A DNA stretch of 55,255 nucleotides from Cellulomonas rhizosphaerae. GTDB taxonomy: Bacteria > Actinomycetota > Actinomycetes > Actinomycetales > Cellulomonadaceae. The notes below the pieces were generated by a model. The model made no database searches. It saw only the letters and a program-made list of their open reading frames with translations, and was not told where the DNA came from. The position numbers were made by a program, and so were the translations under genes. Position 1 is the first letter of the stretch. Every line of letters begins with the position of its first letter. Of the stretch, positions 1 through 55,255 are shown piece after piece. Location: the NCBI RefSeq assembly GCF_003470205.1, contig NZ_QWKP01000211.1, forward strand, positions 1-55,255, written 5' to 3'.

Positions 1-9
1 GCACGACAG

Positions 10-40
10 AGGCGCGGCACCCCGGCGGGGTGCCGCGCCT
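10..40 (-). terminator. Hairpin terminator after FKBP gene
   Basis: A 14-bp perfect inverted repeat (AGGCGCGGCACCCC and its complement) with a GGC loop lies 16 nt beyond the stop codon of the leftward FKBP gene. There is no T tract, as is common for actinobacterial terminators. Confidence 0.7.
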
Positions 41-56
41 CGCGCGTGTCAGGAGG

Positions 57-464
57 TCAGCGGCTGGTGCCGACGACGTCGACGACGAACACCAGGACGT
101 CGCCGCCCTTGATGCCGGCCTGCGGCACGCCGCGGTCGCCGTAGCCCAGGTGCGACGGGATCGACAGCAGCACGCGCGAGCCGACCTGCTGGCCGACGAG
201 GCCCTCGTCCCACCCGGCGATGACGGCGCCGACGCCGATCGGGAAGCTGATCGACTCGCCGCGGTCGTAGGAGTTGTCGAACACCCCGCCGTTCCAGGAC
301 TGGCCGAGGTAGTGCACCTCGATGTTGTCGCCGGCCTCGACGAGCTCGCCGTCGCCGCGGGACAGGACCAGGACCTCGAGCTCGCCGGACGCGGCGTCGG
401 CGGGGAACGCCAGCGTGGGCTTCTGGCCGTAGGAACCCGAGACCTCGGGCAGTGCAGCGGACAT
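57..464 (-). CDS. FKBP-type peptidyl-prolyl cis-trans isomerase
   Basis: 135-aa cytosolic protein (no signal peptide) consisting almost entirely of one FKBP domain. It shows the family landmarks VEAGDNIEVHYLG, VFDNSYDRGE, VIAGWDEGL and HLGYGDRG, ending in the hydrophobic strand VLVFVVDVV. The role is cis-trans isomerisation of X-Pro bonds during folding. Start: an upstream in-frame ATG exists at 494, but the ATG at 464 has GAGGAGA about 8 nt upstream and the family-typical short N terminus, so 464 is preferred. It is transcribed away from the hydrolase/TetR operon and followed by a strong hairpin. Confidence 0.93.
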   Translation of the reverse strand: MSAALPEVSGSYGQKPTLAFPADAASGELEVLVLSRGDGELVEAGDNIEVHYLGQSWNGGVFDNSYDRGESISFPIGVGAVIAGWDEGLVGQQVGSRVLLSIPSHLGYGDRGVPQAGIKGGDVLVFVVDVVGTSR

Positions 465-545
465 GCGGATGTCTCCTCGGTTCGACTCGTGCACCCGATG
501 CGGTGCGCACCCATCGTGCCCCAGGGGACGGACAATCGCGCACTC

Positions 546-574
546 TTGCCAACCGTGGCTAATGGCATTAGCTT
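546..574 (+). promoter_or_regulatory. Leaderless promoter overlapped by a TetR-type operator
   Basis: A -35 box TTGCCA (546-551), 17-bp spacer and -10 box TAGCTT (569-574) end 6 nt before the ATG at 581, so the transcript should begin at or very near the start codon; no SD is present. The palindrome GCTAATG-g-CATTAGC (558-572) covers the spacer and the -10 box and would block polymerase. The TetR gene of the same operon is the obvious candidate repressor (inference). Confidence 0.7.
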
Positions 575-580
575 TGTGTC

Positions 581-1444
581 ATGACCACCACGCAGCACCT
601 CCAGCGTCCCGAGGGGCGCATCGCCTTCACCGTCGGGGGGCCCGCCGATGCCCCCCTCGTCGTCCTCGTCCCGGGCATGGGCGACCTGCGCAGCACCTGG
701 CGCGAGCTCACCCCGGCCCTCGTCGACGCCGGCTACCGCGTCGCCGTCACCGACCTGCGGGGCCACGGCGACTCCGACACCACGTTCTCCACCCACGGCG
801 ACGTCGCGACCGCGTCCGACGTCGAGGCTCTGCTCGAGCAGCTCGGGGGTGCCGCGGTGCTCGTCGGGAACTCGATGGGCGCGGGCGCGGTCGCACTCGT
901 CGCGGCGGACCGCCCCGACCTGGTAGCAGGCCTCGTCCTGACGGGCCCTTTCCTGCGCGACCCCAAGCTCAGCCGCACGAGCCGCGCGATCATCCGCGGC
1001 TCCTACTCGGTGCTGTTCGCCCGCCTGTGGGGCGCCCGCGTCTGGGCGCGGTACTACCGCGGCACGCTCAACAAGGGCCGGACCGCGCCCTGGCTCGACG
1101 AGCACGTCGCGGACCTGCGCGCCGCGCTGTCCGACCCCGCGCACCTGCGCCAGTTCCGCACGCTGTGCCGCCAGCTCACCCATGCGCCGGTCGAGGCTCG
1201 CGTGGGCGACGTGCAGGCTCCCGCGCTCGCGTTCGTCGGCACGCTCGACCCCGACTTCACCGACCCGGCAGCCGAGGGCGCCTGGATCGGGACCGCGATC
1301 GGGGCGGACGTGGTGATGATCGACGGCGTGGCGCACTACCCGCAGCACCAGGCCCCCGAGGTCGTCGTGCCGCGCACGCTCGCGTTCCTCGCGGACCTGC
1401 CGCGGGCCGAGGCGGGCGCGTTCGCGGCCGGTCTGCGTGCCTAG
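581..1444 (+). CDS. Alpha/beta hydrolase
   Basis: 287-aa alpha/beta-hydrolase fold protein. Visible motifs: oxyanion-loop region VLVPGMGDLRSTW (about 28-40), TDLRGHGDSD (57-66), nucleophile elbow GNSMGAG with Ser98, and a C-terminal Asp (about 220, GTLDPDF) and His (about 252, GVAHYPQ) completing the triad. Substrate cannot be read from sequence; esterase, lipase and haloperoxidase-like enzymes share this layout. The start is the ATG six bases after the -10 box. The last 8 nt overlap the TetR start, so the two are translationally coupled. Confidence 0.88.
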   Translation: MTTTQHLQRPEGRIAFTVGGPADAPLVVLVPGMGDLRSTWRELTPALVDAGYRVAVTDLRGHGDSDTTFSTHGDVATASDVEALLEQLGGAAVLVGNSMGAGAVALVAADRPDLVAGLVLTGPFLRDPKLSRTSRAIIRGSYSVLFARLWGARVWARYYRGTLNKGRTAPWLDEHVADLRAALSDPAHLRQFRTLCRQLTHAPVEARVGDVQAPALAFVGTLDPDFTDPAAEGAWIGTAIGADVVMIDGVAHYPQHQAPEVVVPRTLAFLADLPRAEAGAFAAGLRA

Positions 1445-2027
1445 GGCGGGCCTCGACCGGGCGGTCGTCGTCGGCCTCGCGCTCGACGTCGTCGACGCCG
1501 ACGGCTGGCCCGGGCTCACGCTCGCGGCGGTCGCGGCACGGGCCGGCGTCGCTGTGCCGAGCCTCTACAAGCACGTCGCCGGACTGCCCGCGCTGCGGCT
1601 CGAGGTCGCGGCTGCCTGCATCGACGAGGTGACGGCCGCGCTGACGGGCGCCCGGGGAACGCGTACCGGGGCCGACGCGGTCCGCGCGATGGCCGGCGCC
1701 CTGCGCGCGTACGGGCGGGCGCACCCCGGTCGCTACCTCGCGACCCAGGGCGCATGGGCGGGCGTGGACGGGGCCGACGACGTCCGCCGGGCCGGTGCGG
1801 CCGCGGTCGGGCTGCTCGTGGACGCGGTCGCGCAGCTGGAGGTCCCCGAGGCGCACCGCATCGACGCCGTCCGGTCCGTGCGGGCCGCGGTGCACGGCTT
1901 CGTGCTGCTCGAGATGGACGGCGGGTTCGGCATGCCGGACGACGTGGACGCGAGCTTCGACTACCTCGTCGACCGGCTGGTGTCCGGGCTGGAGGACCCG
2001 AGCAGGTCCCGCAGCCAGCGCAGCTGA
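1437..2027 (+). CDS. TetR/AcrR family transcriptional regulator (WHG-type)
   Basis: 196-aa regulator. The N-terminal HTH is LTLAAVAARAGVAVPSLYKHV (about 27-47), the classical TetR recognition segment ending in Y-KHV; the C-terminal half, with HGFVLLEMDGGFG, resembles the WHG ligand-binding domain. It starts with GTG inside the end of the hydrolase gene (8-nt overlap). It is expected to repress its own operon through the palindrome at 558-572 and to be released by a hydrolase-related ligand (inference). Its 3' end overlaps the convergent esterase gene by 67 nt. Confidence 0.9.
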   Translation: MPRAGLDRAVVVGLALDVVDADGWPGLTLAAVAARAGVAVPSLYKHVAGLPALRLEVAAACIDEVTAALTGARGTRTGADAVRAMAGALRAYGRAHPGRYLATQGAWAGVDGADDVRRAGAAAVGLLVDAVAQLEVPEAHRIDAVRSVRAAVHGFVLLEMDGGFGMPDDVDASFDYLVDRLVSGLEDPSRSRSQRS

Positions 2028-2977
2028 CGGTCCAGCTGGTACCCCTGCCCGCCCTCGTGGCCGTTGTGCGCGTACACCTCGATCGCCGTCGCGGGCCGGT
2101 CGCCCAACGCTGCGTAGTGGTTGTAGGCGGCGTAGACCGTGGACGGCGGGCAGGTCTCGTCGCGCAGGGCGACCGAGAACAGCGCGGGCGCGCTCGCGCG
2201 GCGGGCGAAGTGCACGCCGTCGAGGTACGACATCGTGCGGAACACGACGTCCTCCTCGTCGCGGTGCACCGCGAGGTACTGCGTGAGCTCGTTGTGCGGC
2301 ATGCCGTCGCTGATCGCGACCGCGCGGCGGTAGTGGCACAGGAACGGCACGTCGGGCATGACGGCGACGAGGTCGTCGGCCAGGCCCGCGACCGCGAGCG
2401 CGAGGCCGCCGCCCTGGCTGATGCCCGCCACCGCGACGCGGGCGGGGTCGACGCCCGGCACCGCGCGCACGGCGTCGACCGCGCGGACCGCGTCGGTGAT
2501 GAGGCGCCGGTAGTAGTGCTCGCCCGGGTCGTGGATGCCGCGCGTCATGACGCCCGGCGCCGCGGGACCGCTCCCGGCGGGATCGGGTGTGTGGCCGCCG
2601 GTCCCCCACGTCGACCCCTGCCCGCGCGCGTCCATGAGCAGGTGGACGTAGCCGGCCGCTGCCCAGGCCAGGTGCTCGTGCGCGAACCCGCGCCCGCCGC
2701 CGTAGCCGACGTACTCGACGACGGCGGGCAGCGGCCCGTGGACACCCGCCGGGCGGGTCAGCCAGGCCTTGATGGGATGCCCCGCGAAGCCCGCGAACGT
2801 CACGTCGACGACGTCGACCACGCTCAGGCCCGCGTCGACCGGGGTGAGCGTCAGGCCGAGGTCGTGCGTGCGGGTCTCGCGCAGCGTGGCCGCCCAGAAC
2901 TCGTCGAAGTCCGCCGGCTCGTCGAGCTCGGGCAGGTAGCGCTCGAGCTCGGGCAGGGGCAGGTCGAACAGGGCCAT
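1961..2977 (-). CDS. Acetylxylan esterase (AXE1/CE7-like family)
   Basis: 338-aa cytosolic serine esterase of the AXE1 family (acetylxylan esterase / cephalosporin-C deacetylase), usual length about 320-340. It shows the family motif RGQG (118-121), the nucleophile elbow GISQGGG (Ser187) and C-terminal RDETCPPST plus AHNGHEGG for the Asp and His of the triad. It removes acetyl groups from xylo-oligosaccharides or related esters. The ATG at 2977 has AAGGAGA about 5 nt upstream. It lies 44 nt downstream of the cystathionine beta-synthase gene on the same strand. Confidence 0.92.
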   Translation of the reverse strand: MALFDLPLPELERYLPELDEPADFDEFWAATLRETRTHDLGLTLTPVDAGLSVVDVVDVTFAGFAGHPIKAWLTRPAGVHGPLPAVVEYVGYGGGRGFAHEHLAWAAAGYVHLLMDARGQGSTWGTGGHTPDPAGSGPAAPGVMTRGIHDPGEHYYRRLITDAVRAVDAVRAVPGVDPARVAVAGISQGGGLALAVAGLADDLVAVMPDVPFLCHYRRAVAISDGMPHNELTQYLAVHRDEEDVVFRTMSYLDGVHFARRASAPALFSVALRDETCPPSTVYAAYNHYAALGDRPATAIEVYAHNGHEGGQGYQLDRQLRWLRDLLGSSSPDTSRSTR

Positions 2978-2994
2978 CGTTCTCCTTCGGACGC

Positions 2995-3011
2995 ACGGTC
3001 GTGGCGACCGT
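2995..3011 (-). terminator. Short hairpin between cbs and esterase genes
   Basis: ACGGTCG-tgg-CGACCGT, a 7-bp stem with 3-nt loop, lies in the 44-nt gap between the two leftward genes. It may be a weak terminator or a processing point; function is uncertain. Confidence 0.35.
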
Positions 3012-3021
3012 ACCGGGCCGC

Positions 3022-4407
3022 TCAGCGCGCGAGGAAACCGAGCAGGTCGTGCCGCGTCACGACGCCGACGGGCTGCCCGTCGTCGACCACCATGAGCGCG
3101 TCGTCCTTCTCCAGCGCGAGGCGCGCGGAGGTCACGGACTCGCCGATGCCGATGAGCGGCAGCGGCGTGGACATGTGCCGGTCGACGCGGTCGGACAGCG
3201 CCGCCGCGCCCGAGAACACCGCGTCGAGCAGCGCGCGCTCGCTCACCGACCCGGCGACCTCGCCGATCTTCACCGGCGGCTCGGCGCCGACCACGGGCAT
3301 CTGCGAGACGCCGTACTCGTGCAGGATCCCGATCGCGTCGCGGACCGACTCGTTGGGGTGCGTGTGCACGAGCGCGGGCAGCACGCCGGTCTTGGTGCGC
3401 ACGATGTCGGCGACGGTCGCGCCCTCGTCGGCCGCGAGGAACCCGTAGGACCGCATCCAGGAGTCGTTGAAGATCTTGGACAGGTAGCCGCGCCCGCCGT
3501 CGGGCAGGATCACGACGATGACCGCCTGGGCGGCCGCCGCGGGGTCCGCGTCCTCGAGCTCGCGCGCGACGCGCAGCGCGGCCTCGACCGCCATGCCGCA
3601 CGAGCCGCCGACGAGCAGCGCCTCCTCGCGCGCGAGCCGCCGCGTCATCGCGAACGAGTCGGCGTCGGAGACCGCCACGATCCGGTCGGGGACGGCCGGG
3701 TCGTACGCGCTCGGCCAGAAGTCCTCGCCCACGCCCTCGACGAGGTAGGGCCGCCCGTCGCCGCCCGAGTAGACCGAGCCCAGCGGGTCGGCGCCCACGA
3801 CGACGACGCGGCCCTCGGAGACGTCGTGCAGGTCGCGGCCCGTGCCGGTGATGGTCCCGCCCGTGCCGACGCCCGCGACGAGGTGCGTGAGCCTGCCCTC
3901 GGTGTCGGCCCAGATCTCCGGGCCGGTGGAGGCGTAGTGCGACGCGGGCCCGTGCGCGTTGGCGTACTGGTTCGGCTTCCACGCGCCCTCGATCTCGCGC
4001 ACCAGCCGGTCCGAGACCGAGTAGTAGGAGTCCGGGTGGTCGGGCGGCACCGCGGTGGGCGTCACGACGACCTCCGCGCCGTACGCACGCAGCACGTCGC
4101 GCTTGTCCTGGCTCACCTTGTCCGGGCAGACGAACACGCAGCGGTAGCCCTTGCGCTGCGCGACGAGCGCGATGCCGACCCCGGTGTTGCCGCTCGTCGG
4201 CTCGACGATGGTGCCGCCGGGTCGCAGCTCGCCCGACTCCTCGGCGGCCTCGATCATCGCGAGCGCGATGCGGTCCTTCACCGAGCCGCCGGGGTTGAGG
4301 TACTCGACCTTCGCCAGGATCGTGGCGGACAGGCCTTGGGTGACGGACTGCAGGCGGACCAGCGGCGTGCCGCCCACCAGCTCGCTGACGTGCTCGGCGT
4401 ATCTCAC
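3022..4407 (-). CDS. cbs: Cystathionine beta-synthase
   Basis: 461 aa if it starts at the GTG at 4407, matching the actinobacterial CBS length of about 460. The PLP fold covers about 1-330, with NPGGSVKDRIAL (PLP Lys44) and PTSGNTGVGIA (phosphate/substrate loop), followed by two C-terminal CBS domains (about 335-395 and 405-460). It condenses serine with homocysteine to cystathionine in transsulfuration; O-acetylserine sulfhydrylase is the main alternative, but the paired CBS domains favour CBS. An in-frame ATG 60 nt upstream (4467) falls in a terminator hairpin, so it is disfavoured. Confidence 0.92.
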   Translation of the reverse strand: MRYAEHVSELVGGTPLVRLQSVTQGLSATILAKVEYLNPGGSVKDRIALAMIEAAEESGELRPGGTIVEPTSGNTGVGIALVAQRKGYRCVFVCPDKVSQDKRDVLRAYGAEVVVTPTAVPPDHPDSYYSVSDRLVREIEGAWKPNQYANAHGPASHYASTGPEIWADTEGRLTHLVAGVGTGGTITGTGRDLHDVSEGRVVVVGADPLGSVYSGGDGRPYLVEGVGEDFWPSAYDPAVPDRIVAVSDADSFAMTRRLAREEALLVGGSCGMAVEAALRVARELEDADPAAAAQAVIVVILPDGGRGYLSKIFNDSWMRSYGFLAADEGATVADIVRTKTGVLPALVHTHPNESVRDAIGILHEYGVSQMPVVGAEPPVKIGEVAGSVSERALLDAVFSGAAALSDRVDRHMSTPLPLIGIGESVTSARLALEKDDALMVVDDGQPVGVVTRHDLLGFLAR

Positions 4408-4466
4408 GCTGCCAGCCTCACCCGGATCGGCCCCCTGCGCCAAACCACGGGCCGGCGGACACGCCA

Positions 4467-4497
4467 AAGGCCCCCGGGACAGGTCACCGGGGGCCTT
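4467..4497 (-). terminator. Rho-independent-type hairpin after the Bax-inhibitor-1 gene
   Basis: AAGGCCCCCGG and CCGGGGGCCTT form a perfect 11-bp stem with a 9-nt loop, 13 nt beyond the stop of the leftward gene 4511-5350. Confidence 0.75.
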
Positions 4498-4510
4498 CGG
4501 GCGAGTGGCG

Positions 4511-5350
4511 TCAGTTGCGGTTGAGCATCGCGAACAGGCGCAGGAACTCGAGGTACAGCCAGACCAGCGTCACGATGAGGCCGAACGCCGCGGTCCAGGC
4601 GAACTTGGCCGGGACGCCGCCCTCGACGCCGCGCTTGATCGAGTCGAAGTCCATGATCAGGCACGCGGAGGCGAGGCCGACCGCGAACAGACCGGCCAGG
4701 ATGCCCCATCCGCCGTTGCGCAGCGGGCCGAACCCGTCGCTCGTCATGAAGAACGACAGGACCACGTTGACCAGCGAGAACACCAGGTAGCCGACCATCG
4801 AGATCAGCAGCCACTTGGTGAACTTGGGCGTGACGCGGACCTTGCCCGAGCGGAACAGGAACAGCGCGGCGGCGAACGTCGCCAACGTGGCGAGGACGGC
4901 CTGCAGCACGATCGGCTGTGCCGTGCCGTCGACCGTGCCGGGCACGGCCCAGTTCTGGAACAGGTAGCTGATGCCGCCGACGAACACGCCCTGCGCGAGC
5001 GTGTAGGCGATGATCAGCGGCGGGCTGGGCTCGCGGCGGAACGAGTTCACGAGGCCGAGGACGAGGCCGACGATCGCGCCGACGACGTACAGCCACGGGT
5101 AGTCGGGCGTGATGGCCCACGTGCCGGCCGCGACGACGACGAGGAGGGCGAGCAGCCCGCCCGTCTTCATGATGACGTCGTCGTACGTCAGGCGGCCCGT
5201 CTCGCGCGGGGTGGCACTCGGCGTGCCGTACATCTTCTCGAGCGTCACCGCGTCGATCGTCGACTCGGGCGCGGCCGTGCGGCCGTTGGTGCCCTTGCGG
5301 GCCTTGGGGTCCTGGAAGACAGGACTGCTGTTGAAGACGGGATTGGCCAC
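4511..5350 (-). CDS. Bax inhibitor-1/YccA family membrane protein
   Basis: 279-aa integral membrane protein. About 75 polar residues (ANPVFNSSPVF, then the Met-poor segment ending ETGRLTYDDVI) precede seven predicted transmembrane helices, for example GGLLALLVVVAAGTWAI, WLYVVGAIVGLVLGLV and FGLIVTLVWLYLEFLRL at the C terminus. Length and topology match the UPF0005/BI-1 family, whose bacterial members are proposed pH-sensitive Ca2+ leak proteins. Start: GTG at 5350 with AGGAG about 8 nt upstream; the ORF continues further upstream but without a ribosome site. Confidence 0.88.
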   Translation of the reverse strand: MANPVFNSSPVFQDPKARKGTNGRTAAPESTIDAVTLEKMYGTPSATPRETGRLTYDDVIMKTGGLLALLVVVAAGTWAITPDYPWLYVVGAIVGLVLGLVNSFRREPSPPLIIAYTLAQGVFVGGISYLFQNWAVPGTVDGTAQPIVLQAVLATLATFAAALFLFRSGKVRVTPKFTKWLLISMVGYLVFSLVNVVLSFFMTSDGFGPLRNGGWGILAGLFAVGLASACLIMDFDSIKRGVEGGVPAKFAWTAAFGLIVTLVWLYLEFLRLFAMLNRN

Positions 5351-5538
5351 GGGACGCTCCTGGGTGTCTCGGCCTGAAACTGTTCTCTCACCGTAGCGAA
5401 CGCCTGGGACACCCCCAAGGTTCCCTCGTCCTTTCGGTCGATCCCTGAGGCCAAGATCGGGGGAAAACCTGAGGGACAAGGGCCCTCGCGCGCCCGTAGG
5501 GTCTTTCCTGTGAAGCCACCGACGCAAGGAAGAACACC

Positions 5539-6495
5539 ATGATCGAGGCTCAGGGCCTGACCAAGCGATACGGCGCCAAGACCGCCGTCGACGGCATCTC
5601 GTTCACCGTCCAGCCGGGCAAGGTCACCGGCTTCCTCGGCCCGAACGGGGCCGGCAAGTCCACCACGATGCGCATGATCATGGGCCTCGACAAGCCCTCC
5701 GCCGGCAGCGTGACGGTGAACGGCGCGCCCTACGCGTCGTTCCGCTCGCCGCTGACCGAGGTCGGCGCGCTGCTCGAGGCGAAGGCGGTCCACACCGGCC
5801 GCAGCGCCCGCAACCACCTGCGCGCGCTCGCCGCGACGCACGCGATCTCGGACAAGCGCGTCGACGAGGTCATCGAGATGACCGGCCTGACCGCCGTGGC
5901 CAAGCGCCGCGTCGGGGGCTTCTCGCTCGGCATGGGTCAGCGCCTGGGCATCGCGTCCGCGCTGCTCGGCGACCCGCGCACGCTCATCCTCGACGAGCCC
6001 GTCAACGGCCTCGACCCCGAGGGCGTGCTCTGGGTGCGCAACCTGGTCAAGTACCTCGCGAGCGAGGGCCGCACGGTCTTCCTGTCCTCGCACCTCATGA
6101 CCGAGATGGCGCTCACCGCCGACCACCTCATCGTCATCGGCCGCGGCCACATCATCGCGGACGGCCCGGTCGACGAGATCATCGCGCGCGGCACCAAGTC
6201 GACGGTCCGGGTGCGCAGCCCACACGCCGACCAGCTGGCCGCGGCGCTCGTCAGGCCCGAGGTCACCGTGACCACCAAGGAGGCCGGCCTGCTCGAGGTG
6301 TTCGGCGCCACGGCCGAGCAGATCGGTGACGCGGCAGCCGCCGCCCGCCTCACGCTGCACGAGCTCACGCCGATCAGCGGGTCGCTCGAGGAGGCGTACA
6401 TGACGCTCACGGCCGACGAGGTGGAGTACCGCTCCGACTCGCCGATCCCGACGACCGAACCCGCCACCCTCACCAAGACGGAGGTCGCCCGATGA
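5539..6495 (+). CDS. ABC transporter ATP-binding protein (ABC-2 type)
   Basis: 318-aa ATPase subunit: Walker A GPNGAGKST (about 34-42), signature FSLGMGQR (about 128-135), Walker B LILDEPVNGLDPEG (about 150-163), and the H-loop SSHLM. The C-terminal 90 residues are the typical extension of drug/lantibiotic-type exporters. The signature has SLGMGQ rather than SGGQ, normal for this subgroup. The start ATG has AAGGA about 9 nt upstream; TAGGGT at 5497-5502 is a possible -10. It overlaps the permease gene by 4 nt (ATGA). Confidence 0.92.
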   Translation: MIEAQGLTKRYGAKTAVDGISFTVQPGKVTGFLGPNGAGKSTTMRMIMGLDKPSAGSVTVNGAPYASFRSPLTEVGALLEAKAVHTGRSARNHLRALAATHAISDKRVDEVIEMTGLTAVAKRRVGGFSLGMGQRLGIASALLGDPRTLILDEPVNGLDPEGVLWVRNLVKYLASEGRTVFLSSHLMTEMALTADHLIVIGRGHIIADGPVDEIIARGTKSTVRVRSPHADQLAAALVRPEVTVTTKEAGLLEVFGATAEQIGDAAAAARLTLHELTPISGSLEEAYMTLTADEVEYRSDSPIPTTEPATLTKTEVAR

Positions 6496-7337
6496 GCACG
6501 GTCACCGCTCCCGCGCCGGCCCGCCCGGCGACGAAGACGAGCCTCTCGTTCGCGCACCTGCTGCGCTCCGAGTGGATCAAGTTCTGGACCGTCCGCTCGG
6601 CCGCCTGGTCGCTGTCGATCTTCTTCGTGGTCACCGTGGCGCTCATCGCGCTCATGAGCCTCGCGGTCGTCAGCTCGGGCCCGAACGACGGCCCGCCCGG
6701 ACCCGACGACGTGCTCGCGCCCTACACGGTCGCGGCCCAGCTCGGCCAGGTCGCGCTCGTCGTCCTCGCCGCACTGGCGATCACCGGCGAGTACACGACC
6801 GGCATGATCCGCTCCAGCCTGACCGCGGCCCCGCGCCGCACCCCGGTCATCTGGGCCAAGTTCATCGTGCTCGCGGTCGTCTTCTTCGTCGTGGCCATCG
6901 TGGCGAACGCCCTGGGCGCGCTCCTGCAGCAGCTGTTCTTCAGCGACGACCTGCCGCTGGACCTGGGCGACCCGCAGATCCTGCGGGCGCTGTTCGGCAC
7001 CGCGCTCTACACGACGACGATCGCGCTGCTCTCGTTCGCGCTGGGCGCGCTCGTGCGCCACTCCGCGGCCGCCATCGCGACCGTGCTGGGTGCGCTGCTC
7101 GTCCTGCCGCTGCTCTTCCAGATCCCGTGGAAGCCGCTGCAGGAGATGCAGCCGTTCCTCCCCGGCATCGCCGGCAGCAACATCACGCAGACCGACGCAC
7201 AGGTGGAGGCCGGCTGGGAGACGTTCCCGCCCGGGGTCGCCCACCTGACCGCGTGGGAGGGCTACGCCGTCCTGGCCGCCTACCTCGTCGTGGTGCTCGT
7301 GGCGGCGCTCGTCCGCCTCAAGAAGTCCGACGCCTGA
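6492..7337 (+). CDS. ABC-2 family transporter permease
   Basis: 281-aa membrane protein with six hydrophobic segments: about 35-57, a cluster from about 77-95, 117-140, 170-190, 195-215 and the C-terminal AAYLVVVLVAALV. The ABC-2 hallmark EYTTGMIRSSLTAAPRR follows the second segment. It pairs with the upstream ATPase through a 4-nt overlap to form an exporter; the substrate is unknown. The gene ends at a strong bidirectional hairpin. Confidence 0.88.
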   Translation: MSTVTAPAPARPATKTSLSFAHLLRSEWIKFWTVRSAAWSLSIFFVVTVALIALMSLAVVSSGPNDGPPGPDDVLAPYTVAAQLGQVALVVLAALAITGEYTTGMIRSSLTAAPRRTPVIWAKFIVLAVVFFVVAIVANALGALLQQLFFSDDLPLDLGDPQILRALFGTALYTTTIALLSFALGALVRHSAAAIATVLGALLVLPLLFQIPWKPLQEMQPFLPGIAGSNITQTDAQVEAGWETFPPGVAHLTAWEGYAVLAAYLVVVLVAALVRLKKSDA

Positions 7338-7349
7338 CCTGAACGCCGC

Positions 7350-7384
7350 GAAGGCCCGCACCGTGTCCGTCGGTGCGGGCCTTC
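7350..7384. terminator. Bidirectional terminator between convergent genes
   Basis: GAAGGCCCGCACCG and CGGTGCGGGCCTTC form a perfect 14-bp stem with a 7-nt loop. It lies between the stop of the rightward permease and the stop of the leftward MFS gene and can serve both. Confidence 0.85.
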
Positions 7385-7397
7385 GTCGTGCCGGCGG

Positions 7398-8630
7398 TCA
7401 GACCAGCTCGAGCGCCTCCTCGGCGCTGCCCTCGGCGGCCGCGGCACCCTTGTTCCACCGCGACCACAGGACCTTCTCCCCCACGGTGCGCGCCAACATG
7501 TGGCCGAACGCGAGGAACGTCAGGACGCCCACGGCAAGCACGCCGATCGCGACCCAGAACGGCGACGCCAGGCTCACGTGCTCGGCGAGCAGGCCGGCGA
7601 CGACCGGCGCGGGCGCCGCGAAGCCCCAGCGGATGAGGTTGAACGCGCCCGTGGTGACGCGGCGGTCCGGCGAGCCGGTAGCCAGAGCCAGGTCGGTGAG
7701 GTTCGCGTTGGCGATACCCATGCAGACACCCGAGATGACCAGGAAGACGATGGTCTGCACGGTGCTGTGCGACGTCGCAATGCCGAAGAGCGCGCCGAAC
7801 AGCACGACGATCGCGAACCCGACGGTCTGCACCGCGCCGAACCGGTGCGCCAGGCGGTGGCCGACGACGAGGATGCCGAACGCGAGCCCGACGCCCCAGC
7901 CGGTGAACACCAGCCCGAGCTGCACGACGCCCAGGCCCAGGAACACCGGCGTGTAGCCGAGCACGATGAAGAACACGAAGTTGTAGGTGCCCGTGATGAC
8001 GCACAGGGCGACGAACGCAGGCTTCTTGAACGTCGCGAAGATGTTCCCGATGCGCAGCGGCGCGGGCATGACCTCGGGGTCCTTGAGCCGCGTCACGGAC
8101 AGGGCCAGCGCGACGATCATGAACAGGCCGCACAGCAGGAACGGCACGCGCCAGCTGATCTTGCCGAGCAGGCCGCCGATCAGCGGGCCGATCGCGAAGC
8201 CGAGGCCCACGCAGGTCTCGAACAGCTCGACGGCCCAGGCCCGGTCGTTGGCGAGCGAGACGAGCAGCACCATCGCGGTCGCGAAGAACATCGCGTTGCC
8301 GAGGCCCCACAGGCCGCGCAGCGCGGCGAGGCTGCCGATGCTCGTCGTGAACGACGCGGCGATCGCGGCGACCGCGACCACGCTGACGCCCGCGGCGAGG
8401 ATCTTCTTGTAGCCGAACTTCCCCGTGAGCATGACGGCCGGGATCATCCCGAGCGCCATCACGGCGATGTAGGCGGTGAACAGCAGCTCGATCTGCCAGG
8501 TGGTCGCGCCGAGGTCGGCGCCGATGGCGGGCAAGATCGGGTCGACGATCGCGATGCCCGCGATGGCGAAGAAGGCGGTGACCGTCGTCGCGTAGATCGC
8601 GGTCTTGTGGGGTTCGTTCCGGGCTGCCAC
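7398..8630 (-). CDS. MFS transporter (DHA1-like drug exporter)
   Basis: 410-aa, 12-TM major facilitator protein. After TM2 comes GKFGYKKI, the loop 2-3 motif-A position; LRGLWGLGNAMFFATAM in TM4 and GFAIGPLIGGLLG in TM5 fit the antiporter motif-C pattern of DHA1 exporters. The GTG start at 8630 has AAGGAT about 6 nt upstream. It is divergent from a MarR regulator, with two repeated sites in the 50-bp intergenic region. Drug or metabolite export under MarR control is the natural reading; the substrate is unknown. Confidence 0.9.
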   Translation of the reverse strand: MAARNEPHKTAIYATTVTAFFAIAGIAIVDPILPAIGADLGATTWQIELLFTAYIAVMALGMIPAVMLTGKFGYKKILAAGVSVVAVAAIAASFTTSIGSLAALRGLWGLGNAMFFATAMVLLVSLANDRAWAVELFETCVGLGFAIGPLIGGLLGKISWRVPFLLCGLFMIVALALSVTRLKDPEVMPAPLRIGNIFATFKKPAFVALCVITGTYNFVFFIVLGYTPVFLGLGVVQLGLVFTGWGVGLAFGILVVGHRLAHRFGAVQTVGFAIVVLFGALFGIATSHSTVQTIVFLVISGVCMGIANANLTDLALATGSPDRRVTTGAFNLIRWGFAAPAPVVAGLLAEHVSLASPFWVAIGVLAVGVLTFLAFGHMLARTVGEKVLWSRWNKGAAAAEGSAEEALELV

Positions 8631-8640
8631 GGGGATCCTT

Positions 8641-8674
8641 TATCTGTATGGGGCAGGTATTATCTCTGTATGCT
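8641..8674. promoter_or_regulatory. MFS-marR divergent control region with two repeated sites
   Basis: TATCTGTATG (8641-8650) and TATCTCTGTATG (8661-8672) are near-identical direct repeats spaced about 20 bp, two helical turns. TATGCT (8669-8674) is a -10 box 6 nt before the marR ATG at 8681, so the marR message is predicted leaderless. A MarR dimer at these sites would cover both promoters. Confidence 0.6.
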
Positions 8675-8680
8675 ACACCC

Positions 8681-9124
8681 ATGACCGACGACGACGCCCG
8701 CGACATCGAGCTCCAGGTGGCCCTCCTGCTCCGCCTCGCCGACCACAACCGGCGCAGCAACCCGGCCCTGGACGGCACCCTCGAACGCTCCGCGTATCTC
8801 GCGCTGCGCCACCTGGCGACCAACGGCCCGTCCGGGATCAACGACATCGCGGACCACCTGCGCCTCGACGCCTCGACCGTCACCCGTCAGGTCCTCGCGA
8901 TGGAGTCGGCAGGGTTGGTGACGCGCGCGCGCGACGAGCACGATGGCCGCCGCGCCGTCATCACCGCGACGCCCGACGGTCACGAGGCCCTCGCGGCGAC
9001 CCGCGCCGCGCGCGCCTCGGTCTACGGCGACCTGCTCGCCGACTGGTCGACCGACGACCGCCAGCAGCTCGGGGCGCTCCTCGAACGCCTCAACGACGCG
9101 CTCGACAGCCGCGCCCGACGCTGA
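8681..9124 (+). CDS. MarR family transcriptional regulator
   Basis: 147-aa winged-helix regulator. The recognition helix region reads INDIADHLRLDASTVTRQVL (about 47-66), followed by the wing TRARDEHDGRRAVITATPDG with the conserved D-x-R-R salt-bridge pattern. The ORF is open 33 nt further upstream, but the ATG at 8681 sits exactly where transcription from TATGCT would begin and no SD precedes it. It probably controls itself and the divergent exporter. Confidence 0.9.
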   Translation: MTDDDARDIELQVALLLRLADHNRRSNPALDGTLERSAYLALRHLATNGPSGINDIADHLRLDASTVTRQVLAMESAGLVTRARDEHDGRRAVITATPDGHEALAATRAARASVYGDLLADWSTDDRQQLGALLERLNDALDSRARR

Positions 9125-9125
9125 C

Positions 9126-9139
9126 TTAGGCTCACCTCA
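9126..9139. promoter_or_regulatory. Probable IdeR/DmdR-type iron box
   Basis: TTAGGCTCACCTCA matches the core TTAGGCTAACCTAA of the actinobacterial iron-box consensus at 12 of 14 positions and abuts the start codon of the siderophore-interacting protein gene. The outer TTAGG half is not conserved (CTGAC), so this is a partial site. Confidence 0.55.
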
Positions 9140-9996
9140 TGACCGTGACCGCTCCGCGCACCCGCCCCGCTCCCGTCCTCGGCCACGTGCTCCGTGCCGA
9201 GCGGCTCACGCCCGGGCTCGTGCGCATCGTCGTCGGCGGCCCCGGCCTGGCGGTGTTCACGCCCTCGCCGCACGCCGACTCCTACGTCAAGCTCATGTTC
9301 CTGCCCGCCGGGGAACGGCCGCTGCAGGCCGACGGCCGCCTGGACCTCGAGGCCGTGCGCGCCGCACTCCCCGAGGGCGTCGCGCCTCGCCTGCGCGCCT
9401 ACACCGTGCGCGGGTTCGACCCCGAGGCGCTCGAGCTCACGATCGACCTCGTCGTGCACGGCGACTCGGGCCTCGCGGGTCCGTGGGCTGCTGCCGCGGT
9501 CGGCGGCGAGGAGGTCGTCGTCCAGGGGCCTGGTGGCGCGTGGTCGCCCTCCCCCGACGTCGACCACCACCTGCTCGTCGGCGATGCCAGCGCGCTGCCG
9601 GCGATCGCCGTCGCGCTCGAGCGGCTGGCCCCCGACGCGCGCGGCGTCGCGATCGTCGAGGTCGAGTCAGCCGCCGACGAGCTGCCGCTGGGCGCGCCCG
9701 CCGGCGTCGCCGTACAGTGGGTGCACGCGCGGCACGGGGAGCCGGGCGCGGCACTCGTCGAGGCCGCACTCGCCTGGCCGTGGCCGACGGGATCCGTCGG
9801 AGTGTTCGTGCACGGCGAGGCCGGCTCGGTGCGGGCGCTGCGCCAGTACCTGCGCGTCGAGCGGGCCGTCCCGCGCGACCTGATGTCGATCTCCGGCTAC
9901 TGGCGCCTGGGCGTCGACGACGAGGGGTGGCGGCAGAGCAAGCGCGAGTGGACCCAGTCGATCGAGTCCGCCGAGCAGGCCGCCGGCCTGGACTGA
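9139..9996 (+). CDS. Siderophore-interacting protein (ViuB/YqjH-like ferric-siderophore reductase)
   Basis: 285-aa cytosolic flavoprotein. The N-terminal FAD-binding barrel (about 10-125) contains RLRAYTVRGFD (the R-x-Y-T-V-R flavin motif) and GPWAAAAVGGEEVVVQGPGG. The NAD(P)H-binding half starts GDASALPAIAVALERL, and the family C-terminal signature SGYWRLGVDDE (about 252-262) is followed by a Trp-containing helix. It reduces Fe(III)-siderophore to release iron. The overlapping iron box supports iron-dependent regulation. It lies 14 nt after marR. Confidence 0.92.
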   Translation: MTVTAPRTRPAPVLGHVLRAERLTPGLVRIVVGGPGLAVFTPSPHADSYVKLMFLPAGERPLQADGRLDLEAVRAALPEGVAPRLRAYTVRGFDPEALELTIDLVVHGDSGLAGPWAAAAVGGEEVVVQGPGGAWSPSPDVDHHLLVGDASALPAIAVALERLAPDARGVAIVEVESAADELPLGAPAGVAVQWVHARHGEPGAALVEAALAWPWPTGSVGVFVHGEAGSVRALRQYLRVERAVPRDLMSISGYWRLGVDDEGWRQSKREWTQSIESAEQAAGLD

Positions 9997-10040
9997 CCCG
10001 CGACGCCGGCCGCCGCCGCGTCCGCCCTCTCCGCCCGCCG

Positions 10041-10112
10041 TCATCACGGGGATTCCGCATCATCACGGTGATGGCAACCCCCGTGATGATCCGCGATCAC
10101 CGTGATGATGCG
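10041..10112. repeat. Nested inverted repeats with ATCACnGTGAT palindromes
   Basis: Perfect 17-bp arms at 10056-10072 and 10096-10112 (23-nt spacer) interlock with an 11-bp pair at 10041-10051 and 10079-10089. Each 17-bp arm itself contains the palindrome ATCAC-n-GTGAT. No ORF with coding character covers it. Its function is unknown; it lies on the chromosomal side of the attachment site. Confidence 0.85.
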
Positions 10113-10139
10113 ACCGTCGATCGTCCGGGCCCGATCAGA

Positions 10140-10197
10140 TCGCCGATTCGTCATCGGTTCGCCGGTCCACATCGGCGCATCGATGACGAATCGGCGA
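10140..10197. repeat. Perfect 17-bp inverted repeat, 24-nt spacer
   Basis: TCGCCGATTCGTCATCG (10140-10156) is exactly complementary to 10181-10197. It is unrelated in sequence to the repeat just upstream but has the same arm length and nearly the same spacer. It is not GC-rich enough to be a typical local terminator. Confidence 0.85.
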
Positions 10198-10244
10198 GGT
10201 GTTGTGCGGTCCGGCCGGCGCCCGGGAGTCTCGTCCGGGCCTCG

Positions 10245-10275
10245 TGCCCCCGCCGGGACTCGAACCCGGCGGGGG
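10245..10275 (-). other. Putative attL: tRNA 3' end (T arm plus acceptor) without tRNA body
   Basis: On the minus strand, 10269-10245 reads as T stem CCGGG, loop TTCGAGT, stem CCCGG, acceptor CGGGGGC and discriminator A. No matching 5' acceptor (GCCCCCG) or D/anticodon arms occur at the required distance, so only the 3' end is present. Plus-strand 10247-10257 and 10265-10275 form a perfect 11-bp inverted repeat around the T loop. With an integrase gene 125 nt away this is the expected integration scar; the isotype cannot be assigned. Confidence 0.7.
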
Positions 10276-10283
10276 TGAATCGA

Positions 10284-10335
10284 CTGACCTGCGAAGTCGC
10301 AGGCTACGACGCAGGTCAGCGGGACGGTTCGTCCC
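10284..10335. repeat. Attachment-arm inverted repeats between att core and int
   Basis: CTGACCTGCG (10284-10293) pairs with CGCAGGTCAG (10310-10319); inside it, CCTGCG (10288-10293) also pairs with CGCAGG (10298-10303); GGGACG/CGTCCC follows at 10321-10335. Such alternatives are typical of integrase/excisionase arm DNA, but direct evidence is lacking. GTACC/GGTAC (10338-10351) and TGTTGA/TCAACA (10364-10389) add further small repeats just upstream of int. Confidence 0.5.
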
Positions 10336-10400
10336 CGGTACCCCACGGTACAGGTAGGCTCTTGTTGATCGAAAGTTGCTTTGTCAACAGGAGCAGACTC

Positions 10401-11549
10401 ATGGCGTCCATTCGCGAACGGCACGGCCGCAAGGGCATCTCATACTCCGTGCTCTACCGCGAGAAGGACTCACAGCGGTCCCGCACCTTCCAGGACCTCG
10501 CCTCGGCCCGCCAGCACGCGGACCGGATCGAGCGACTCGGCGTTGAGGCCGCTGACCGCATCTACGAGGCAACGCACCGACCAGATCCCGAGGTTGTGCC
10601 TACCGTGGCCGAGCAAGCCGAACGGCACATCGCCGCCCTGTCCGGTGTCCAGCCGTACACGATCGCCACGTACCGCACCATGGCCCGCCAGCTGGCCGTC
10701 ACCGCCCTGGGCGCCATGCCAGTCGACCGCGCGACCCGCGAGGACGTCGCCGGGTGGATCCGCACCCAGGAAGCCGCCGGCGTCGCCGCCAAGACCATCA
10801 AGAACCGGCACGCCCTGCTGTCCGCGGCCCTGACCCGTGCGGTCGACGACGGCACCGCCACGCGCAACGTCGCGGCGCGAGCTCGCATCGCCCGGACCGA
10901 GCGCCGCGAGATGACGTTCCTAACGCCCGCCGAGTTCCAGATCGTCCTGGGCCGCGCCACCCCCTACTACCGGCCGCTGCTCATGCTGCTGTTCGGGACA
11001 GGCCTGCGCCTGGGCGAGGCGACCGCTCTGCGCGTCTCGGACATCCACCCCGAGTTCACGCCCGCGACGCTGACCGTCTCGCGCGCCTGGAAGAAGGGCG
11101 GCGGGTACGGGGCACCGAAGACCGCGGCCGGCCGCCGCACCATCGCCATCCCGGGCCCGGTCATGGAAGCGATCGGACCGCTGCTCGATCGCGAGCCCGG
11201 CGAGCTGCTGTTCGTGAACACCGCCGGCCGCCGCGTCCAGCAGGCTACCTTGCACGACCTGTGGCAGGGGTGGATCACCGACTGGATCTTCGACCGCGGG
11301 ACTGGTGAGCGCACACGTCGGTCCCCGTCGCTCGGGAAGGTCCCCCGCATCCACGACCTGAGGCACTCCCACGCGGCGTTCATGATCGGCACCGGCATGT
11401 CGCTCTACGACCTCAAGCAGCGTCTGGGCCACGAGTCGATCCAGACGACGGCCGACACCTATGGCCACCTCATGCCCGAGGCCCAGGTCCAGGCCGAGCG
11501 CGCGGCCGCGCTCGCCTTCCCCGTCGCACCGATCGCCATCGAGTCCTAG
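10401..11549 (+). CDS. int: Tyrosine integrase (phage site-specific recombinase)
   Basis: 382-aa tyrosine recombinase with a complete active site: Arg203 (GTGLRLGEATAL), Lys240 (beta-hairpin region), His318-x-x-Arg321 (HDLRHSHAA), His344 (RLGHESIQTT) and nucleophile Tyr354 (ADTYGHL). Residues 1-60 form an AP2-like arm-binding domain (GRKGISYSVLYR) and about 66-155 the SAM-like core-binding domain. It catalyses integration into the adjacent tRNA 3' end. The ATG at 10401 has AGGAG about 9 nt upstream. Confidence 0.96.
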   Translation: MASIRERHGRKGISYSVLYREKDSQRSRTFQDLASARQHADRIERLGVEAADRIYEATHRPDPEVVPTVAEQAERHIAALSGVQPYTIATYRTMARQLAVTALGAMPVDRATREDVAGWIRTQEAAGVAAKTIKNRHALLSAALTRAVDDGTATRNVAARARIARTERREMTFLTPAEFQIVLGRATPYYRPLLMLLFGTGLRLGEATALRVSDIHPEFTPATLTVSRAWKKGGGYGAPKTAAGRRTIAIPGPVMEAIGPLLDREPGELLFVNTAGRRVQQATLHDLWQGWITDWIFDRGTGERTRRSPSLGKVPRIHDLRHSHAAFMIGTGMSLYDLKQRLGHESIQTTADTYGHLMPEAQVQAERAAALAFPVAPIAIES

Positions 11550-11579
11550 CAGCCAACCCCGGCGGGCTCGGCGCCCGAC

Positions 11580-11611
11580 ACTGCGCCGTCCGAGTGAATC
11601 TACGGCGCAGT
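11580..11611 (+). terminator. Terminator after int
   Basis: ACTGCGCCGT and ACGGCGCAGT form a perfect 10-bp stem with a 12-nt loop, 30 nt after the int stop. Confidence 0.75.
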
Positions 11612-11733
11612 CTGTCCGGGTATAGCCCCAGTCGTCCCGTCCGAATGGTCACTCCTGGTTCCTAACCCCTGTCCGATGTCAGCGCTCACGTGCAGCATTC
11701 GTTGACCTCAGCAACGGCGCGAAGGGGGCCCAT

Positions 11734-11931
11734 GTGGACGAGTACGAGGTGATGGAACGGCTAGGGGTGGCCGTCGTCGAAGTCGACGAGCTGTGCAGAG
11801 AAGGCTCCTACGTGCCCGGTCTGAACCTCGCCGTCGTGCGCCGCGGCCTCACTCCCGAGCGTCGCGAGGCGATCGGGGTCTGGCTCCTGGCGCGGGTACT
11901 TCTGGGGCCGGCAGATCCCGCTCGTTCGTGA
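11734..11931 (+). CDS. Short ImmA/IrrE-like protein lacking the zinc motif
   Basis: 65 aa, GTG start with AAGGGGG about 8 nt upstream. The order G-SYVPGLNLAVVRRGLTPERRE followed by a helix ending LLARVLLG resembles the N-terminal and HELGH-helix region of phage ImmA/IrrE peptidases, but the metal motif HExxH is replaced by VWLLA, so it cannot be a peptidase. Family membership is inferred from my recollection of the pattern. The last 83 nt are antisense to the repressor gene's tail. It could be a regulatory partner of the repressor or a remnant. Confidence 0.5.
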   Translation: MDEYEVMERLGVAVVEVDELCREGSYVPGLNLAVVRRGLTPERREAIGVWLLARVLLGPADPARS

Positions 11932-12325
11932 CATCTAGCACCGGGCTCCCCCCGGCGGGGCTATTGGGGGCGGCGTCTCGTTCATCGCCACCAGCTCCCT
12001 CCGCATGTCGCTCCCGCACGATGAGTCCGATGAGGCGACTGATCGCCTCCCGTTCCTCCTGTGTGAGCAACGACGATCCCGCCGGAGGGTCCCACTGGAC
12101 CCCGACCGGGGGTGCCTCGTTCCGCAGTTCGTAGACCTTCGCCACGCTGATCCCCGCAGCCGCGGCGATCTTCTCTACGGAGCGCGGGCTGGTGCGGAAG
12201 CCAAGGACGACCCGTCGCGCGGTCTCGTGCGAGATGCCCGCCTTGGTGGCCAGCTTTCGGTACGAGGCCAACGAGGGCGGGCCCTCCAGGTACTGCAACC
12301 ACCTGACCGGGATGTCGTCGCTCAC
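11849..12325 (-). CDS. HTH-type phage repressor (XRE/Cro-CI-like)
   Basis: 158-aa protein; a helix-turn-helix SYRKLATKAGISHETARRVV (about 21-40) is followed by SVEKIAAAAGISVAKVYELR. A linker and an acidic, Pro-rich tail (from about 110) contain no recognisable peptidase fold. It is the only leftward gene of the left arm and is divergent from the Cro-like gene, the layout of a lysogeny repressor. GTG start at 12325 with AGGTCAGGA just upstream. The operators between 12342 and 12468 are the probable targets. Confidence 0.8.
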   Translation of the reverse strand: MSDDIPVRWLQYLEGPPSLASYRKLATKAGISHETARRVVLGFRTSPRSVEKIAAAAGISVAKVYELRNEAPPVGVQWDPPAGSSLLTQEEREAISRLIGLIVRERHAEGAGGDERDAAPNSPAGGSPVLDVTNERDLPAPEVPAPGARPRSPRDARE

Positions 12326-12341
12326 GGGTCCTGACCTTTGC

Positions 12342-12386
12342 GTCTAGACAATGTGGTGTCTAACGGCAGATTAGACGCCCCGTCTA
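12342..12386. promoter_or_regulatory. Leftward operator cluster (GTCTA half-sites)
   Basis: GTCTAGAC (12342-12349) is a full palindrome; GTCTAA/TTAGAC (12358-12363 and 12371-12376) is an inverted pair; TAGACG-ccc-CGTCTA (12372-12386) overlaps it. All share the half-site GTCTA and lie just upstream of the repressor start, consistent with autoregulation. Confidence 0.7.
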
Positions 12387-12441
12387 CGAATCACACGGGT
12401 GTGACCTGGACTTTCACGCTCATATCGCCCCAACTTCACCC

Positions 12442-12470
12442 TTGACCGGTTAGACGCAGCCGTCTAACGT
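12442..12470 (+). promoter_or_regulatory. Rightward early promoter with embedded operator
   Basis: -35 TTGACC (12442-12447), 17-bp spacer and -10 TAACGT (12465-12470). The 20-bp operator GTTAGACG-cagc-CGTCTAAC (12449-12468) occupies the whole spacer and enters the -10, using the same half-site as the leftward cluster. Repressor binding would shut off the early gene train. Confidence 0.72.
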
Positions 12471-12542
12471 CCAACTTGACGGTTGACAACAACGACAGAC
12501 AGGTGGATGCTCGTGGTCAGGAAGATTGAGAGGAGGTTCGAC

Positions 12543-12824
12543 GTGGAACTCGTGTCCCGAGACGCTTTTCGCCGGTACATGGCGTACCGCGACCACTCCG
12601 CTCGGACCCTCGCCGACGCCGCCACCCGCCGCGGCGTTCCGACCTCCAAGGCCACCATCGGGCACCTGATGTCCGGCTTCGTCAAACAGACCCGGCCTGA
12701 ACGGGCTAAGGCCATCTGCGAGGTCCTCGACGTCCCCGTCGACGCCCTGTTCGTGGTCCGGGTGTCAACCGTCCAGCGGGACGTGCCGCCCGCACCGCAG
12801 CCGACCAAAGGGATGACCCGATGA
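12543..12824 (+). CDS. Cro-like HTH DNA-binding protein
   Basis: 93-aa XRE-family protein: RTLADAATRRGVPTSKATIG (about 21-40) is the HTH, and ERAKAICEVLDVPVDALFVV (about 54-73) is the typical closing helix. The open frame extends to 12483, but AGGAGG at 12530-12535 places the start at the GTG of 12543. As the first gene after the rightward promoter it occupies the Cro position. It overlaps the next gene by 4 nt. Confidence 0.82.
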   Translation: MELVSRDAFRRYMAYRDHSARTLADAATRRGVPTSKATIGHLMSGFVKQTRPERAKAICEVLDVPVDALFVVRVSTVQRDVPPAPQPTKGMTR

Positions 12825-13057
12825 GCGCCGAACTCCTGACCGTCCCACAGGTGGCCGATCGGCTCGGCTTGACGGAGTACCAGGTTCGCCAGGAACACGC
12901 CCGCGGCGTCCTACCCGGGCGTCGACCCGGCCGGTTCCTGCGGTTCACGGACACCGACCTCGAGACGTACGTCGCGCGCATCGCTGTCGATCGCGGCGCG
13001 GGCCAGGCCTCCGGCCCCACGCGCCTCTCGCACACCCGCCGCCGGCGGTCCCTGTAA
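12821..13057 (+). CDS. Excisionase-like helix-turn-helix protein
   Basis: 78 aa: TVPQVADRLGLTEYQVRQEH (about 7-26), the wing GRRPGRFLRFTDTDLETYV and a basic tail RRRRSL. This is the MerR-type/BldC-like winged HTH shared by Xis and binding-domain excisionases. Its place immediately after the Cro-like gene in the early operon fits excisionase; a general regulator is the alternative. Confidence 0.75.
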   Translation: MSAELLTVPQVADRLGLTEYQVRQEHARGVLPGRRPGRFLRFTDTDLETYVARIAVDRGAGQASGPTRLSHTRRRRSL

Positions 13058-13117
13058 CGGCCGCCCCAGCAACGCCGCACCGCCTGAACCCGCGCACCAC
13101 CAACGAAGGGAACCACC

Positions 13118-13288
13118 ATGCTCCGCCAGACGCCGATCCCCCAGACCTCGCCGTACCAGCTGGCGATCCTGCACGGCCTGCAGTCGAAGCACGTCTACCA
13201 GGGCACCGTCGCCCCGGTCGTCGTCGCCCACCGCCGCGCCGCGAACAAGGTCGCGCGCCGCTCCCGTCGCATCAACCGCGGCCGCTGA
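13118..13288 (+). CDS. Small basic phage protein
   Basis: 56-aa protein that I do not recognise. A neutral front (QTSPYQLAILHGLQSKHVYQ) leads into a strongly basic tail (HRRAANKVARRSRRINRGR), suggesting nucleic-acid binding. The ATG has GAAGGGA 6-7 nt upstream and codons are GC-ending throughout. Confidence 0.7.
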   Translation: MLRQTPIPQTSPYQLAILHGLQSKHVYQGTVAPVVVAHRRAANKVARRSRRINRGR

Positions 13289-13371
13289 GCAAACACACCT
13301 CACAGACAGCGAGGGCCGGGCTCCCACTCCTGAGCACCCGACCCTCACCTACACCGAAAGGTTCGCACACC

Positions 13372-13611
13372 ATGGACCCGATTCGCATCACCGGCGACAC
13401 GGCCAAGGCCATCGCGACTCCGCCTACGCCGAAGGCCCTCGACATCTTGGCCCGGGCGGAGAAGCGGCTCCGGCCGATGATCGCCCGCGGCGCAGACCAC
13501 ACCACCGTCGTCGCCGTCTTCGCTACCTACGAGGCCATGTACCTGATGGCTTCCGCACCGACAGCCCCGGTCATCGACGACACGATGGCGCTCGTCGAGG
13601 CGGTGGCCTGA
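13372..13611 (+). CDS. Hypothetical protein
   Basis: 79 aa, mostly helical (DILARAEKRLRPMIARGADH, then AVFATYEAMYLMAS); no motif recognised. GAAAGG lies about 8 nt upstream of the ATG. The stop codon overlaps the next ATG (TGATG). Confidence 0.7.
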   Translation: MDPIRITGDTAKAIATPPTPKALDILARAEKRLRPMIARGADHTTVVAVFATYEAMYLMASAPTAPVIDDTMALVEAVA

Positions 13612-13952
13612 TGGCCGCCGTCGCCCGGGCCGTGGGGTACGCCCTGTGCTTCTGCACAGACGGCCACCACGAAGAGCCCGAACGTGAGGGGTTCCGTGCG
13701 AACCGTGCCGACGTTGAGTCCGGCCTGCCGTATGCCCACCCGTCCGCTGGGCCGGTGCACCTGGTCCAGTCGACCCTGATCGTCACCGCGGTCGACGTCG
13801 CAGACCCGGCACTGGCTGCACACCGACGCGACCTCATCGCCAAGTTCGCGTCCACGTACGGCCTGCTCGACCCCGATGGTGCCGAGGTGACGGGCTGCGA
13901 GCACCGTGCCGTGGAGATCTGCGAGCGATGCACATCGGTCGTGGCGTCATGA
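13611..13952 (+). CDS. Hypothetical protein
   Basis: 113 aa, not recognised. The C terminus carries a possible metal site, GCEHRAVEICERCTS. It overlaps both neighbours by 1-4 nt, so it is part of the translationally coupled early train. Confidence 0.68.
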   Translation: MAAVARAVGYALCFCTDGHHEEPEREGFRANRADVESGLPYAHPSAGPVHLVQSTLIVTAVDVADPALAAHRRDLIAKFASTYGLLDPDGAEVTGCEHRAVEICERCTSVVAS

Positions 13953-14428
13953 GCTACTTCTCCGACCCGGTCCTGGACCGGCAGGACGAGGAGCGCCGCA
14001 CCGTCCTTGCCGAGCACGTGATGCAGATCAGGCCCGGCCCGTACGGGTGGCACTGCGGCGTCTGCGACTGCGGCACCGAGCACGGCGCGTTCCGCCGCGC
14101 CTCCGACCTCGACCGTGAGCACGAGCGGCACATCGCGGTCGTGCTCGACGGCGAGGAGTCCGAGCTCGTCGACGCCGCCTGGGCCGCGCAGTGGAACAGC
14201 GAGGTCGACCAGCTCGCCGACCGGTTCCTGTCGGGCCCTCCCGGATCCCGTGTCCGCCAGTACGAGTCGCACGCCGTTCCCGACTACCCCGAGGGCGGCG
14301 AGGACGAGAAGCCTTGGGGTCCCGACTGCCGGTACGGCAAGCACACCGCCTGCTCGGGCACGGCGTGGGATGAGCACGCCGACGAGCTCGTCGGCTGCGG
14401 CTGCACCTGCCACGGGAGCGCGTCGTGA
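13949..14428 (+). CDS. Hypothetical Cys/His-rich protein
   Basis: 159 aa. Two putative zinc clusters: WHCGVCDCGTEHG (about 35-47) and a C-terminal CRYGKHTACSGTAWDEH region ending GCGCTCH, a pattern seen in several actinophage proteins of unknown function. The frame is open to 13928, but the ATG at 13949 forms an ATGA overlap with the previous stop and is preferred. Confidence 0.72.
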   Translation: MSYFSDPVLDRQDEERRTVLAEHVMQIRPGPYGWHCGVCDCGTEHGAFRRASDLDREHERHIAVVLDGEESELVDAAWAAQWNSEVDQLADRFLSGPPGSRVRQYESHAVPDYPEGGEDEKPWGPDCRYGKHTACSGTAWDEHADELVGCGCTCHGSAS

Positions 14429-14784
14429 ACGCGCCCCGGGTCCGGTTCGAGCCGCACTGGCAGCCGACCGAGATCGACGAGCCCACCCCCGGGTGGGTCG
14501 TGACCGTCGTGAACGACGGGCGCCCCGTGCACCGGTTCTTCCGCGGGCGCATGTCCGACCGGCGCGCGCAGCGGTACGCGGGCCGCGTCGCCCGCCGCAC
14601 CTGCGCCGCGTGCGGTCACCACGGCGACACCGCGGTCGTGCCCGCGCTGCGCGCCCGCCTGTGCGCGACCTGCGACCACGCGTTCCACGCCTGGCACGCC
14701 GTCCGCCCGCACGTCCTGGCCATCGACTGGCCCGGCTGGGCGCACCACATCGGACCCCACCCTCACCGAAGGAGCGCCGCCTGA
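14425..14784 (+). CDS. Hypothetical zinc-ribbon-like protein
   Basis: 119 aa, GTG start overlapping the previous stop. CAACGHHGD and RLCATCDHAFH form a CxxC...CxxC pair (about 57-84) resembling a small zinc ribbon. A Trp-rich C-terminal segment ends HPHRRSAA. Located directly before the recombination pair. Confidence 0.7.
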   Translation: MNAPRVRFEPHWQPTEIDEPTPGWVVTVVNDGRPVHRFFRGRMSDRRAQRYAGRVARRTCAACGHHGDTAVVPALRARLCATCDHAFHAWHAVRPHVLAIDWPGWAHHIGPHPHRRSAA

Positions 14785-15683
14785 TGGCCGCCATCGACCT
14801 CGCGCCCGGCTCGCCGGCGTGGACCCGCCTCATCACCGCATCGAAGGTCGCCGCGATCCTGGGTGTCTCCCCGGAGAACTGGGAGTCGAAGCGGTCCCTG
14901 TGGCTCAAGATGCGCGGGGACATTCCCTGGGACGACGGCCGCAACGTCGCCGAGAAGTCCCGCGGGCACTACCTCGAGAACGGCCTCATCGACTGGTGGG
15001 CCGACCAGCACCCCGAGATCGCCCGGGTCCGCCGCCAGCCGATCGTCACGAACCGGCGCCTGCCGTGGGCGGCCGCGACCCCGGACGCGATCGGCACCGG
15101 GATCGGCGCGCCGCTGTACCTCGACGCAAAGACGTCCCGCGACGACGCCGAGTGGGGCACGCCCGGCACCGACGAGGTGCCCGCGTACTACGCGGCGCAG
15201 CTGACCTGGGCGATGCACCTGTCGCACGGGCGCCGCGGCATGGCCGTGAAGACCGCGCACATCGCGCTGCTCACCCAGTTCCTCGACCTGCGCGAGTACG
15301 TCATCGAGTACGACGCCGAGCTCGGGCACGACATCGAGGACCAGTGCCGGGCGTTCCTGCGGTCGCTCGACGACCCGGATGCGATCCCGCCCGTCGACGG
15401 GTCCCAGGCCACGTGGCGTGCCGAGAAGCGCCGCCACCCCGACATCGACCTCGACAAGACCGTCGAGCTCGACGGGGACCTGGCCCAGGCGTTCGTCGAC
15501 ATCAAGGCCCGGGAGGCCGACGTGCGGGCCGTGCAGTCCCGCCTCCGCGAGGTCATGGGCGACGCCCGCCTCGCCACCTACGGCGGCGTGACCATCGCCC
15601 GCCGCCAGCCGAACGCGCACGGCGTGACCCTCATGCCCGTCGCCAAGGCCATCCCCACTACCAAGGAGCAGCACGCAGCATGA
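14784..15683 (+). CDS. YqaJ-type viral recombinase exonuclease
   Basis: 299-aa PD-(D/E)XK exonuclease. SRGHYLENGLIDWW (about 54-67) carries the conserved E after the G-x-x-x-E helix, ATPDAIG (about 97-103) the catalytic Asp, and LYLDAKTSRDD (about 110-120) the D-x-K. The C-terminal 80 residues form a helical region. It degrades one strand of linear DNA so that the adjacent RecT can anneal the exposed strand. Starts TGATG and overlaps recT by 4 nt. Confidence 0.9.
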   Translation: MAAIDLAPGSPAWTRLITASKVAAILGVSPENWESKRSLWLKMRGDIPWDDGRNVAEKSRGHYLENGLIDWWADQHPEIARVRRQPIVTNRRLPWAAATPDAIGTGIGAPLYLDAKTSRDDAEWGTPGTDEVPAYYAAQLTWAMHLSHGRRGMAVKTAHIALLTQFLDLREYVIEYDAELGHDIEDQCRAFLRSLDDPDAIPPVDGSQATWRAEKRRHPDIDLDKTVELDGDLAQAFVDIKAREADVRAVQSRLREVMGDARLATYGGVTIARRQPNAHGVTLMPVAKAIPTTKEQHAA

Positions 15684-16618
15684 GCACCGAACTGACCGTC
15701 CCCGGCGCCGCCGGCACGGTGTCCCTGATCCAGCAGACCGCGCTCGAGCTGACCGCGGCCCACCAGATCGCCTCGGCCATCGCGGGCACGTCGTTCGTCC
15801 CGCAGCACTTCCGTGGGAAGCCCGACGAGTGCGCCGTCGCGATCCTGTACGGCGCGACCATCGACTTCGACCCCGTCACCGCGATCCAGCAGATCTACGT
15901 GATCGGCGGCAAGCCCGCCCTGTACGCGCGCGCCATGGTCGCCGTCGTCCTGTCCAAGGGCCACGACATCTGGGTCGAGGAGGAGGCGCCCGGCAAGGTC
16001 ACCGTCGCCGGCCGACGCAAGGGTTCCGACCGGGTCCAGAAGATCACCTGGACGACCGAGGACGCGCGCCGCGCGGGCTACACCTCGAACAAGAAGTACG
16101 ACACCGACCCGCGGGCCATGCTGTACGCCCGCGCCTCGGGTGACATCGCCCGCCGCATCGCGCCCGACGCACTGATGGGCATGGCCTACACGGTCGAGGA
16201 GCTCGAGCTCGGCATCACCCCCGAGTCGGCTGCGGCGCGGTCCGAGCGCTCGGGGGTCTCGCGGCTACGCGCAGCGGTCCCGCCGAAGGACGAGGTCGAC
16301 GAGGCGTTCGAGACCCCGGCGGCGGATGCCGACGAGGCGACGTCGACGGAGGCCGTCGTGATGATGACGGCGTACCAGAACCGCCAGATGCACGCCCTGT
16401 TCCGCGACCTCGGCATCGACGACGAGACGGTCCAGCGTGCGGGGATCTCGAAGTCGCTCGGTCGCGAGGTGGAGAGCAAGAAGTCGCTCACGCAGGCCGA
16501 GGCCGCGTTCATCATCGACGCGCTCAAGGCCCGCAAGTCGCAGCAGGAGACCACGCCGGTGCCGGCCGACGACGTCGAGTGGCCCGAGGTCGCCGAGCCC
16601 GGATCCGAGGTCGCCTGA
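15680..16618 (+). CDS. recT: RecT family single-strand annealing protein
   Basis: 312 aa. The RecT core (about 15-215) includes CAVAILYGATIDFDPVTAIQ, IYVIGGKPALYARAMVAVV, and KKYDTDPRAMLYARASGDIARRIAPD split across the conserved basic helix; the C-terminal third is an acidic linker plus a helical segment (NRQMHALFRDLGIDD) typical of actinobacterial members. Works with the upstream YqaJ exonuclease in phage recombination. Confidence 0.92.
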   Translation: MSTELTVPGAAGTVSLIQQTALELTAAHQIASAIAGTSFVPQHFRGKPDECAVAILYGATIDFDPVTAIQQIYVIGGKPALYARAMVAVVLSKGHDIWVEEEAPGKVTVAGRRKGSDRVQKITWTTEDARRAGYTSNKKYDTDPRAMLYARASGDIARRIAPDALMGMAYTVEELELGITPESAAARSERSGVSRLRAAVPPKDEVDEAFETPAADADEATSTEAVVMMTAYQNRQMHALFRDLGIDDETVQRAGISKSLGREVESKKSLTQAEAAFIIDALKARKSQQETTPVPADDVEWPEVAEPGSEVA

Positions 16619-17271
16619 TGGGCGCCCCGTGGTGGGAGGGCCCGCTCGTCGGGTTCGACCTCGAGACCACCGGCCCCGACCCCGAGACCGCGCTCATCGT
16701 GACCGCGTGCGTCGTCGTCGACATCCCGGGTGGGGAGCCCGTGGTCATGAACTGGCTCGTCGACCCCGGCGTCGAGATCCCCGAGGGCGCGACCGCCGTG
16801 CACGGAATCACGACCGACCACGCACGCGAGCACGGCCGGCCCGCCGTGGCTGCCGTCTCGCGGATCCTCGAAGTCCTGCGTTCGCAGCCGCACCCGCTGG
16901 TCGCGTTCAACGCCGCCTACGACTTCACGGTCCTGGACCGCGAGGCTCGCCGCCACGGACTGGCCCCGCTCGACCCGGACCGGGTCATCGACCCGTTCGT
17001 CCTGGACAAGAAGGTCGACCAGTACCGGCGCGGCAAGCGGACCCTGGCCCGCTGCTGCGAGATCTACGGCGTCGAGCTGCTCGACGCGCACACCGCCGAG
17101 GCTGACGCCCTGGCCGCCGTGCACGTCGCGCGTGCGATCGCCCGGGAGTACCCCGGCGCCCCGGAGGACGCGGCCGAGCTGCACCGTCGGCTCGTGATCT
17201 GGCGAGCCGAGCAGTGCCGGTCCCTGGTCCACCCGGTCCGTCAGCTCGCCGGGATCGGCGGTGCGGCATGA
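16618..17271 (+). CDS. DnaQ-like DEDDh 3'-5' exonuclease
   Basis: 217 aa. Exo I FDLETTGPD (Asp14, Glu16), Exo II VAFNAAYDFTVLD (about 101-113) and Exo III AHTAEADALA (His and Asp, about 160-169) give the complete DEDDh set. Free-standing exonucleases of this type proofread or trim 3' ends. It continues the recombination module and begins with a TGATG overlap. Confidence 0.9.
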   Translation: MGAPWWEGPLVGFDLETTGPDPETALIVTACVVVDIPGGEPVVMNWLVDPGVEIPEGATAVHGITTDHAREHGRPAVAAVSRILEVLRSQPHPLVAFNAAYDFTVLDREARRHGLAPLDPDRVIDPFVLDKKVDQYRRGKRTLARCCEIYGVELLDAHTAEADALAAVHVARAIAREYPGAPEDAAELHRRLVIWRAEQCRSLVHPVRQLAGIGGAA

Positions 17272-17387
17272 CCGGCCACCGCCCGATCCCTGACCCAACC
17301 GGCGACCGGCGGGCCCAGCTGCTCGCCGCGCTCGAGTTCGGTGTCTGCCCCCTCGTCTCGTCGAACGACGAGGACGGTGCGGCATGA
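17268..17387 (+). CDS. Very small hypothetical protein
   Basis: 39 aa, from an ATGA overlap with the exonuclease gene to an ATGA overlap with the next gene; that exact tiling is the main evidence. It is not recognised; it contains a helix RRAQLLAALEFGVC and an acidic end. Confidence 0.55.
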   Translation: MTGHRPIPDPTGDRRAQLLAALEFGVCPLVSSNDEDGAA

Positions 17388-17596
17388 GCGCGGACCGTCT
17401 TCCCCAGGACATGCAGGACGCCCTCGACTCCGCGATCAAGCGCGAGCTGCGCGCCGAGGACGCCTGGGAGGACGAGCGTGACGCCGCGTACCGGCGTGCA
17501 CGTGGCCTCGGAGCCGCGTTCGTCCTCGTAGCCGCCGTCATCTTCATCGCGGCGCTCACGACCGTGGTCGCCGTCATCGTGGATGCGCTGCTGTGA
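17384..17596 (+). CDS. Small single-pass membrane protein
   Basis: 70 aa: a charged, probably coiled N-terminal half ([20 protein letters not shown]) and one C-terminal transmembrane helix ([20 protein letters not shown]). The orientation by charge is N-in. Function unknown; it overlaps the HNH fusion gene by 4 nt. Confidence 0.68.
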
Positions 17597-18762
17597 GCGC
17601 CTTCGGAGACCCGCGCCTCCCCCAGCGGTTCTGGGACAAGGTCGCCGTCAACGCCGAGACCGGGTGCTGGGAGTGGACCGCGAGCCTCAACGGCTCCGGC
17701 TACGGCCAGTTCGGGATCAACCACCACCCCGTGCTCGCGCACCGACACGCGTTCTCGACACTGGTCGGCCCCATCGGCCCCGGGCTCGACCTCGACCACC
17801 TCTGCCGCGTGCGGCTCTGCTGCAACCCCGCTCACGTCGAGCCCGTGACGCGCCTTGAGCACGTCCACCGTTCGCCGTACGTGATCTCAGCCCAGAACGC
17901 CGCCAAGACGCACTGCCCGGCGGGTCACGAGTACGACGAGCTGAACACGCTGCGCAATGCGCAGGGGCACCGGTTCTGCCGCGCATGCAAGCGCGCGTCG
18001 ACACGGCGCTCCCGCGCCGCCCGGGCGCTCGCCGCCACGGCCCTTGCTGGCGTCGCCCTGGTCGGCCTCTCGCTGCCCGCGGCGGCCGGCGGGGACCACG
18101 ACGGAACGATCCGGCTCGGCTGGGTCCTGCCTGACGGCGGTACGCCTGCCCGAGTTACGTGGCCGCAGCCGGTGTTCACCGGCCAGTGCGGCGTCTGGGT
18201 CCAGTGGGACCTCTACCCGTACAGCACGGACGCGGAGCGCGCCCGCACCGACGCCCTGCTCGACGACGGCCTCCTCACGTACGGCGAGGACCACGGGTGG
18301 GCGAAGTCCTGGACCTTCGAGGAGCAGCCGCCATGCGTGACACCGACCCAGTCCCCCAGCCCGACACAGAGCCCGACGCCTACAGCGACGGCGGAGCCGA
18401 GTGCGACCCCGACACCATCCGTGACGGCCTCCGAACCTGCCCCCGAGCCGACTGCGCCCAGCCCATCACCGACCGGCCCTTCCCCTTCTGCGCCCACCTC
18501 ACACCCATCGAGCTCGCCTACCTCGACTCCATCCCCCACCAGCGTGCCGACCGACTCCCCGTCGCCGTCGACCACGTCTTCGGTCCCGAGCCCGACGCCG
18601 ACATCCGGCGTGCCCTCGGCGACGCCCTCGGACGGTCCTGAACCGTCCGCACACGTCCTCGCCGTCACTGGCGTCGACCCAGGCGTCGGCCTCATGGCCG
18701 TCGCGATCCTCTCCGTCCTCGGCGTCATCTGCTGGGGCCTCTCACGAAAGGCACGATCGTGA
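17593..18762 (+). CDS. HNH endonuclease fused to a secreted LAxTG-anchored surface protein
   Basis: 389 aa, one uninterrupted frame. Residues 1-140 form a full HNH nuclease: [23 protein letters not shown] (His69, Asn78, His81), then the C-terminal zinc knuckle CPAGHEYD...CRACKR. Immediately after, [20 protein letters not shown] plus LPAAAGG is a signal-peptide-like segment (about 138-166). A compact exported domain (168-240), a Pro/Ser/Thr linker (242-350) and LAVTG (356-360), TM helix and basic tail follow: a sortase-E-type anchor. No in-frame ATG/GTG/TTG starts the second part. Its linker overlaps another gene in a different frame. Confidence 0.8.
18333..18641 (+). CDS. Zinc-finger-like protein encoded inside the surface-protein linker
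   Basis: 102 aa, entirely nested in another frame of 17593-18762. GAGGAG at 18319-18324 precedes the ATG by 8 nt. GC at third positions is clearly higher in this frame than in the Pro/Ser/Thr-coding frame, the normal mark of a real gene here. [21 protein letters not shown] (split: two Cys, then C-A-H) followed by [13 protein letters not shown] resembles small actinophage zinc fingers of the type C-x(2-4)-C...RPFxFCxxH. Function unknown; it was probably the original gene of this stretch. Confidence 0.68.
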
Positions 18763-18962
18763 CCACTCCCACGAGCGAGCCCGAACCGCTCCTCACACCG
18801 GGCGAAGTCGCCCACCTGTTCCGCGTCGACCCGAAGACGGTCACGCGCTGGGCCCAGGCTGGCAAGCTCCCGTGCCTGCGGACCCTCGGCGGACACCGCC
18901 GCTTCCGCGACCGGGACGTCCGCGCCCTCATCGCCTCCACCACGAGCGGGGGTGCGCGATGA
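18759..18962 (+). CDS. BldC-like MerR-type HTH DNA-binding protein
   Basis: 67 aa: [39 protein letters not shown] and RDRDVRALI make up the complete winged HTH of the BldC/helix-turn-helix-17 family, which binds DNA as head-to-tail oligomers. It is the second such protein in the prophage (the other is at 12821). GTG start overlaps the previous stop by 4 nt. Confidence 0.85.
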
Positions 18963-19174
18963 GCGCCTTCTCCGGCCCCCAGGGCAAGGGCTCGGCCCGC
19001 GCGCACCGCGAGGTGAAGCGTGCTGAGGCGGAGTCCCGCGCCGACCTGTTCGACGCCGAGGTCCTACGCGTCATGTTCGAGCAGAACGTGGAGCGTCCGA
19101 CCGCGCGTCGCGTCGTCATGGCGACGCGACGCATGGACCGGCACCTCGCCGCACGGCAGGCGGTGGCGGCATGA
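18959..19174 (+). CDS. Hypothetical basic helical protein
   Basis: 71 aa, highly charged: AHREVKRAEAESRADLFDAE and ARRVVMATRRMDRHLAARQ suggest two helices. Not recognised. ATGA overlaps at both ends. Confidence 0.65.
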   Translation: MSAFSGPQGKGSARAHREVKRAEAESRADLFDAEVLRVMFEQNVERPTARRVVMATRRMDRHLAARQAVAA

Positions 19175-19710
19175 GCCCGAGCGCCCGCGTCCTGAGTGGC
19201 GTCTTCCTCGAGTTCGAGGGCCAGCCCGTCTCGGCGTCCGGACTGTTCTGGGGCGAGTTCGCGCCGTGCGGCTGCCTCTGCGGCGCCATGACCGTCGACC
19301 GCGGGAACGGCGACGTCCTGCTCACCGCCGACCAGGCGCGCCTCGACATGAACGCCGGGATCAAAGCGCTCGCCGAGCGCAACGCCGAGGACGGGTTCGT
19401 GTTCCGGCTCATGTCCCAGGAGCAGTACCGCGCAACCCCCTTCGGATGCGAGCACGAACCGAAGTGGGGTGTCGTCGAGATCAAGGCTCCCGAGGGCCAC
19501 GCGTGGGCCACGACCGACCGGTGGCACTCCGGCCGCAGGACCCGTCGCCGACACATCGTCCCCGAGGCTGCGGTCGACGCCTGGGCCGATGTCCCGCCCG
19601 CCCTCTGTGGCGCGGTCCGCTCGCGCCACGCCGCCTCGTGGAGCACAGACCGAAGCCACACCTCGGACACCGTGACGTGCCGCAAGTGCGAAGCGGCGGT
19701 GGCGGCATGA
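19171..19710 (+). CDS. Hypothetical protein
   Basis: 179 aa, not recognised. CGCLCG (about 33-38) and the C-terminal TCRKCEA could bind metal; the middle (DRGNGDVLLTADQARLDMNA) looks globular. Part of the coupled early train. Confidence 0.66.
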   Translation: MSPSARVLSGVFLEFEGQPVSASGLFWGEFAPCGCLCGAMTVDRGNGDVLLTADQARLDMNAGIKALAERNAEDGFVFRLMSQEQYRATPFGCEHEPKWGVVEIKAPEGHAWATTDRWHSGRRTRRRHIVPEAAVDAWADVPPALCGAVRSRHAASWSTDRSHTSDTVTCRKCEAAVAA

Positions 19711-20393
19711 GGTACACGACCCGGCCCCTGTCCGACCGGACGTGGCTGCGCGCCGACGACGAGCGCACGCGCTCGCAGTTCAAGGTCTCGTGGTCCCAGG
19801 CGTCGGACCTCCTCGAGCGCGAGCTCGAATGGATCGACGGGCACGACCTCGTCATCGAGATCGACATCCGCGAGCAAGACCTACGCCTCGACGGGATGCT
19901 CCGGGCCAACGCGAAGCCCATCGGCGCGCCCGCGGTCGTGGTCGCCTTCGAGTCGCAGCACGGCCCGCTGCTCTACCGCTCGGACGCCTACGGGTGGGGC
20001 TCCTGGGGCTCGTCCATGGAGGTCTGGCAGCACAACGTCTACGCGGTCGCGAAGACCCTCGAAGCGCTCCGCGCGGTCGACCGGTACGGTGCCGCCCGCT
20101 CCGGCGAGCAGTACCGCGGCTACCGGCAGATCGGCCGCGGCCCCGCGATCGTCACCGACGCGCCCATGACCGCCCGGCGCGCGGCGGAGATCCTGGTCCG
20201 CGGAGCACGGGTCAACACCTCCGAGCGGACGCGCGAGCACGACGTCGACGCGTTCCTCGACGGCGACCTCGACCGCGACTCCGTGATCCGGCTCGCGAAG
20301 CGGAACACCCATCCCGACACAGCGTGGCCCGGCATCCCGGTCTCGTTCGACGAGGTCCAGCGTGCGGCCGCTCACCTGCGAGGTGAGCGATGA
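19707..20393 (+). CDS. J-domain-like phage protein
   Basis: 228 aa. The segment WQHNVYAVAKTLEALRAVDR, YGAARSGEQYRGYRQI is characteristic of actinophage proteins usually described as DnaJ-like; the C terminus THPDTAWPGIPVSFDEVQRA resembles the HPD loop and helix III of a J domain. A true HPD is present (HPD). It may recruit host DnaK for phage replication or assembly (inference). Confidence 0.7.
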   Translation: MRYTTRPLSDRTWLRADDERTRSQFKVSWSQASDLLERELEWIDGHDLVIEIDIREQDLRLDGMLRANAKPIGAPAVVVAFESQHGPLLYRSDAYGWGSWGSSMEVWQHNVYAVAKTLEALRAVDRYGAARSGEQYRGYRQIGRGPAIVTDAPMTARRAAEILVRGARVNTSERTREHDVDAFLDGDLDRDSVIRLAKRNTHPDTAWPGIPVSFDEVQRAAAHLRGER

Positions 20394-20626
20394 CCTACGA
20401 CGAGCAGGTCGCCGCCGCGATGCAGGACCCGACGGTGGTTCGCGCCCGCGAGGTCATGGCCGAAGCGCGCGCCGCGTTCGACGAGGCCGACCACGCGAAC
20501 CGCCGCCACCAGTGTGCGCCCGCCGACTGGGCAGCCGCGTCCGGCCGACTCGACACCGCCACCGCCGCCTACAACCGGGCGCTCACCGCCGCCACCGTCC
20601 GCACCGCCGAAGGGACCCGACCATGA
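20390..20626 (+). CDS. Hypothetical helical protein
   Basis: 78 aa, almost all helix-forming (VREVMAEARAAFDEADHANR pattern and ASGRLDTATAAYNRALTAA), possibly a coiled coil. It overlaps the RNA ligase start by 4 nt. Not recognised. Confidence 0.65.
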   Translation: MTYDEQVAAAMQDPTVVRAREVMAEARAAFDEADHANRRHQCAPADWAAASGRLDTATAAYNRALTAATVRTAEGTRP

Positions 20627-21726
20627 CCACGACGACGACCGCCGTCGGCCTCTACGACCTCGTCGACAGCGACGCCCTCGCGGCCGCGCTCGCCGACGGG
20701 TACGTCCGGGTCCGGACCCACCCGACCGACCCGACCCTGCGCATCCTGAACTACACCGAGAAGGCCCAGTACGAGCACGTCTGGACGAACGAGACGCAGA
20801 CCTGCCGAGGCCTGATCGTCGACGGCGACGACACCGTGATCGCCCGCCCCTGGTCGAAGTTCTTCAACTACGGCCAGCACCCCGAAGGCACCCTCGACCT
20901 GACCGCGCCGGTCGAGGTCACGGACAAGCTCGACGGGTCCCTCGGGATCCTGTACCCCGGCCCGGACGGGTGGGCGATCGCGACTCGCGGCTCGTTCGCG
21001 TCCGAGCAGGCCGAGCACGCCACCGCCGTCCTGCGCGACCGGTACGCGACGTTCGAGCCCGCCACCGGGTGGACCTACCTGTTCGAGATCATCTACTCCG
21101 CGAACCGCATCGTCGTCGACTACGGCACCACCGACGACCTGCTGCTCCTGGGCGCTGTCCGGATCAGCGACGGGCAGGCATTCGGCCCGCTCGACGTCCC
21201 GGACTGGCCCGGGCCGCGCACGGCGTCGTTCGCTGCCGGCACCCTCGCTGAGGCCCTGACCCTCGCGCCGCGGCCGAACGCCGAGGGCGTCGTCGTCCGG
21301 TTCCACGCGACCGGGCTGATGGTCAAGCTCAAGCAGGACGACTACGTCGCCCTGCACCGGCTCGTCACCGGCCTGTCGGAGAAGTCCGTGTGGGAGCACC
21401 TGTCGGCCCACGACGGCGCCTACACCGAGCTGCTCGCCGCGATCCCCGACGAGTTCCACGGGTGGGTCCGCGAAGTCGCCGAGCGGCTGCGCGGTCAGCA
21501 CTGGCTGATCGTGCAGCGCGCACAGGTCGCGCACGACGCCACCGTCGCCCAGGTCGGCGCCGAGAGCCGCAAGGCCTACGCGCTCGCCATCCGCGACAGC
21601 GACCCCGACCTCGCCCCGTACTGCTTCCAGCTGCTCGACGGCCGCGACCCCTCGCAGGCCGTGTGGCGCGCCATCAAGCCCGTCGGGTTCACCCCGATGA
21701 TGCACACCTCGGAGGACGTCGCGTGA
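20623..21726 (+). CDS. T4 Rnl1-like RNA ligase
   Basis: 367 aa (T4 RnlA is 374). The nucleotidyltransferase domain has TDKLDGSLGIL with AMP-accepting Lys102, CRGLIVD (about 61-67), EGVVVRF (motif IV) and LMVKLK (motif V); the last 110 residues would be the Rnl1-type C-terminal domain. It seals 3'-OH/5'-phosphate RNA ends. It is coupled by a GTGA overlap to the kinase/phosphatase gene, which prepares exactly such ends, so the pair forms an RNA-repair unit. Confidence 0.9.
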   Translation: MTTTTTAVGLYDLVDSDALAAALADGYVRVRTHPTDPTLRILNYTEKAQYEHVWTNETQTCRGLIVDGDDTVIARPWSKFFNYGQHPEGTLDLTAPVEVTDKLDGSLGILYPGPDGWAIATRGSFASEQAEHATAVLRDRYATFEPATGWTYLFEIIYSANRIVVDYGTTDDLLLLGAVRISDGQAFGPLDVPDWPGPRTASFAAGTLAEALTLAPRPNAEGVVVRFHATGLMVKLKQDDYVALHRLVTGLSEKSVWEHLSAHDGAYTELLAAIPDEFHGWVREVAERLRGQHWLIVQRAQVAHDATVAQVGAESRKAYALAIRDSDPDLAPYCFQLLDGRDPSQAVWRAIKPVGFTPMMHTSEDVA

Positions 21727-22616
21727 CCCTCATCATCACCCGCGGATACCCCGGGTCCGGGAAGACGACCTACGCCCAGGCGTGGGTCGCGGAAGACCCC
21801 GAGCAGCGCGCCCGCGTCAACCGGGACGACCTGCGCGGCAACCTCTACTGCCAGCACCAGGGCCTCACCTTCGCCCAGGAGCAGACCATCACGGCCGCCC
21901 AGCACGCCGCCGTTCGGGCACTGCTCACGGCTGGCCGCGACGTGATCGTCGACGACACCAACCTGCGCCTGCGGCACGCCCGCAACTGGGCCGACCTCGC
22001 CGTCGAGAAGGACGTGCCGTTCGTCGTGATCGACGTCGACACGCCCGTCGACGAGTGCATCCGCCGTGACGCCAACCGTGCCCGCGTCGTGGGTGAGCGG
22101 GTCATCCGCGACATGGCCGCGCGCTTCCGGTTCCCGCTCCCCCCGGTCCTGCCGTCGGAACGCACTGCCGAGACCCCGCCCGCGGCGTACGAGGCGAACC
22201 TGTCCTTGCCGCCCGCCTGGATGGTCGACGTCGACGGGACCCTCGCCAACATGGGCGAGCGGTCCCCCCACGACATCACCCGCGTCCTTGAGGACACCTG
22301 CCACACGGTGATCGCCGACCTCGTGGGCCTCCTCGGCGCCACCGGCGCCTCGATCGTCGTCATGTCCGGGCGCGACGAGGGCTGCCGCGCCGACACCGAG
22401 ACGTGGCTTGAGCACAACCTCGGCGACTACGCCGCCCTCCACATGCGACCAGCCGGCGACGGCCGCGCCGACTACATCGTCAAGGCCGAGCTCTTCGACC
22501 AGCACGTGCGTGACCGGTGGAACGTCGTCGGGGTCCTCGACGACCGGGACCAGGTCGTCCGCATGTGGCGGGCGATGGGCCTGACGTGCCTGCAGGTCGC
22601 CGAGGGGAACTTCTGA
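21723..22616 (+). CDS. T4 Pnkp-like polynucleotide kinase/3'-phosphatase
   Basis: 297 aa (T4 Pnkp is 301) with the same domain order: N-terminal kinase with P-loop GYPGSGKTT (Lys14) and VDDTNLR, C-terminal HAD phosphatase with MVDVDGTLA (Asp169, Asp171), VMSGRDEG and VLDDRDQV. It converts 2',3'-cyclic phosphate/5'-OH breaks into 3'-OH/5'-phosphate ends. GTG start overlapping the ligase stop. Together they can reverse tRNA cleavage by host anticodon nucleases. Confidence 0.93.
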   Translation: MTLIITRGYPGSGKTTYAQAWVAEDPEQRARVNRDDLRGNLYCQHQGLTFAQEQTITAAQHAAVRALLTAGRDVIVDDTNLRLRHARNWADLAVEKDVPFVVIDVDTPVDECIRRDANRARVVGERVIRDMAARFRFPLPPVLPSERTAETPPAAYEANLSLPPAWMVDVDGTLANMGERSPHDITRVLEDTCHTVIADLVGLLGATGASIVVMSGRDEGCRADTETWLEHNLGDYAALHMRPAGDGRADYIVKAELFDQHVRDRWNVVGVLDDRDQVVRMWRAMGLTCLQVAEGNF

Positions 22617-24244
22617 TGAGCGCGAACCTGACGATGACCGACCTGTTCTGCGGCGCCGGCGGGAGCTCGACGGGCGCCGTGTCCGTCCCGGGCCTGACGG
22701 TGCGCCTCGCGGCGAACCACTGGGACCGGGCGATCGAGACGCACAACGCGAATCACCCGGACACGGACCACCTGCAGGCCGACATCTCCCAGACCGACCC
22801 GCGGTACATCCCGTCCACGGACATCCTCTGGGCCTCGCCGGAGTGCACCAACCACTCCCGGGCCAAGGGCCGCAAGAAGATCTTCCAGGCCGACCTGTTC
22901 GGCGACACCCTGCCTGACGCCGCCGCCGACCGGTCCCGCGCGACGATGTGGGACGTCGTGCGCTTCACCGAGGCGCACATGTACCGGGCGATCCTCGTCG
23001 AGAACGTCGTCGAGGTCGTCGACTGGGCGCCCGACGGCGCCCCGGTCGGGGTCCTGTTCGATGCGTGGCTCTCGACGATGCTCGCGATGGGCTACCAGCA
23101 CCGCATCATCTCGATGAACTCGATGCACGCCCAGGCCCACGGGCTCCCGGCGCCGCAGTCCCGGGACCGGGTGTACATCGCGTTCTGGCGCAAGGGCGAG
23201 CGCGCCCCGGACTTCGAGCACATGCAGCGGCCGCGCGCGTACTGCCCCAGCTGCACCGAGGTCGTCGAGTCGATCCAGACGTGGAAGCGCCCCGGCACCC
23301 GCACGGGCCGGTACCGCTCGCAGTACGTCTACCGCTGCCCGAAGCACTCCTGCCGTGGGCAGATCGTCGAGCCCGCGTGGCTCCCGGCGTCGTCGATCAT
23401 CGACTGGTCCCTGCCCGGGACCCGCATCGGTGACCGCGACAAGCCCCTGGCGGACAAGACGATGCGCCGCATCCAGATGGGCATCGACCGCTACTGGTCG
23501 CCGGTGCTGCTCGAGGAGAAGGGCAACGGGTACGACGCCGCGGACCCGAAGCACCCGAGGTTCATGGACCCGTCGTCCTACTACCGGGCGTGGCCGCTCG
23601 ACGATGTCACCCGCACCATGCACACCCGTGAGTCCAAGGCCCTGGCCTACGACCCGGTGATGGTCCCGGTCGAGGGCCGGGAGGGGAAGCAGCCCGCGTC
23701 GATGCTCTACCCGATGCGGACCATGACCACCCGGTCCGAGACGGGCATGGCCCTGCCGCCGTTCCTCACCGAGCTCCGCGGCGGCGGCTCCACCGTCCGG
23801 GCGTCGTCCGACCCGCTCTCCACGGTCACGGCGTCCGGCCGCCACCACGGGCTCGTCGTGCCCGCGGGCGGCACGTGGAACGACGACGCGCGCCCGACGA
23901 GCGACCCGCTGCGCACCCTGCACACGCGGGAGGCCTACGGGCTGGTCATGCGTCACAACGAGGGCGGCGCCGAGATGACGACGCCCGACTACGAGCCCGT
24001 CCGGACGCTCACCACGGGCGGCCACCAGTCGGTGCTGCAGGGCCAGACGGTGAACATCGAGGACGTCCGGTTTCGGATGCTCGAGCCCGGCGAGATCAAG
24101 CAGGCCATGGCGTTCCCCGCCGACTACGTCATGGTCGGCAACCGCCGCGAGCAGGTGAAGCTCTCGGGCAACGCCGTCACCCCGCCGGCCGCGCGCGACC
24201 TCGTCGCGACCGTGGTCGCCGCCATCACCGGGGAAGCCGCATGA
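22616..24244 (+). CDS. C5-cytosine DNA methyltransferase
   Basis: 542 aa. Motif I TDLFCGAGGSSTG (8-20), catalytic motif IV as WASPECTNHS with Cys77 (SPEC instead of the usual PCQ), motif VI ILVENVVEV, motif VIII QSRDRVYIAF, and C-terminal motifs IX-X (EIKQAMAFPADY, QVKLSGNAVTPPAA). Between about 335 and 480 the target-recognition region has five related P-x-R-T-(M/L/V)-x-T segments. A two-pair Cys cluster (CPSC...CPKHSC) suggests a zinc site. No cognate nuclease is adjacent, so an orphan enzyme protecting phage DNA is likely. Confidence 0.9.
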   Translation: MSANLTMTDLFCGAGGSSTGAVSVPGLTVRLAANHWDRAIETHNANHPDTDHLQADISQTDPRYIPSTDILWASPECTNHSRAKGRKKIFQADLFGDTLPDAAADRSRATMWDVVRFTEAHMYRAILVENVVEVVDWAPDGAPVGVLFDAWLSTMLAMGYQHRIISMNSMHAQAHGLPAPQSRDRVYIAFWRKGERAPDFEHMQRPRAYCPSCTEVVESIQTWKRPGTRTGRYRSQYVYRCPKHSCRGQIVEPAWLPASSIIDWSLPGTRIGDRDKPLADKTMRRIQMGIDRYWSPVLLEEKGNGYDAADPKHPRFMDPSSYYRAWPLDDVTRTMHTRESKALAYDPVMVPVEGREGKQPASMLYPMRTMTTRSETGMALPPFLTELRGGGSTVRASSDPLSTVTASGRHHGLVVPAGGTWNDDARPTSDPLRTLHTREAYGLVMRHNEGGAEMTTPDYEPVRTLTTGGHQSVLQGQTVNIEDVRFRMLEPGEIKQAMAFPADYVMVGNRREQVKLSGNAVTPPAARDLVATVVAAITGEAA

Positions 24245-24432
24245 CCAGGACCGCCCCAGACCGCATCGGGGCCTCGCCCGTGCCCGCCATGACCCAGCTC
24301 GAGCCGCTCATCGCGACGGACCCGGCCGTGTGCCGGGCGGCCGCACTGACCGTCTGCCAGGCGGCCACCAACCTCGACGACGCCCGCCGGCTCCTGGCCG
24401 CCCTGGGCCTGGACCAGGAGGCCCGCGCATGA
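24241..24432 (+). CDS. Hypothetical protein
   Basis: 63 aa, not recognised; helical with DPAVCRAAALTVCQAATNLD and DDARRLLAALGLD. ATGA overlaps on both sides. Confidence 0.62.
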   Translation: MTRTAPDRIGASPVPAMTQLEPLIATDPAVCRAAALTVCQAATNLDDARRLLAALGLDQEARA

Positions 24433-24584
24433 GCTTCACCCTGCGGGAGACCGAAGACGGCACGCACACGCTGATGTGCGACGCATGCGGGGCGTCCAAG
24501 ACGTCCCTGTGGCGGGTGCCCGTGCTCGCCGACTGGCGACGCGCGCACACGTGCACACGGCCAAGAGAGGAGCGCGCGTCATGA
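24429..24584 (+). CDS. Small zinc-ribbon-like protein
   Basis: 51 aa. LMCDACGASKTS followed by ADWRRAHTC gives a C-x2-C...H-x-C pattern, resembling half of a zinc ribbon as in other small phage proteins. Overlaps its neighbours by 4 nt. Confidence 0.65.
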   Translation: MSFTLRETEDGTHTLMCDACGASKTSLWRVPVLADWRRAHTCTRPREERAS

Positions 24585-25123
24585 GCTTCATGTCACCGAT
24601 CCCCTTCGAGACGGTCTGTGAGGACGAGGACGGGGAGTTCGGCCGCACCTCCGGGTTCCACCTCTTCGGGCACGGGCACACCATCGACGACGTCGAGCTC
24701 TTCCTGCACAGCCAGGTCGAGGGTGAGTACGACTACGACTGGGAGGCCGGCCTCCGCGAGTGGGAGGTCACCGAGACGTGGGTCCGCAAGGTCCCGTGCG
24801 GCTACGGCATGCGGTACGTGTACGCCAGCGGACCAGGGCGTGGCGCGACCGCGGTGACCGCGCTCAGCGAGCCCTGGGGCTGGGACCGCTGGTGCACCCA
24901 CCACCTCGACGAGCGCGCCTGTGTGGGCATCCCCGCCGGGCGGTTCATCGATGGTGAGACGTACGTGGCGCGACGGCTCGAGCAGATCGCCACCGAGATC
25001 GACCCTCGGCGAGACGTCGACGACCGTAACGGCGGGACCGTCTACTACTGCCGCCCGTGCAGCAACGCCTACAGCGAGCGCGAGCGTGCCGCCCGTGCTC
25101 TCGCCATGGCGGCCGCGTCATGA
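24581..25123 (+). CDS. Hypothetical protein
   Basis: 180 aa, not recognised. Contains an acidic, aromatic middle (EGEYDYDWEAGLREWEVTET) and a C-terminal CRPCSNAYSERERAARAL segment. GAGAGGAG lies upstream of the ATG. Confidence 0.66.
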   Translation: MSFMSPIPFETVCEDEDGEFGRTSGFHLFGHGHTIDDVELFLHSQVEGEYDYDWEAGLREWEVTETWVRKVPCGYGMRYVYASGPGRGATAVTALSEPWGWDRWCTHHLDERACVGIPAGRFIDGETYVARRLEQIATEIDPRRDVDDRNGGTVYYCRPCSNAYSERERAARALAMAAAS

Positions 25124-25230
25124 CCACGAACCGCATCGGGTTCATCCCGTCCCTCGTCTGGCTGGTCCGCGCGTGGGCGCTCGTCGTCAAGGCGATCGCC
25201 TACCGCGCCCTCGGGAAGGAGCTCCGATGA
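25120..25230 (+). CDS. Very small membrane-associated protein
   Basis: 36 aa: SLVWLVRAWALVVKAIAYRA is an amphipathic or transmembrane helix with basic residues. Evidence is the exact ATGA tiling at both ends and GC-ending codons. Confidence 0.5.
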   Translation: MTTNRIGFIPSLVWLVRAWALVVKAIAYRALGKELR

Positions 25231-26114
25231 GCGTCCTCGACGACCTCGAGACCCCCAAGGCGAGCGACCGCACCATCACCGAGGACCTCATGGCCCGGCT
25301 GCAGCGGCACTACATCAAGCCGTCCGCGCCACTGCCCGGTGGGGTGTTCCTCCCCGAGGTCGGGTGGAACGGCGGCGTCCACCCGAGCCGGTGCGACGCC
25401 CTGTTCATCGGGTTCACCGGATCGTCCGGGCGGATGCTCGTCGGCCACGAGGTCAAGGCCTCCCGCTCCGACTGGCTCAACGAGCTGAGCAAGCCCGGCA
25501 AGGCCGACGCGTGGGCCGATCAGTGCCACGAGTGGTGGCTCGTCACCGCCCCGGGCATCGTGCACCCCGGCGAACTGCCTGCTGGCTGGGGTCACATGGT
25601 GCCCGGCCCGAGCAGGACCCGCATGCGCGTCGTCACCCCGGCGCGACGCCGGCCCGACACCCACTCACCGTCGTGGGACGCGACGCGGTCGATCATCGCC
25701 AGACTCGACACCCTGCAGAGCCAAGCGCGCGCGGCCATCCGCGACGAGGAGCGGCAGCGCGTGGCCGACGAGCTCGCGGCCGCCGCCGACGCCGAAACCA
25801 AGTGGATGGAGGCCAGCCGCGCCCAGACCGACAGCCTGCGCCAGCGCCTCAAGGTCGTCGAGGACGCCCTCGGGGTCCAGCTCGTCACCCACGACGAGGG
25901 CAGCCTCCACACCGCAGGCCCCGACCGGCTCACGGACCTCGCGGCGCTCCTGGCCCACCACACCGAACTGCAGGGCGCGGTCGACGCACTGGCCGACCGG
26001 TACGGACGCACCGACCTCACCAACGTCCGCAAGGCCCTCGACGACCTCGAGGCCGGGCTGCGCCGAGCGCGCGCGGGCCTGCCCGCCACCGCCCCGGATC
26101 GGAGGCGCTGGTGA
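25227..26114 (+). CDS. PD-(D/E)XK nuclease-like protein with coiled coil
   Basis: 295 aa. RCDALFIGFTGSS (Asp about 58) followed by LVGHEVKASRSDW (E-V-K, about 71-83) and WADQCHEWWLVTAPG is the core of a MmcB/VSR-like PD-(D/E)XK nuclease. From about 150 on there is a long charged helix (RAAIRDEERQRVADELAAAA), probably a coiled coil. Function in the phage is unknown; DNA processing or restriction-related repair is possible. Confidence 0.75.
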   Translation: MSVLDDLETPKASDRTITEDLMARLQRHYIKPSAPLPGGVFLPEVGWNGGVHPSRCDALFIGFTGSSGRMLVGHEVKASRSDWLNELSKPGKADAWADQCHEWWLVTAPGIVHPGELPAGWGHMVPGPSRTRMRVVTPARRRPDTHSPSWDATRSIIARLDTLQSQARAAIRDEERQRVADELAAAADAETKWMEASRAQTDSLRQRLKVVEDALGVQLVTHDEGSLHTAGPDRLTDLAALLAHHTELQGAVDALADRYGRTDLTNVRKALDDLEAGLRRARAGLPATAPDRRRW

Positions 26115-26533
26115 TGGTCCACCTCTCCGTCGTCTCCGCACCGCGCGAGCTGCCGCGCGCGTGGGACGGGCGCACCGTCATCTGGGGGCCGTGGCACGAC
26201 GTGCGCACCAGCCTCGTGTGGCACCTGCCGCCCGCAGACTTCGCGTGCCCCGCCTGCGGCCTCATCGAGGAATCACCCTGCGCCGTCGGCACCGTCCGGC
26301 CCCTGCCCGGTGAGACCACCACCGTGCAGCACGAGAAGCGCCTGCCGTCCGGGCGCACTTACTGGCGCACCGAGACCCGCGCCGCGACGCCCGTGCTCGC
26401 CCTGTTCGCACGCCGCTGCACCGGCTGCGGCCACGACCAGGTCCACGACCGCCGCACCGACGAGGTCTGGGACCTCGACGACAGCGACTACGGCCCCGAG
26501 GGCTCCACCCACGTCGAAGGGAGCCTCTGGTGA
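26114..26533 (+). CDS. Hypothetical zinc-ribbon protein
   Basis: 139 aa. CPACGLIEESPC (about 47-58) and CTGCGHDQVHDRRTDEVWDL (about 105-124) form two CxxC knuckles around a beta-rich middle, a typical zinc-ribbon arrangement. GTG at 26111 is also possible; ATG 26114 gives a TGATG overlap. Confidence 0.68.
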   Translation: MVHLSVVSAPRELPRAWDGRTVIWGPWHDVRTSLVWHLPPADFACPACGLIEESPCAVGTVRPLPGETTTVQHEKRLPSGRTYWRTETRAATPVLALFARRCTGCGHDQVHDRRTDEVWDLDDSDYGPEGSTHVEGSLW

Positions 26534-26724
26534 CCACGTTCACCGCCCGCTACCCGGGCCGCTGCGCCGCCGCCTGCGGGCAGCCCATCGAGCCCGGCGA
26601 CACCGTGCATTACGTCGACGACGAGCTCGTGCACGTCGACTGCCAGCCGCCCGCACCCGAGAAGCCCGCCGTCGTGTGCACCACCTGCTGGCTCACTCAG
26701 CCCTGCGACTGCGAGGACGCCTGA
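26530..26724 (+). CDS. Small zinc-binding protein
   Basis: 64 aa. C-AAACGQPIEPGDTVHYVDDE, then VHVDCQ resembles the small PARP-finger-like or recombination-associated zinc fold common in actinophages; a second Cys set is CTTCWLTQPCDCED. Precedes the initiator gene with a TGATG overlap. Confidence 0.68.
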   Translation: MTTFTARYPGRCAAACGQPIEPGDTVHYVDDELVHVDCQPPAPEKPAVVCTTCWLTQPCDCEDA

Positions 26725-27530
26725 TGCGCATCCGCTCCACCAAGCCCGAGTTCTGGCGCTCCGAGCGCGTCGCCTCCGTCACCTGGGACGCCCGGCTCGT
26801 CCTCAAGGGCCTCGAGTCGTACGTCGACGACAACGGCGTCGGCAAGGACGACCTCGCCCTCATCGTCGGCGACCTGTTCCAACGCGACCTCGTTCGCGAG
26901 CCCTCGCGAACCCTCGCGAGGGTGTCCGAAGCCCTCACCGAGCTCGAAACCGCCGGTCTCCTGTGGCGATACGACGGCGCAGGCACCCCGCTGCTCTACG
27001 TGGCCTTCTGGGAGTCGTTCCAGCGCATCGACAAGCCCGGCAAGGGACGTTTGCCCAGGCCAGACGGCACAACCGAGTACGGCTCGTCCGAGATTCGCGA
27101 GACCCTCGCGAGCCCTCGCGAAACTTCGCGAGCCCTCGCGCCTGGAACAGGGGAACAGGGGAACAGAGGAACAGGGCAGAAAGACTCTCCGTCACCGGCT
27201 CCGCCGGCGACGCCGCGCGCCACCCCGATCACCCACGGGTTCGACCAGTTCTGGGAGCAGTACCCCCGCAAGGTCGGCAAGCAGGCAGCCCGGACCGCCT
27301 ACGGCAAGGCCACCAGAACGGTCACACCCGCGAAGCTCCTCGCAGCAGCACACCGGTACGCCCAAGACCCGAACCTCCCCGAGAAGGAGTTCATCCCCCA
27401 CCCCTCGACCTGGCTCAACGAGGGCCGCTGGGACGACGAACCACTGCCCGCCCGCTCAACCGGCCCCGGCGGTGCCCGACCAACCGGCGTGTCCGCCTGG
27501 GACCGCTCGTACACCCGGGGGCCAGCATGA
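26724..27530 (+). CDS. Replication initiator-like protein (phage replisome organiser)
   Basis: 268 aa. The N-terminal ~110 residues are a winged-helix domain (IRSTKPEFWRSERVASVTWD is the family opening; RTLARVSEALTELETAGLL the recognition part). A disordered linker (about 112-165) joins a C-terminal DnaD-like helical domain (FDQFWEQYPRKVGKQAARTA, FIPHPSTWLNEGRWDD). The domain order and the helicase gene immediately downstream match lambda O/DnaD-type initiators. Its coding sequence contains phased TCGCGA repeats and a tandem 8-mer, a likely origin. Confidence 0.85.
   Translation: MRIRSTKPEFWRSERVASVTWDARLVLKGLESYVDDNGVGKDDLALIVGDLFQRDLVREPSRTLARVSEALTELETAGLLWRYDGAGTPLLYVAFWESFQRIDKPGKGRLPRPDGTTEYGSSEIRETLASPRETSRALAPGTGEQGNRGTGQKDSPSPAPPATPRATPITHGFDQFWEQYPRKVGKQAARTAYGKATRTVTPAKLLAAAHRYAQDPNLPEKEFIPHPSTWLNEGRWDDEPLPARSTGPGGARPTGVSAWDRSYTRGPA
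26894..26919. repeat. Iteron cluster 1: three TCGCGA at 10-bp period
   Basis: TCGCGA at 26894, 26904 and 26914, exactly one helical turn apart. The three copies fall in three different codon positions, so the pattern is not a by-product of the protein sequence. Confidence 0.7.
27095..27176. repeat. Iteron cluster 2 plus tandem 8-mers: putative replication origin
   Basis: TCGCGA at 27095, 27106, 27116 and 27126 with a fifth degenerate copy (TCGCGC) at 27136, spaced 10-11 bp. Directly downstream, GAACAGGG, GAACAGGG, GAACAGAG, GAACAGGG run in tandem at 27145-27176 with an 8-bp period and locally lower GC content. Iterons plus an easily opened stretch inside the initiator gene copy the lambda ori arrangement. 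Confidence 0.65.
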
Positions 27531-28837
27531 CCATCCCCCACGACGAAGCCGAGAAGCACATCCTCGGCTCGCTGCTGAACCGCCCGGCGCTCGTCAGCGA
27601 CGTCGTCGAGATCGTGCAGCCCGCCGACATGTACGCCCCTCGGCACGAGGTCATCTACCGGTCGATCATCACCATGGACGCGCGCGGCCTCGCGATCGAC
27701 CCGCTCACCGTCGGCGAGTACCTCACTGGCACCGGAGAACTCGCAGCAGCAGGCGGCGCCCTCTACCTCGCCGACCTGTACGCGACACCCCCAGCCACAT
27801 CCAACGCGCCCTACTACGCGCGGATCGTCGCCGAACACGCCACCCGCCGCCGCCTGCACGCCGCCGGCACGCGCATCGTCCAGCTCTCCGCCTCCGGCGA
27901 AGGCGACGTCGCCGAGATCGTCGAACAGTCCCGCGCCGAAGTCGACGCCGTCTCCGCCACCGCAGCAGCCACCGTCACGTACGTCGGCGACACCATCGAC
28001 GACACCCTCGACGCCCTCGAACAGCCCTCACCCGCCACCCCGACCCCCTGGACCGACCTGAACGACATCATCGGCGGCTGGCGCCCCGGAGCCCTCTACG
28101 TCGTCGGCGCCAGGCCCGGCATCGGCAAGACCATCGTCGGCATCGAAGCAGCCATCGGCCTCGCCGAACGCGGCCACGTCGCCTTCTCCTCCCTCGAGAT
28201 GCCCCGCGACGAGCTCATGCACCGGATCCTCGCCCACCAAGCACTCGTCCCGATCAACCGCATGGACTCCCGCACCCTCACCGACGACGACTGGCGCAAG
28301 ATCGCCGGAGTCCGCGCCGCCATCGGTGCGATGACCGTCGCCATCGACGACCGCGGCGCCGTCACCACCACCGATGTCCGGGCGCACGCCCGCACCGTCA
28401 GCCGTCGCGGGCCCCTCGTCGCCGTCATCGTCGACTACCTGCAACTCATGGCCTCACCACGCGGCGAACGCCGCCCCAGGCACGAAGTCGTCGCGGACTA
28501 CTCCCGGCAGCTCAAGCTCCTCGCGAAGGAGCTCGCCTGCCCCGTCATCGCCCTGTCCCAGCTGAACCGGGCCTCGGAGAACCGGCAGGACAAGCGCCCC
28601 TCCCTCGCGGACCTTCGCGAATCTGGCGCGGTCGAACAGGACGCCGACGTCGTGCTGCTGCTCCACGAGCACGAGGAAGACGACACGGCGATCGACGTCC
28701 TCATCGCGAAGAACCGTCACGGAGCCCGCGGTTCTGTGGAGCTCACTCGCCGGGGCTGGTTCTCCCGGATGGACACGGCGCAGTGGTCGCCCACGCGGGC
28801 GCTGAACTCGCAGCCGCCGCAGGGCGGTCCTCGGTGA
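27527..28837 (+). CDS. DnaB-like replicative helicase
   Basis: 436 aa, RecA-fold helicase. DnaB N-terminal domain about 1-140 (AEKHILGSLL, DMYAPRHEVIYRSI), linker, then ATPase with Walker A GARPGIGKT (194-202), FSSLEMPRDEL, Walker B VAVIVDYLQLM and the H4 motif VIALSQLNR; SLADLRESGAVEQDADVV is the arginine-finger region typical of DnaB. Slightly shorter than host DnaB (about 450-460). The initiator encoded just upstream probably loads it. Confidence 0.94.
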   Translation: MTIPHDEAEKHILGSLLNRPALVSDVVEIVQPADMYAPRHEVIYRSIITMDARGLAIDPLTVGEYLTGTGELAAAGGALYLADLYATPPATSNAPYYARIVAEHATRRRLHAAGTRIVQLSASGEGDVAEIVEQSRAEVDAVSATAAATVTYVGDTIDDTLDALEQPSPATPTPWTDLNDIIGGWRPGALYVVGARPGIGKTIVGIEAAIGLAERGHVAFSSLEMPRDELMHRILAHQALVPINRMDSRTLTDDDWRKIAGVRAAIGAMTVAIDDRGAVTTTDVRAHARTVSRRGPLVAVIVDYLQLMASPRGERRPRHEVVADYSRQLKLLAKELACPVIALSQLNRASENRQDKRPSLADLRESGAVEQDADVVLLLHEHEEDDTAIDVLIAKNRHGARGSVELTRRGWFSRMDTAQWSPTRALNSQPPQGGPR

Positions 28838-28881
28838 CCCAAGGAATGTCTGGTAGTTACACACACCCCATGGAGGTAGTG

Positions 28882-29124
28882 ATGAACGCGAAGGACAGCA
28901 GGGATGCAGGGTCGGGCCGGTTCGTGAAGCCGGAGTACGCGGCTGAGCACCCGGAGACGACCGTCACCGAGACGCGGGACCAGCCGGTCCTCACCGTCAA
29001 GGCATGGCTCGACTGCGCGATCTCGAACCTGAACAACACGCACGAGAGCGACCTGAGCAAGCGCATCAACCTCGCCGACGACGCGATCCGTGCTGCGCTC
29101 GACCTCCTGGGGGCGGGCAGGTGA
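28882..29124 (+). CDS. Hypothetical protein
   Basis: 80 aa, not recognised; helical C-terminal half (VKAWLDCAISNLNNTHESD). The frame is open upstream with other starts (28834, 28870), but GGAGG at 28872-28876 points to the ATG at 28882. A gap of 44 nt after the helicase makes this one of the few breaks in the coupled train. Confidence 0.68.
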   Translation: MNAKDSRDAGSGRFVKPEYAAEHPETTVTETRDQPVLTVKAWLDCAISNLNNTHESDLSKRINLADDAIRAALDLLGAGR

Positions 29125-29306
29125 GCGCGATCGACGGCGCCACGACGCCGAGCCAGGAAGGTGCGTACCCGGTGACGCCCGGAGAGTTCGCGGCCGACTG
29201 GAACTCGTGGGACGAGCGCGTCCGTACGGCCTACGCCGAAGGCTGGCAAGGGGCGCTAGACGCCTTCGTCCGTGAGCTCGACGCGAAGGAGGAGGTGCGG
29301 CCGTGA
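29121..29306 (+). CDS. Hypothetical protein
   Basis: 61 aa, not recognised; VTPGEFAADWNSWDERVRTA and an amphipathic helix follow. GTG start overlapping the previous stop by 4 nt. Confidence 0.6.
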   Translation: MSAIDGATTPSQEGAYPVTPGEFAADWNSWDERVRTAYAEGWQGALDAFVRELDAKEEVRP

Positions 29307-29491
29307 GCGCAACCACGCACCCGATCCAGATGTGTGACCACGAGGAAGGCTGCGACCAGTGGGAGCTGGACACCGAGGCGACAGGTGGGCGCTACGTGGT
29401 CCCCGAGGCTGACCCGCTGTTTACGTGGAAGGTCGACCGGACCAAGGACGAGGCGTTCTGCCCCGAGCACGCGAAGGAGGTGCGGCCGTGA
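29303..29491 (+). CDS. Small Cys/His protein
   Basis: 62 aa; MCDHEEGCDQWELD and a C-terminal FCPEHAKE give a C-x2-H...C...C-x2-H set likely to bind zinc. The GTGA overlap continues the operon. Confidence 0.62.
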   Translation: MSATTHPIQMCDHEEGCDQWELDTEATGGRYVVPEADPLFTWKVDRTKDEAFCPEHAKEVRP

Positions 29492-29859
29492 GCGGCGACC
29501 AGCAGCGGGAGGCGGTGGCGCGGGCGCTGTTCCTGTCCGAGATGGACCCCGTGACGCCGGAAGTTGGCGAGGACATGTGGGGGCGCATTCTTGCCCGCCA
29601 CCCGGAGACGGAGTGGCACAAGCAGGCCGACCGGTTCCTCGCCGCCCTGGCCGCTCTCGCCCCGGTGCAGCCGACGGCCTGGACCGTGACGACGACTCAG
29701 GAGGGTCCGGCGCACGTCCGCCTGGAGTACGCAGGGCGGCCCATCCTGACGGGCTACGTCCACCCCGAGCCGCCCGCCCCGGTGCAGCCCTTCCCGCTGA
29801 TCGCCCCCGCAGTCGACCCGCTCAACCCCACCCCCGAGACGGAGGACTTCGATGCCTGA
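29488..29859 (+). CDS. Hypothetical protein
   Basis: 123 aa. N-terminal helix (QQREAVARALFLSEMDPVTP), then HPETEWHKQADRFLAALAAL, and a Pro-rich C terminus. Not recognised. Confidence 0.62.
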   Translation: MSGDQQREAVARALFLSEMDPVTPEVGEDMWGRILARHPETEWHKQADRFLAALAALAPVQPTAWTVTTTQEGPAHVRLEYAGRPILTGYVHPEPPAPVQPFPLIAPAVDPLNPTPETEDFDA

Positions 29860-30181
29860 CGACCAGCTGGTGAGGCTCGGCCCGGCGCAGACCCGTGCCG
29901 AGCTCGAGCACGTCGAGCCCACCGCCGAGGACCTGGCCTACACGCCCGACACCGACGCGGTCCTCACGAACTACGTCGTCGCCATGCGCATCAACGGGCG
30001 CCCCGGCATCGACCCGCACCGGGCGTTCCGCAGGTGGCTCGCGAAGCACGACGCCGAGGTGGCTGCGAAGGCGCTGCGGGACGCGGCGGCCTACGCGGGC
30101 GGCGGGCCGTACTGGTTCGGCACCAGCGATCGAGAGTTCCTGCGGGAACGCGCTGACCGGATCGAGCGAGGCGACACGTGA
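29852..30181 (+). CDS. Hypothetical protein
   Basis: 109 aa, starts 8 nt before the previous stop. DAVLTNYVVAMRINGRPGID, HRAFRRWLAKHDAEVAAKAL and REFLRERADRIERG are family-like segments of actinophage proteins with no assigned role. Confidence 0.65.
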   Translation: MPDDQLVRLGPAQTRAELEHVEPTAEDLAYTPDTDAVLTNYVVAMRINGRPGIDPHRAFRRWLAKHDAEVAAKALRDAAAYAGGGPYWFGTSDREFLRERADRIERGDT

Positions 30182-30939
30182 GCACGCGCGCAAAGGTCAA
30201 CCCCGACGGTCCATGCGCGAAGTGCGGGCTGCCGCACCTCACCTGGCGTGGTGGCCCCGCCTGCACCGGCCACAAGTCCGAACGCGACGCCAGCGGCAAC
30301 CTCGTGCCCTGCACCAAGGACCCCCGCAAGGGCGCCACCAAGTGCGGGTTCCACGGCGGCAGCAGCCCCAACGCCCTCGCCGCCGCGCAACGCCGACTCG
30401 ACGAAGAAGCTGCCTCGAAAGCCCTCGCGCGCGGCCTCGCCGAGGCCTACGGCGACGATGTCCCCGAGATCGACCTCGCCGAAGCGATGCTCAAGGCAGT
30501 CGCCTGGAAGTACGCGGAGTGCGTCGCCCTGCGCCGTCAGGTCGCCCAGCTCGACGACTCGCAGCGGGTGTGGGGCACGACGAAGTCGGAGCAGATGGCG
30601 GGGCACGGCGACATCGACGACGCCCCGGAGGACAAGGGCCCGGCGACGAAGATCACCGCCGCTGCGGGCGCGAACATCTGGTGGCAGATGCTCCGCACCG
30701 CGGAGGACCAGCTCGTGAAGTTCGCGGCCTCCGCCCGCTCGGCAGGCTGCGACGAGCGTCGTGTGCGCCTGGCCGAGCAGCAAGGCGACATCGTCGTGGA
30801 CCTCATCCGCCGCATCCTCGACGGCCTCTACCGCGCCCTCCTCGCCGCCGGCCTCACCGACGACCAGCTCCGGGACGCCTGGCAGGCCGCCATCGCCGAC
30901 ATCGTGCCCCGCGAACTCCGCAGCATCGCCGGTGACTAA
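30178..30939 (+). CDS. Terminase small subunit-like protein
   Basis: 253 aa. The N-terminal metal site CAKCGLPHLTWRGGPACTGH, then KCGFHGGSSPNALAAAQRRL (the HGG-x-A motif) and later ERRVRLAEQQGDIVVDLIRR recall proteins usually annotated as actinophage terminase small subunits. The distance of about 7.7 kb from terL is unusual for a TerS, so the role is tentative; another DNA-binding function is possible. Confidence 0.6.
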   Translation: MSTRAKVNPDGPCAKCGLPHLTWRGGPACTGHKSERDASGNLVPCTKDPRKGATKCGFHGGSSPNALAAAQRRLDEEAASKALARGLAEAYGDDVPEIDLAEAMLKAVAWKYAECVALRRQVAQLDDSQRVWGTTKSEQMAGHGDIDDAPEDKGPATKITAAAGANIWWQMLRTAEDQLVKFAASARSAGCDERRVRLAEQQGDIVVDLIRRILDGLYRALLAAGLTDDQLRDAWQAAIADIVPRELRSIAGD

Positions 30940-30954
30940 TGTCCGGCGAGTCAC

Positions 30955-30984
30955 TAGACAGCACCACCCGGGCGGACGTAGTTT
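30955..30984 (+). promoter_or_regulatory. Putative internal early promoter
   Basis: TAGACA (30955-30960), 18-bp spacer, TAGTTT (30979-30984), in a 71-nt gap that breaks the overlapping gene train; predicted start near 30991. CTAGAC here also matches the GTCTA half-site of the immunity operators, so repressor control is possible. Confidence 0.5.
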
Positions 30985-31010
30985 CACCGCGAGACCCCAG
31001 GAGGCACCCT

Positions 31011-31283
31011 GTGAACGTCCTCGACCTGACACCAGCCCACGTGGGCGAACGTGTCACCCTCACCCACCCCAACTGGACCGTGACCGGCCGCCTGAACGGG
31101 GTGCAGACCGAGACGGAGTCCGTCGAGGACCGGGCACTGACGGACCTCGAGTCGACGCCCGTGCCAGGCCGGACGACCACGATCGTTGCGGTGGGCCCCT
31201 GGTATGCGGGCCTGACCGACCCGTCCCGGGTGGACGTCCGGTTCGCGGGCGGCGTCGTCACCGGGAAGGTGAACGGGCTGTGA
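31011..31283 (+). CDS. Hypothetical protein
   Basis: 90 aa, beta-rich (RVTLTHPNWTVTGRLNGV, VRFAGGVVTGKVNGL). The frame is open to 30939, but AGGAGG at 30999-31004 fixes the GTG at 31011. Not recognised. Confidence 0.68.
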   Translation: MNVLDLTPAHVGERVTLTHPNWTVTGRLNGVQTETESVEDRALTDLESTPVPGRTTTIVAVGPWYAGLTDPSRVDVRFAGGVVTGKVNGL

Positions 31284-31657
31284 CCACCACCATCGAGTAC
31301 CTCCGGGACCTCATCGCCGGTCACGACCGCGGCGAGTGGACCGCCGACCAGGTCGTCGAGCAGCTCCGGGCCGCGGTCGCACCCGAACGCCTCGAGGTCG
31401 GGCGCTCGTTCCGGGACCTGCAGACCACCGGGCTCCTCTGGTACCTCAACCGCACCGCCCTGTGGCCCCGCGGGCTCGCGCTCGCGCTGTACGTCGAGGC
31501 CGAGACGGGCCTCGACGACGGGGTCGTCCTCGGGTGGGACATCACCGGGGACGGCGTCGACCCGATCACCTCGGACGGTGACGAGCGCGCGAAGCTCGCA
31601 GCCGTCGAGCAGCTCTTCGCGCTGGCGACCTACGACCGTGAGGCGGGCGCCCAGTGA
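31280..31657 (+). CDS. Hypothetical protein
   Basis: 125 aa: IEYLRDLIAGHDRGEWTADQ and FRDLQTTGLLWYLNRTALWP lead to an acidic C-terminal part. Not recognised. GTGA overlap with the preceding gene. Confidence 0.63.
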   Translation: MTTTIEYLRDLIAGHDRGEWTADQVVEQLRAAVAPERLEVGRSFRDLQTTGLLWYLNRTALWPRGLALALYVEAETGLDDGVVLGWDITGDGVDPITSDGDERAKLAAVEQLFALATYDREAGAQ

Positions 31658-31806
31658 GCACGCCGCTGCCGGACCTGCCGGGCACCCTCACCCTCGACGA
31701 GGTCAAGGCCGTCGTCGCCGCCTTCGGGTGGAAGCTCACCATCGAACCCGCCGCGACGACTACCCCACCGCCCGGGTTCAGCACAGGCGCGGTGGTCGTC
31801 CGATGA
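31654..31806 (+). CDS. Very small hypothetical protein
   Basis: 50 aa: LTLDEVKAVVAAFGWKLTIE then a Pro/Thr stretch. Supported by start and stop overlaps with both neighbours and GC-ending codons. Confidence 0.55.
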   Translation: MSTPLPDLPGTLTLDEVKAVVAAFGWKLTIEPAATTTPPPGFSTGAVVVR

Positions 31807-32012
31807 TCAGCGAAACCCGCAGCTGCGGCGCCAGCATCGTCATCGACTACACGGCGATCACCACCCGCGACGCCGACAACACCGGCTACCGGAACGTCGC
31901 CGAGGAGAACGCCGTCGCCACTTGGCGGGCCATGCACCAGCACCAGGTGGCGACGCGGTTCACCGCGGAGGGTGTGGAACCGGGACTGCGTCCGCACGGG
32001 GCGCACTCATGA
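31803..32012 (+). CDS. Hypothetical protein
   Basis: 69 aa: SCGASIVIDYTAITTRD followed by NVAEENAVATWRAMHQHQVA, a small alpha/beta protein with no known motif. Confidence 0.62.
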   Translation: MISETRSCGASIVIDYTAITTRDADNTGYRNVAEENAVATWRAMHQHQVATRFTAEGVEPGLRPHGAHS

Positions 32013-32326
32013 GCCCCCGCCCGGTCGACCTCACCGCAGGCCGCGTCACCTGGTTCCCCATCACCAACCCCGACGCACTCGTAGACGACGGCGCCGGCCG
32101 CCTCGTCGCGATGAACGCCGACGGGGTCGCCTACGGCATCGACATCACCCAGCACATCGTCGTCGGGTTCCTGTCACCAGCCGCTGTTCCTGCGGGGGCT
32201 GACGCTCCCGACACCACCCCGGGGCACGACGCGGCTGACCCCGCGCCGGAGACAGGTGACCCGGTTGAGGATGCGGCCTCGGGCTTGTCCCCCGCGGCCC
32301 CGCCGCCCCCGCAGGACCGCCCATGA
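32009..32326 (+). CDS. Hypothetical protein
   Basis: 105 aa: a globular N-terminal half (VTWFPITNPDALVDDGAGRL) and a disordered Pro/Asp-rich C-terminal half. Not recognised. Confidence 0.62.
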   Translation: MSPRPVDLTAGRVTWFPITNPDALVDDGAGRLVAMNADGVAYGIDITQHIVVGFLSPAAVPAGADAPDTTPGHDAADPAPETGDPVEDAASGLSPAAPPPPQDRP

Positions 32327-32562
32327 CCGCCGACCAGCCGCGCCTCATCTTCCTGCCGCTCACGACGACACTCGACGAGGTCTTCCTCACCGACGCCGGC
32401 ATCACCCGCGTCACCGATCTGACGTGCGAGGCCGCGGTGCGCGCGGGCGACGACTGGGCGTACATGTGGCTGCCCTCCGTCTGGTGGCACCCGCAGTCGC
32501 ACGTCGTCATCACCGACGAGGACATGCCCGCCGAGCTGATCCCTGACGGGTGGTCGCGATGA
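32323..32562 (+). CDS. Hypothetical protein
   Basis: 79 aa, aromatic-rich C terminus (WAYMWLPSVWWHPQSHVVIT). Not recognised; ATGA overlaps. Confidence 0.62.
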   Translation: MTADQPRLIFLPLTTTLDEVFLTDAGITRVTDLTCEAAVRAGDDWAYMWLPSVWWHPQSHVVITDEDMPAELIPDGWSR

Positions 32563-32858
32563 CCACCACTGCGCCCGCGGTCGACGAGCTCGCCGCCCTC
32601 GACTTCCAACCCGAGCTGCCGTGCGAGGCGAACCACCACGGCGACACCCACCCGTTCCGGCACACCGCCACCGGGCCCGCCGAGTGGTGGATGCGCAGCA
32701 CCTGCCCCGCGTGCGGGAACGTCGTCACCAAGCCCGCATGTGAGGGCCGCCGGCAGAAGGTCATGGGCGCCACGCTCGGCGCCTGCCAGCAGTGCGACTA
32801 CACGGGCCCGATGAGCACGTTCGGGTTCAAGTTCGACCCCCTGCGAGGTGGCGCGTGA
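32559..32858 (+). CDS. Zinc-ribbon protein
   Basis: 99 aa. C-EANHHGDTHPFRHTAT, TCPACGNVVTKPAC and GACQQCDYTG supply several Cys/His pairs; at least one zinc ribbon (CPAC...CQQC) is likely. Start chosen at ATG 32559 for the 4-nt overlap. Confidence 0.68.
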   Translation: MTTTAPAVDELAALDFQPELPCEANHHGDTHPFRHTATGPAEWWMRSTCPACGNVVTKPACEGRRQKVMGATLGACQQCDYTGPMSTFGFKFDPLRGGA

Positions 32859-32953
32859 GCCTCCGCCACATCGCCGCGCTGATCCTGTGCCGCCTCCGCA
32901 ACGGCCGCCACTGCCCGCACATCTCAGGCATCGGGACGTGGTACGAGCGATGA
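32855..32953 (+). CDS. Very small basic protein
   Basis: 32 aa (LRHIAALILCRLRNGRHCPH core). Evidence is the precise GTGA/ATGA tiling between two genes; not otherwise recognisable. Confidence 0.45.
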   Translation: MSLRHIAALILCRLRNGRHCPHISGIGTWYER

Positions 32954-34008
32954 CCCTGCACCGGCACTCGTGGACCCCGAACCCCGTCCTTGACGTCGAG
33001 CACGAGCACCACGACCCCGACGCGGCCGCGTTCGTGTGCGCCGATCCCGAGTGCCCCGCCACCGCCGAAGCCTGCACCAGCCCCCTGCGACGCGACGGGA
33101 AGACCGTCCCCTGCGGGCGGGTCCTGCTCACCGCGGGCCGCACCTGCGACGACTGCGTCTCCCGCGCCCGCAACAACCTCCGCGAGATCCGTGACATGTA
33201 CAGGCAACTCCCCGACGTGATCGCCGCCGCCGCCGGGCTCCACGCCATCCGGTACGACCAGCGCGGCAGCTCCAAGACGAAGAAGCCCACCGACACGTCC
33301 ATCATCGGCGGCACCGCGTTCGTCATGGCCGGCGGAGGCGCCACCTTCACCCGCGCCGGCCGCAACGAAACCCACATCGACCCGGCCCTCCTCGAAGCGG
33401 AAGCCGCCGACCCGCCGTCCGTCCTGGCCGTCCTCACCGGGTGGGAAGACACGTGGCGGGGTGAGCAGGACCAGAACGCCGCCATGCGGACCTCCGTCGA
33501 CGCCGCCGTCGAGTACCTCGTCCTGCACACCACGTGGGCCGCGCAGCACTCCGGCCTGTGGGCCGAGTACCTGGTTGACCTCGCCGGGCTCCGCGGCCGT
33601 CTCCGGAACCTCACCGGCCAGTCGAGCGCACCGCAGCAGGCCGGGGTGCCCTGCCCGTACTGCTCCGGGTCGATCATCCAGAGGTGGGGGCGGTCCGGGC
33701 TCGACGACGTCCACGAGTGCGACACCTGCCACCTCACGTGGGCGTCGGAGGCGCATTTCATGCTCGCCGTCCGGGAAGCCCACTCCGCGTTGCCGCAGAC
33801 GCACCCGGACCAACTGGTGACGATCGAGGACGCGAAGCGGATCTACAAGGGGCGGGTGCGTCCGAACCTGTTCGACACGTGGGTGAAGCGCGGCCGGCTC
33901 GACGCTGAGGTCGACGAGCACGGGATGCCGGTGCGGGATGTGCGCGGGCAGTTCCTGTACCGGCTCGGTGACATCGACGCCCGCGTCCAACGGAAGGCGG
34001 CCGGCTGA
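32950..34008 (+). CDS. DNA-binding-like protein with zinc ribbons and C-terminal HTH
   Basis: 352 aa. N-terminal Cys pairs (CADPECPATAEAC, CGRVLL...CDDC), a helical middle (about 65-220), a zinc ribbon CPYCSGSIIQRW...CDTCHLTW (about 235-262) and a C-terminal helix-turn-helix segment (TIEDAKRIYKGRVRPNLFDT, then WVKRGRL). This composite is common in actinophage early/middle regions; a regulator role is inferred. Confidence 0.7.
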   Translation: MTLHRHSWTPNPVLDVEHEHHDPDAAAFVCADPECPATAEACTSPLRRDGKTVPCGRVLLTAGRTCDDCVSRARNNLREIRDMYRQLPDVIAAAAGLHAIRYDQRGSSKTKKPTDTSIIGGTAFVMAGGGATFTRAGRNETHIDPALLEAEAADPPSVLAVLTGWEDTWRGEQDQNAAMRTSVDAAVEYLVLHTTWAAQHSGLWAEYLVDLAGLRGRLRNLTGQSSAPQQAGVPCPYCSGSIIQRWGRSGLDDVHECDTCHLTWASEAHFMLAVREAHSALPQTHPDQLVTIEDAKRIYKGRVRPNLFDTWVKRGRLDAEVDEHGMPVRDVRGQFLYRLGDIDARVQRKAAG

Positions 34009-34430
34009 TGGCCCGCGATGAGGACGCCCAACCCGGATGGTCCTACGAACCGCACGGGTACGAGCTGCTCGGCTGGTTCGTCCCCGGGGACACGGCGCCC
34101 ACACCAGACGCCGTGCCGGTCATGGGTGGCACGCTCCGACAGCCCCGCAACTACATGACCCGCAAGGGCCCAGCCCGTGTCGCCGCGGAGCCCACCTGGC
34201 CCGACCCGCACTACCTGCACATCGGAGACGGGCACGTCTACTACGAAGACCCGATGCCGTGGGCCGACGGCTCCCGGTGGGGTCTGAGCCACTGGACGCT
34301 CACCTCGGAAGGGCCCGTGGCGATGTTCGTCGGCCGGATCTGGGAGGGGCGCGCAGTCGGCTACCCGTGGCGGCACGTCATCTGGTTCGCCTGGCACCAC
34401 CGGCGCTCGTACCGAAGGAAGCGGCCGTGA
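34008..34430 (+). CDS. Hypothetical protein
   Basis: 140 aa, rich in Trp and Tyr (DPHYLHIGDGHVYYEDPMPW, WRHVIWFAWHHRRSYRRKRP). The basic C terminus may bind nucleic acid. Not recognised. Confidence 0.63.
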   Translation: MARDEDAQPGWSYEPHGYELLGWFVPGDTAPTPDAVPVMGGTLRQPRNYMTRKGPARVAAEPTWPDPHYLHIGDGHVYYEDPMPWADGSRWGLSHWTLTSEGPVAMFVGRIWEGRAVGYPWRHVIWFAWHHRRSYRRKRP

Positions 34431-34723
34431 CCGCCCCGCAGCGTGTTGGGCACGGCCCCACCCCGTGGCATTGCACCTGTCACGGCACCGGGTTCGCGGT
34501 CCCGTCCATGGCCGCCGACTGCGAAGACCGCACCGCCAAGACCAGCCCCATCGACTACCAGTTCCCGCACAGCGGCGCCCTCACGCTCGAGGACGCGGAC
34601 GCGATCGGGGACATCGTCGGCGCCCGGATCAAAGACTGGCGCCTGCGCCAGCCGGAGCGGGAACGCGAGGCAGGGCAGAACCGCCTGCGCGAGCTGGCCG
34701 CCCTCGAGGCTCCGGAGGGCTGA
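34427..34723 (+). CDS. Hypothetical protein
   Basis: 98 aa: WHCTCHGTGFAVPSMAADC near the N terminus (possible metal site) and a charged C-terminal helix (RQPEREREAGQNRLRELAAL). GTG start. Confidence 0.62.
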   Translation: MTAPQRVGHGPTPWHCTCHGTGFAVPSMAADCEDRTAKTSPIDYQFPHSGALTLEDADAIGDIVGARIKDWRLRQPEREREAGQNRLRELAALEAPEG

Positions 34724-34726
34724 CCG

Positions 34727-35407
34727 ATGACCACGAACGTCAAGAGCGCGCAGGGCACGGGCCGCGAGCTCTCGCTCGCCGCCGGCCCCGCCGGCCCCGA
34801 GCAGCAGGTTCACCTACGCATCGGCCACGGCCCCAACGGCTACCTCGCCGACATCCACGTCCCCCGCACCGACCTCCTCGCAGCCATCGAGACCGAGCTC
34901 GACGTCACGATCGGCGGCGAGAAGACCGTGAACGTCTTGAACGTCACCAACGTCCTGAGCCGCGACGCCGGCGCCGTGCAGACCACGCCGGTCCACCGCA
35001 CGCCCCGCTACTGGCGCAACCACAAGGGCCACATCCACGAGATGGGTGAGCTCGAGGCAGCCGACCCCACCATCGAAGAGGTCCCGGTCGTGCCCATCGA
35101 CGCGATCGTGATCGAGCGGGCGGACCTGCCCGAGGTGGAGCCCGTCGGCGCGAGGGGCCGCCTGGCTGTCGAGGGCGGGGCGCTCATCCTGTTCGAAGGC
35201 GACACGACCGAGAGCGCTCGCGAGATCGCTCTGCGGTGGCTGGCCGGCTCCGAGTACCTCCGCGAGCACCCGCCCGTGGACGAGGCCGAGATCACCCGCA
35301 TCGTCGCCGCCCTCGCGAAGACAGGTGGCCCTGGCCGGGTGTCGCTCGACGCGATGGCACGCGACCTCCACGCCCAAGGCGTCCGAGTCACGGAGGCGGC
35401 CCGGTGA
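34727..35407 (+). CDS. Hypothetical protein
   Basis: 226 aa, not recognised. An N-terminal beta-rich part (VHLRIGHGPNGYLADIHVPR), an acidic middle and a C-terminal helical region (EITRIVAALAKTGGPGRVSL) suggest two domains. ATG 3 nt after the previous stop. Confidence 0.65.
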   Translation: MTTNVKSAQGTGRELSLAAGPAGPEQQVHLRIGHGPNGYLADIHVPRTDLLAAIETELDVTIGGEKTVNVLNVTNVLSRDAGAVQTTPVHRTPRYWRNHKGHIHEMGELEAADPTIEEVPVVPIDAIVIERADLPEVEPVGARGRLAVEGGALILFEGDTTESAREIALRWLAGSEYLREHPPVDEAEITRIVAALAKTGGPGRVSLDAMARDLHAQGVRVTEAAR

Positions 35408-35691
35408 ACCCGTTCCTGATCGGCGTCATCGTCCTCGTCGGGCTCGTCGCCTTCCTCGCCGCGATCTGGTGGGCGGTCGCGGCGGCGGACGAGTTCGACT
35501 GCGGGATCATCGTGCGCTTCGCACCGCTCGCCATCCTCGTGATCGTGGGCGTCGCCCTGCTCGTGCAGGCGTCCCGCGACGAGGAAGCGAAGGGCCCGTG
35601 CCTGCGCGAGGAGACGGGCTACACGATGGTCGGGAAGGTCATGACCCCGTACACGTACTGCGTCGAGCGTGGAACGTGGGTGGACCAGTGA
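35404..35691 (+). CDS. Small membrane protein, two TM helices
   Basis: 95 aa. FLIGVIVLVGLVAFLAAIWW (about 4-23) and FAPLAILVIVGVALLVQ (about 39-55) are transmembrane; a 40-residue tail contains two Cys (C-LREETGYTMVGKVMTPYTYC) that could pair outside. Function unknown. Confidence 0.68.
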   Translation: MNPFLIGVIVLVGLVAFLAAIWWAVAAADEFDCGIIVRFAPLAILVIVGVALLVQASRDEEAKGPCLREETGYTMVGKVMTPYTYCVERGTWVDQ

Positions 35692-35972
35692 CCGAGCAGA
35701 CACCGCGGGAACTGCTCGCGGAAGCCGACCAGCAGCGTGCCCTCGCGGACGGCGCCGACTGGGCGATGACGAAGATCCGGCTCGGCGAGAAGCCCGAGGT
35801 GCGCAAGGGGCGGGTCGGGTTCTGGCGGCGCCACAAGGAGGACCCGTCGGTCCGCCCGCTCGAGTTCACTGCGGCAGCGACGAGCGCGCTGTATCTCGCC
35901 CTCGCTGAGGTTCGGGGCAACGCGACCCGGAAGGCCGACGAGCTCGAGGCGCGCGTAGGGGTGACCCCGTGA
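35688..35972 (+). CDS. Hypothetical protein
   Basis: 94 aa, charged and helical (TPRELLAEADQQRALADGAD; RGNATRKADELEARVG). Not recognised. GTGA overlap. Confidence 0.6.
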   Translation: MTEQTPRELLAEADQQRALADGADWAMTKIRLGEKPEVRKGRVGFWRRHKEDPSVRPLEFTAAATSALYLALAEVRGNATRKADELEARVGVTP

Positions 35973-36058
35973 GCCGCAGCAGCGTCGAGGTCAGCCTCTC
36001 CCGCATGCACACCGCGTACCGGGCCAAGACCCGACGCAGGAACCGGAGACGCACGTGA
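35969..36058 (+). CDS. Very small arginine-rich protein
   Basis: 29 aa ending AKTRRRNRRRT; tiled by GTGA overlaps at both ends. Possible nucleic-acid-binding peptide; weak evidence. Confidence 0.42.
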   Translation: MSRSSVEVSLSRMHTAYRAKTRRRNRRRT

Positions 36059-36351
36059 CCGACACCGACAGCCGACTCGACGTCGAGATCGACCTCGCCC
36101 CGCTCGAGCACTCCGACGACCCGAACCTCCGCGCCCACATCGTCCGCCCCATCGACAACGGGGTGCCGAACGGACCGAAGGGTGAGGGCGTCACCGCACA
36201 GGACGTCATCGACCTGGCACGGCTCAACGGCACCGAGGTCGTCGCCCTGTGCGGTCACCGGTTCGTGCCGAAGCACTCCACGGTCGCGCTGACCGCGTGC
36301 GGCACGTGCTTCGAGGCCGCAGCCGCCATCGGACGAGAGGAACGCTGGTGA
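36055..36351 (+). CDS. DUF3039-like zinc-binding protein
   Basis: 98 aa. EVVALCGHRFVPKHSTVALT followed by ACGTCFEAA matches the DUF3039 pattern (V-x-A-L-C-G-x-x-x-x-P...C-x2-C) found in actinobacteria and their phages; role unknown. Confidence 0.72.
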   Translation: MTDTDSRLDVEIDLAPLEHSDDPNLRAHIVRPIDNGVPNGPKGEGVTAQDVIDLARLNGTEVVALCGHRFVPKHSTVALTACGTCFEAAAAIGREERW

Positions 36352-36494
36352 CCCGCCGCCGGTCGCTCCTGGACCGCTACCTGGCGTGGCGCATCCGCCG
36401 CGGACTCCGCAACGACGCTGGCCTCGGCGACATCACCGACGCCGACTGGTGCCGGGCCGGCAAGGCGCTCCCGCGCGCCGGCAAGGGCCATTGA
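36348..36494 (+). CDS. Very small basic protein
   Basis: 48 aa: SLLDRYLAWRIRRGLRNDAG, then DITDADWCRAG. GTG overlapping the previous stop. Not recognised. Confidence 0.52.
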   Translation: MTRRRSLLDRYLAWRIRRGLRNDAGLGDITDADWCRAGKALPRAGKGH

Positions 36495-36496
36495 CC

Positions 36497-37024
36497 ATGC
36501 TCGGGATCCCCGTCATCGTCAGCGCCCTGCTGCCCATGGAACCCACCCCGGGCGAGGACGCCGTCAGGATCGTCCGGCACGGCCTCCGTGACATCCTCGA
36601 GTGGCTCGGCGAAGACGTCGGCCCCGCGCCCGGCGTGCCCACGCACTCGGTCATGAGCGGCGACGGAACCGCGCACGGCCCGAAGGTCATGTTCGTGTTC
36701 CTGCTCGCGCGCATCGCCGAGGACGAGGCGGTGGTGCGCGAGGTGCAGGCGAAGGTCGGCGACCGCGGGTACCCCGGCTACTACGAGCACGCCGACGGGT
36801 CGGCCGCGGCGGTCTACTGGGACGTCGACTACCGTCAGGGCGGCTACACCGTCAGTGCCGCCCGCGTCCTGGCCGAGTGCGAGGCGAAGCGGGCCGCGGT
36901 CGCCGAGTTCGTCGACGCGGTCGACGGCGGGAACGGCGAGGGCTACATGGCTGAGCGTGCGCTCAGGTACTTGGCCCTGCCCTACGCCGACCACCCGGAC
37001 TACCGCGAGGAATGGCGGCCGTGA
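36497..37024 (+). CDS. DUF6221 family protein
   Basis: 175 aa. The pattern FLLARIAEDEAVVREV...RVLAECEAKRAAV...LRYLALPYADHPDYREEW is the recognisable frame of the actinobacterial DUF6221 family (frequent in prophages); function unknown. Start at ATG 36497, 3 nt after the previous stop. Confidence 0.75.
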   Translation: MLGIPVIVSALLPMEPTPGEDAVRIVRHGLRDILEWLGEDVGPAPGVPTHSVMSGDGTAHGPKVMFVFLLARIAEDEAVVREVQAKVGDRGYPGYYEHADGSAAAVYWDVDYRQGGYTVSAARVLAECEAKRAAVAEFVDAVDGGNGEGYMAERALRYLALPYADHPDYREEWRP

Positions 37025-37098
37025 TCTACGTGGCGGTCGGGCTCGGCGCGGTCGGCCTGGGCCTCATCACCGCATGGGTGATCGACCGCAGGCGGTAG
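37021..37098 (+). CDS. Putative 25-aa membrane peptide
   Basis: GTG overlapping the DUF6221 stop encodes IYVAVGLGAVGLGLITAWVI plus DRRR: a single helix with a basic end. Small and weakly supported, but similar mini-membrane ORFs occur elsewhere in this operon. Confidence 0.4.
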   Translation: MIYVAVGLGAVGLGLITAWVIDRRR

Positions 37099-37117
37099 TC
37101 GTGTGGGTGGTCGCCCG

Positions 37118-37165
37118 TAGCATGAAAGCGGCCCCGGAGGGTGCTCGAACACCACTTCCGAGGCC
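37118..37165 (+). promoter_or_regulatory. TAGCAT box followed by hairpin at the GIY-YIG start
   Basis: TAGCAT (37118-37123) fits a -10 box; 7 nt later an interrupted hairpin runs from GGCC (37130) through GGTG-CTCGAA-CACC to GGCC (37165). If transcription starts near 37130 the message begins with this stem-loop. The hairpin lies inside the annotated reading frame, so either the start or the role of the hairpin needs revision. Confidence 0.4.
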
Positions 37166-37802
37166 TGACCCACCGGATCGATGGACCCAGAAGTGCTGCT
37201 CCCCCGGCTGCCGTCGGGCAGCCCTACCGAACCTCCGCGTGCCGCTGTGCAAGTACCACGGCGTCAGCGCATGGCGCGGCATGAGCGACGAGCTCGCCGC
37301 CGCGTCTGCCAAGCCCGGCGACTGGCTCGTCACCGCCGAGCAGGCTCTCGTCATGCTCCCCGCCCTCAAGCCCATGACCCTGCGCGTCTGGACGTTCCGC
37401 GGCCGCCTCACCTCAGCCGAGCAGACACCCCAGGGGCGAGCGCTGTACTGGCTCAGCGACATCGATGCGCTCATGCGCGGCGACGTGCCCACCAAGACGC
37501 CGCAGACCCCACGCCCGGGCGTCGTCTACTACGCGCGCATGCGCGACGGGCTCATCAAGATCGGCTACACCGCCGACCTGTACACCCGGATCAGAGCGCT
37601 CCGCATCCGCCAGGACGCCGTCCTCGCCACCGAGCCCGGTGGTCGGGACCTCGAGATCCTGCGCCACGCACAGTTCGGGGCCATCCGTCACGGCAAGACC
37701 GAGGACTTCGATGCGGTCGACGAGCTGCTCGGGCACGTCGCCGCGGTGCGAGACGAGTACGGGCCTCCGGTCATCACGCCACGCCGCGCGATCAGTGCGT
37801 GA
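37122..37802 (+). CDS. GIY-YIG (T5orf172-like) nuclease-domain protein
   Basis: 226 aa if ATG 37122 is used. A zinc-like start CCSPGCRRAALPNLRVPLCK-YHG (about 23-46) is followed by a HTH-like middle (AEQALVMLPALKPMTLRVWT) and a C-terminal GIY-YIG fold: GVVYYARMRDGLIKIGYTAD, LYTRIRAL, then E near EILRHAQFG. The start is uncertain: GTG 37101 is also in frame, neither has a good SD, and a hairpin covers codons 4-15. Confidence 0.72.
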   Translation: MKAAPEGARTPLPRPDPPDRWTQKCCSPGCRRAALPNLRVPLCKYHGVSAWRGMSDELAAASAKPGDWLVTAEQALVMLPALKPMTLRVWTFRGRLTSAEQTPQGRALYWLSDIDALMRGDVPTKTPQTPRPGVVYYARMRDGLIKIGYTADLYTRIRALRIRQDAVLATEPGGRDLEILRHAQFGAIRHGKTEDFDAVDELLGHVAAVRDEYGPPVITPRRAISA

Positions 37803-37862
37803 CACGAGACGACACCACCTGCTACCTTCCTGACATCGGACGTGGTTACAAGCGCGCCCAGA

Positions 37863-37894
37863 GAAGGCCCGGTCGAGCATCCGCTCCCGGGCCT
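37863..37894 (+). terminator. Early-operon terminator
   Basis: AAGGCCCGG and CCGGGCCTT (9 bp) with a 14-nt loop, followed by TCGC, 60 nt after the GIY-YIG stop. Confidence 0.65.
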
Positions 37895-37958
37895 TTCGCA
37901 TGCCCCCAGCGGCGCAGCTGGGTACAACCGGGCGGCGTGCCTGCCGCCCCGCATAGCG

Positions 37959-38002
37959 CGCGCACGGGCCCGTCGCGGTCACACACCTAGGGCCCGTGCG
38001 CG
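37959..38002. repeat. 13-bp perfect inverted repeat
   Basis: CGCGCACGGGCCC (37959-37971) and its exact complement (37990-38002), 18-nt spacer. Terminator or packaging-site element; cannot be decided from sequence. Confidence 0.7.
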
Positions 38003-38108
38003 GCATGCACCCCAGCCCCCGTCACAGCGCAGCGCACCCCACCTCACACGGCCACGGGACCCTGGTGGATGAGACCTGCCCGTGACGGGACTAACCCCGG
38101 AGGTCACC

Positions 38109-38345
38109 ATGGCCAACGCGACGTGCCGCTGCGGACGCAACCGCATGCCGACCGGTCAGTGCCCGCACTGCGACGTCCTGCAGCCGGCCTCCTGCCCGAA
38201 GTCGTGCGCGCACTGCGTGCACCGCGACTCCCACTGCGTGGTCTGCAAGACGTACCGCGGGACCCCCGCTGCGGCGCAGACGTGCGCCGAGACGTGCCGG
38301 CTCGCTGAGGCGAAGGCTGAACGCGAGCAGCAGAAGAAGGCCTAG
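38109..38345 (+). CDS. Cysteine-rich protein
   Basis: 78 aa with twelve Cys, mostly in C-x2-C or C-x3-C pairs (CRCGRN, CPHC, CPKSCAHC, CVVC, CAETC), so probably a multi-zinc protein. GGAGGT 4 nt upstream fixes the ATG at 38109; an in-frame GTG at 38082 lacks an SD. First gene after the structured region. Confidence 0.72.
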   Translation: MANATCRCGRNRMPTGQCPHCDVLQPASCPKSCAHCVHRDSHCVVCKTYRGTPAAAQTCAETCRLAEAKAEREQQKKA

Positions 38346-38362
38346 CCCGACCGGGACGGGCT
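38344..38362. terminator. Hairpin between convergent genes
   Basis: AGCCCG and CGGGCT (6 bp, 7-nt loop) begin at the stop of the rightward Cys-rich gene and end 4 nt before the stop of the leftward DUF1508 gene. Confidence 0.5.
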
Positions 38363-38365
38363 CCC

Positions 38366-38554
38366 CTATCGCTCCGAGGGCTTGAAGTAGCCGGAGACGA
38401 CACCCCACCCGAGCGACTCGCACGTCTCCCGATTCTCGTAGCCCTGGCCTCCATCGGTCGCGATGATCAGGTTGTTCCCCGCACGGAGCCGCCACGCCCA
38501 GCGGCCATCGGTGCGCTCGTACACCTCGAACTTCGTTTCGCTCTGATCGGCCAC
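38366..38554 (-). CDS. DUF1508 (YegP-like) protein
   Basis: 62 aa, a single DUF1508 repeat: KFEVYERTDGRWAWRLRAGN, LIIATDGGQGYENRETCES and a closing strand. It is cytosolic and of unknown function. GTG start at 38554 with GGGGAG 6 nt upstream. It is one of only a few leftward genes in the prophage, isolated between the early and late blocks, so probably an independently expressed moron. Confidence 0.8.
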   Translation of the reverse strand: MADQSETKFEVYERTDGRWAWRLRAGNNLIIATDGGQGYENRETCESLGWGVVSGYFKPSER

Positions 38555-38651
38555 GATCTACTCCCCTGCGTCGTGCGCGGCCCCGTCGCCGCGCTTCGCT
38601 CGACGGTAACGGTGCTCGCGCCGGCCGCACATTCCCCGGGCGGGTGATCGT

Positions 38652-40184
38652 GTGAGCCTCACCATGTGGGAGCACGCAGCTCGCGCGTTCGAGGCCCGCG
38701 CCGACCCGTGGCCCACGCCCGGTGTCCTCGCGAAGGCCATCGAGCCCGGCACCATCCAGACCGCCGCCCTCGACGTCATCGACCAGGCGCTCGTCGACGT
38801 CGAAGCCGGGCGCTGCGACCGGCTCATCATCAGCATGCCCCCACAGGAGGGGAAGTCGACCCGCGTCACCAAGACCGGGCCGCTGTGGTTCCTGCTCCGC
38901 AACCCGAACCGGCGCATCGTCGTCGCGTCCTACGCCGAATCCCTCGCCATGGAGTTCGGCCGCGACATCCGCGGGTACATCACCTCGAACGCCGGCCAGG
39001 ACGACACCCTCGACCTCGGGCTACGGATCGCGGACGACAACGGCGCCGTCACCGCGTGGAAGCTGCGGCCCGACCTCGGCATCGGTGGTGTCCGGTCCGT
39101 CGGCATCGCCGGTGGCCTGACCGGCCGCCCCGCGGACGTCCTGTTCATCGACGACCCGATCAGCAACCTCGAGCAGGCCGAGTCGAAGACGTACCGCGAC
39201 CGCGCGTGGTCGTTCTGGACGTCCGTCGGCCGAACCCGCCTCGCCCCGGGCGCCCCGGTCGTCCTGATCCTGACCAGGTGGCACCACGACGATCTCGCCG
39301 GGCGGATCCTCGCCTCCGAGGAAGGTCACCGGTGGCGGGTCATCAACATCCCCGCCCAGGCTGAACACAAGCCCGAGCGCGGCGAGAGCGACGTCCTCGG
39401 TCGCGAGCCTGGTCAGTGGATGGGGTCCGCGCGCCGCGACGAACGCACCGGCGCTGAGCGCTCCCCCGACGACTGGGAGCGGACCCGTCGCGAGGTCGGG
39501 CCCCGCGTCTGGAACAGCCTCTACCAGGGGCGCCCGTCGCCGGACGCCGGTGACCTGTTCCCCGCCGAGTGGTCCCGGTACTCGACTCCGCTGCACGTCG
39601 TGCACGCCGACGGATCCTGCTGGGTGCCCGGCACCGACCACGAGATCGTCCAGTCTTGGGACCTCGCGTTCAAGGACACGAAGTCCTCCGACTACGTCGT
39701 CGGGCAGGTGTGGTTGCGGGTCGGGGTCGATGCCTACCTGCTCGACCAGGTCCGTGCCCGCCTGTCGTTCACCGCGACCCTCGCCGCGATCCGGGCCCTG
39801 TCCGCGAAGTGGCCGCAGGCGGCCGCGAAGTTCGTTGAGGACAAGGCGAACGGGCCCGCCGTCATCAACGCGCTCGCCCGGCAGATCCCCGGCCTCATCC
39901 CCGTGGAACCCGAGGGGTCGAAGTTCGCGCGCGCCGCAGCGATCTCCCCGTTCACGCACTCCGGCAACGTGCACCTGCCCGAGCCGGAGCTGCTGCCCAA
40001 CGTCGAGGACCTCCTCGAAGAAGCCAAGGCGTTCCCGAACTGGGCGCACGACGACACGGTCGACGCCCTGTCGCAGGCCATCAACCGCCTCCTGCTGTGG
40101 CCGCTGCACGACCCCGACGACGACACCGTCACGTCGGACGACCTGATCGACGACGACCCCCACTCGTGGGCCGGCGGCTACTGA
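38652..40184 (+). CDS. terL: Terminase large subunit
   Basis: 510 aa. ATPase: Walker A variant SMPPQEGKS (61-69), Walker B DVLFIDDP (162-169), LTRWHHDDLAGR coupling motif. Nuclease (RNase H-like): QSWDLAF (Asp about 334), FVEDKANGP, and HDDTVDALSQ with the final Asp pair. It drives DNA packaging. GTG 38652 is used; ATG 38664 is an alternative start without better SD. The stop overlaps the SD of the portal gene. Confidence 0.95.
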   Translation: MSLTMWEHAARAFEARADPWPTPGVLAKAIEPGTIQTAALDVIDQALVDVEAGRCDRLIISMPPQEGKSTRVTKTGPLWFLLRNPNRRIVVASYAESLAMEFGRDIRGYITSNAGQDDTLDLGLRIADDNGAVTAWKLRPDLGIGGVRSVGIAGGLTGRPADVLFIDDPISNLEQAESKTYRDRAWSFWTSVGRTRLAPGAPVVLILTRWHHDDLAGRILASEEGHRWRVINIPAQAEHKPERGESDVLGREPGQWMGSARRDERTGAERSPDDWERTRREVGPRVWNSLYQGRPSPDAGDLFPAEWSRYSTPLHVVHADGSCWVPGTDHEIVQSWDLAFKDTKSSDYVVGQVWLRVGVDAYLLDQVRARLSFTATLAAIRALSAKWPQAAAKFVEDKANGPAVINALARQIPGLIPVEPEGSKFARAAAISPFTHSGNVHLPEPELLPNVEDLLEEAKAFPNWAHDDTVDALSQAINRLLLWPLHDPDDDTVTSDDLIDDDPHSWAGGY

Positions 40185-40194
40185 GGAGGTGCCC

Positions 40195-41814
40195 GTGGGA
40201 CTGTTCACCCGCAAGCGGGACACCGCCATCGCCGAGGCCAGCAGCCGGGCCTACGCCGCTGAGGCGTCCGTCGAGATCCTGCAGGAAGGTATGGCCGACC
40301 TCGAGCTCATGCTCGAGGACCAGGGCTGGGAGCGGCTCGTCGGCGGCGCCGACCGGGAGTTCTCCCGCGCAGGCCTGACGCGCGCCGCGAAGGTCGCGCG
40401 CGTCCTGGCGATCCAGCACCCGCTCATCAAGCGGGGCCTCGCGCTCCGGCACTCGTACGTGTGGGGTCAGGGCGTTGAGATCGCGGCCCGCGCCGACGGC
40501 AACAACGGCGCCCAGGACGTCAACGCGGTCATCACCGCGTTCATGGACGACCCCGGCAATAAGGCCGCCCTGACCGGTGCGCAGGCCCGTGAGGAGCTCG
40601 AGCGGGCGCTCGGCACCGACGGCAACGTGTGCCTGGCATGCTTCACCAACCCGCGCACCGGGTTCGTGCAGGTCCGGTCGATCCTGTTCGACGAGATCAC
40701 GGACGTCATCTGCAACCCCGACGACCGGGACGACCCGTGGTTCTACCGGCGCCAGTGGGTGCAGGAGACCATCGACCCCGCCACGGCGTACCGGACGACC
40801 ACCCAGATGGTCGCGTACTACCCGGCGGTCGGGTACCGGCCCCGGTCGCGGTACAAGACGATCGACGGGCACCCAGTCGTGTGGGACGCCCCCATGATCC
40901 ACGGCTCGGTGAACCGGCTCGACGGGTGGAAGTTCGGCATCGGCGACGCCTACGCGGCGATCACGTGGGCGCGCCTGTACCGGGACTTCCTGATCGACTG
41001 GGCGACCCTGGTCAAGGCGCTGTCGCAGTTCGCGTGGCGTGGCTCCCGCAAGGGCTCGAAGGCGCAGCGCGCCCGTGAGGCACTCACCCGCCGGCCGACC
41101 ACCCCGGCGCCAGCGGCGAACCCGAACAACGTCGGCGCGACCGTGCTGCTCGACGAGGGGCAGAACCTCGAAGCGATCCCGAAGTCGGGTGCGACCATCG
41201 ACTCCGAGTCGGGGCGCCCGTTGGCTGCGATGGTCGCCGCCGCACTCGGTGTGCCGGTCACGATGCTGCTCGCCGACCCGGGCACCACCGGTAACCGTGC
41301 CACCGCGGAGACGCTCGACCGGCCGACGTCCATGGAGATGAACGGCCGCCGCTCGTTCTGGACGTCCCTCCTCGACCGCGTTCATGAGCACGTCATCCGT
41401 GAGGCCGTCCGCGCACCCCAGGGTCCTTTGAAGGGCAGCCTGCCGCGTGATCCCGTCACGGGGCGTGAGTCCCTCGTTCTCGCGCAGGACACGGACGCCA
41501 CGGTCGAGATCACGTGGCCCGCGATCGACGACGTCGACATGGACACCCTCGTGAAGGCGATCGTCGCGGCCGACGGCACGGGCAAGCTCCCGCCTGAGGA
41601 GACCGTCAAGCTGCTGCTGCGGGCCCTGGGTGTGAAGGACATCGACGAGCTGCTCGAGGAGTTCTTCGACGACGACGGCCACTGGGTGGACCCGCTCGCG
41701 TCGGCTGGCCAGGCCGCGGTAGACGCGTTCCGCCGTGGCCAGGACCCCGCCGCGCTCGTCGGCGCCGGCGGCGAAGACGACCCCGAGCCGCCGCCCGAAG
41801 ACAACGAGGCCTGA
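40195..41814 (+). CDS. Phage portal protein
   Basis: 539 aa. SPP1/lambda-type portal: IQHPLIKRGLALRHSYVWGQ, FNP-type wing replaced by the VICNPDDRDDPWFYRRQWVQ stretch, stem region SQFAWRGSRKG, and the clip/crown part with GVPVTMLLADPGTTGNRATA and ETLDRPTSMEM. GAGGAGG (40183-40189) fixes GTG 40195 rather than GTG 40189. Dodecameric channel at the capsid vertex. Confidence 0.92.
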   Translation: MGLFTRKRDTAIAEASSRAYAAEASVEILQEGMADLELMLEDQGWERLVGGADREFSRAGLTRAAKVARVLAIQHPLIKRGLALRHSYVWGQGVEIAARADGNNGAQDVNAVITAFMDDPGNKAALTGAQAREELERALGTDGNVCLACFTNPRTGFVQVRSILFDEITDVICNPDDRDDPWFYRRQWVQETIDPATAYRTTTQMVAYYPAVGYRPRSRYKTIDGHPVVWDAPMIHGSVNRLDGWKFGIGDAYAAITWARLYRDFLIDWATLVKALSQFAWRGSRKGSKAQRAREALTRRPTTPAPAANPNNVGATVLLDEGQNLEAIPKSGATIDSESGRPLAAMVAAALGVPVTMLLADPGTTGNRATAETLDRPTSMEMNGRRSFWTSLLDRVHEHVIREAVRAPQGPLKGSLPRDPVTGRESLVLAQDTDATVEITWPAIDDVDMDTLVKAIVAADGTGKLPPEETVKLLLRALGVKDIDELLEEFFDDDGHWVDPLASAGQAAVDAFRRGQDPAALVGAGGEDDPEPPPEDNEA

Positions 41815-41816
41815 CC

Positions 41817-42005
41817 GTGGCCCTGCAGGTCACGTTCACCGACCCGCACGACGCCGCCCGCGTCGTCGACGCGCTCCTCGAGCAGGCCGACCACATCGAG
41901 GTCAACACCCCGATGCTCGCCCGCCGGTACCGGGCGATCGCCGACGACATCGGCGACGCCCTCGACCGGGACCTCCCCAAGCCCGGCCCCGGCCAGACAC
42001 CGTGA
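41817..42005 (+). CDS. Hypothetical protein between portal and MuF
   Basis: 62 aa; HDAARVVDALLEQADHIEVN and a helix of Arg/Ala/Asp. GTG start 2 nt after the portal stop, GTGA overlap with the MuF gene. Not recognised. Confidence 0.62.
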   Translation: MALQVTFTDPHDAARVVDALLEQADHIEVNTPMLARRYRAIADDIGDALDRDLPKPGPGQTP

Positions 42006-43060
42006 GCATCAACGACGAGACGCTGCGCCTCGCCCGCGCCCTGCGGATCCGCATCGACAAGGACGTGGACGCCACCGTGCGGGCCATCGTGCAGTCCTGG
42101 GCGCGCGCTTGGGACGAGCTCCACGCCACGTGGTCTGACGCGATGATGGACCTCGCTCAGGCGTCCACCGACGGGAACTGGCCCAGCCCCTGGGTCATCG
42201 CCCGGGCTGAACGCGCGCAGGCGGCGCTCGCGGCAACCATGGACTCGATCGTGGACCTCGCGAACTTCACCGGCGTCACGATCATCGACAAGGTCGGCAA
42301 CGTCATCGAGGCCGTTGACCCGGCACTCGCGGAGATCCTCGCGTCCCAGCTGCCGCCGCTCGAGCGAGCCAAGATCGCGGCCACGTTCAACCGGCTCGAC
42401 GAGCTCGCGCTCGACGCCATGGTCAACCGGACCCGGCAGATCATCACCTCCGACACACGCCGCCTCAGCCGACAGGCCCAGGACCAGATGCGCCGGGTCC
42501 TGATCCGCGGCGTCGCCGTCGGTGACAACCCGCGCGTCGCGGCCGCCGAGATGCTGCGCCGCGTCGAAGGTGCGTTCAACGGCGGCCTGACCCGCGCCAT
42601 GGTCATCGCCCGCACCGAGATGCTCGACGCCCACCGGGAAGCCGCCCGCGGGTGGCGGGTCGGCAACGCCGACGTGTGCACCGGGTGGACGTGGCTGGCT
42701 CAACTCGACCGCCGCACGTGCCCGTCGTGCTGGGCGAAACACGGGTCGCACCACGACATCGCCGAGCAAGGCCCCGAGGACCACCAGCAGGGGCGCTGCA
42801 CCGCGGTCCCGACGTCGAAGACGTGGAAGCAGCTCGGGTTCGACATCGACGAGCCCGAGTCGCTCATGCCGGACGCTCGCAAGGTGTTCGACGCGATGCC
42901 CCGCAAGGACCAGCTCGCGGTCATGGGCCCGGCCCGCCTCAAGATGCTCGACGACGGCGATCTCGACCTGCCGCACCTCACTCAGCTGAAGTCGACGCCC
43001 GGGTGGCGCGACTCGTGGGTGACCACACCGGTGAAGGACCTGCGCGCCCGGATCGCCTAG
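42002..43060 (+). CDS. MuF-like minor head protein
   Basis: 352 aa. The C-terminal half has the phage Mu gpF / SPP1 gp7 signature: MVIARTEMLDAHREAARGWR, then WLAQLDRRTCPSCWAKHG and RCTAVP. The N-terminal part is helical. These proteins are co-packaged in the head and located next to the portal. GTG start in an overlap. The last 4 nt overlap a leftward mini-gene. Confidence 0.88.
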   Translation: MSINDETLRLARALRIRIDKDVDATVRAIVQSWARAWDELHATWSDAMMDLAQASTDGNWPSPWVIARAERAQAALAATMDSIVDLANFTGVTIIDKVGNVIEAVDPALAEILASQLPPLERAKIAATFNRLDELALDAMVNRTRQIITSDTRRLSRQAQDQMRRVLIRGVAVGDNPRVAAAEMLRRVEGAFNGGLTRAMVIARTEMLDAHREAARGWRVGNADVCTGWTWLAQLDRRTCPSCWAKHGSHHDIAEQGPEDHQQGRCTAVPTSKTWKQLGFDIDEPESLMPDARKVFDAMPRKDQLAVMGPARLKMLDDGDLDLPHLTQLKSTPGWRDSWVTTPVKDLRARIA

Positions 43061-43203
43061 GCGGTCGGTGGGTGCGGCTCGCCGGGCATCACGTGGAGGA
43101 CCACGTCGCACAACTCGCAGTCGTAGTCCGTCACCGCACCGAGGTCCTCGTCGACGTCCACACCGACCAGGCGCCACAGGTGCTCAGGTTCGTCGGCCGT
43201 CAT
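43057..43203 (-). CDS. Small antisense CxxC protein
   Basis: 48 aa on the minus strand, ATG 43203 to TAG 43057. Reads EPEHLWRLVGVDVDEDLGAV, then DCELCDVVLHVMPGEPHPPT. Codons are GC-ending and the CELC...MPGEPHP part looks like a half zinc ribbon. The SD is weak (GACGGG abutting the ATG). It fills almost exactly the gap between MuF and protease genes, which no rightward gene occupies. Confidence 0.62.
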   Translation of the reverse strand: MTADEPEHLWRLVGVDVDEDLGAVTDYDCELCDVVLHVMPGEPHPPTA

Positions 43204-43295
43204 CCCGTCGCCACACGCATACCCCGTTCAACGTGCGCCCCCACCGGCGCCATCCCGCGCATGTCCGATTCCGGCCAGCATCCCAGGAGGTGCCC

Positions 43296-44891
43296 GTGCC
43301 CGTCATCCTCACGGAGTCCGTCGCCTTTGCGGAGGCCGCCACCCCGGCCGCCGGCAGCGGCCGGCTCCTCATCCGGCTCATCGACGCCGGCAAGGGCTCG
43401 TCCGGGGTGTACCCGGCCGAGGTCCTCAAGGCCGCGGCCGAGTCCAAGGTCTTCGCCGCCGGCACCCACATGTTCATCGACCACCCCGGCGAGAACGAGT
43501 CGTACGACCGCCCCGAGCGCACCCTCAAGGACCTGGCCGCCGTGCTCGTCGAGGACGCCCGCTGGGACAAGGAAGCGAAGGCGCTCGTCGCCGAAGCCCG
43601 CGTCTACTCCCGCTGGGCGCCCGCCCTCGCCGAGATGGCCGACGACATCGGGGTCAGCATCCGCGCCTACGCCGAGTCCACGACCGGCGAGTGGAACGGG
43701 CAGCCCGCGAAGGTCATCACCGAGCTCACCGAGGCGATCAGCGTCGACTTTGTGACCCGCGCCGGCCGCGGCGGGAAGGTCCTGGCGGTCATCGAGTCGG
43801 CACGCCGGGTCGAGGAGGCCCGCAACGTCGGGCAGTGGGTCGAGTCCCGCATCCACGCCGGGTTCACCGAGATCGCCGACGACATGTTCGGCAACGGCCG
43901 CCTCACCCGCGCGGAGCGCATCACCCTCTCCAACGGGATCGGCGCCGCGCTCGACGCGTTCACGGCCGTGCTCGAGGAGAAGGCCCCGCAGCTGTACGAG
44001 CGGGACCTGTGGGACACCCCGCCAGCCGACACCGGCACCGCGGAGGAAGCCACCGGCGAGGTCACCGAGGCGCCCACGAACGACCGCCGCGATCAGCTCA
44101 ACGCGCTGCTGCGCGAGGAGCACGGCGGCGACAAGACGTGGGTGTGGGTCGCGGACTTCGACGACGAGACCACCACCGTCTGGTTCCAGATCGACACCCC
44201 CGACGAGTCGTCCACCTGGTCCCAGCAGTACACGGTCACCGACGACGTCGCGACCGTCCTGACCGGTGACCGCACCGAGGTGCGCCGCACCACCATCTTC
44301 GTCCCCGTCGAGGCCGCGGCGCCCGCTGAGGACCCCACCCCGGCGGCCGAGCAGGCCGCCCCCACCAATGTCCCGGGCCATCCGGCCGGGCAGACCACCC
44401 AGGAGTCCGAGGAGGACACCATGCCCCAGATCGAGGAGGCGCGACTGCGCCAGCTCGAGGAGGACGCCGGCCGGGTGCACGCGCTCGAGTCCGAGCGTGA
44501 CACCGCGGTCAAGGAGCGGGACGAGGCCAAGTCGGCTCGCCTGCAGGCCGAGGCCGGCACCTACGCGCGGGACTTCGCCCGCAAGCTCGTCACGAAGGCC
44601 AACGGCGACCTCGCCGAGGCCAGCGTCGCTCGCATCGTCGGCGACGCGATCCGCGGCGACCTGCCGCTCACCGAGGCCGGTCGCCTCGACACCGACGCCT
44701 TCACGCCGGTCGTCGAGAAGGCCCGCACCGAGGAGGAGACCTACCTCGCGCAGGTCGCCGAGGCCTCGGGCATCGGCTCCGTCCGCGGTGTCGGCGCCCC
44801 CGTCGAGGAGGCCGACAAGGACCTGTCCGACGACGAGCTCGACGAGTCCCTCGCCAAGCTCTCCGGCCGCACCACCGTGAAGGGGGCCTGA
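43296..44891 (+). CDS. Capsid maturation protease-scaffold fusion
   Basis: 531 aa. The N-terminal ~200 residues match actinophage head proteases: LIRLIDAGKGSSGVYPAEVL, FAAGTHMFIDHPGENE, ARWDKEAKALVAEARVY, ISVDFVTRAGRGGKVL. A linker (about 250-375) follows, and the C-terminal 156 residues (coiled coil ARLRQLEEDAGRVHALESER) are a scaffold. AGGAGG 5 nt before GTG 43296. The protease is expected to cleave the scaffold after capsid assembly. Confidence 0.87.
   Translation: MPVILTESVAFAEAATPAAGSGRLLIRLIDAGKGSSGVYPAEVLKAAAESKVFAAGTHMFIDHPGENESYDRPERTLKDLAAVLVEDARWDKEAKALVAEARVYSRWAPALAEMADDIGVSIRAYAESTTGEWNGQPAKVITELTEAISVDFVTRAGRGGKVLAVIESARRVEEARNVGQWVESRIHAGFTEIADDMFGNGRLTRAERITLSNGIGAALDAFTAVLEEKAPQLYERDLWDTPPADTGTAEEATGEVTEAPTNDRRDQLNALLREEHGGDKTWVWVADFDDETTTVWFQIDTPDESSTWSQQYTVTDDVATVLTGDRTEVRRTTIFVPVEAAAPAEDPTPAAEQAAPTNVPGHPAGQTTQESEEDTMPQIEEARLRQLEEDAGRVHALESERDTAVKERDEAKSARLQAEAGTYARDFARKLVTKANGDLAEASVARIVGDAIRGDLPLTEAGRLDTDAFTPVVEKARTEEETYLAQVAEASGIGSVRGVGAPVEEADKDLSDDELDESLAKLSGRTTVKGA
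44421..44891 (+). CDS. Nested scaffold protein (internal start)
   Basis: 156 aa, same frame as the protease gene. GAGGAGG (44409-44415) lies 5 nt before ATG 44421, as good a ribosome site as any in the window, exactly where the coiled-coil scaffold begins (PQIEEARLRQLEEDAGRVHA). Producing free scaffold from an in-frame internal start copies lambda C/Nu3. Confidence 0.72.
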   Translation: MPQIEEARLRQLEEDAGRVHALESERDTAVKERDEAKSARLQAEAGTYARDFARKLVTKANGDLAEASVARIVGDAIRGDLPLTEAGRLDTDAFTPVVEKARTEEETYLAQVAEASGIGSVRGVGAPVEEADKDLSDDELDESLAKLSGRTTVKGA

Positions 44892-44892
44892 C

Positions 44893-45252
44893 ATGGCAAC
44901 CAACGAGGTCTACAAGGACGCGAACAGCATCCCGCTGCCCGTCCCCTCCGGTGTCGTCTCCGGTGAGGTCGTCGTCGTCGGCGCCCTCGTCGGTGTCGCC
45001 CAGACCGACCGTGACGCCGACGGCAACGCGACCGTCAAGCGCAACGGTGGCCACCGCGTCACGGCCGCCGCCGCGACCTACGCGGCCGGCGACACCATCT
45101 ACGCCCACGCCTCCGGCGGTGGCGCAGTCGCCGGCGGTCGTGTCGGCCTGATCGACAAGACGTCCACGACCGGCACTGTCATCGGCTACTCGCTCGAGGC
45201 CAAGACGCTCGCATCCGCGGGCAGCCTGGTCATCGTGCTCACCCAGGTCTGA
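44893..45252 (+). CDS. DUF2190 capsid decoration/stabilising protein
   Basis: 119 aa, beta-rich and Gly/Val-rich: SGEVVVVGALVGVAQTDRDA, YAAGDTIYAHASGGG, GRVGLIDKT and TVIGYSLEAKT are the DUF2190 pattern. These proteins sit between protease/scaffold and major capsid genes and decorate the head. Confidence 0.85.
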   Translation: MATNEVYKDANSIPLPVPSGVVSGEVVVVGALVGVAQTDRDADGNATVKRNGGHRVTAAAATYAAGDTIYAHASGGGAVAGGRVGLIDKTSTTGTVIGYSLEAKTLASAGSLVIVLTQV

Positions 45253-45263
45253 GGAGGACCACG

Positions 45264-46319
45264 ATGCCCAAGATGTTCATGGAGGGCCAGCCGCGCAACA
45301 AGCGCGTGCTCGGTGCCCGCGAGCTGTTCGAGCGCGCCCTCAAGGGCGGCATCCGTGCCCGCGCCGACCTGCAGGAGGCGCTGTCCACCAGCGACTTCCC
45401 GTACCTCCTCGGTGCTGGCTACGACCGCGAGCTCATCTCGGCGTACAACGCGATCGACCCGATCTGGCCGTCGTTCGCGACCCGCCGCACCGTGCCGAAC
45501 TTCAAGGACCGCACGCTCATCGACCTGCTCGGTGGTCGTGCCGGTCTCGACAAGGTCAAGGAGGGCGCCGAGTACAAGGCACGCGGCGTCACCGAGTCCA
45601 AGAAGTCGTTCAAGGTCGAGAAGTACGGTGCGGTCATCCCCCTGACCTGGGAGATGTTCATCAACGACGACCTCGGCGCGTTCGACAGCCTGCCCGACCG
45701 TCTCGCGACGGCCGCCCGGGAGACCGAGGAGCGCAACGCCGCCTCGGTGTTCTTCAACGCCGCGGGCACCGGCCTGTCGACGTGGGCGGATGCCCGTGAC
45801 GTCACGAGCAAGAACCTCACGGCGGACAACCTGCAGGGCGGGATCGACGCGATCTCGACCCGCACGGACGCGGACGGCCGCCCGGTCATCACGCCCGGGC
45901 TGCGTCTCATGGTCCCGCCGTCGCTCGCGAACGTCGCGAACGCGATCGTCAAGACCCTGCGCGTCAAGGACCCGACCACGGGCCGCGAGATCGAGGGCAA
46001 CGGCCTGTCGGCGACCCCCGAGGTCGTCGTCAACCCGTGGCTCACGGTCGTCGGCTCCGGCTACGCGTCGGTGTCGAAGATGTGGGCACTCCTGCCCGAC
46101 CCGAACTCGGCTCGTCCCCACATCGTCGAGGCCTTCCTCGCCGGTCACGAGACGCCCGACCTGCGGGTCAAGTCCGACGCGGGCGACCGGGTCGGTGGCG
46201 GGAGCATCGACCCGCTCGAGGGCAGCTTCGACGACGACCAGATCCGCTACCGGGTCCGTCACGAGAACGGTGCGGCGGCCCTCTGGGACGACGCGCTGTA
46301 CATCGGCATCGGGTCCTGA
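45264..46319 (+). CDS. Major capsid protein (HK97 fold)
   Basis: 351 aa. FPYLLGAGYDRELISAYNAI, KVEKYGAVIPLTWEMFINDD (the P domain opening), RLATAARETEERNAASVFFN and a C-terminal NPARP-like DPNSARPHIVEAFLAGHETP with GGGSIDPLEGSFDDDQIRYR fit Mu-I-like/HK97 major capsid proteins. No N-terminal delta domain, consistent with a separate scaffold. AGGAGG upstream of the ATG suggests strong translation. Confidence 0.92.
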   Translation: MPKMFMEGQPRNKRVLGARELFERALKGGIRARADLQEALSTSDFPYLLGAGYDRELISAYNAIDPIWPSFATRRTVPNFKDRTLIDLLGGRAGLDKVKEGAEYKARGVTESKKSFKVEKYGAVIPLTWEMFINDDLGAFDSLPDRLATAARETEERNAASVFFNAAGTGLSTWADARDVTSKNLTADNLQGGIDAISTRTDADGRPVITPGLRLMVPPSLANVANAIVKTLRVKDPTTGREIEGNGLSATPEVVVNPWLTVVGSGYASVSKMWALLPDPNSARPHIVEAFLAGHETPDLRVKSDAGDRVGGGSIDPLEGSFDDDQIRYRVRHENGAAALWDDALYIGIGS

Positions 46320-46326
46320 CCCATCC

Positions 46327-46361
46327 GGTCCGGCCATCCTCCTCGCGAGGGTGGCCGGACC
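46327..46361 (+). terminator. Hairpin after the major capsid gene
   Basis: GGTCCGGCCA and TGGCCGGACC (10 bp) around a loop that can itself pair (CCTCGCGAGG). It lies 8 nt after the stop and probably limits read-through so that capsid protein is made in excess. The remaining gap to 46505 holds no gene; it contains a C8 run at 46485-46492. Confidence 0.65.
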
Positions 46362-46505
46362 AGCGGTGCCGGGCGTCAACGTGCGCCCGGGGAACCACGC
46401 TTACCGCACGAAGGCCGCTGGGCGAGTCTCATCCGGGTTCCTTTCCTCGCTGCCAGCAGCGCGACCTGCGCCCGGCACCGCCCACCCCCCCCGATCGGAG
46501 GAGCC

Positions 46506-46889
46506 ATGCCGAACTACGCGACCGCGGCCGGCCAGGTCCGCCTCCTGATCTCCGACCTCGACGAGACCCGGCAGATCCTCACCGACGACCACATCGCCGG
46601 CTACCTCGGCCGCTGGGGCCTCGAGCCCACCGACGGGGTCGCCAACCGGGGAGCGATCTCCCGTGCCGCCGCCGACGCACTCGACGCGATCGCGACGTCT
46701 GAGGCGCTGGTCTCGAAGGTCATCCGCACCCAGGCTGGCACGTCCACGGACGGCGCGAAGGTCGCCGACGCCCTGCGCAAGCAGGCCGCGACGCTGCGCG
46801 CCCAGGCCGACACCGACGAGGGCGGCAGCGACGGCGCGTTCGACGTCATCGAGTTCTCCCCCTACCCCGGCAGCCACGGCGGCTGGTGA
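46506..46889 (+). CDS. Head-tail connector (adaptor) protein
   Basis: 127 aa, all-helical: AGQVRLLISDLDETRQILTD, DHIAGYLGRWG, then RAAADALDAIATSEALVSKV and KQAATLRAQAD. This is the gp6/gp15-like adaptor pattern and is located directly after the capsid gene. GGAGGAG upstream of the ATG. Confidence 0.82.
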   Translation: MPNYATAAGQVRLLISDLDETRQILTDDHIAGYLGRWGLEPTDGVANRGAISRAAADALDAIATSEALVSKVIRTQAGTSTDGAKVADALRKQAATLRAQADTDEGGSDGAFDVIEFSPYPGSHGGW

Positions 46890-46893
46890 CCTG

Positions 46894-47334
46894 ATGCCGT
46901 TTCCGTCGACGACCGTCATCCACCCCGACTGGGCGGCGCACCACGCGGGCGTCGCCGAGGGCGGCATGAACGCGACGTGCAGCATCACCCATGGCGGCAC
47001 GGGCGGCGACTGGGACCCCGAGCTCGGCGCGACCCCGGGCACCCCGACTGTGACGTACACCGGCCGGTGCAGCGTCGACTACGCCGCCACGCAGGCGCGC
47101 GACGCCGACGCCGCCGATCAGACCATCACCAGCCGCTCCGTCCTCGTCGGCCTGCCCCGCAGTGCCGCGGCCCAGGCCAACGGCGCACGCGTGAAGATCA
47201 CCGCCGTCGACGGCAACGGCCCCCACGCCCTGGTCGGCCGGGTCCTGACCGTCGGCTCGGTCGCCGCGGACTCCCTCACGTTCGAGCAACTCCTCGAGTG
47301 CACGGACGACCAGGCCAACCAGCCGGAGGTGTGA
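46894..47334 (+). CDS. DUF6093 family head-closure protein
   Basis: 146 aa. VIHPDWAAHHAGVAEGGMNA (about 8-27) is the DUF6093 opening; a beta-barrel follows (RVLTVGSVAADSLTFEQLLE). Gene order (adaptor, this, HK97-gp10-like) assigns it to the head-closure/stopper position. Confidence 0.78.
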   Translation: MPFPSTTVIHPDWAAHHAGVAEGGMNATCSITHGGTGGDWDPELGATPGTPTVTYTGRCSVDYAATQARDADAADQTITSRSVLVGLPRSAAAQANGARVKITAVDGNGPHALVGRVLTVGSVAADSLTFEQLLECTDDQANQPEV

Positions 47335-47335
47335 C

Positions 47336-47707
47336 ATGGCCGGCGCGAACATCGACGCATCCCAGCTGAACGTCATCGCCGCCGAGCTGCGTGCCGCCGG
47401 CCGCGCCGCGGAGCCGCGCGTGAAGGCCGTGCTCCGCAAGGCCGCCACGGACGTCACCGCGCAGGCGAAGATGTTCTCCCCCGTCGACACCGGGTTCCTG
47501 CGGAACAGCATCAACCACAGCCAGCTGCAGGGGTCGCGGTACACGGGCGACTGGTTCATCGAGATCGGGCCGACCGCGTCGTACGGCGCCTACGTCGAGT
47601 TCGGGACGTCGCAGCACGGCCCACAAGCGTTCATGGGTCCGGCCCTGGACCGCATCACCCCGGGGTACGTGGCAGCGATGCAGCAGATCGCCGCGAGCCT
47701 TCTGTGA
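47336..47707 (+). CDS. HK97 gp10-like tail-completion protein
   Basis: 123 aa. MFSPVDTGFLRNSINHSQLQ and ASYGAYVEFGTSQHGPQAFM, then P-ALDRITP: the canonical pattern of the HK97 gp10 / tail-completion family. ATG 1 nt after the previous stop. Confidence 0.9.
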   Translation: MAGANIDASQLNVIAAELRAAGRAAEPRVKAVLRKAATDVTAQAKMFSPVDTGFLRNSINHSQLQGSRYTGDWFIEIGPTASYGAYVEFGTSQHGPQAFMGPALDRITPGYVAAMQQIAASLL

Positions 47708-48117
47708 CGTCGCCCGCCGAGCTGCATGAGGCTCTCGTCGCCGTACTGAAGGCGATGCCGACGGTCACCGGGTACGACGCAACCGTCCCGACGAACATCC
47801 CGACGTCGACCGACGGGCGTGCCCTTCCGTACGCCGTCGCCTGGCCTTCGCCGGGCGGCGCCGCGGAGGAGTCCGCTGTGCACGACACGTCGGGGGCGCT
47901 CGACTGGACCGAGCAGGTCACCGTCGCCGCCGGCGACGTCATCTGGTGCCTCAAGGCCGTGCACACGGTCCGCGCCACGCTCGCTGGTCGGGTCCTGGTC
48001 GCCAACGCGGGCCCGCTCGTCGACGAGACCCCGCGGTCCGTGACCCTGCAGCGCGACACCGACGTGTCCCCGCCCCGCTGGTTCGTGCCTCTGTTCTTCG
48101 CCTGCCTCACCGCCTGA
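47704..48117 (+). CDS. Tail terminator protein
   Basis: 137 aa. N-terminal helix (AELHEALVAVLKAMPTVTGY), then a beta sheet ending RDTDVSPPRWFVPLFFACLT. Size and order after the gp10-like gene correspond to the tail terminator (lambda gpU-like); sequence motifs alone are weak. Confidence 0.72.
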   Translation: MTSPAELHEALVAVLKAMPTVTGYDATVPTNIPTSTDGRALPYAVAWPSPGGAAEESAVHDTSGALDWTEQVTVAAGDVIWCLKAVHTVRATLAGRVLVANAGPLVDETPRSVTLQRDTDVSPPRWFVPLFFACLTA

Positions 48118-48185
48118 CCCCACCGCCCCCTCATCACCCCGCCGCGACCGCGTGCGGGGTCCTCGCCATGCCCACGGAGGTCCCC

Positions 48186-48371
48186 ATGGCCAAGCAGAAC
48201 GCCTCGCCGGGCTTCCAGCCCATCGAGGTCCCCGTCGTCAACCAGACGGAGCTCCCCGGCTTCGAGCCCATCGAGGTCGACGTCCCCGGCGAGGTGCTCG
48301 TCTCCGAGCCGCACCGCCGGACCCGCCCCACCGACACGACCGCCGGTGCGGTCGAGAAGCAGGAGAACTGA
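48186..48371 (+). CDS. Small acidic protein with internal repeat
   Basis: 61 aa. PGFQPIEVPVVNQTELPGFE and PIEVDVPGE show a duplicated PGF-x-PIEV unit 16 residues apart. GGAGG 5 nt before ATG 48186 favours it over ATG 48168. Not recognised; lies just before the tail-tube gene. Confidence 0.66.
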   Translation: MAKQNASPGFQPIEVPVVNQTELPGFEPIEVDVPGEVLVSEPHRRTRPTDTTAGAVEKQEN

Positions 48372-48372
48372 C

Positions 48373-48885
48373 ATGCCTCGCACCGCTGACCTCGGCGTCA
48401 CGAAGTGGGTCTGGATCCCCGGCGTCGCCGGCATCGCCGACCCCAACGCCCCGACCGTCGCTGAGGTGACGGCCGTCGCCGCGAAGGACATCTCGTCGTA
48501 CGTCGTCACGACGACCGACATCCAGGTCCAGGCGTCGGACACCGTCAACGAGCGGGCCGTCACGGACGTGACCAACGCGGTCATCCCGACCGTCGGCAAC
48601 TACGGCGGCACCCTCGACACGTTCCGCGACTTCACCACGGGCGCCCCGAGCGCGAACGACCCGCTGACCGTCATCGGCGCGACCGTCGGCGTCGTCGGCT
48701 GGCTCGTGAAGCGCGTCGGCAAGGCGTCCGCGCTGCCGCTCATCGCCACCGACAAGGTGTCGTGCTTCCTCGTGATGATCGACAACCCGCAGACCACGGG
48801 CGGGCAGGGCGACGGCTTCCTCAAGGCCAAGTTCCCGATCCTCCAGCAGGGCCGCTTCTCGATCGAGAAGGCCGTCGTCTCCTGA
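48373..48885 (+). CDS. Major tail (tube) protein
   Basis: 170 aa, beta-rich: DLGVTKWVWIPGVAGIADPN, TVNERAVTDVTNAVIPTVGN, YGGTLDTFRDFTT, FLVMIDNPQTTGGQGDGFLK. Fits actinophage tail-tube proteins in size and place, directly before the chaperone pair, and is followed by a strong terminator as expected for a highly expressed structural gene. Confidence 0.85.
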   Translation: MPRTADLGVTKWVWIPGVAGIADPNAPTVAEVTAVAAKDISSYVVTTTDIQVQASDTVNERAVTDVTNAVIPTVGNYGGTLDTFRDFTTGAPSANDPLTVIGATVGVVGWLVKRVGKASALPLIATDKVSCFLVMIDNPQTTGGQGDGFLKAKFPILQQGRFSIEKAVVS

Positions 48886-48894
48886 CCCCAGACC

Positions 48895-48932
48895 CCGGTG
48901 GCGTCGCGGTACGGGTCCCGCGACGCCACCGG
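48895..48932 (+). terminator. Strong terminator after the tail-tube gene
   Basis: Perfect 15-bp stem CCGGTGGCGTCGCGG / complement with an 8-nt loop, starting 9 nt after the stop codon. Confidence 0.85.
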
Positions 48933-48973
48933 TTCGACCCGCCGACCCGAGCAGACCCGGAGGCTGACCCGCT

Positions 48974-49663
48974 ATGCCGAAGACCCAGATCCAGACCCAC
49001 CCGCTCGACTTCGACGCCTGGCTCGAGACCGGCACGATCGCACAGCGCACCGTCGAGCTCCACAACGACCGCTCTATCCCCGACCAGCTCGACGTCCTGT
49101 CCAAGCGCCGCGAGGTCGCCGCAGCCGTCGCCGAGGCGGAGGACACCGAGGCCTCGGTCACAGAGATCCCCGAGGTCGTCAAGATCGACGCCGCACTCGA
49201 GGCGCTGTGGGTGAAGTGGGAGGAGTCGAAGGAGACCTGGCTCGTCCGCGCGCTCTCCGTCGACGAGATCAAGCTCCTGCGCACCCGGCACCCCGTCGAG
49301 GACCAGCCGCCCACGCCCGGCAAGGGCGCGTCGCGCGGCACCCGTGAGGCGCACGAGGCGCTGCTCAAGGCGTGGGCCGAGCGCATGCAGGACACGCTCG
49401 AAGCCATCCAGTACGCACAGCTCGAGGCGGCCATCGTCTCGATCACGACGTCGAAGGGCGTCGCCACCGCCCGCGGCACAGTCCTCGACGAGGACTTCCG
49501 CCCCGCCGTGACGGCCGCCCAGCTCCGGGCGATGCACGCCCGGCCCGGCCGGCAGAACGACGTGAAGCAGCTCCTGAACGCCTCCCAGGACGCCACCGCC
49601 TCCGATGTGGAGGTCCCCGCCCCTTTCTGGCAGCGGCCGTCCTCGAAGCACGGCCAGAACTAG
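48974..49663 (+). CDS. Tail assembly chaperone G
   Basis: 229 aa. N-terminal acidic/helical part (DFDAWLETGTIAQRTVELHN), central helices (ALEALWVKWEESKETWLVRA), and the closing PAPFWQRPSSKHGQN. Short product of the tail chaperone pair that binds the tape measure during tail assembly. The slippery heptamer CCCTTTC lies 12 codons before its stop. Confidence 0.88.
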   Translation: MPKTQIQTHPLDFDAWLETGTIAQRTVELHNDRSIPDQLDVLSKRREVAAAVAEAEDTEASVTEIPEVVKIDAALEALWVKWEESKETWLVRALSVDEIKLLRTRHPVEDQPPTPGKGASRGTREAHEALLKAWAERMQDTLEAIQYAQLEAAIVSITTSKGVATARGTVLDEDFRPAVTAAQLRAMHARPGRQNDVKQLLNASQDATASDVEVPAPFWQRPSSKHGQN

Positions 49664-49965
49664 TCCTGTCCCTGCGCGCCGCGCGCGCGTGGGGCGTGAA
49701 GCCGTCGGCCTACCGCAAGTGGTCGACCCAGGACCGCGGTCAGGCGGAAGCGCTGCTCGAGTACGAGGCGAGCCTGTGCCCCGGGTGCGGGATGCCTCGG
49801 CACGCCGCGTGGGATCCGCGCTCGATGGGCGGGTGGGTCGCAGACGCGCATCCCTGCGAGGCGTGCGAAATCCGCGACCAGAAGGCCAAGGAAGACGGCA
49901 ACGAGAAGCCGCACGTGTTCGTGACGGTGAGGCCCGCGCAGGACGCGGCTACGCCCGCTTCGTGA
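48974..49965 (+). CDS. Tail assembly chaperone GT (-1 frameshift product)
   Basis: Ribosomes slipping back one base on CCCTTTC (49621-49627; zero frame C-CCT-TTC, -1 frame CCC-TTT) join the first 218 codons to a second frame ending at 49965, giving 330 aa. The added 112 residues read FLAAAVLEARPELV... then YRKWSTQDRGQAEALLEYEA with two CxxC pairs (CPGC, CEAC). The downstream frame has no SD or good start of its own. Confidence 0.85.
49621..49627 (+). promoter_or_regulatory. -1 ribosomal slippery site CCCTTTC
   Basis: X-XXY-YYZ heptamer in the correct phase, inside the overlap of the two chaperone frames; GC-rich sequence downstream could form a stimulating structure. Confidence 0.85.
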
Positions 49966-50314
49966 ACACGAGCGTCTGCTCGTCGTCGACGGCGCTCTGC
50001 GCAGTCAGGTCGTAGCCGCGGGCCTGGGCACCGATCACGACCGCCTCGAACGGCAACGTCCGGGGCGTCACCTTCGCGGTGACGTGCGGGTCGCCCGCGA
50101 ACTGCTCATCGAGCAGGGCATCCGCCTGCGCGGCGGCCTGCTCGCGGGCCTTCTCGTCGGAGGTGACCTGCCCGGCGCCGAGCAGCGTGATCAGCAGCCA
50201 CGACAGCAGGGCAGCTGACCCGAGCACCACCAACACGACGATCACCGTCCGATTCAACCGCACACCAGGGGTCGGACGGGGGTGATCTTTCGTGGGAATC
50301 CGCTCTGTCGTCAT
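49949..50314 (-). CDS. Antisense single-pass membrane protein
   Basis: 121 aa on the minus strand: short polar N terminus, transmembrane helix VIVVLVVLGSAALLSWLLIT (about 24-43), then a charged helix (DEKAREQAAAQADALLDEQF) and a small beta-rich domain. Codons are strongly GC-ending. It overlaps the GT end by 17 nt and the tape-measure start by 23 nt, filling the gap. ATG 50314 has a weak SD. Function unknown; superinfection exclusion is one possibility. Confidence 0.75.
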   Translation of the reverse strand: MTTERIPTKDHPRPTPGVRLNRTVIVVLVVLGSAALLSWLLITLLGAGQVTSDEKAREQAAAQADALLDEQFAGDPHVTAKVTPRTLPFEAVVIGAQARGYDLTAQSAVDDEQTLVFTKRA

Positions 50315-53300
50315 CCAGCTGCGTGCCGAGGTCGCCGCCTACGTGGCCGGGATGAACTCGGCGGAGCAGGCCACGAACCGGCTCACGACACAGGTCGGGA
50401 TCCTCGGCGCCGGCATGCTCGGCCTGGCGGCCCTCGCGGTGAAGAAGTTCGCCGACTTCGACCAGGCGATGTCGAACGTCGCAGCCACGGGCGCGGACGC
50501 GAAGCTCAGCATCGACGAGCTGCGTCAGGCTGCGCTCGACGCCGGGCAGCGCACCGTGTACTCCGCGACCGAGGCCGCAGGGGCGATCGAGAACCTCTCA
50601 AAGGCGGGCCTGTCTGCCGCGGACATCCTCGGTGGCGCCCTCGACGGGTCCCTCGACCTCGCCGCCGCGGGCGCCCTGTCCGTCGCCGACGCCGCGTCGT
50701 ACACGGCGATCGCCCTGTCCCAGTTCGGGCTCGAAGGCGACAAGGCGTCCCACGTCGCTGACCTCCTCGCGGCTGGTGCGGGCAAGGCCCTCGGTGATGT
50801 GTCCGACCTGGGCATGGCCCTCAAGCAGGGTGGTCTCGTCGCCCACCAGACGGGCCTGTCGATCGAGGAGACGACCGCGGCTCTGGCGGCGTTCGCGCAG
50901 CAGGGCCTGCTCGGGTCCGACGCCGGAACGTCCCTCAAGACGATGCTGCAGCGCCTGACCCCGCAGTCCGACGAGGCGCAGAAGCAGTTCGACAAGCTGG
51001 GGATCTCCGCCTACGACGCGCAGGGCAACTTCGTCGGGCTCGCCGAGTTCGCCGAGCAGCTCAAGACGAAGATGCAGGACCTCACCCCCGAGGCCCGCAA
51101 CGCGGCTCTGTCGGTCATGTTCGGGTCGGACGCCGTCCGTGGCGCGGGGGTCCTGTTCAGCGAGGGCGCTGAGGGCATCCGCAAGTGGGAGATGGCCGTC
51201 AACGACCAGGGCTACGCGGCCGACGTCGCCGCGACCCGGCTCGACAACCTCAAGGGCGACCTCGAGCAGCTCTCCGGTGCGTTCGACACCGCCCTGATCA
51301 ACATGGGCGAGGGCGCGAACGGGCCGCTGCGGTCGATCGTGCAGTCGCTGACGGACGTCATCAACGGCTTCTCGAACATGAACGACACCGCCCAGACCGC
51401 CGTCCTGGCCGTCTTCGGTGTCGGTGGCGCGATCGCCCTCGGCGCCGCCGGTGTCGGCAAGCTCGTCGTGGGCATCAACAACGCCAAGACCGCGCTCGTC
51501 GCGATGGGCATCACCGCGAAGAGCACAGCGATCGCTGTGGGTGCCGTCGGTCTCGCGATCACCGCTGCGACCCTCGTGATGGTGAACTGGGCGAACGCTC
51601 AGGCGGACGCGCGCGCCCGCACCGAGGAGTACCTCGACACCCTCGACGAGTTCGGCAACCGCACCGACGCGACCCTGACGACGATCAACGACAAGCTGTC
51701 CTCGAAGACCGGCGGGTTCCTCGAGGGCCTGTTCGGCAACGACGACTCTCTCATCACGAAGGCCGAGAAGTACGGCCTCGTCGTCCAGGACCTGCAGGGC
51801 TACATCCTCGGAGAGTCCGACGCCGTCGACCGGGTCACCGACGCGATCACGAAGTACAACGCGGCACACGACATCGTCGACTCCGACAACCAGGTCGCGA
51901 AGCAGAACGACTTCACGGACGCCCTCGACGAGCAGGCCAGCTCACTGTCGGACGCCGAGAAGAAGGCCATCCAGAAGGCCGAGGCCGACCAGAAGGCCGG
52001 GGTCGCTGCCGCTGACGCCGCGGCCGCAACGAAGGAGCAGCGCAGCGCCGTCGGGCAGCTCACCGACACCCTGGCCACGGGCGGCACGACGACCGACTCC
52101 TACACGAACGCGCTCAAGGACCTCGTCGCCCAGCAGCGCGAGGCCGCGGGGATCGTCCTGTCGCAGCGCGACGCGCAGCGCCAGTACGAGCAGTCCCTCG
52201 ACGACGCGACGAAGGCCCTCAAGGACAACGGCCGCACCCTCGAGCTAGACACCCAGAAGGGCCGCGACAACCAGGCCGCGCTCGACGACATCGCGAAGTC
52301 CGGGCTCGACGTCGTCGAGTCGATGCGCGCGAACGGTGCCTCGCAGAAGGAGCTGCAGAAGGCGGTCCGCGCCACCCGTGCGGACTTCATCGCGCAGGCC
52401 GAGAAGATGGGCATGTCGAAGTCGGCCGCGAAGAAGCTCGCGGACCAGCTCGGGCTCATCCCGAAGAAGGTCGACGTCGACGTCGCCGTCGACACGCAGC
52501 GCGCGACCGACGCCCTGAACCGGTGGATCACCCTGGCCAACGGCCGGCACGTGAAGATCACGGTCGACCAGGTCGGCGGCAAGCAGTACCAGTTCGCGCC
52601 CGGCGCCTCGATCGCCCGCGCCGAGGGCGGCCCGATCATCGGCCCCGGGACGGGCACGTCGGACTCGATCCTCGCGCGCGTCTCCAACGGTGAGCACGTC
52701 ATCACGGCCGCCGAGGTGCAGGCCGCCGGTGGGCACGGCGCCATCGAGGCGTGGCGGTCCAGTCTGCGCGGGTTCGCGACCGGTGGCCGTGTCGAGTGGG
52801 CGAAGAACCGGGTCGCCGACGCGCGTGACGCCTACGAGCTCGCCAACGGTGAGAGCAAGGCGGCCGCACGCACGAAGGACGCCAAGCGGCAGGCGCGTGC
52901 ACAGAAGGCCCTCGACGCCGCCAAGTCGGAGCTCGAGGACGCGAAGGCGACCTACGCGCGCGTCGTCGAGGCCACCCGCCAGTTGCGCACCGACGCACGC
53001 CGCGGCGACTCCCGTGAGCAGGCCACGGCAGGCATGTCCGGTGCGTACTCGGTCATCGACCAGCTCGCCGACGCGTCCCGCAACCCGGACCTTTCGAAGA
53101 AGGCCCGGGCGAACCTCGCCGCCACGGCGAAGGAGGCCGAGGCCGGGCTCAAGCGCCTGTACGCGCAGGCCGACAAGATCGACGCGAAGCTGCAGTCGGC
53201 CGCCGATCAGGTGTCCCGCCTGGCTGACATCCGCGACCAGGCGGCGTCTGGCCTCACAGGTGCGTTCGGGCTCGGTGACACGATCGCGCAGGCCACCGAC

Positions 53301-54098
53301 GGCACCGCCGGGTCGTGGCAGTCCGTCGCACGGATGAACGAGCGCGGGCAGTCCTGGAACGAGCAGATCTGGGACCCGGGTACGGCCGGCAAGGCGGGTG
53401 TCACCACATCGGCTGGGATCGTCGCCGCGTACACGAAGCGCGCGGCCGCGATCAAGACGTTCGTCGGGAAGCTGCAGAAGCTGCGCGAGATGGGCCTGAC
53501 CGGTCCGCTGCTGCAGGAGATCTACCAGCTCGGCACCGAGCAGGGCACGGTCATCGCCGACGCCCTGATCAAGGGCGGCAAGGGCGGTGTCTCCGCGCTG
53601 AACAAGCAGGCCGGGCAGATCGATTACTGGGCGAACGTCGGTGGCACTGACCTGACGAAGGCGTTCTACACCGGCGGCATCGCCGCGGCGCAGGGCTTCC
53701 AGAAGGGCCTCGAGTCCGACCTCGCGAACAACAAGAAGTCGGTCGCGAAGTGGGCCAAGGCGCTCGAGCTCGAGCTGAAGCGCGCGTGGGGCATCGCGTC
53801 CCCGTCGAAGGTCACCTACGGGATGGCTCGGTTCCTCGGCAAGGGCACCGAGCTCGGGCTCATCGACTCGATGCCCGCCGTGATTGCGGCCGCGCGCCGG
53901 TTCTCCGGTGCGGCGATCCCGACCATGGCCAGCGGCACGGGCAGTGGCGCGGGCGCCGCGCGCGGCGGGGTCACGTTCAAGAACACGCAGCACTTCTACG
54001 GCGCCGACGACAGTGTCGCCCGCAAGTCCGAGGCGCGGCTGCGCGACTCCGTCTACTCCGGTGGCCTGCACCGACTCGCCACGGGAGTGGGTGCCTGA
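50292..54098 (+). CDS. Tail tape measure protein
   Basis: 1268 aa, the largest gene. TP901-like N-terminal core (IQLRAEVAAYVAGMNSAEQA, KKFADFDQAMSNVAATGADA), hydrophobic segments at about 36-50, 368-395 and 410-433 (GAVGLAITAATLVMVNWA), long coiled coils (about 500-620 and 850-960), and a C-terminal region with WGIASPSKVTYGMARFLGKG. No lysozyme or peptidase motif seen. Length predicts a tail of roughly 190 nm if 0.15 nm per residue holds. GTG start after GGGGGTGAT. Confidence 0.94.
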   Translation: MGIRSVVIQLRAEVAAYVAGMNSAEQATNRLTTQVGILGAGMLGLAALAVKKFADFDQAMSNVAATGADAKLSIDELRQAALDAGQRTVYSATEAAGAIENLSKAGLSAADILGGALDGSLDLAAAGALSVADAASYTAIALSQFGLEGDKASHVADLLAAGAGKALGDVSDLGMALKQGGLVAHQTGLSIEETTAALAAFAQQGLLGSDAGTSLKTMLQRLTPQSDEAQKQFDKLGISAYDAQGNFVGLAEFAEQLKTKMQDLTPEARNAALSVMFGSDAVRGAGVLFSEGAEGIRKWEMAVNDQGYAADVAATRLDNLKGDLEQLSGAFDTALINMGEGANGPLRSIVQSLTDVINGFSNMNDTAQTAVLAVFGVGGAIALGAAGVGKLVVGINNAKTALVAMGITAKSTAIAVGAVGLAITAATLVMVNWANAQADARARTEEYLDTLDEFGNRTDATLTTINDKLSSKTGGFLEGLFGNDDSLITKAEKYGLVVQDLQGYILGESDAVDRVTDAITKYNAAHDIVDSDNQVAKQNDFTDALDEQASSLSDAEKKAIQKAEADQKAGVAAADAAAATKEQRSAVGQLTDTLATGGTTTDSYTNALKDLVAQQREAAGIVLSQRDAQRQYEQSLDDATKALKDNGRTLELDTQKGRDNQAALDDIAKSGLDVVESMRANGASQKELQKAVRATRADFIAQAEKMGMSKSAAKKLADQLGLIPKKVDVDVAVDTQRATDALNRWITLANGRHVKITVDQVGGKQYQFAPGASIARAEGGPIIGPGTGTSDSILARVSNGEHVITAAEVQAAGGHGAIEAWRSSLRGFATGGRVEWAKNRVADARDAYELANGESKAAARTKDAKRQARAQKALDAAKSELEDAKATYARVVEATRQLRTDARRGDSREQATAGMSGAYSVIDQLADASRNPDLSKKARANLAATAKEAEAGLKRLYAQADKIDAKLQSAADQVSRLADIRDQAASGLTGAFGLGDTIAQATDGTAGSWQSVARMNERGQSWNEQIWDPGTAGKAGVTTSAGIVAAYTKRAAAIKTFVGKLQKLREMGLTGPLLQEIYQLGTEQGTVIADALIKGGKGGVSALNKQAGQIDYWANVGGTDLTKAFYTGGIAAAQGFQKGLESDLANNKKSVAKWAKALELELKRAWGIASPSKVTYGMARFLGKGTELGLIDSMPAVIAAARRFSGAAIPTMASGTGSGAGAARGGVTFKNTQHFYGADDSVARKSEARLRDSVYSGGLHRLATGVGA

Positions 54099-55027
54099 TG
54101 TCGATCCTGCTCGTCTCCCCCGGCCCCGTACCGGACCCGCCCGCACCGTCGCCGTTCGCGGACATGGACTTCACGTGGACCGGGTGGGATGGGTCCTCGT
54201 TCCAGCTCACCGGCCGCGGCCGCACCCAGGCGATCCACCTGCAGGCCGGGGTGCGGGGGCTCACGTTCCCGCCCGCGGAGGAGCACACGACGTCGTCGCC
54301 GGCACGCCGCGGGCAGCGGTTCCGGTCGCACCGTGAGCTCGCACGCGACGTCACGTGGCCGCTGTGGGTCTGGGAAGACTCCGGCTCCACGGAGTGGCTC
54401 AAGTTCGACGCCGCGTTCCGTCGCACCCTGCGCCGTGACCGGCCGGGCATGTGGACGGTCACGCACCCGTTCACGGGCGAGCACCGCTCGCTCATGCTGC
54501 GGCTCGGCGACGACGGCGACCCTTCCTGGGACACCACACCCGGCAAGCGGGCGTGGAAGGACTACCAGCTGCGGATGATCGCGGACGACCCGATGTGGGC
54601 TGGTGCCCCGATCACGAGCCCCCTGTGGGGCGCTACCCCGGGCGTGAACTTCACCGGACCGTCGGACTCCGCCCCGGACTTCTACATCTCGGCACCGACG
54701 ACCACGGGCGAGGTCGACATGGCCAATCCGGGTGACGTCCCGGTGTGGCCGACGTGGACGGTCACCGGCCGTGGCGCCGCGACGTCCGCGGTCCTGACGG
54801 TCAACGGCATGGAGATCGGCACCCCGACCCTCACGAACGGGCAGGTGCTCACTATCAACACCGACAAGGCGACCGCGCGCCTCGACGGCGCCCGCGCCGG
54901 GAACCTGCTCTCGCCGCGCGAGTTCGAGCCCATCCCCGACGGGGAGTCCGTCACGGTCGGTGTCAACATCACCGGCGACGGCACCGTGCAGTGCTCGATC
55001 ATCCCGTTGTACAACGCGGCCTGGTGA
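54098..55027 (+). CDS. Distal tail protein (Dit-like minor tail protein)
   Basis: 309 aa. DFTWTGWDGSSFQLTGRGRT, GVRGLTFPPAEEHTTSSPAR, FRSHRELARDVTWPLWVWED and SREFEP-like closing strand are typical of siphovirus minor tail proteins following the tape measure. It starts with a TGATG overlap. Confidence 0.82.
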   Translation: MSILLVSPGPVPDPPAPSPFADMDFTWTGWDGSSFQLTGRGRTQAIHLQAGVRGLTFPPAEEHTTSSPARRGQRFRSHRELARDVTWPLWVWEDSGSTEWLKFDAAFRRTLRRDRPGMWTVTHPFTGEHRSLMLRLGDDGDPSWDTTPGKRAWKDYQLRMIADDPMWAGAPITSPLWGATPGVNFTGPSDSAPDFYISAPTTTGEVDMANPGDVPVWPTWTVTGRGAATSAVLTVNGMEIGTPTLTNGQVLTINTDKATARLDGARAGNLLSPREFEPIPDGESVTVGVNITGDGTVQCSIIPLYNAAW

Positions 55028-55031
55028 CGTC

Positions 55032-55255
55032 GTGACCGACCTGCGCCCGCCGCTGGTCATCGAGGTGTTCGACAAGTCGTTCGTCTACCAGTCGACCGTC
55101 GCAGCCCCCATCGAGATCTCCGCGACGGCCCGCCTGAACAACGCCGGCTCGGCGACGTTCACGGTCGCGTCCGACGAGGAGTGCGTCGAAGACCTCCTCA
55201 CCGCCGGCGCGCGCGCCCGGGTGCTGTACCGGGCGGACCCCGCTGAGAATCCGCG
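55032..55255 (+). CDS. Gp37-like minor tail protein (5' part only)
   Basis: First 74 codons, cut by the window end. LRPPLVIEVFDKSFVYQSTV, then SATARLNNAGSATFTVASDE and a charged AGARARVLYR segment resemble siphovirus ReqiPepy6 Gp37-like / baseplate hub proteins, the usual gene after Dit. GTG start 4 nt after the previous stop. Confidence 0.7.
   Translation, partial: MTDLRPPLVIEVFDKSFVYQSTVAAPIEISATARLNNAGSATFTVASDEECVEDLLTAGARARVLYRADPAENP

Follow-up and report, generated by a model that had tools for sequence, protein, structure and literature searches.

Can a stretch of phage DNA that encodes the stalk of a wall-anchored surface protein also encode a second protein in another reading frame? 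This question is raised by one locus of the window, the whole 55,255-nucleotide stretch from Cellulomonas rhizosphaerae analysed here (contig NZ_QWKP01000211.1), for which an earlier note had proposed that a zinc-finger gene and the linker of a surface protein share 309 bp. The locus is also present in IMG/VR, and terminase, head and tape-measure genes lie downstream at 38652, 45264 and 50292, which is why we regard the window as tailed-phage prophage; upstream of the locus there is an RNase_T-type exonuclease gene. Its features are collected in Table 1, and the loci compared with it carry numbers beginning with L.

Table 1. Features of the surface-protein ORF and of the ORF nested in it (positions in the window)
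Feature	Position	Strand	Remarks
Outer ORF	17593..18762	+	389 aa, GTG start; HNH endonuclease domain fused in frame to cell-wall-anchored surface protein
HNH endonuclease part of outer ORF	17629..17994	+	FWDKV to CRACKR; Pfam and PHROG matches
Signal-peptide/TM-like segment of outer ORF	18007..18090	+	read from the sequence by eye
Ectodomain A	18091..18336	+	82 aa, W-P-Q...C-G-x-W-x-Q-x-D-x-Y ... C
GAGGAG, Shine-Dalgarno-like	18319..18324	+	8 nt ahead of nested ATG; equivalents at eight other phage-type linkers
Nested ORF	18333..18641	+	ATG 18333, TGA 18639-18641, 102 aa, -1 frame relative to outer ORF
P/S/T-rich linker (stalk) of surface protein	18337..18657	+	108 residues
Cys/His region of nested ORF	18438..18497	+	CPRADC from inner residue 36, RPFPFCAH from residue 48
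Inner motif 1	18582..18629	+	GPEPD..[IV]R.[AT]LG; common to window, L041, L092, L120, L121
LAVTG sortase-type motif, hydrophobic stretch, basic tail (SRKARS), stop	18658..18762	+	LAVTG at 18658-18672
Next gene, MerR/excisionase-type HTH	18759..18962	+	HTH_17 3.5e-13; phrog_66 3.7e-11

The surface ORF proved longer than the earlier note had implied, since it starts with an HNH domain. By the curated Pfam cut-off this N-terminal part is an HNH endonuclease (HNH_3, PF13392, E 6.3e-9, 35.8 bits against a cut-off of 24.8), and phrog_826 matches residues 8-148 at 2.9e-52. The AF2 model of ectodomain A had a pLDDT of 88 and a pTM of 0.78; a fold search against PDB and BFVD gave no match at E <= 0.001, and no Pfam or PHROG family matched ectodomain A (window, L041) or the ectodomain B (L120) described below. 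As had been read before, the P/S/T linker ends past the nested stop in a LAVTG anchor with a hydrophobic stretch and SRKARS behind it, and the same layout of LAVTG-type anchor, hydrophobic stretch and positive tail is found in relatives; by sorting motif, hydrophobic stretch and basic tail the outer protein is a sortase-anchored surface protein. Where a start codon shortly before the signal peptide would be looked for, the window has the HNH domain, and no ATG, GTG or TTG lies in frame between this domain and the signal-like segment. L041 has about 100 residues ahead of its hydrophobic segment, and in L092 this segment is close to the N-terminus. The HNH fusion occupies 17593-18090, and L041 (genome G568) has a different N-terminus with no HNH part; possibly a homing-type insertion, or a deletion, took the start of the surface gene. 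The start of the following HTH gene overlaps the outer stop by 4 nt.

Re-reading of the sequence confirmed the coordinates, strand and features that the earlier note had given for the nested ORF, as well as the GAGGAG in front of it; the ORF runs from an ATG to a TGA and encodes 102 residues. It is complete, lies out of frame with the outer ORF and has initiation signals of its own, and its stop lies 16 nt upstream of the LAVTG anchor. The inner protein is acidic (pI 4.4), shows no signal segment by eye and gave a poor AF2 model (pLDDT 57.5, pTM 0.22) with one fair helix at residues 89-100. Pfam and PHROG scans of eight of the nine inner proteins considered below (all except that of L116) found no convincing match, the best having an E of 0.0087. 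This match, of the window's inner protein to phrog_22889, was rejected: across 220 family genomes it led to two places at E <= 0.001, neither of them in the window's genome.

The earlier note had also pointed to third-position GC, which is indeed higher in the inner frame (GC1-3 of 0.757/0.534/0.864, against 0.529/0.873/0.765 for the outer frame over the same DNA), but as evidence for coding it fails, being forced by the outer protein. Each inner codon consists of the outer bases (o3,o1,o2), and the inner third base is the outer second base; Pro, Thr, Ala and TCN-Ser codons carry C in second position, so that a high inner GC3 necessarily follows. Inner stops, moreover, are possible only where a T-ending codon precedes AGY-Ser or a codon for D, E, K, N or AGR-Arg. 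Both the long open inner frame and its GC3 are therefore by-products of the codon composition of the stalk, and we dropped them as signs of coding. Raised AT at outer third positions was dropped as well: within P/S/T codons it averaged 0.13 in nine phage-type linkers vs 0.04 in 16 host-type ones (p 4e-4), and anchors outside the nested part show the same. A Shine-Dalgarno-like run (SD) with start and ORF arises in 19% of synonymous reshufflings of the window's linker, and it is the recurrence at other loci that lifts such signs above chance.

These other loci were gathered through the surface protein and through the inner frame. A first search with ectodomain A gave 11 places besides the window, seven of which were read (L020, L022, L023 and L024 were not), and from a second search L032-L036 were read and L037 was not. 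The relatives by ectodomain A are L041, L015, L016, L017, L032 and L042, and an ectodomain relative lies on a contig of Sanguibacter suaedae (Micrococcales); L017, which has no visible anchor, and L033-L036 were left out of the linker set. The latter four, from another family of the order, are large proteins with copies of a CG.W.Q.D.Y element resembling ectodomain A. L041, from the same genus as the window, has its own N-terminus, a P/S/T linker and the anchor LAHTG, and its inner frame ends in ..VYGPEPDSDVRRTLGDALRRTALRDD, comparable to the inner C-terminus of the window. A profile of the inner C-terminus led to L053 (the locus of L092), which carries a different ectodomain, B; comparison of the profiles of A and B (probability 1.8%, E 0.028, 21 columns) suggests that the two are not detectably related. 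Ectodomain B is present in 43 of 81 genomes of the genus (46 places; 20 loci read), in five Microbacterium phage records and at six viral-contig loci. Its pattern in L092-L111, L112-L115 and L116-L121 reads SD.PTPY...H.H.N...W.G.SF.PWS..G...C..WVQ...EHFGEGGQ.PVC.

Both inner motifs (V.[IV]..FDP..YL and GPEPD..VRRALG) occur together in L120 and L121, with C-x2-C-x2-C behind them. L095, in which a stop comes shortly past the ectodomain and close to the end of a contig, and L101, L109 and L110, in which the linker runs off the contig, enter no count. The label host-type was checked through 10 neighbour genes of the 17 linkers tested and is assumed for the rest; eight of these neighbours have non-phage Pfam matches (SpoIIE, T2SSE, acyl-CoA oxidase, RNB and four AIR-synthase/FGAR-AT, i.e. 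PurL-type), one is an antitoxin and one is without a match. Ectodomain B genes thus adjoin PurL-type genes at four of the ten neighbours. Weak inner matches were also read and rejected by eye as other proteins or frames: all eight places besides the window from the first genome search, and seven of nine besides the window, G568 and G169 from a later one.

Start sites were scored in 14 phage-type and 17 host-type linkers (L114 being outside this sample) as an SD-like run, 4-10 nt, and an ATG or GTG that opens an ORF of 60 codons or more within the first 25 codons of the linker, with synonymous reshuffling as the null. In the inner phase such sites occur at 9 of the 14 phage-type loci, where reshuffling expects 3.24, the phage-type group and the P/S/T class having been defined by eye after the loci had been seen. 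The nine positives (window, L041, L092, L093, L094, L116, L117, L120 and L121) are all the P/S/T linkers of this by-eye class; the five negatives have E/P-rich or other linkers (L118, L119) or long other ectodomains (L112, L113, L115). The other phase yields none at phage-type loci (0.20 expected), and none is found among the 17 host-type linkers, where 0.24 are expected and the zero thus marks an absence, not selection against such sites. The inner frame had brought in the window and L092, and the surface protein the other seven P/S/T phage loci; for these seven the product of reshuffling probabilities, calculated by hand, is about 8e-4, and it includes the close kin L120 and L121. An earlier count, before these two had joined, stood at 7/8. 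At all nine loci the start codon lies 5 or 8 nt from the SD, and in the outer protein the start leaves the footprints E-E-Q-P-P-C, Q-E-P-T-W, K-E-P-x-P-C, M-E-T-P-C and E-E-P-T-W. The Cys of the footprint alone can have another reason, since the second Cys is also present, without a start, in host-type L103 and L107.

The alternative that survives best, which we regard as unlikely while giving it real weight, is that there is no inner gene: linker modules would have been shared or exchanged, the common stretch would be inherited outer-frame DNA and its openness would come from the P/S/T codons. Such an ancestry leaves unexplained why SD and start stand at all nine P/S/T phage linkers, where about 3.2 are expected. 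The inner sequence was evaluated against a recoding null in which codons are reshuffled with the outer protein and its codon stock preserved. Among pairs of 26 linkers, the mean inner z was 1.51 for phage-phage pairs (35, with L120-L121 left out), 0.03 for phage-host pairs (153) and -0.06 for host-host pairs (136), with 7, 2 and 1 pairs above 3; in the third frame, used as a control, the means were 0.67, 0.21 and 0.43, with 2, 1 and 3 pairs above 3. With leave-one-out profiles, the number of recodings out of 3000 that scored as high as the real inner frame was 0 for the window, L041 and L092 (two profiles each), 1 for L120 and 4 for L121. With four-member profiles, L094, L116 and L117 each had 0/3000 recodings as high as the real sequence; with a profile of L120 and L121 alone the counts were 958, 46 and 66 of 3000, and L120 scored from L094, L116 and L117 gave 52/3000. 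L093 does not align (2895/3000 for motif 1, 23/3000 for the motif-2 set).

A rerun with other segments and another seed gave, of 2000 recodings, 0 and 2 for the window (the latter from the profile of L092, L120 and L121), 1 for L041, 0 and 0 for L092, 3 for L120, 0 for L094, 23 for L116 and 0 for L117, the third-frame control of the same nine runs lying between z -0.5 and 2.8. Four related host linkers without a start, L097, L098, L099 and L104, reached inner z values of 3.1, 3.1, 3.9 and 4.5 (0-3/2000), so that shared descent can apparently produce some of the signal, as the reading without an inner gene would have it; the other seven control runs stayed at 0.2-1.4.

Islands of similarity were assessed in 10 chosen phage-type pairs and 8 control pairs, with 300 recodings each. 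No recoding was as good for window-L041 (41/48), window-L092 (41/48, an island of 16 codons) and L041-L092 (44/48); one was as good for window-L120 (38/48) and L117-L121 (40/48), and three for L092-L120 (40/48). All six above-chance islands sit on an inner motif, and the motif-1 islands of window-L092 and L041-L092 join loci with ectodomains A and B. Shared ancestry does not explain why the inner C-terminal motif should be the shared part in precisely these two pairs; in its favour, the outer reading of the L041-L092 island is equally similar, and islands of related host linkers are also rarely matched (L097-L099 5/300, L097-L104 6/300). L108-L111 gave 13/300 and the other five controls 93 to 283, and four phage-type islands were not above chance (L041-L121 43/300, L116-L117 207, L094-L120 138, L094-L116 75). 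As judged from these comparisons, inner sequence recurs more than the outer protein and its codon stock would require, with L093 and the related host linkers as caveats.

Substitution counts and four-fold sites in these few sequences revealed no constraint specific to the inner frame, a result consistent with inherited outer-frame DNA. Differences between the window and L041 fall 38/33/29 on the inner codon positions (96 codons), with no third-position excess, and identity is 38/96 in the inner and 43/90 in the outer frame. At four-fold sites the nested part is identical in 23/41, 23/53 or 15/23, depending on the alignment and the part taken, which does not differ from the ectodomain (15/32; p 0.27-0.82). 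Between L120 and L121, differences by outer position are 9/9/11 in the nested part and 5/6/10 in its C-terminal part, so that the outer third position changes most and with it the inner first base. Parsimony changes in motif 1 (6/6/7 by position) fit either frame (p 0.34, 0.64); inner identity there is higher in 5, equal in 4 and lower in 1 of 10 pairs. Over motif 2, all ten of the ten pairs are more alike in the outer frame than in the inner one, which again suits ancestry, and these identity counts are hard to weigh because low-complexity S/P/T text is alike by composition. The invariant inner Phe (TTC) of motif 2 lies under outer residues S, S, T, T and G, with a T-ending codon in 5/5, and the persistence of T-ending codons under changing outer residues is what inherited outer-frame DNA does not account for.

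These comparisons make it most likely that the nested ORF belongs to a real overprinted gene family, found in early modules of temperate phages of high-GC actinobacteria and matched by no Pfam or PHROG family. The recurrence of SD and start and of the inner motifs across loci supports the earlier note's view of a nested gene overprinted on a disordered P/S/T linker, and we think it probable that ribosomes read this DNA in two frames, giving the surface protein and the product of a nested gene born on its stalk. That the internal Shine-Dalgarno sequence instead drives -1 ribosomal frameshifting, by which some surface proteins would get an inner tail and lose the anchor, appears very improbable: the inner frame is indeed -1 relative to the outer one, with a purine-rich SD-like run just upstream at all nine loci, but a start codon kept 5 or 8 nt from the SD at every one of them would be needless for frameshifting. 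Least credible of all is a DNA or RNA element such as a binding site or regulatory structure, which would suit a conservation that is visible at the level of DNA and extends to all three codon positions, but 17300-19300 contains no Rfam family at gathering thresholds, and the motif-1 inner changes among window, L041 and L092 (A/S, I/V, R/H, A/T, D/A) are mild in four of five cases.

The identity proposed for the inner protein fared less well than its existence. The Cys and His letters of the supposed zinc finger are present in the window, but the ligand set is not conserved among relatives: Cys is absent from the inner proteins of L041, L094, L116 and L117 and occurs once in that of L093, and in L092, L120 and L121 the C-x2-C elements are located after the GPEPD motif, not before it. 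The pattern is also missing in the closest relative, L041, and a zinc finger is thus not supported.

Concerning the direction of origin, the earlier note had suggested that the stalk of the surface protein may have arisen through out-of-frame reading of a neighbouring gene. A standalone inner gene was searched for in phages (no significant match, best E about 1), in plasmids (no significant match, E 9), in viral contigs (own locus only) and in the genomes searched (no significant match), and a motif-1 profile run on five genomes found only the nested copies in G000, G568 and G169 and nothing in G121 and G573. Relatives with one frame only were found in one sense: L118, L119 and the host-type linkers have the outer without the inner frame, and the inner without the outer was met nowhere. 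Since host homologues have the stalk without SD and start, and these searches revealed no inner gene standing alone, the stalk probably came first and the nested gene later, the reverse of the direction suggested before, as read from distribution and not from a tree.

In the mechanism we propose, a ribosome starting at 17593 would make the surface protein, whose P/S/T stalk would lift the 82-residue ectodomain off the wall to which LAVTG anchors it, and a second ribosome would bind the Shine-Dalgarno located in the last ectodomain codons and start at the nested ATG 18333. The inner product would be a 102-residue acidic protein, mostly disordered, with a C-terminal helix carrying GPEPD..[IV]R.[AT]LG.AL. 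Given a pre-existing stalk, two signals would suffice to open a new gene, an SD within the codons of E-E, K-E or Q-E and a start within those of P-C or T-W, because stalk codons rarely make -1-frame stops. More tentatively, with a confidence that stops just short of the halfway mark, we suggest that in high-GC phages the P/S/T stalks of wall-anchored proteins, with their few -1-frame stops, serve as a nursery in which nested genes are born, and that one such family, which has a Shine-Dalgarno of its own and two C-terminal motifs, has become distributed among temperate phages under two unrelated ectodomains.

Among 20 chosen context genes we found integrase (L091, L122), repressor (L091, L043, L120), metalloprotease (L091, L122), ParB (L091, L043), anti-repressor (L123, L117), excisionase (L117), RecT and DNA methyltransferase (L123) and exonuclease (L123, L116), so that the neighbourhoods are lysogeny or early modules. 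Our guess is that the two proteins are produced early or during lysogeny, with a role in superinfection or host takeover, and that the inner one may be a small cytoplasmic partner acting through its C-terminal helix.

To our knowledge, few cases are established outside small viruses in which a gene lies wholly within another frame of the same strand, and reviewed sets of overprinted virus genes reportedly concern mostly viruses of eukaryotes. The nearest phage precedent is the spanin pair of lambda, in which Rz1 is embedded in the +1 frame of Rz, likewise a gene wholly inside another frame of a phage envelope-protein gene (PMC6139136). Whereas Rz1, read in the +1 frame within a lysis gene, is a lipoprotein of the outer membrane, the window's inner protein lacks a signal segment by eye and uses the -1 frame of a stalk of the sortase type, at an early/lysogeny locus of phages whose hosts are Gram-positive actinobacteria. 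In excerpts on overprinted de novo virus genes, which resemble the present case in setting a new frame on an older one, viral overlap regions are described as enriched in Arg, Ser and Pro and in the codons TCG, CCC and CCG, with stop-poor composition proposed as a contributing cause of overprinted frames (PMC6195259), and disorder is proposed to relieve conflict between overlapping frames (PMC8227390). Here, unlike in those genes, the older frame is the P/S/T stalk of a wall-anchored protein in dsDNA phages. Sortase-anchored (LPxTG-type) proteins share with the outer protein the signal segment, ectodomain, P/S/T linker, L-A/P-x-T-G, hydrophobic stretch and basic tail; unlike theirs, the linker here carries a second frame, and ectodomains A and B have no Pfam or PHROG family. 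Annotation programs tend to drop nested genes, as an excerpt of PMC8665328 states, and titles and abstract openings in the literature yielded nothing on genes nested in phage surface-protein stalks. The principle of overprinting is known; its place, in the stalk of a wall protein, and the protein family are new.

The locus offers a repeated case with a simple compositional cause, applicable to Pro/Ser/Thr linkers of any high-GC genome, and also a warning, as GC3 and openness are worthless as signs of coding in such linkers and start-site recurrence measured against synonymous reshuffling is informative. Two smaller observations concern repeats within the linkers. In L092, the inner frame of 1148-1477 (minus strand) contains VDEPGPEPDA twice (VDEPGPEPDAQPELVDEPGPEPDA), as if a duplication had kept both frames, and in L116, from 3324 on, outer TTEP/TEEP repeats read as inner AHDG/RGAD repeats.
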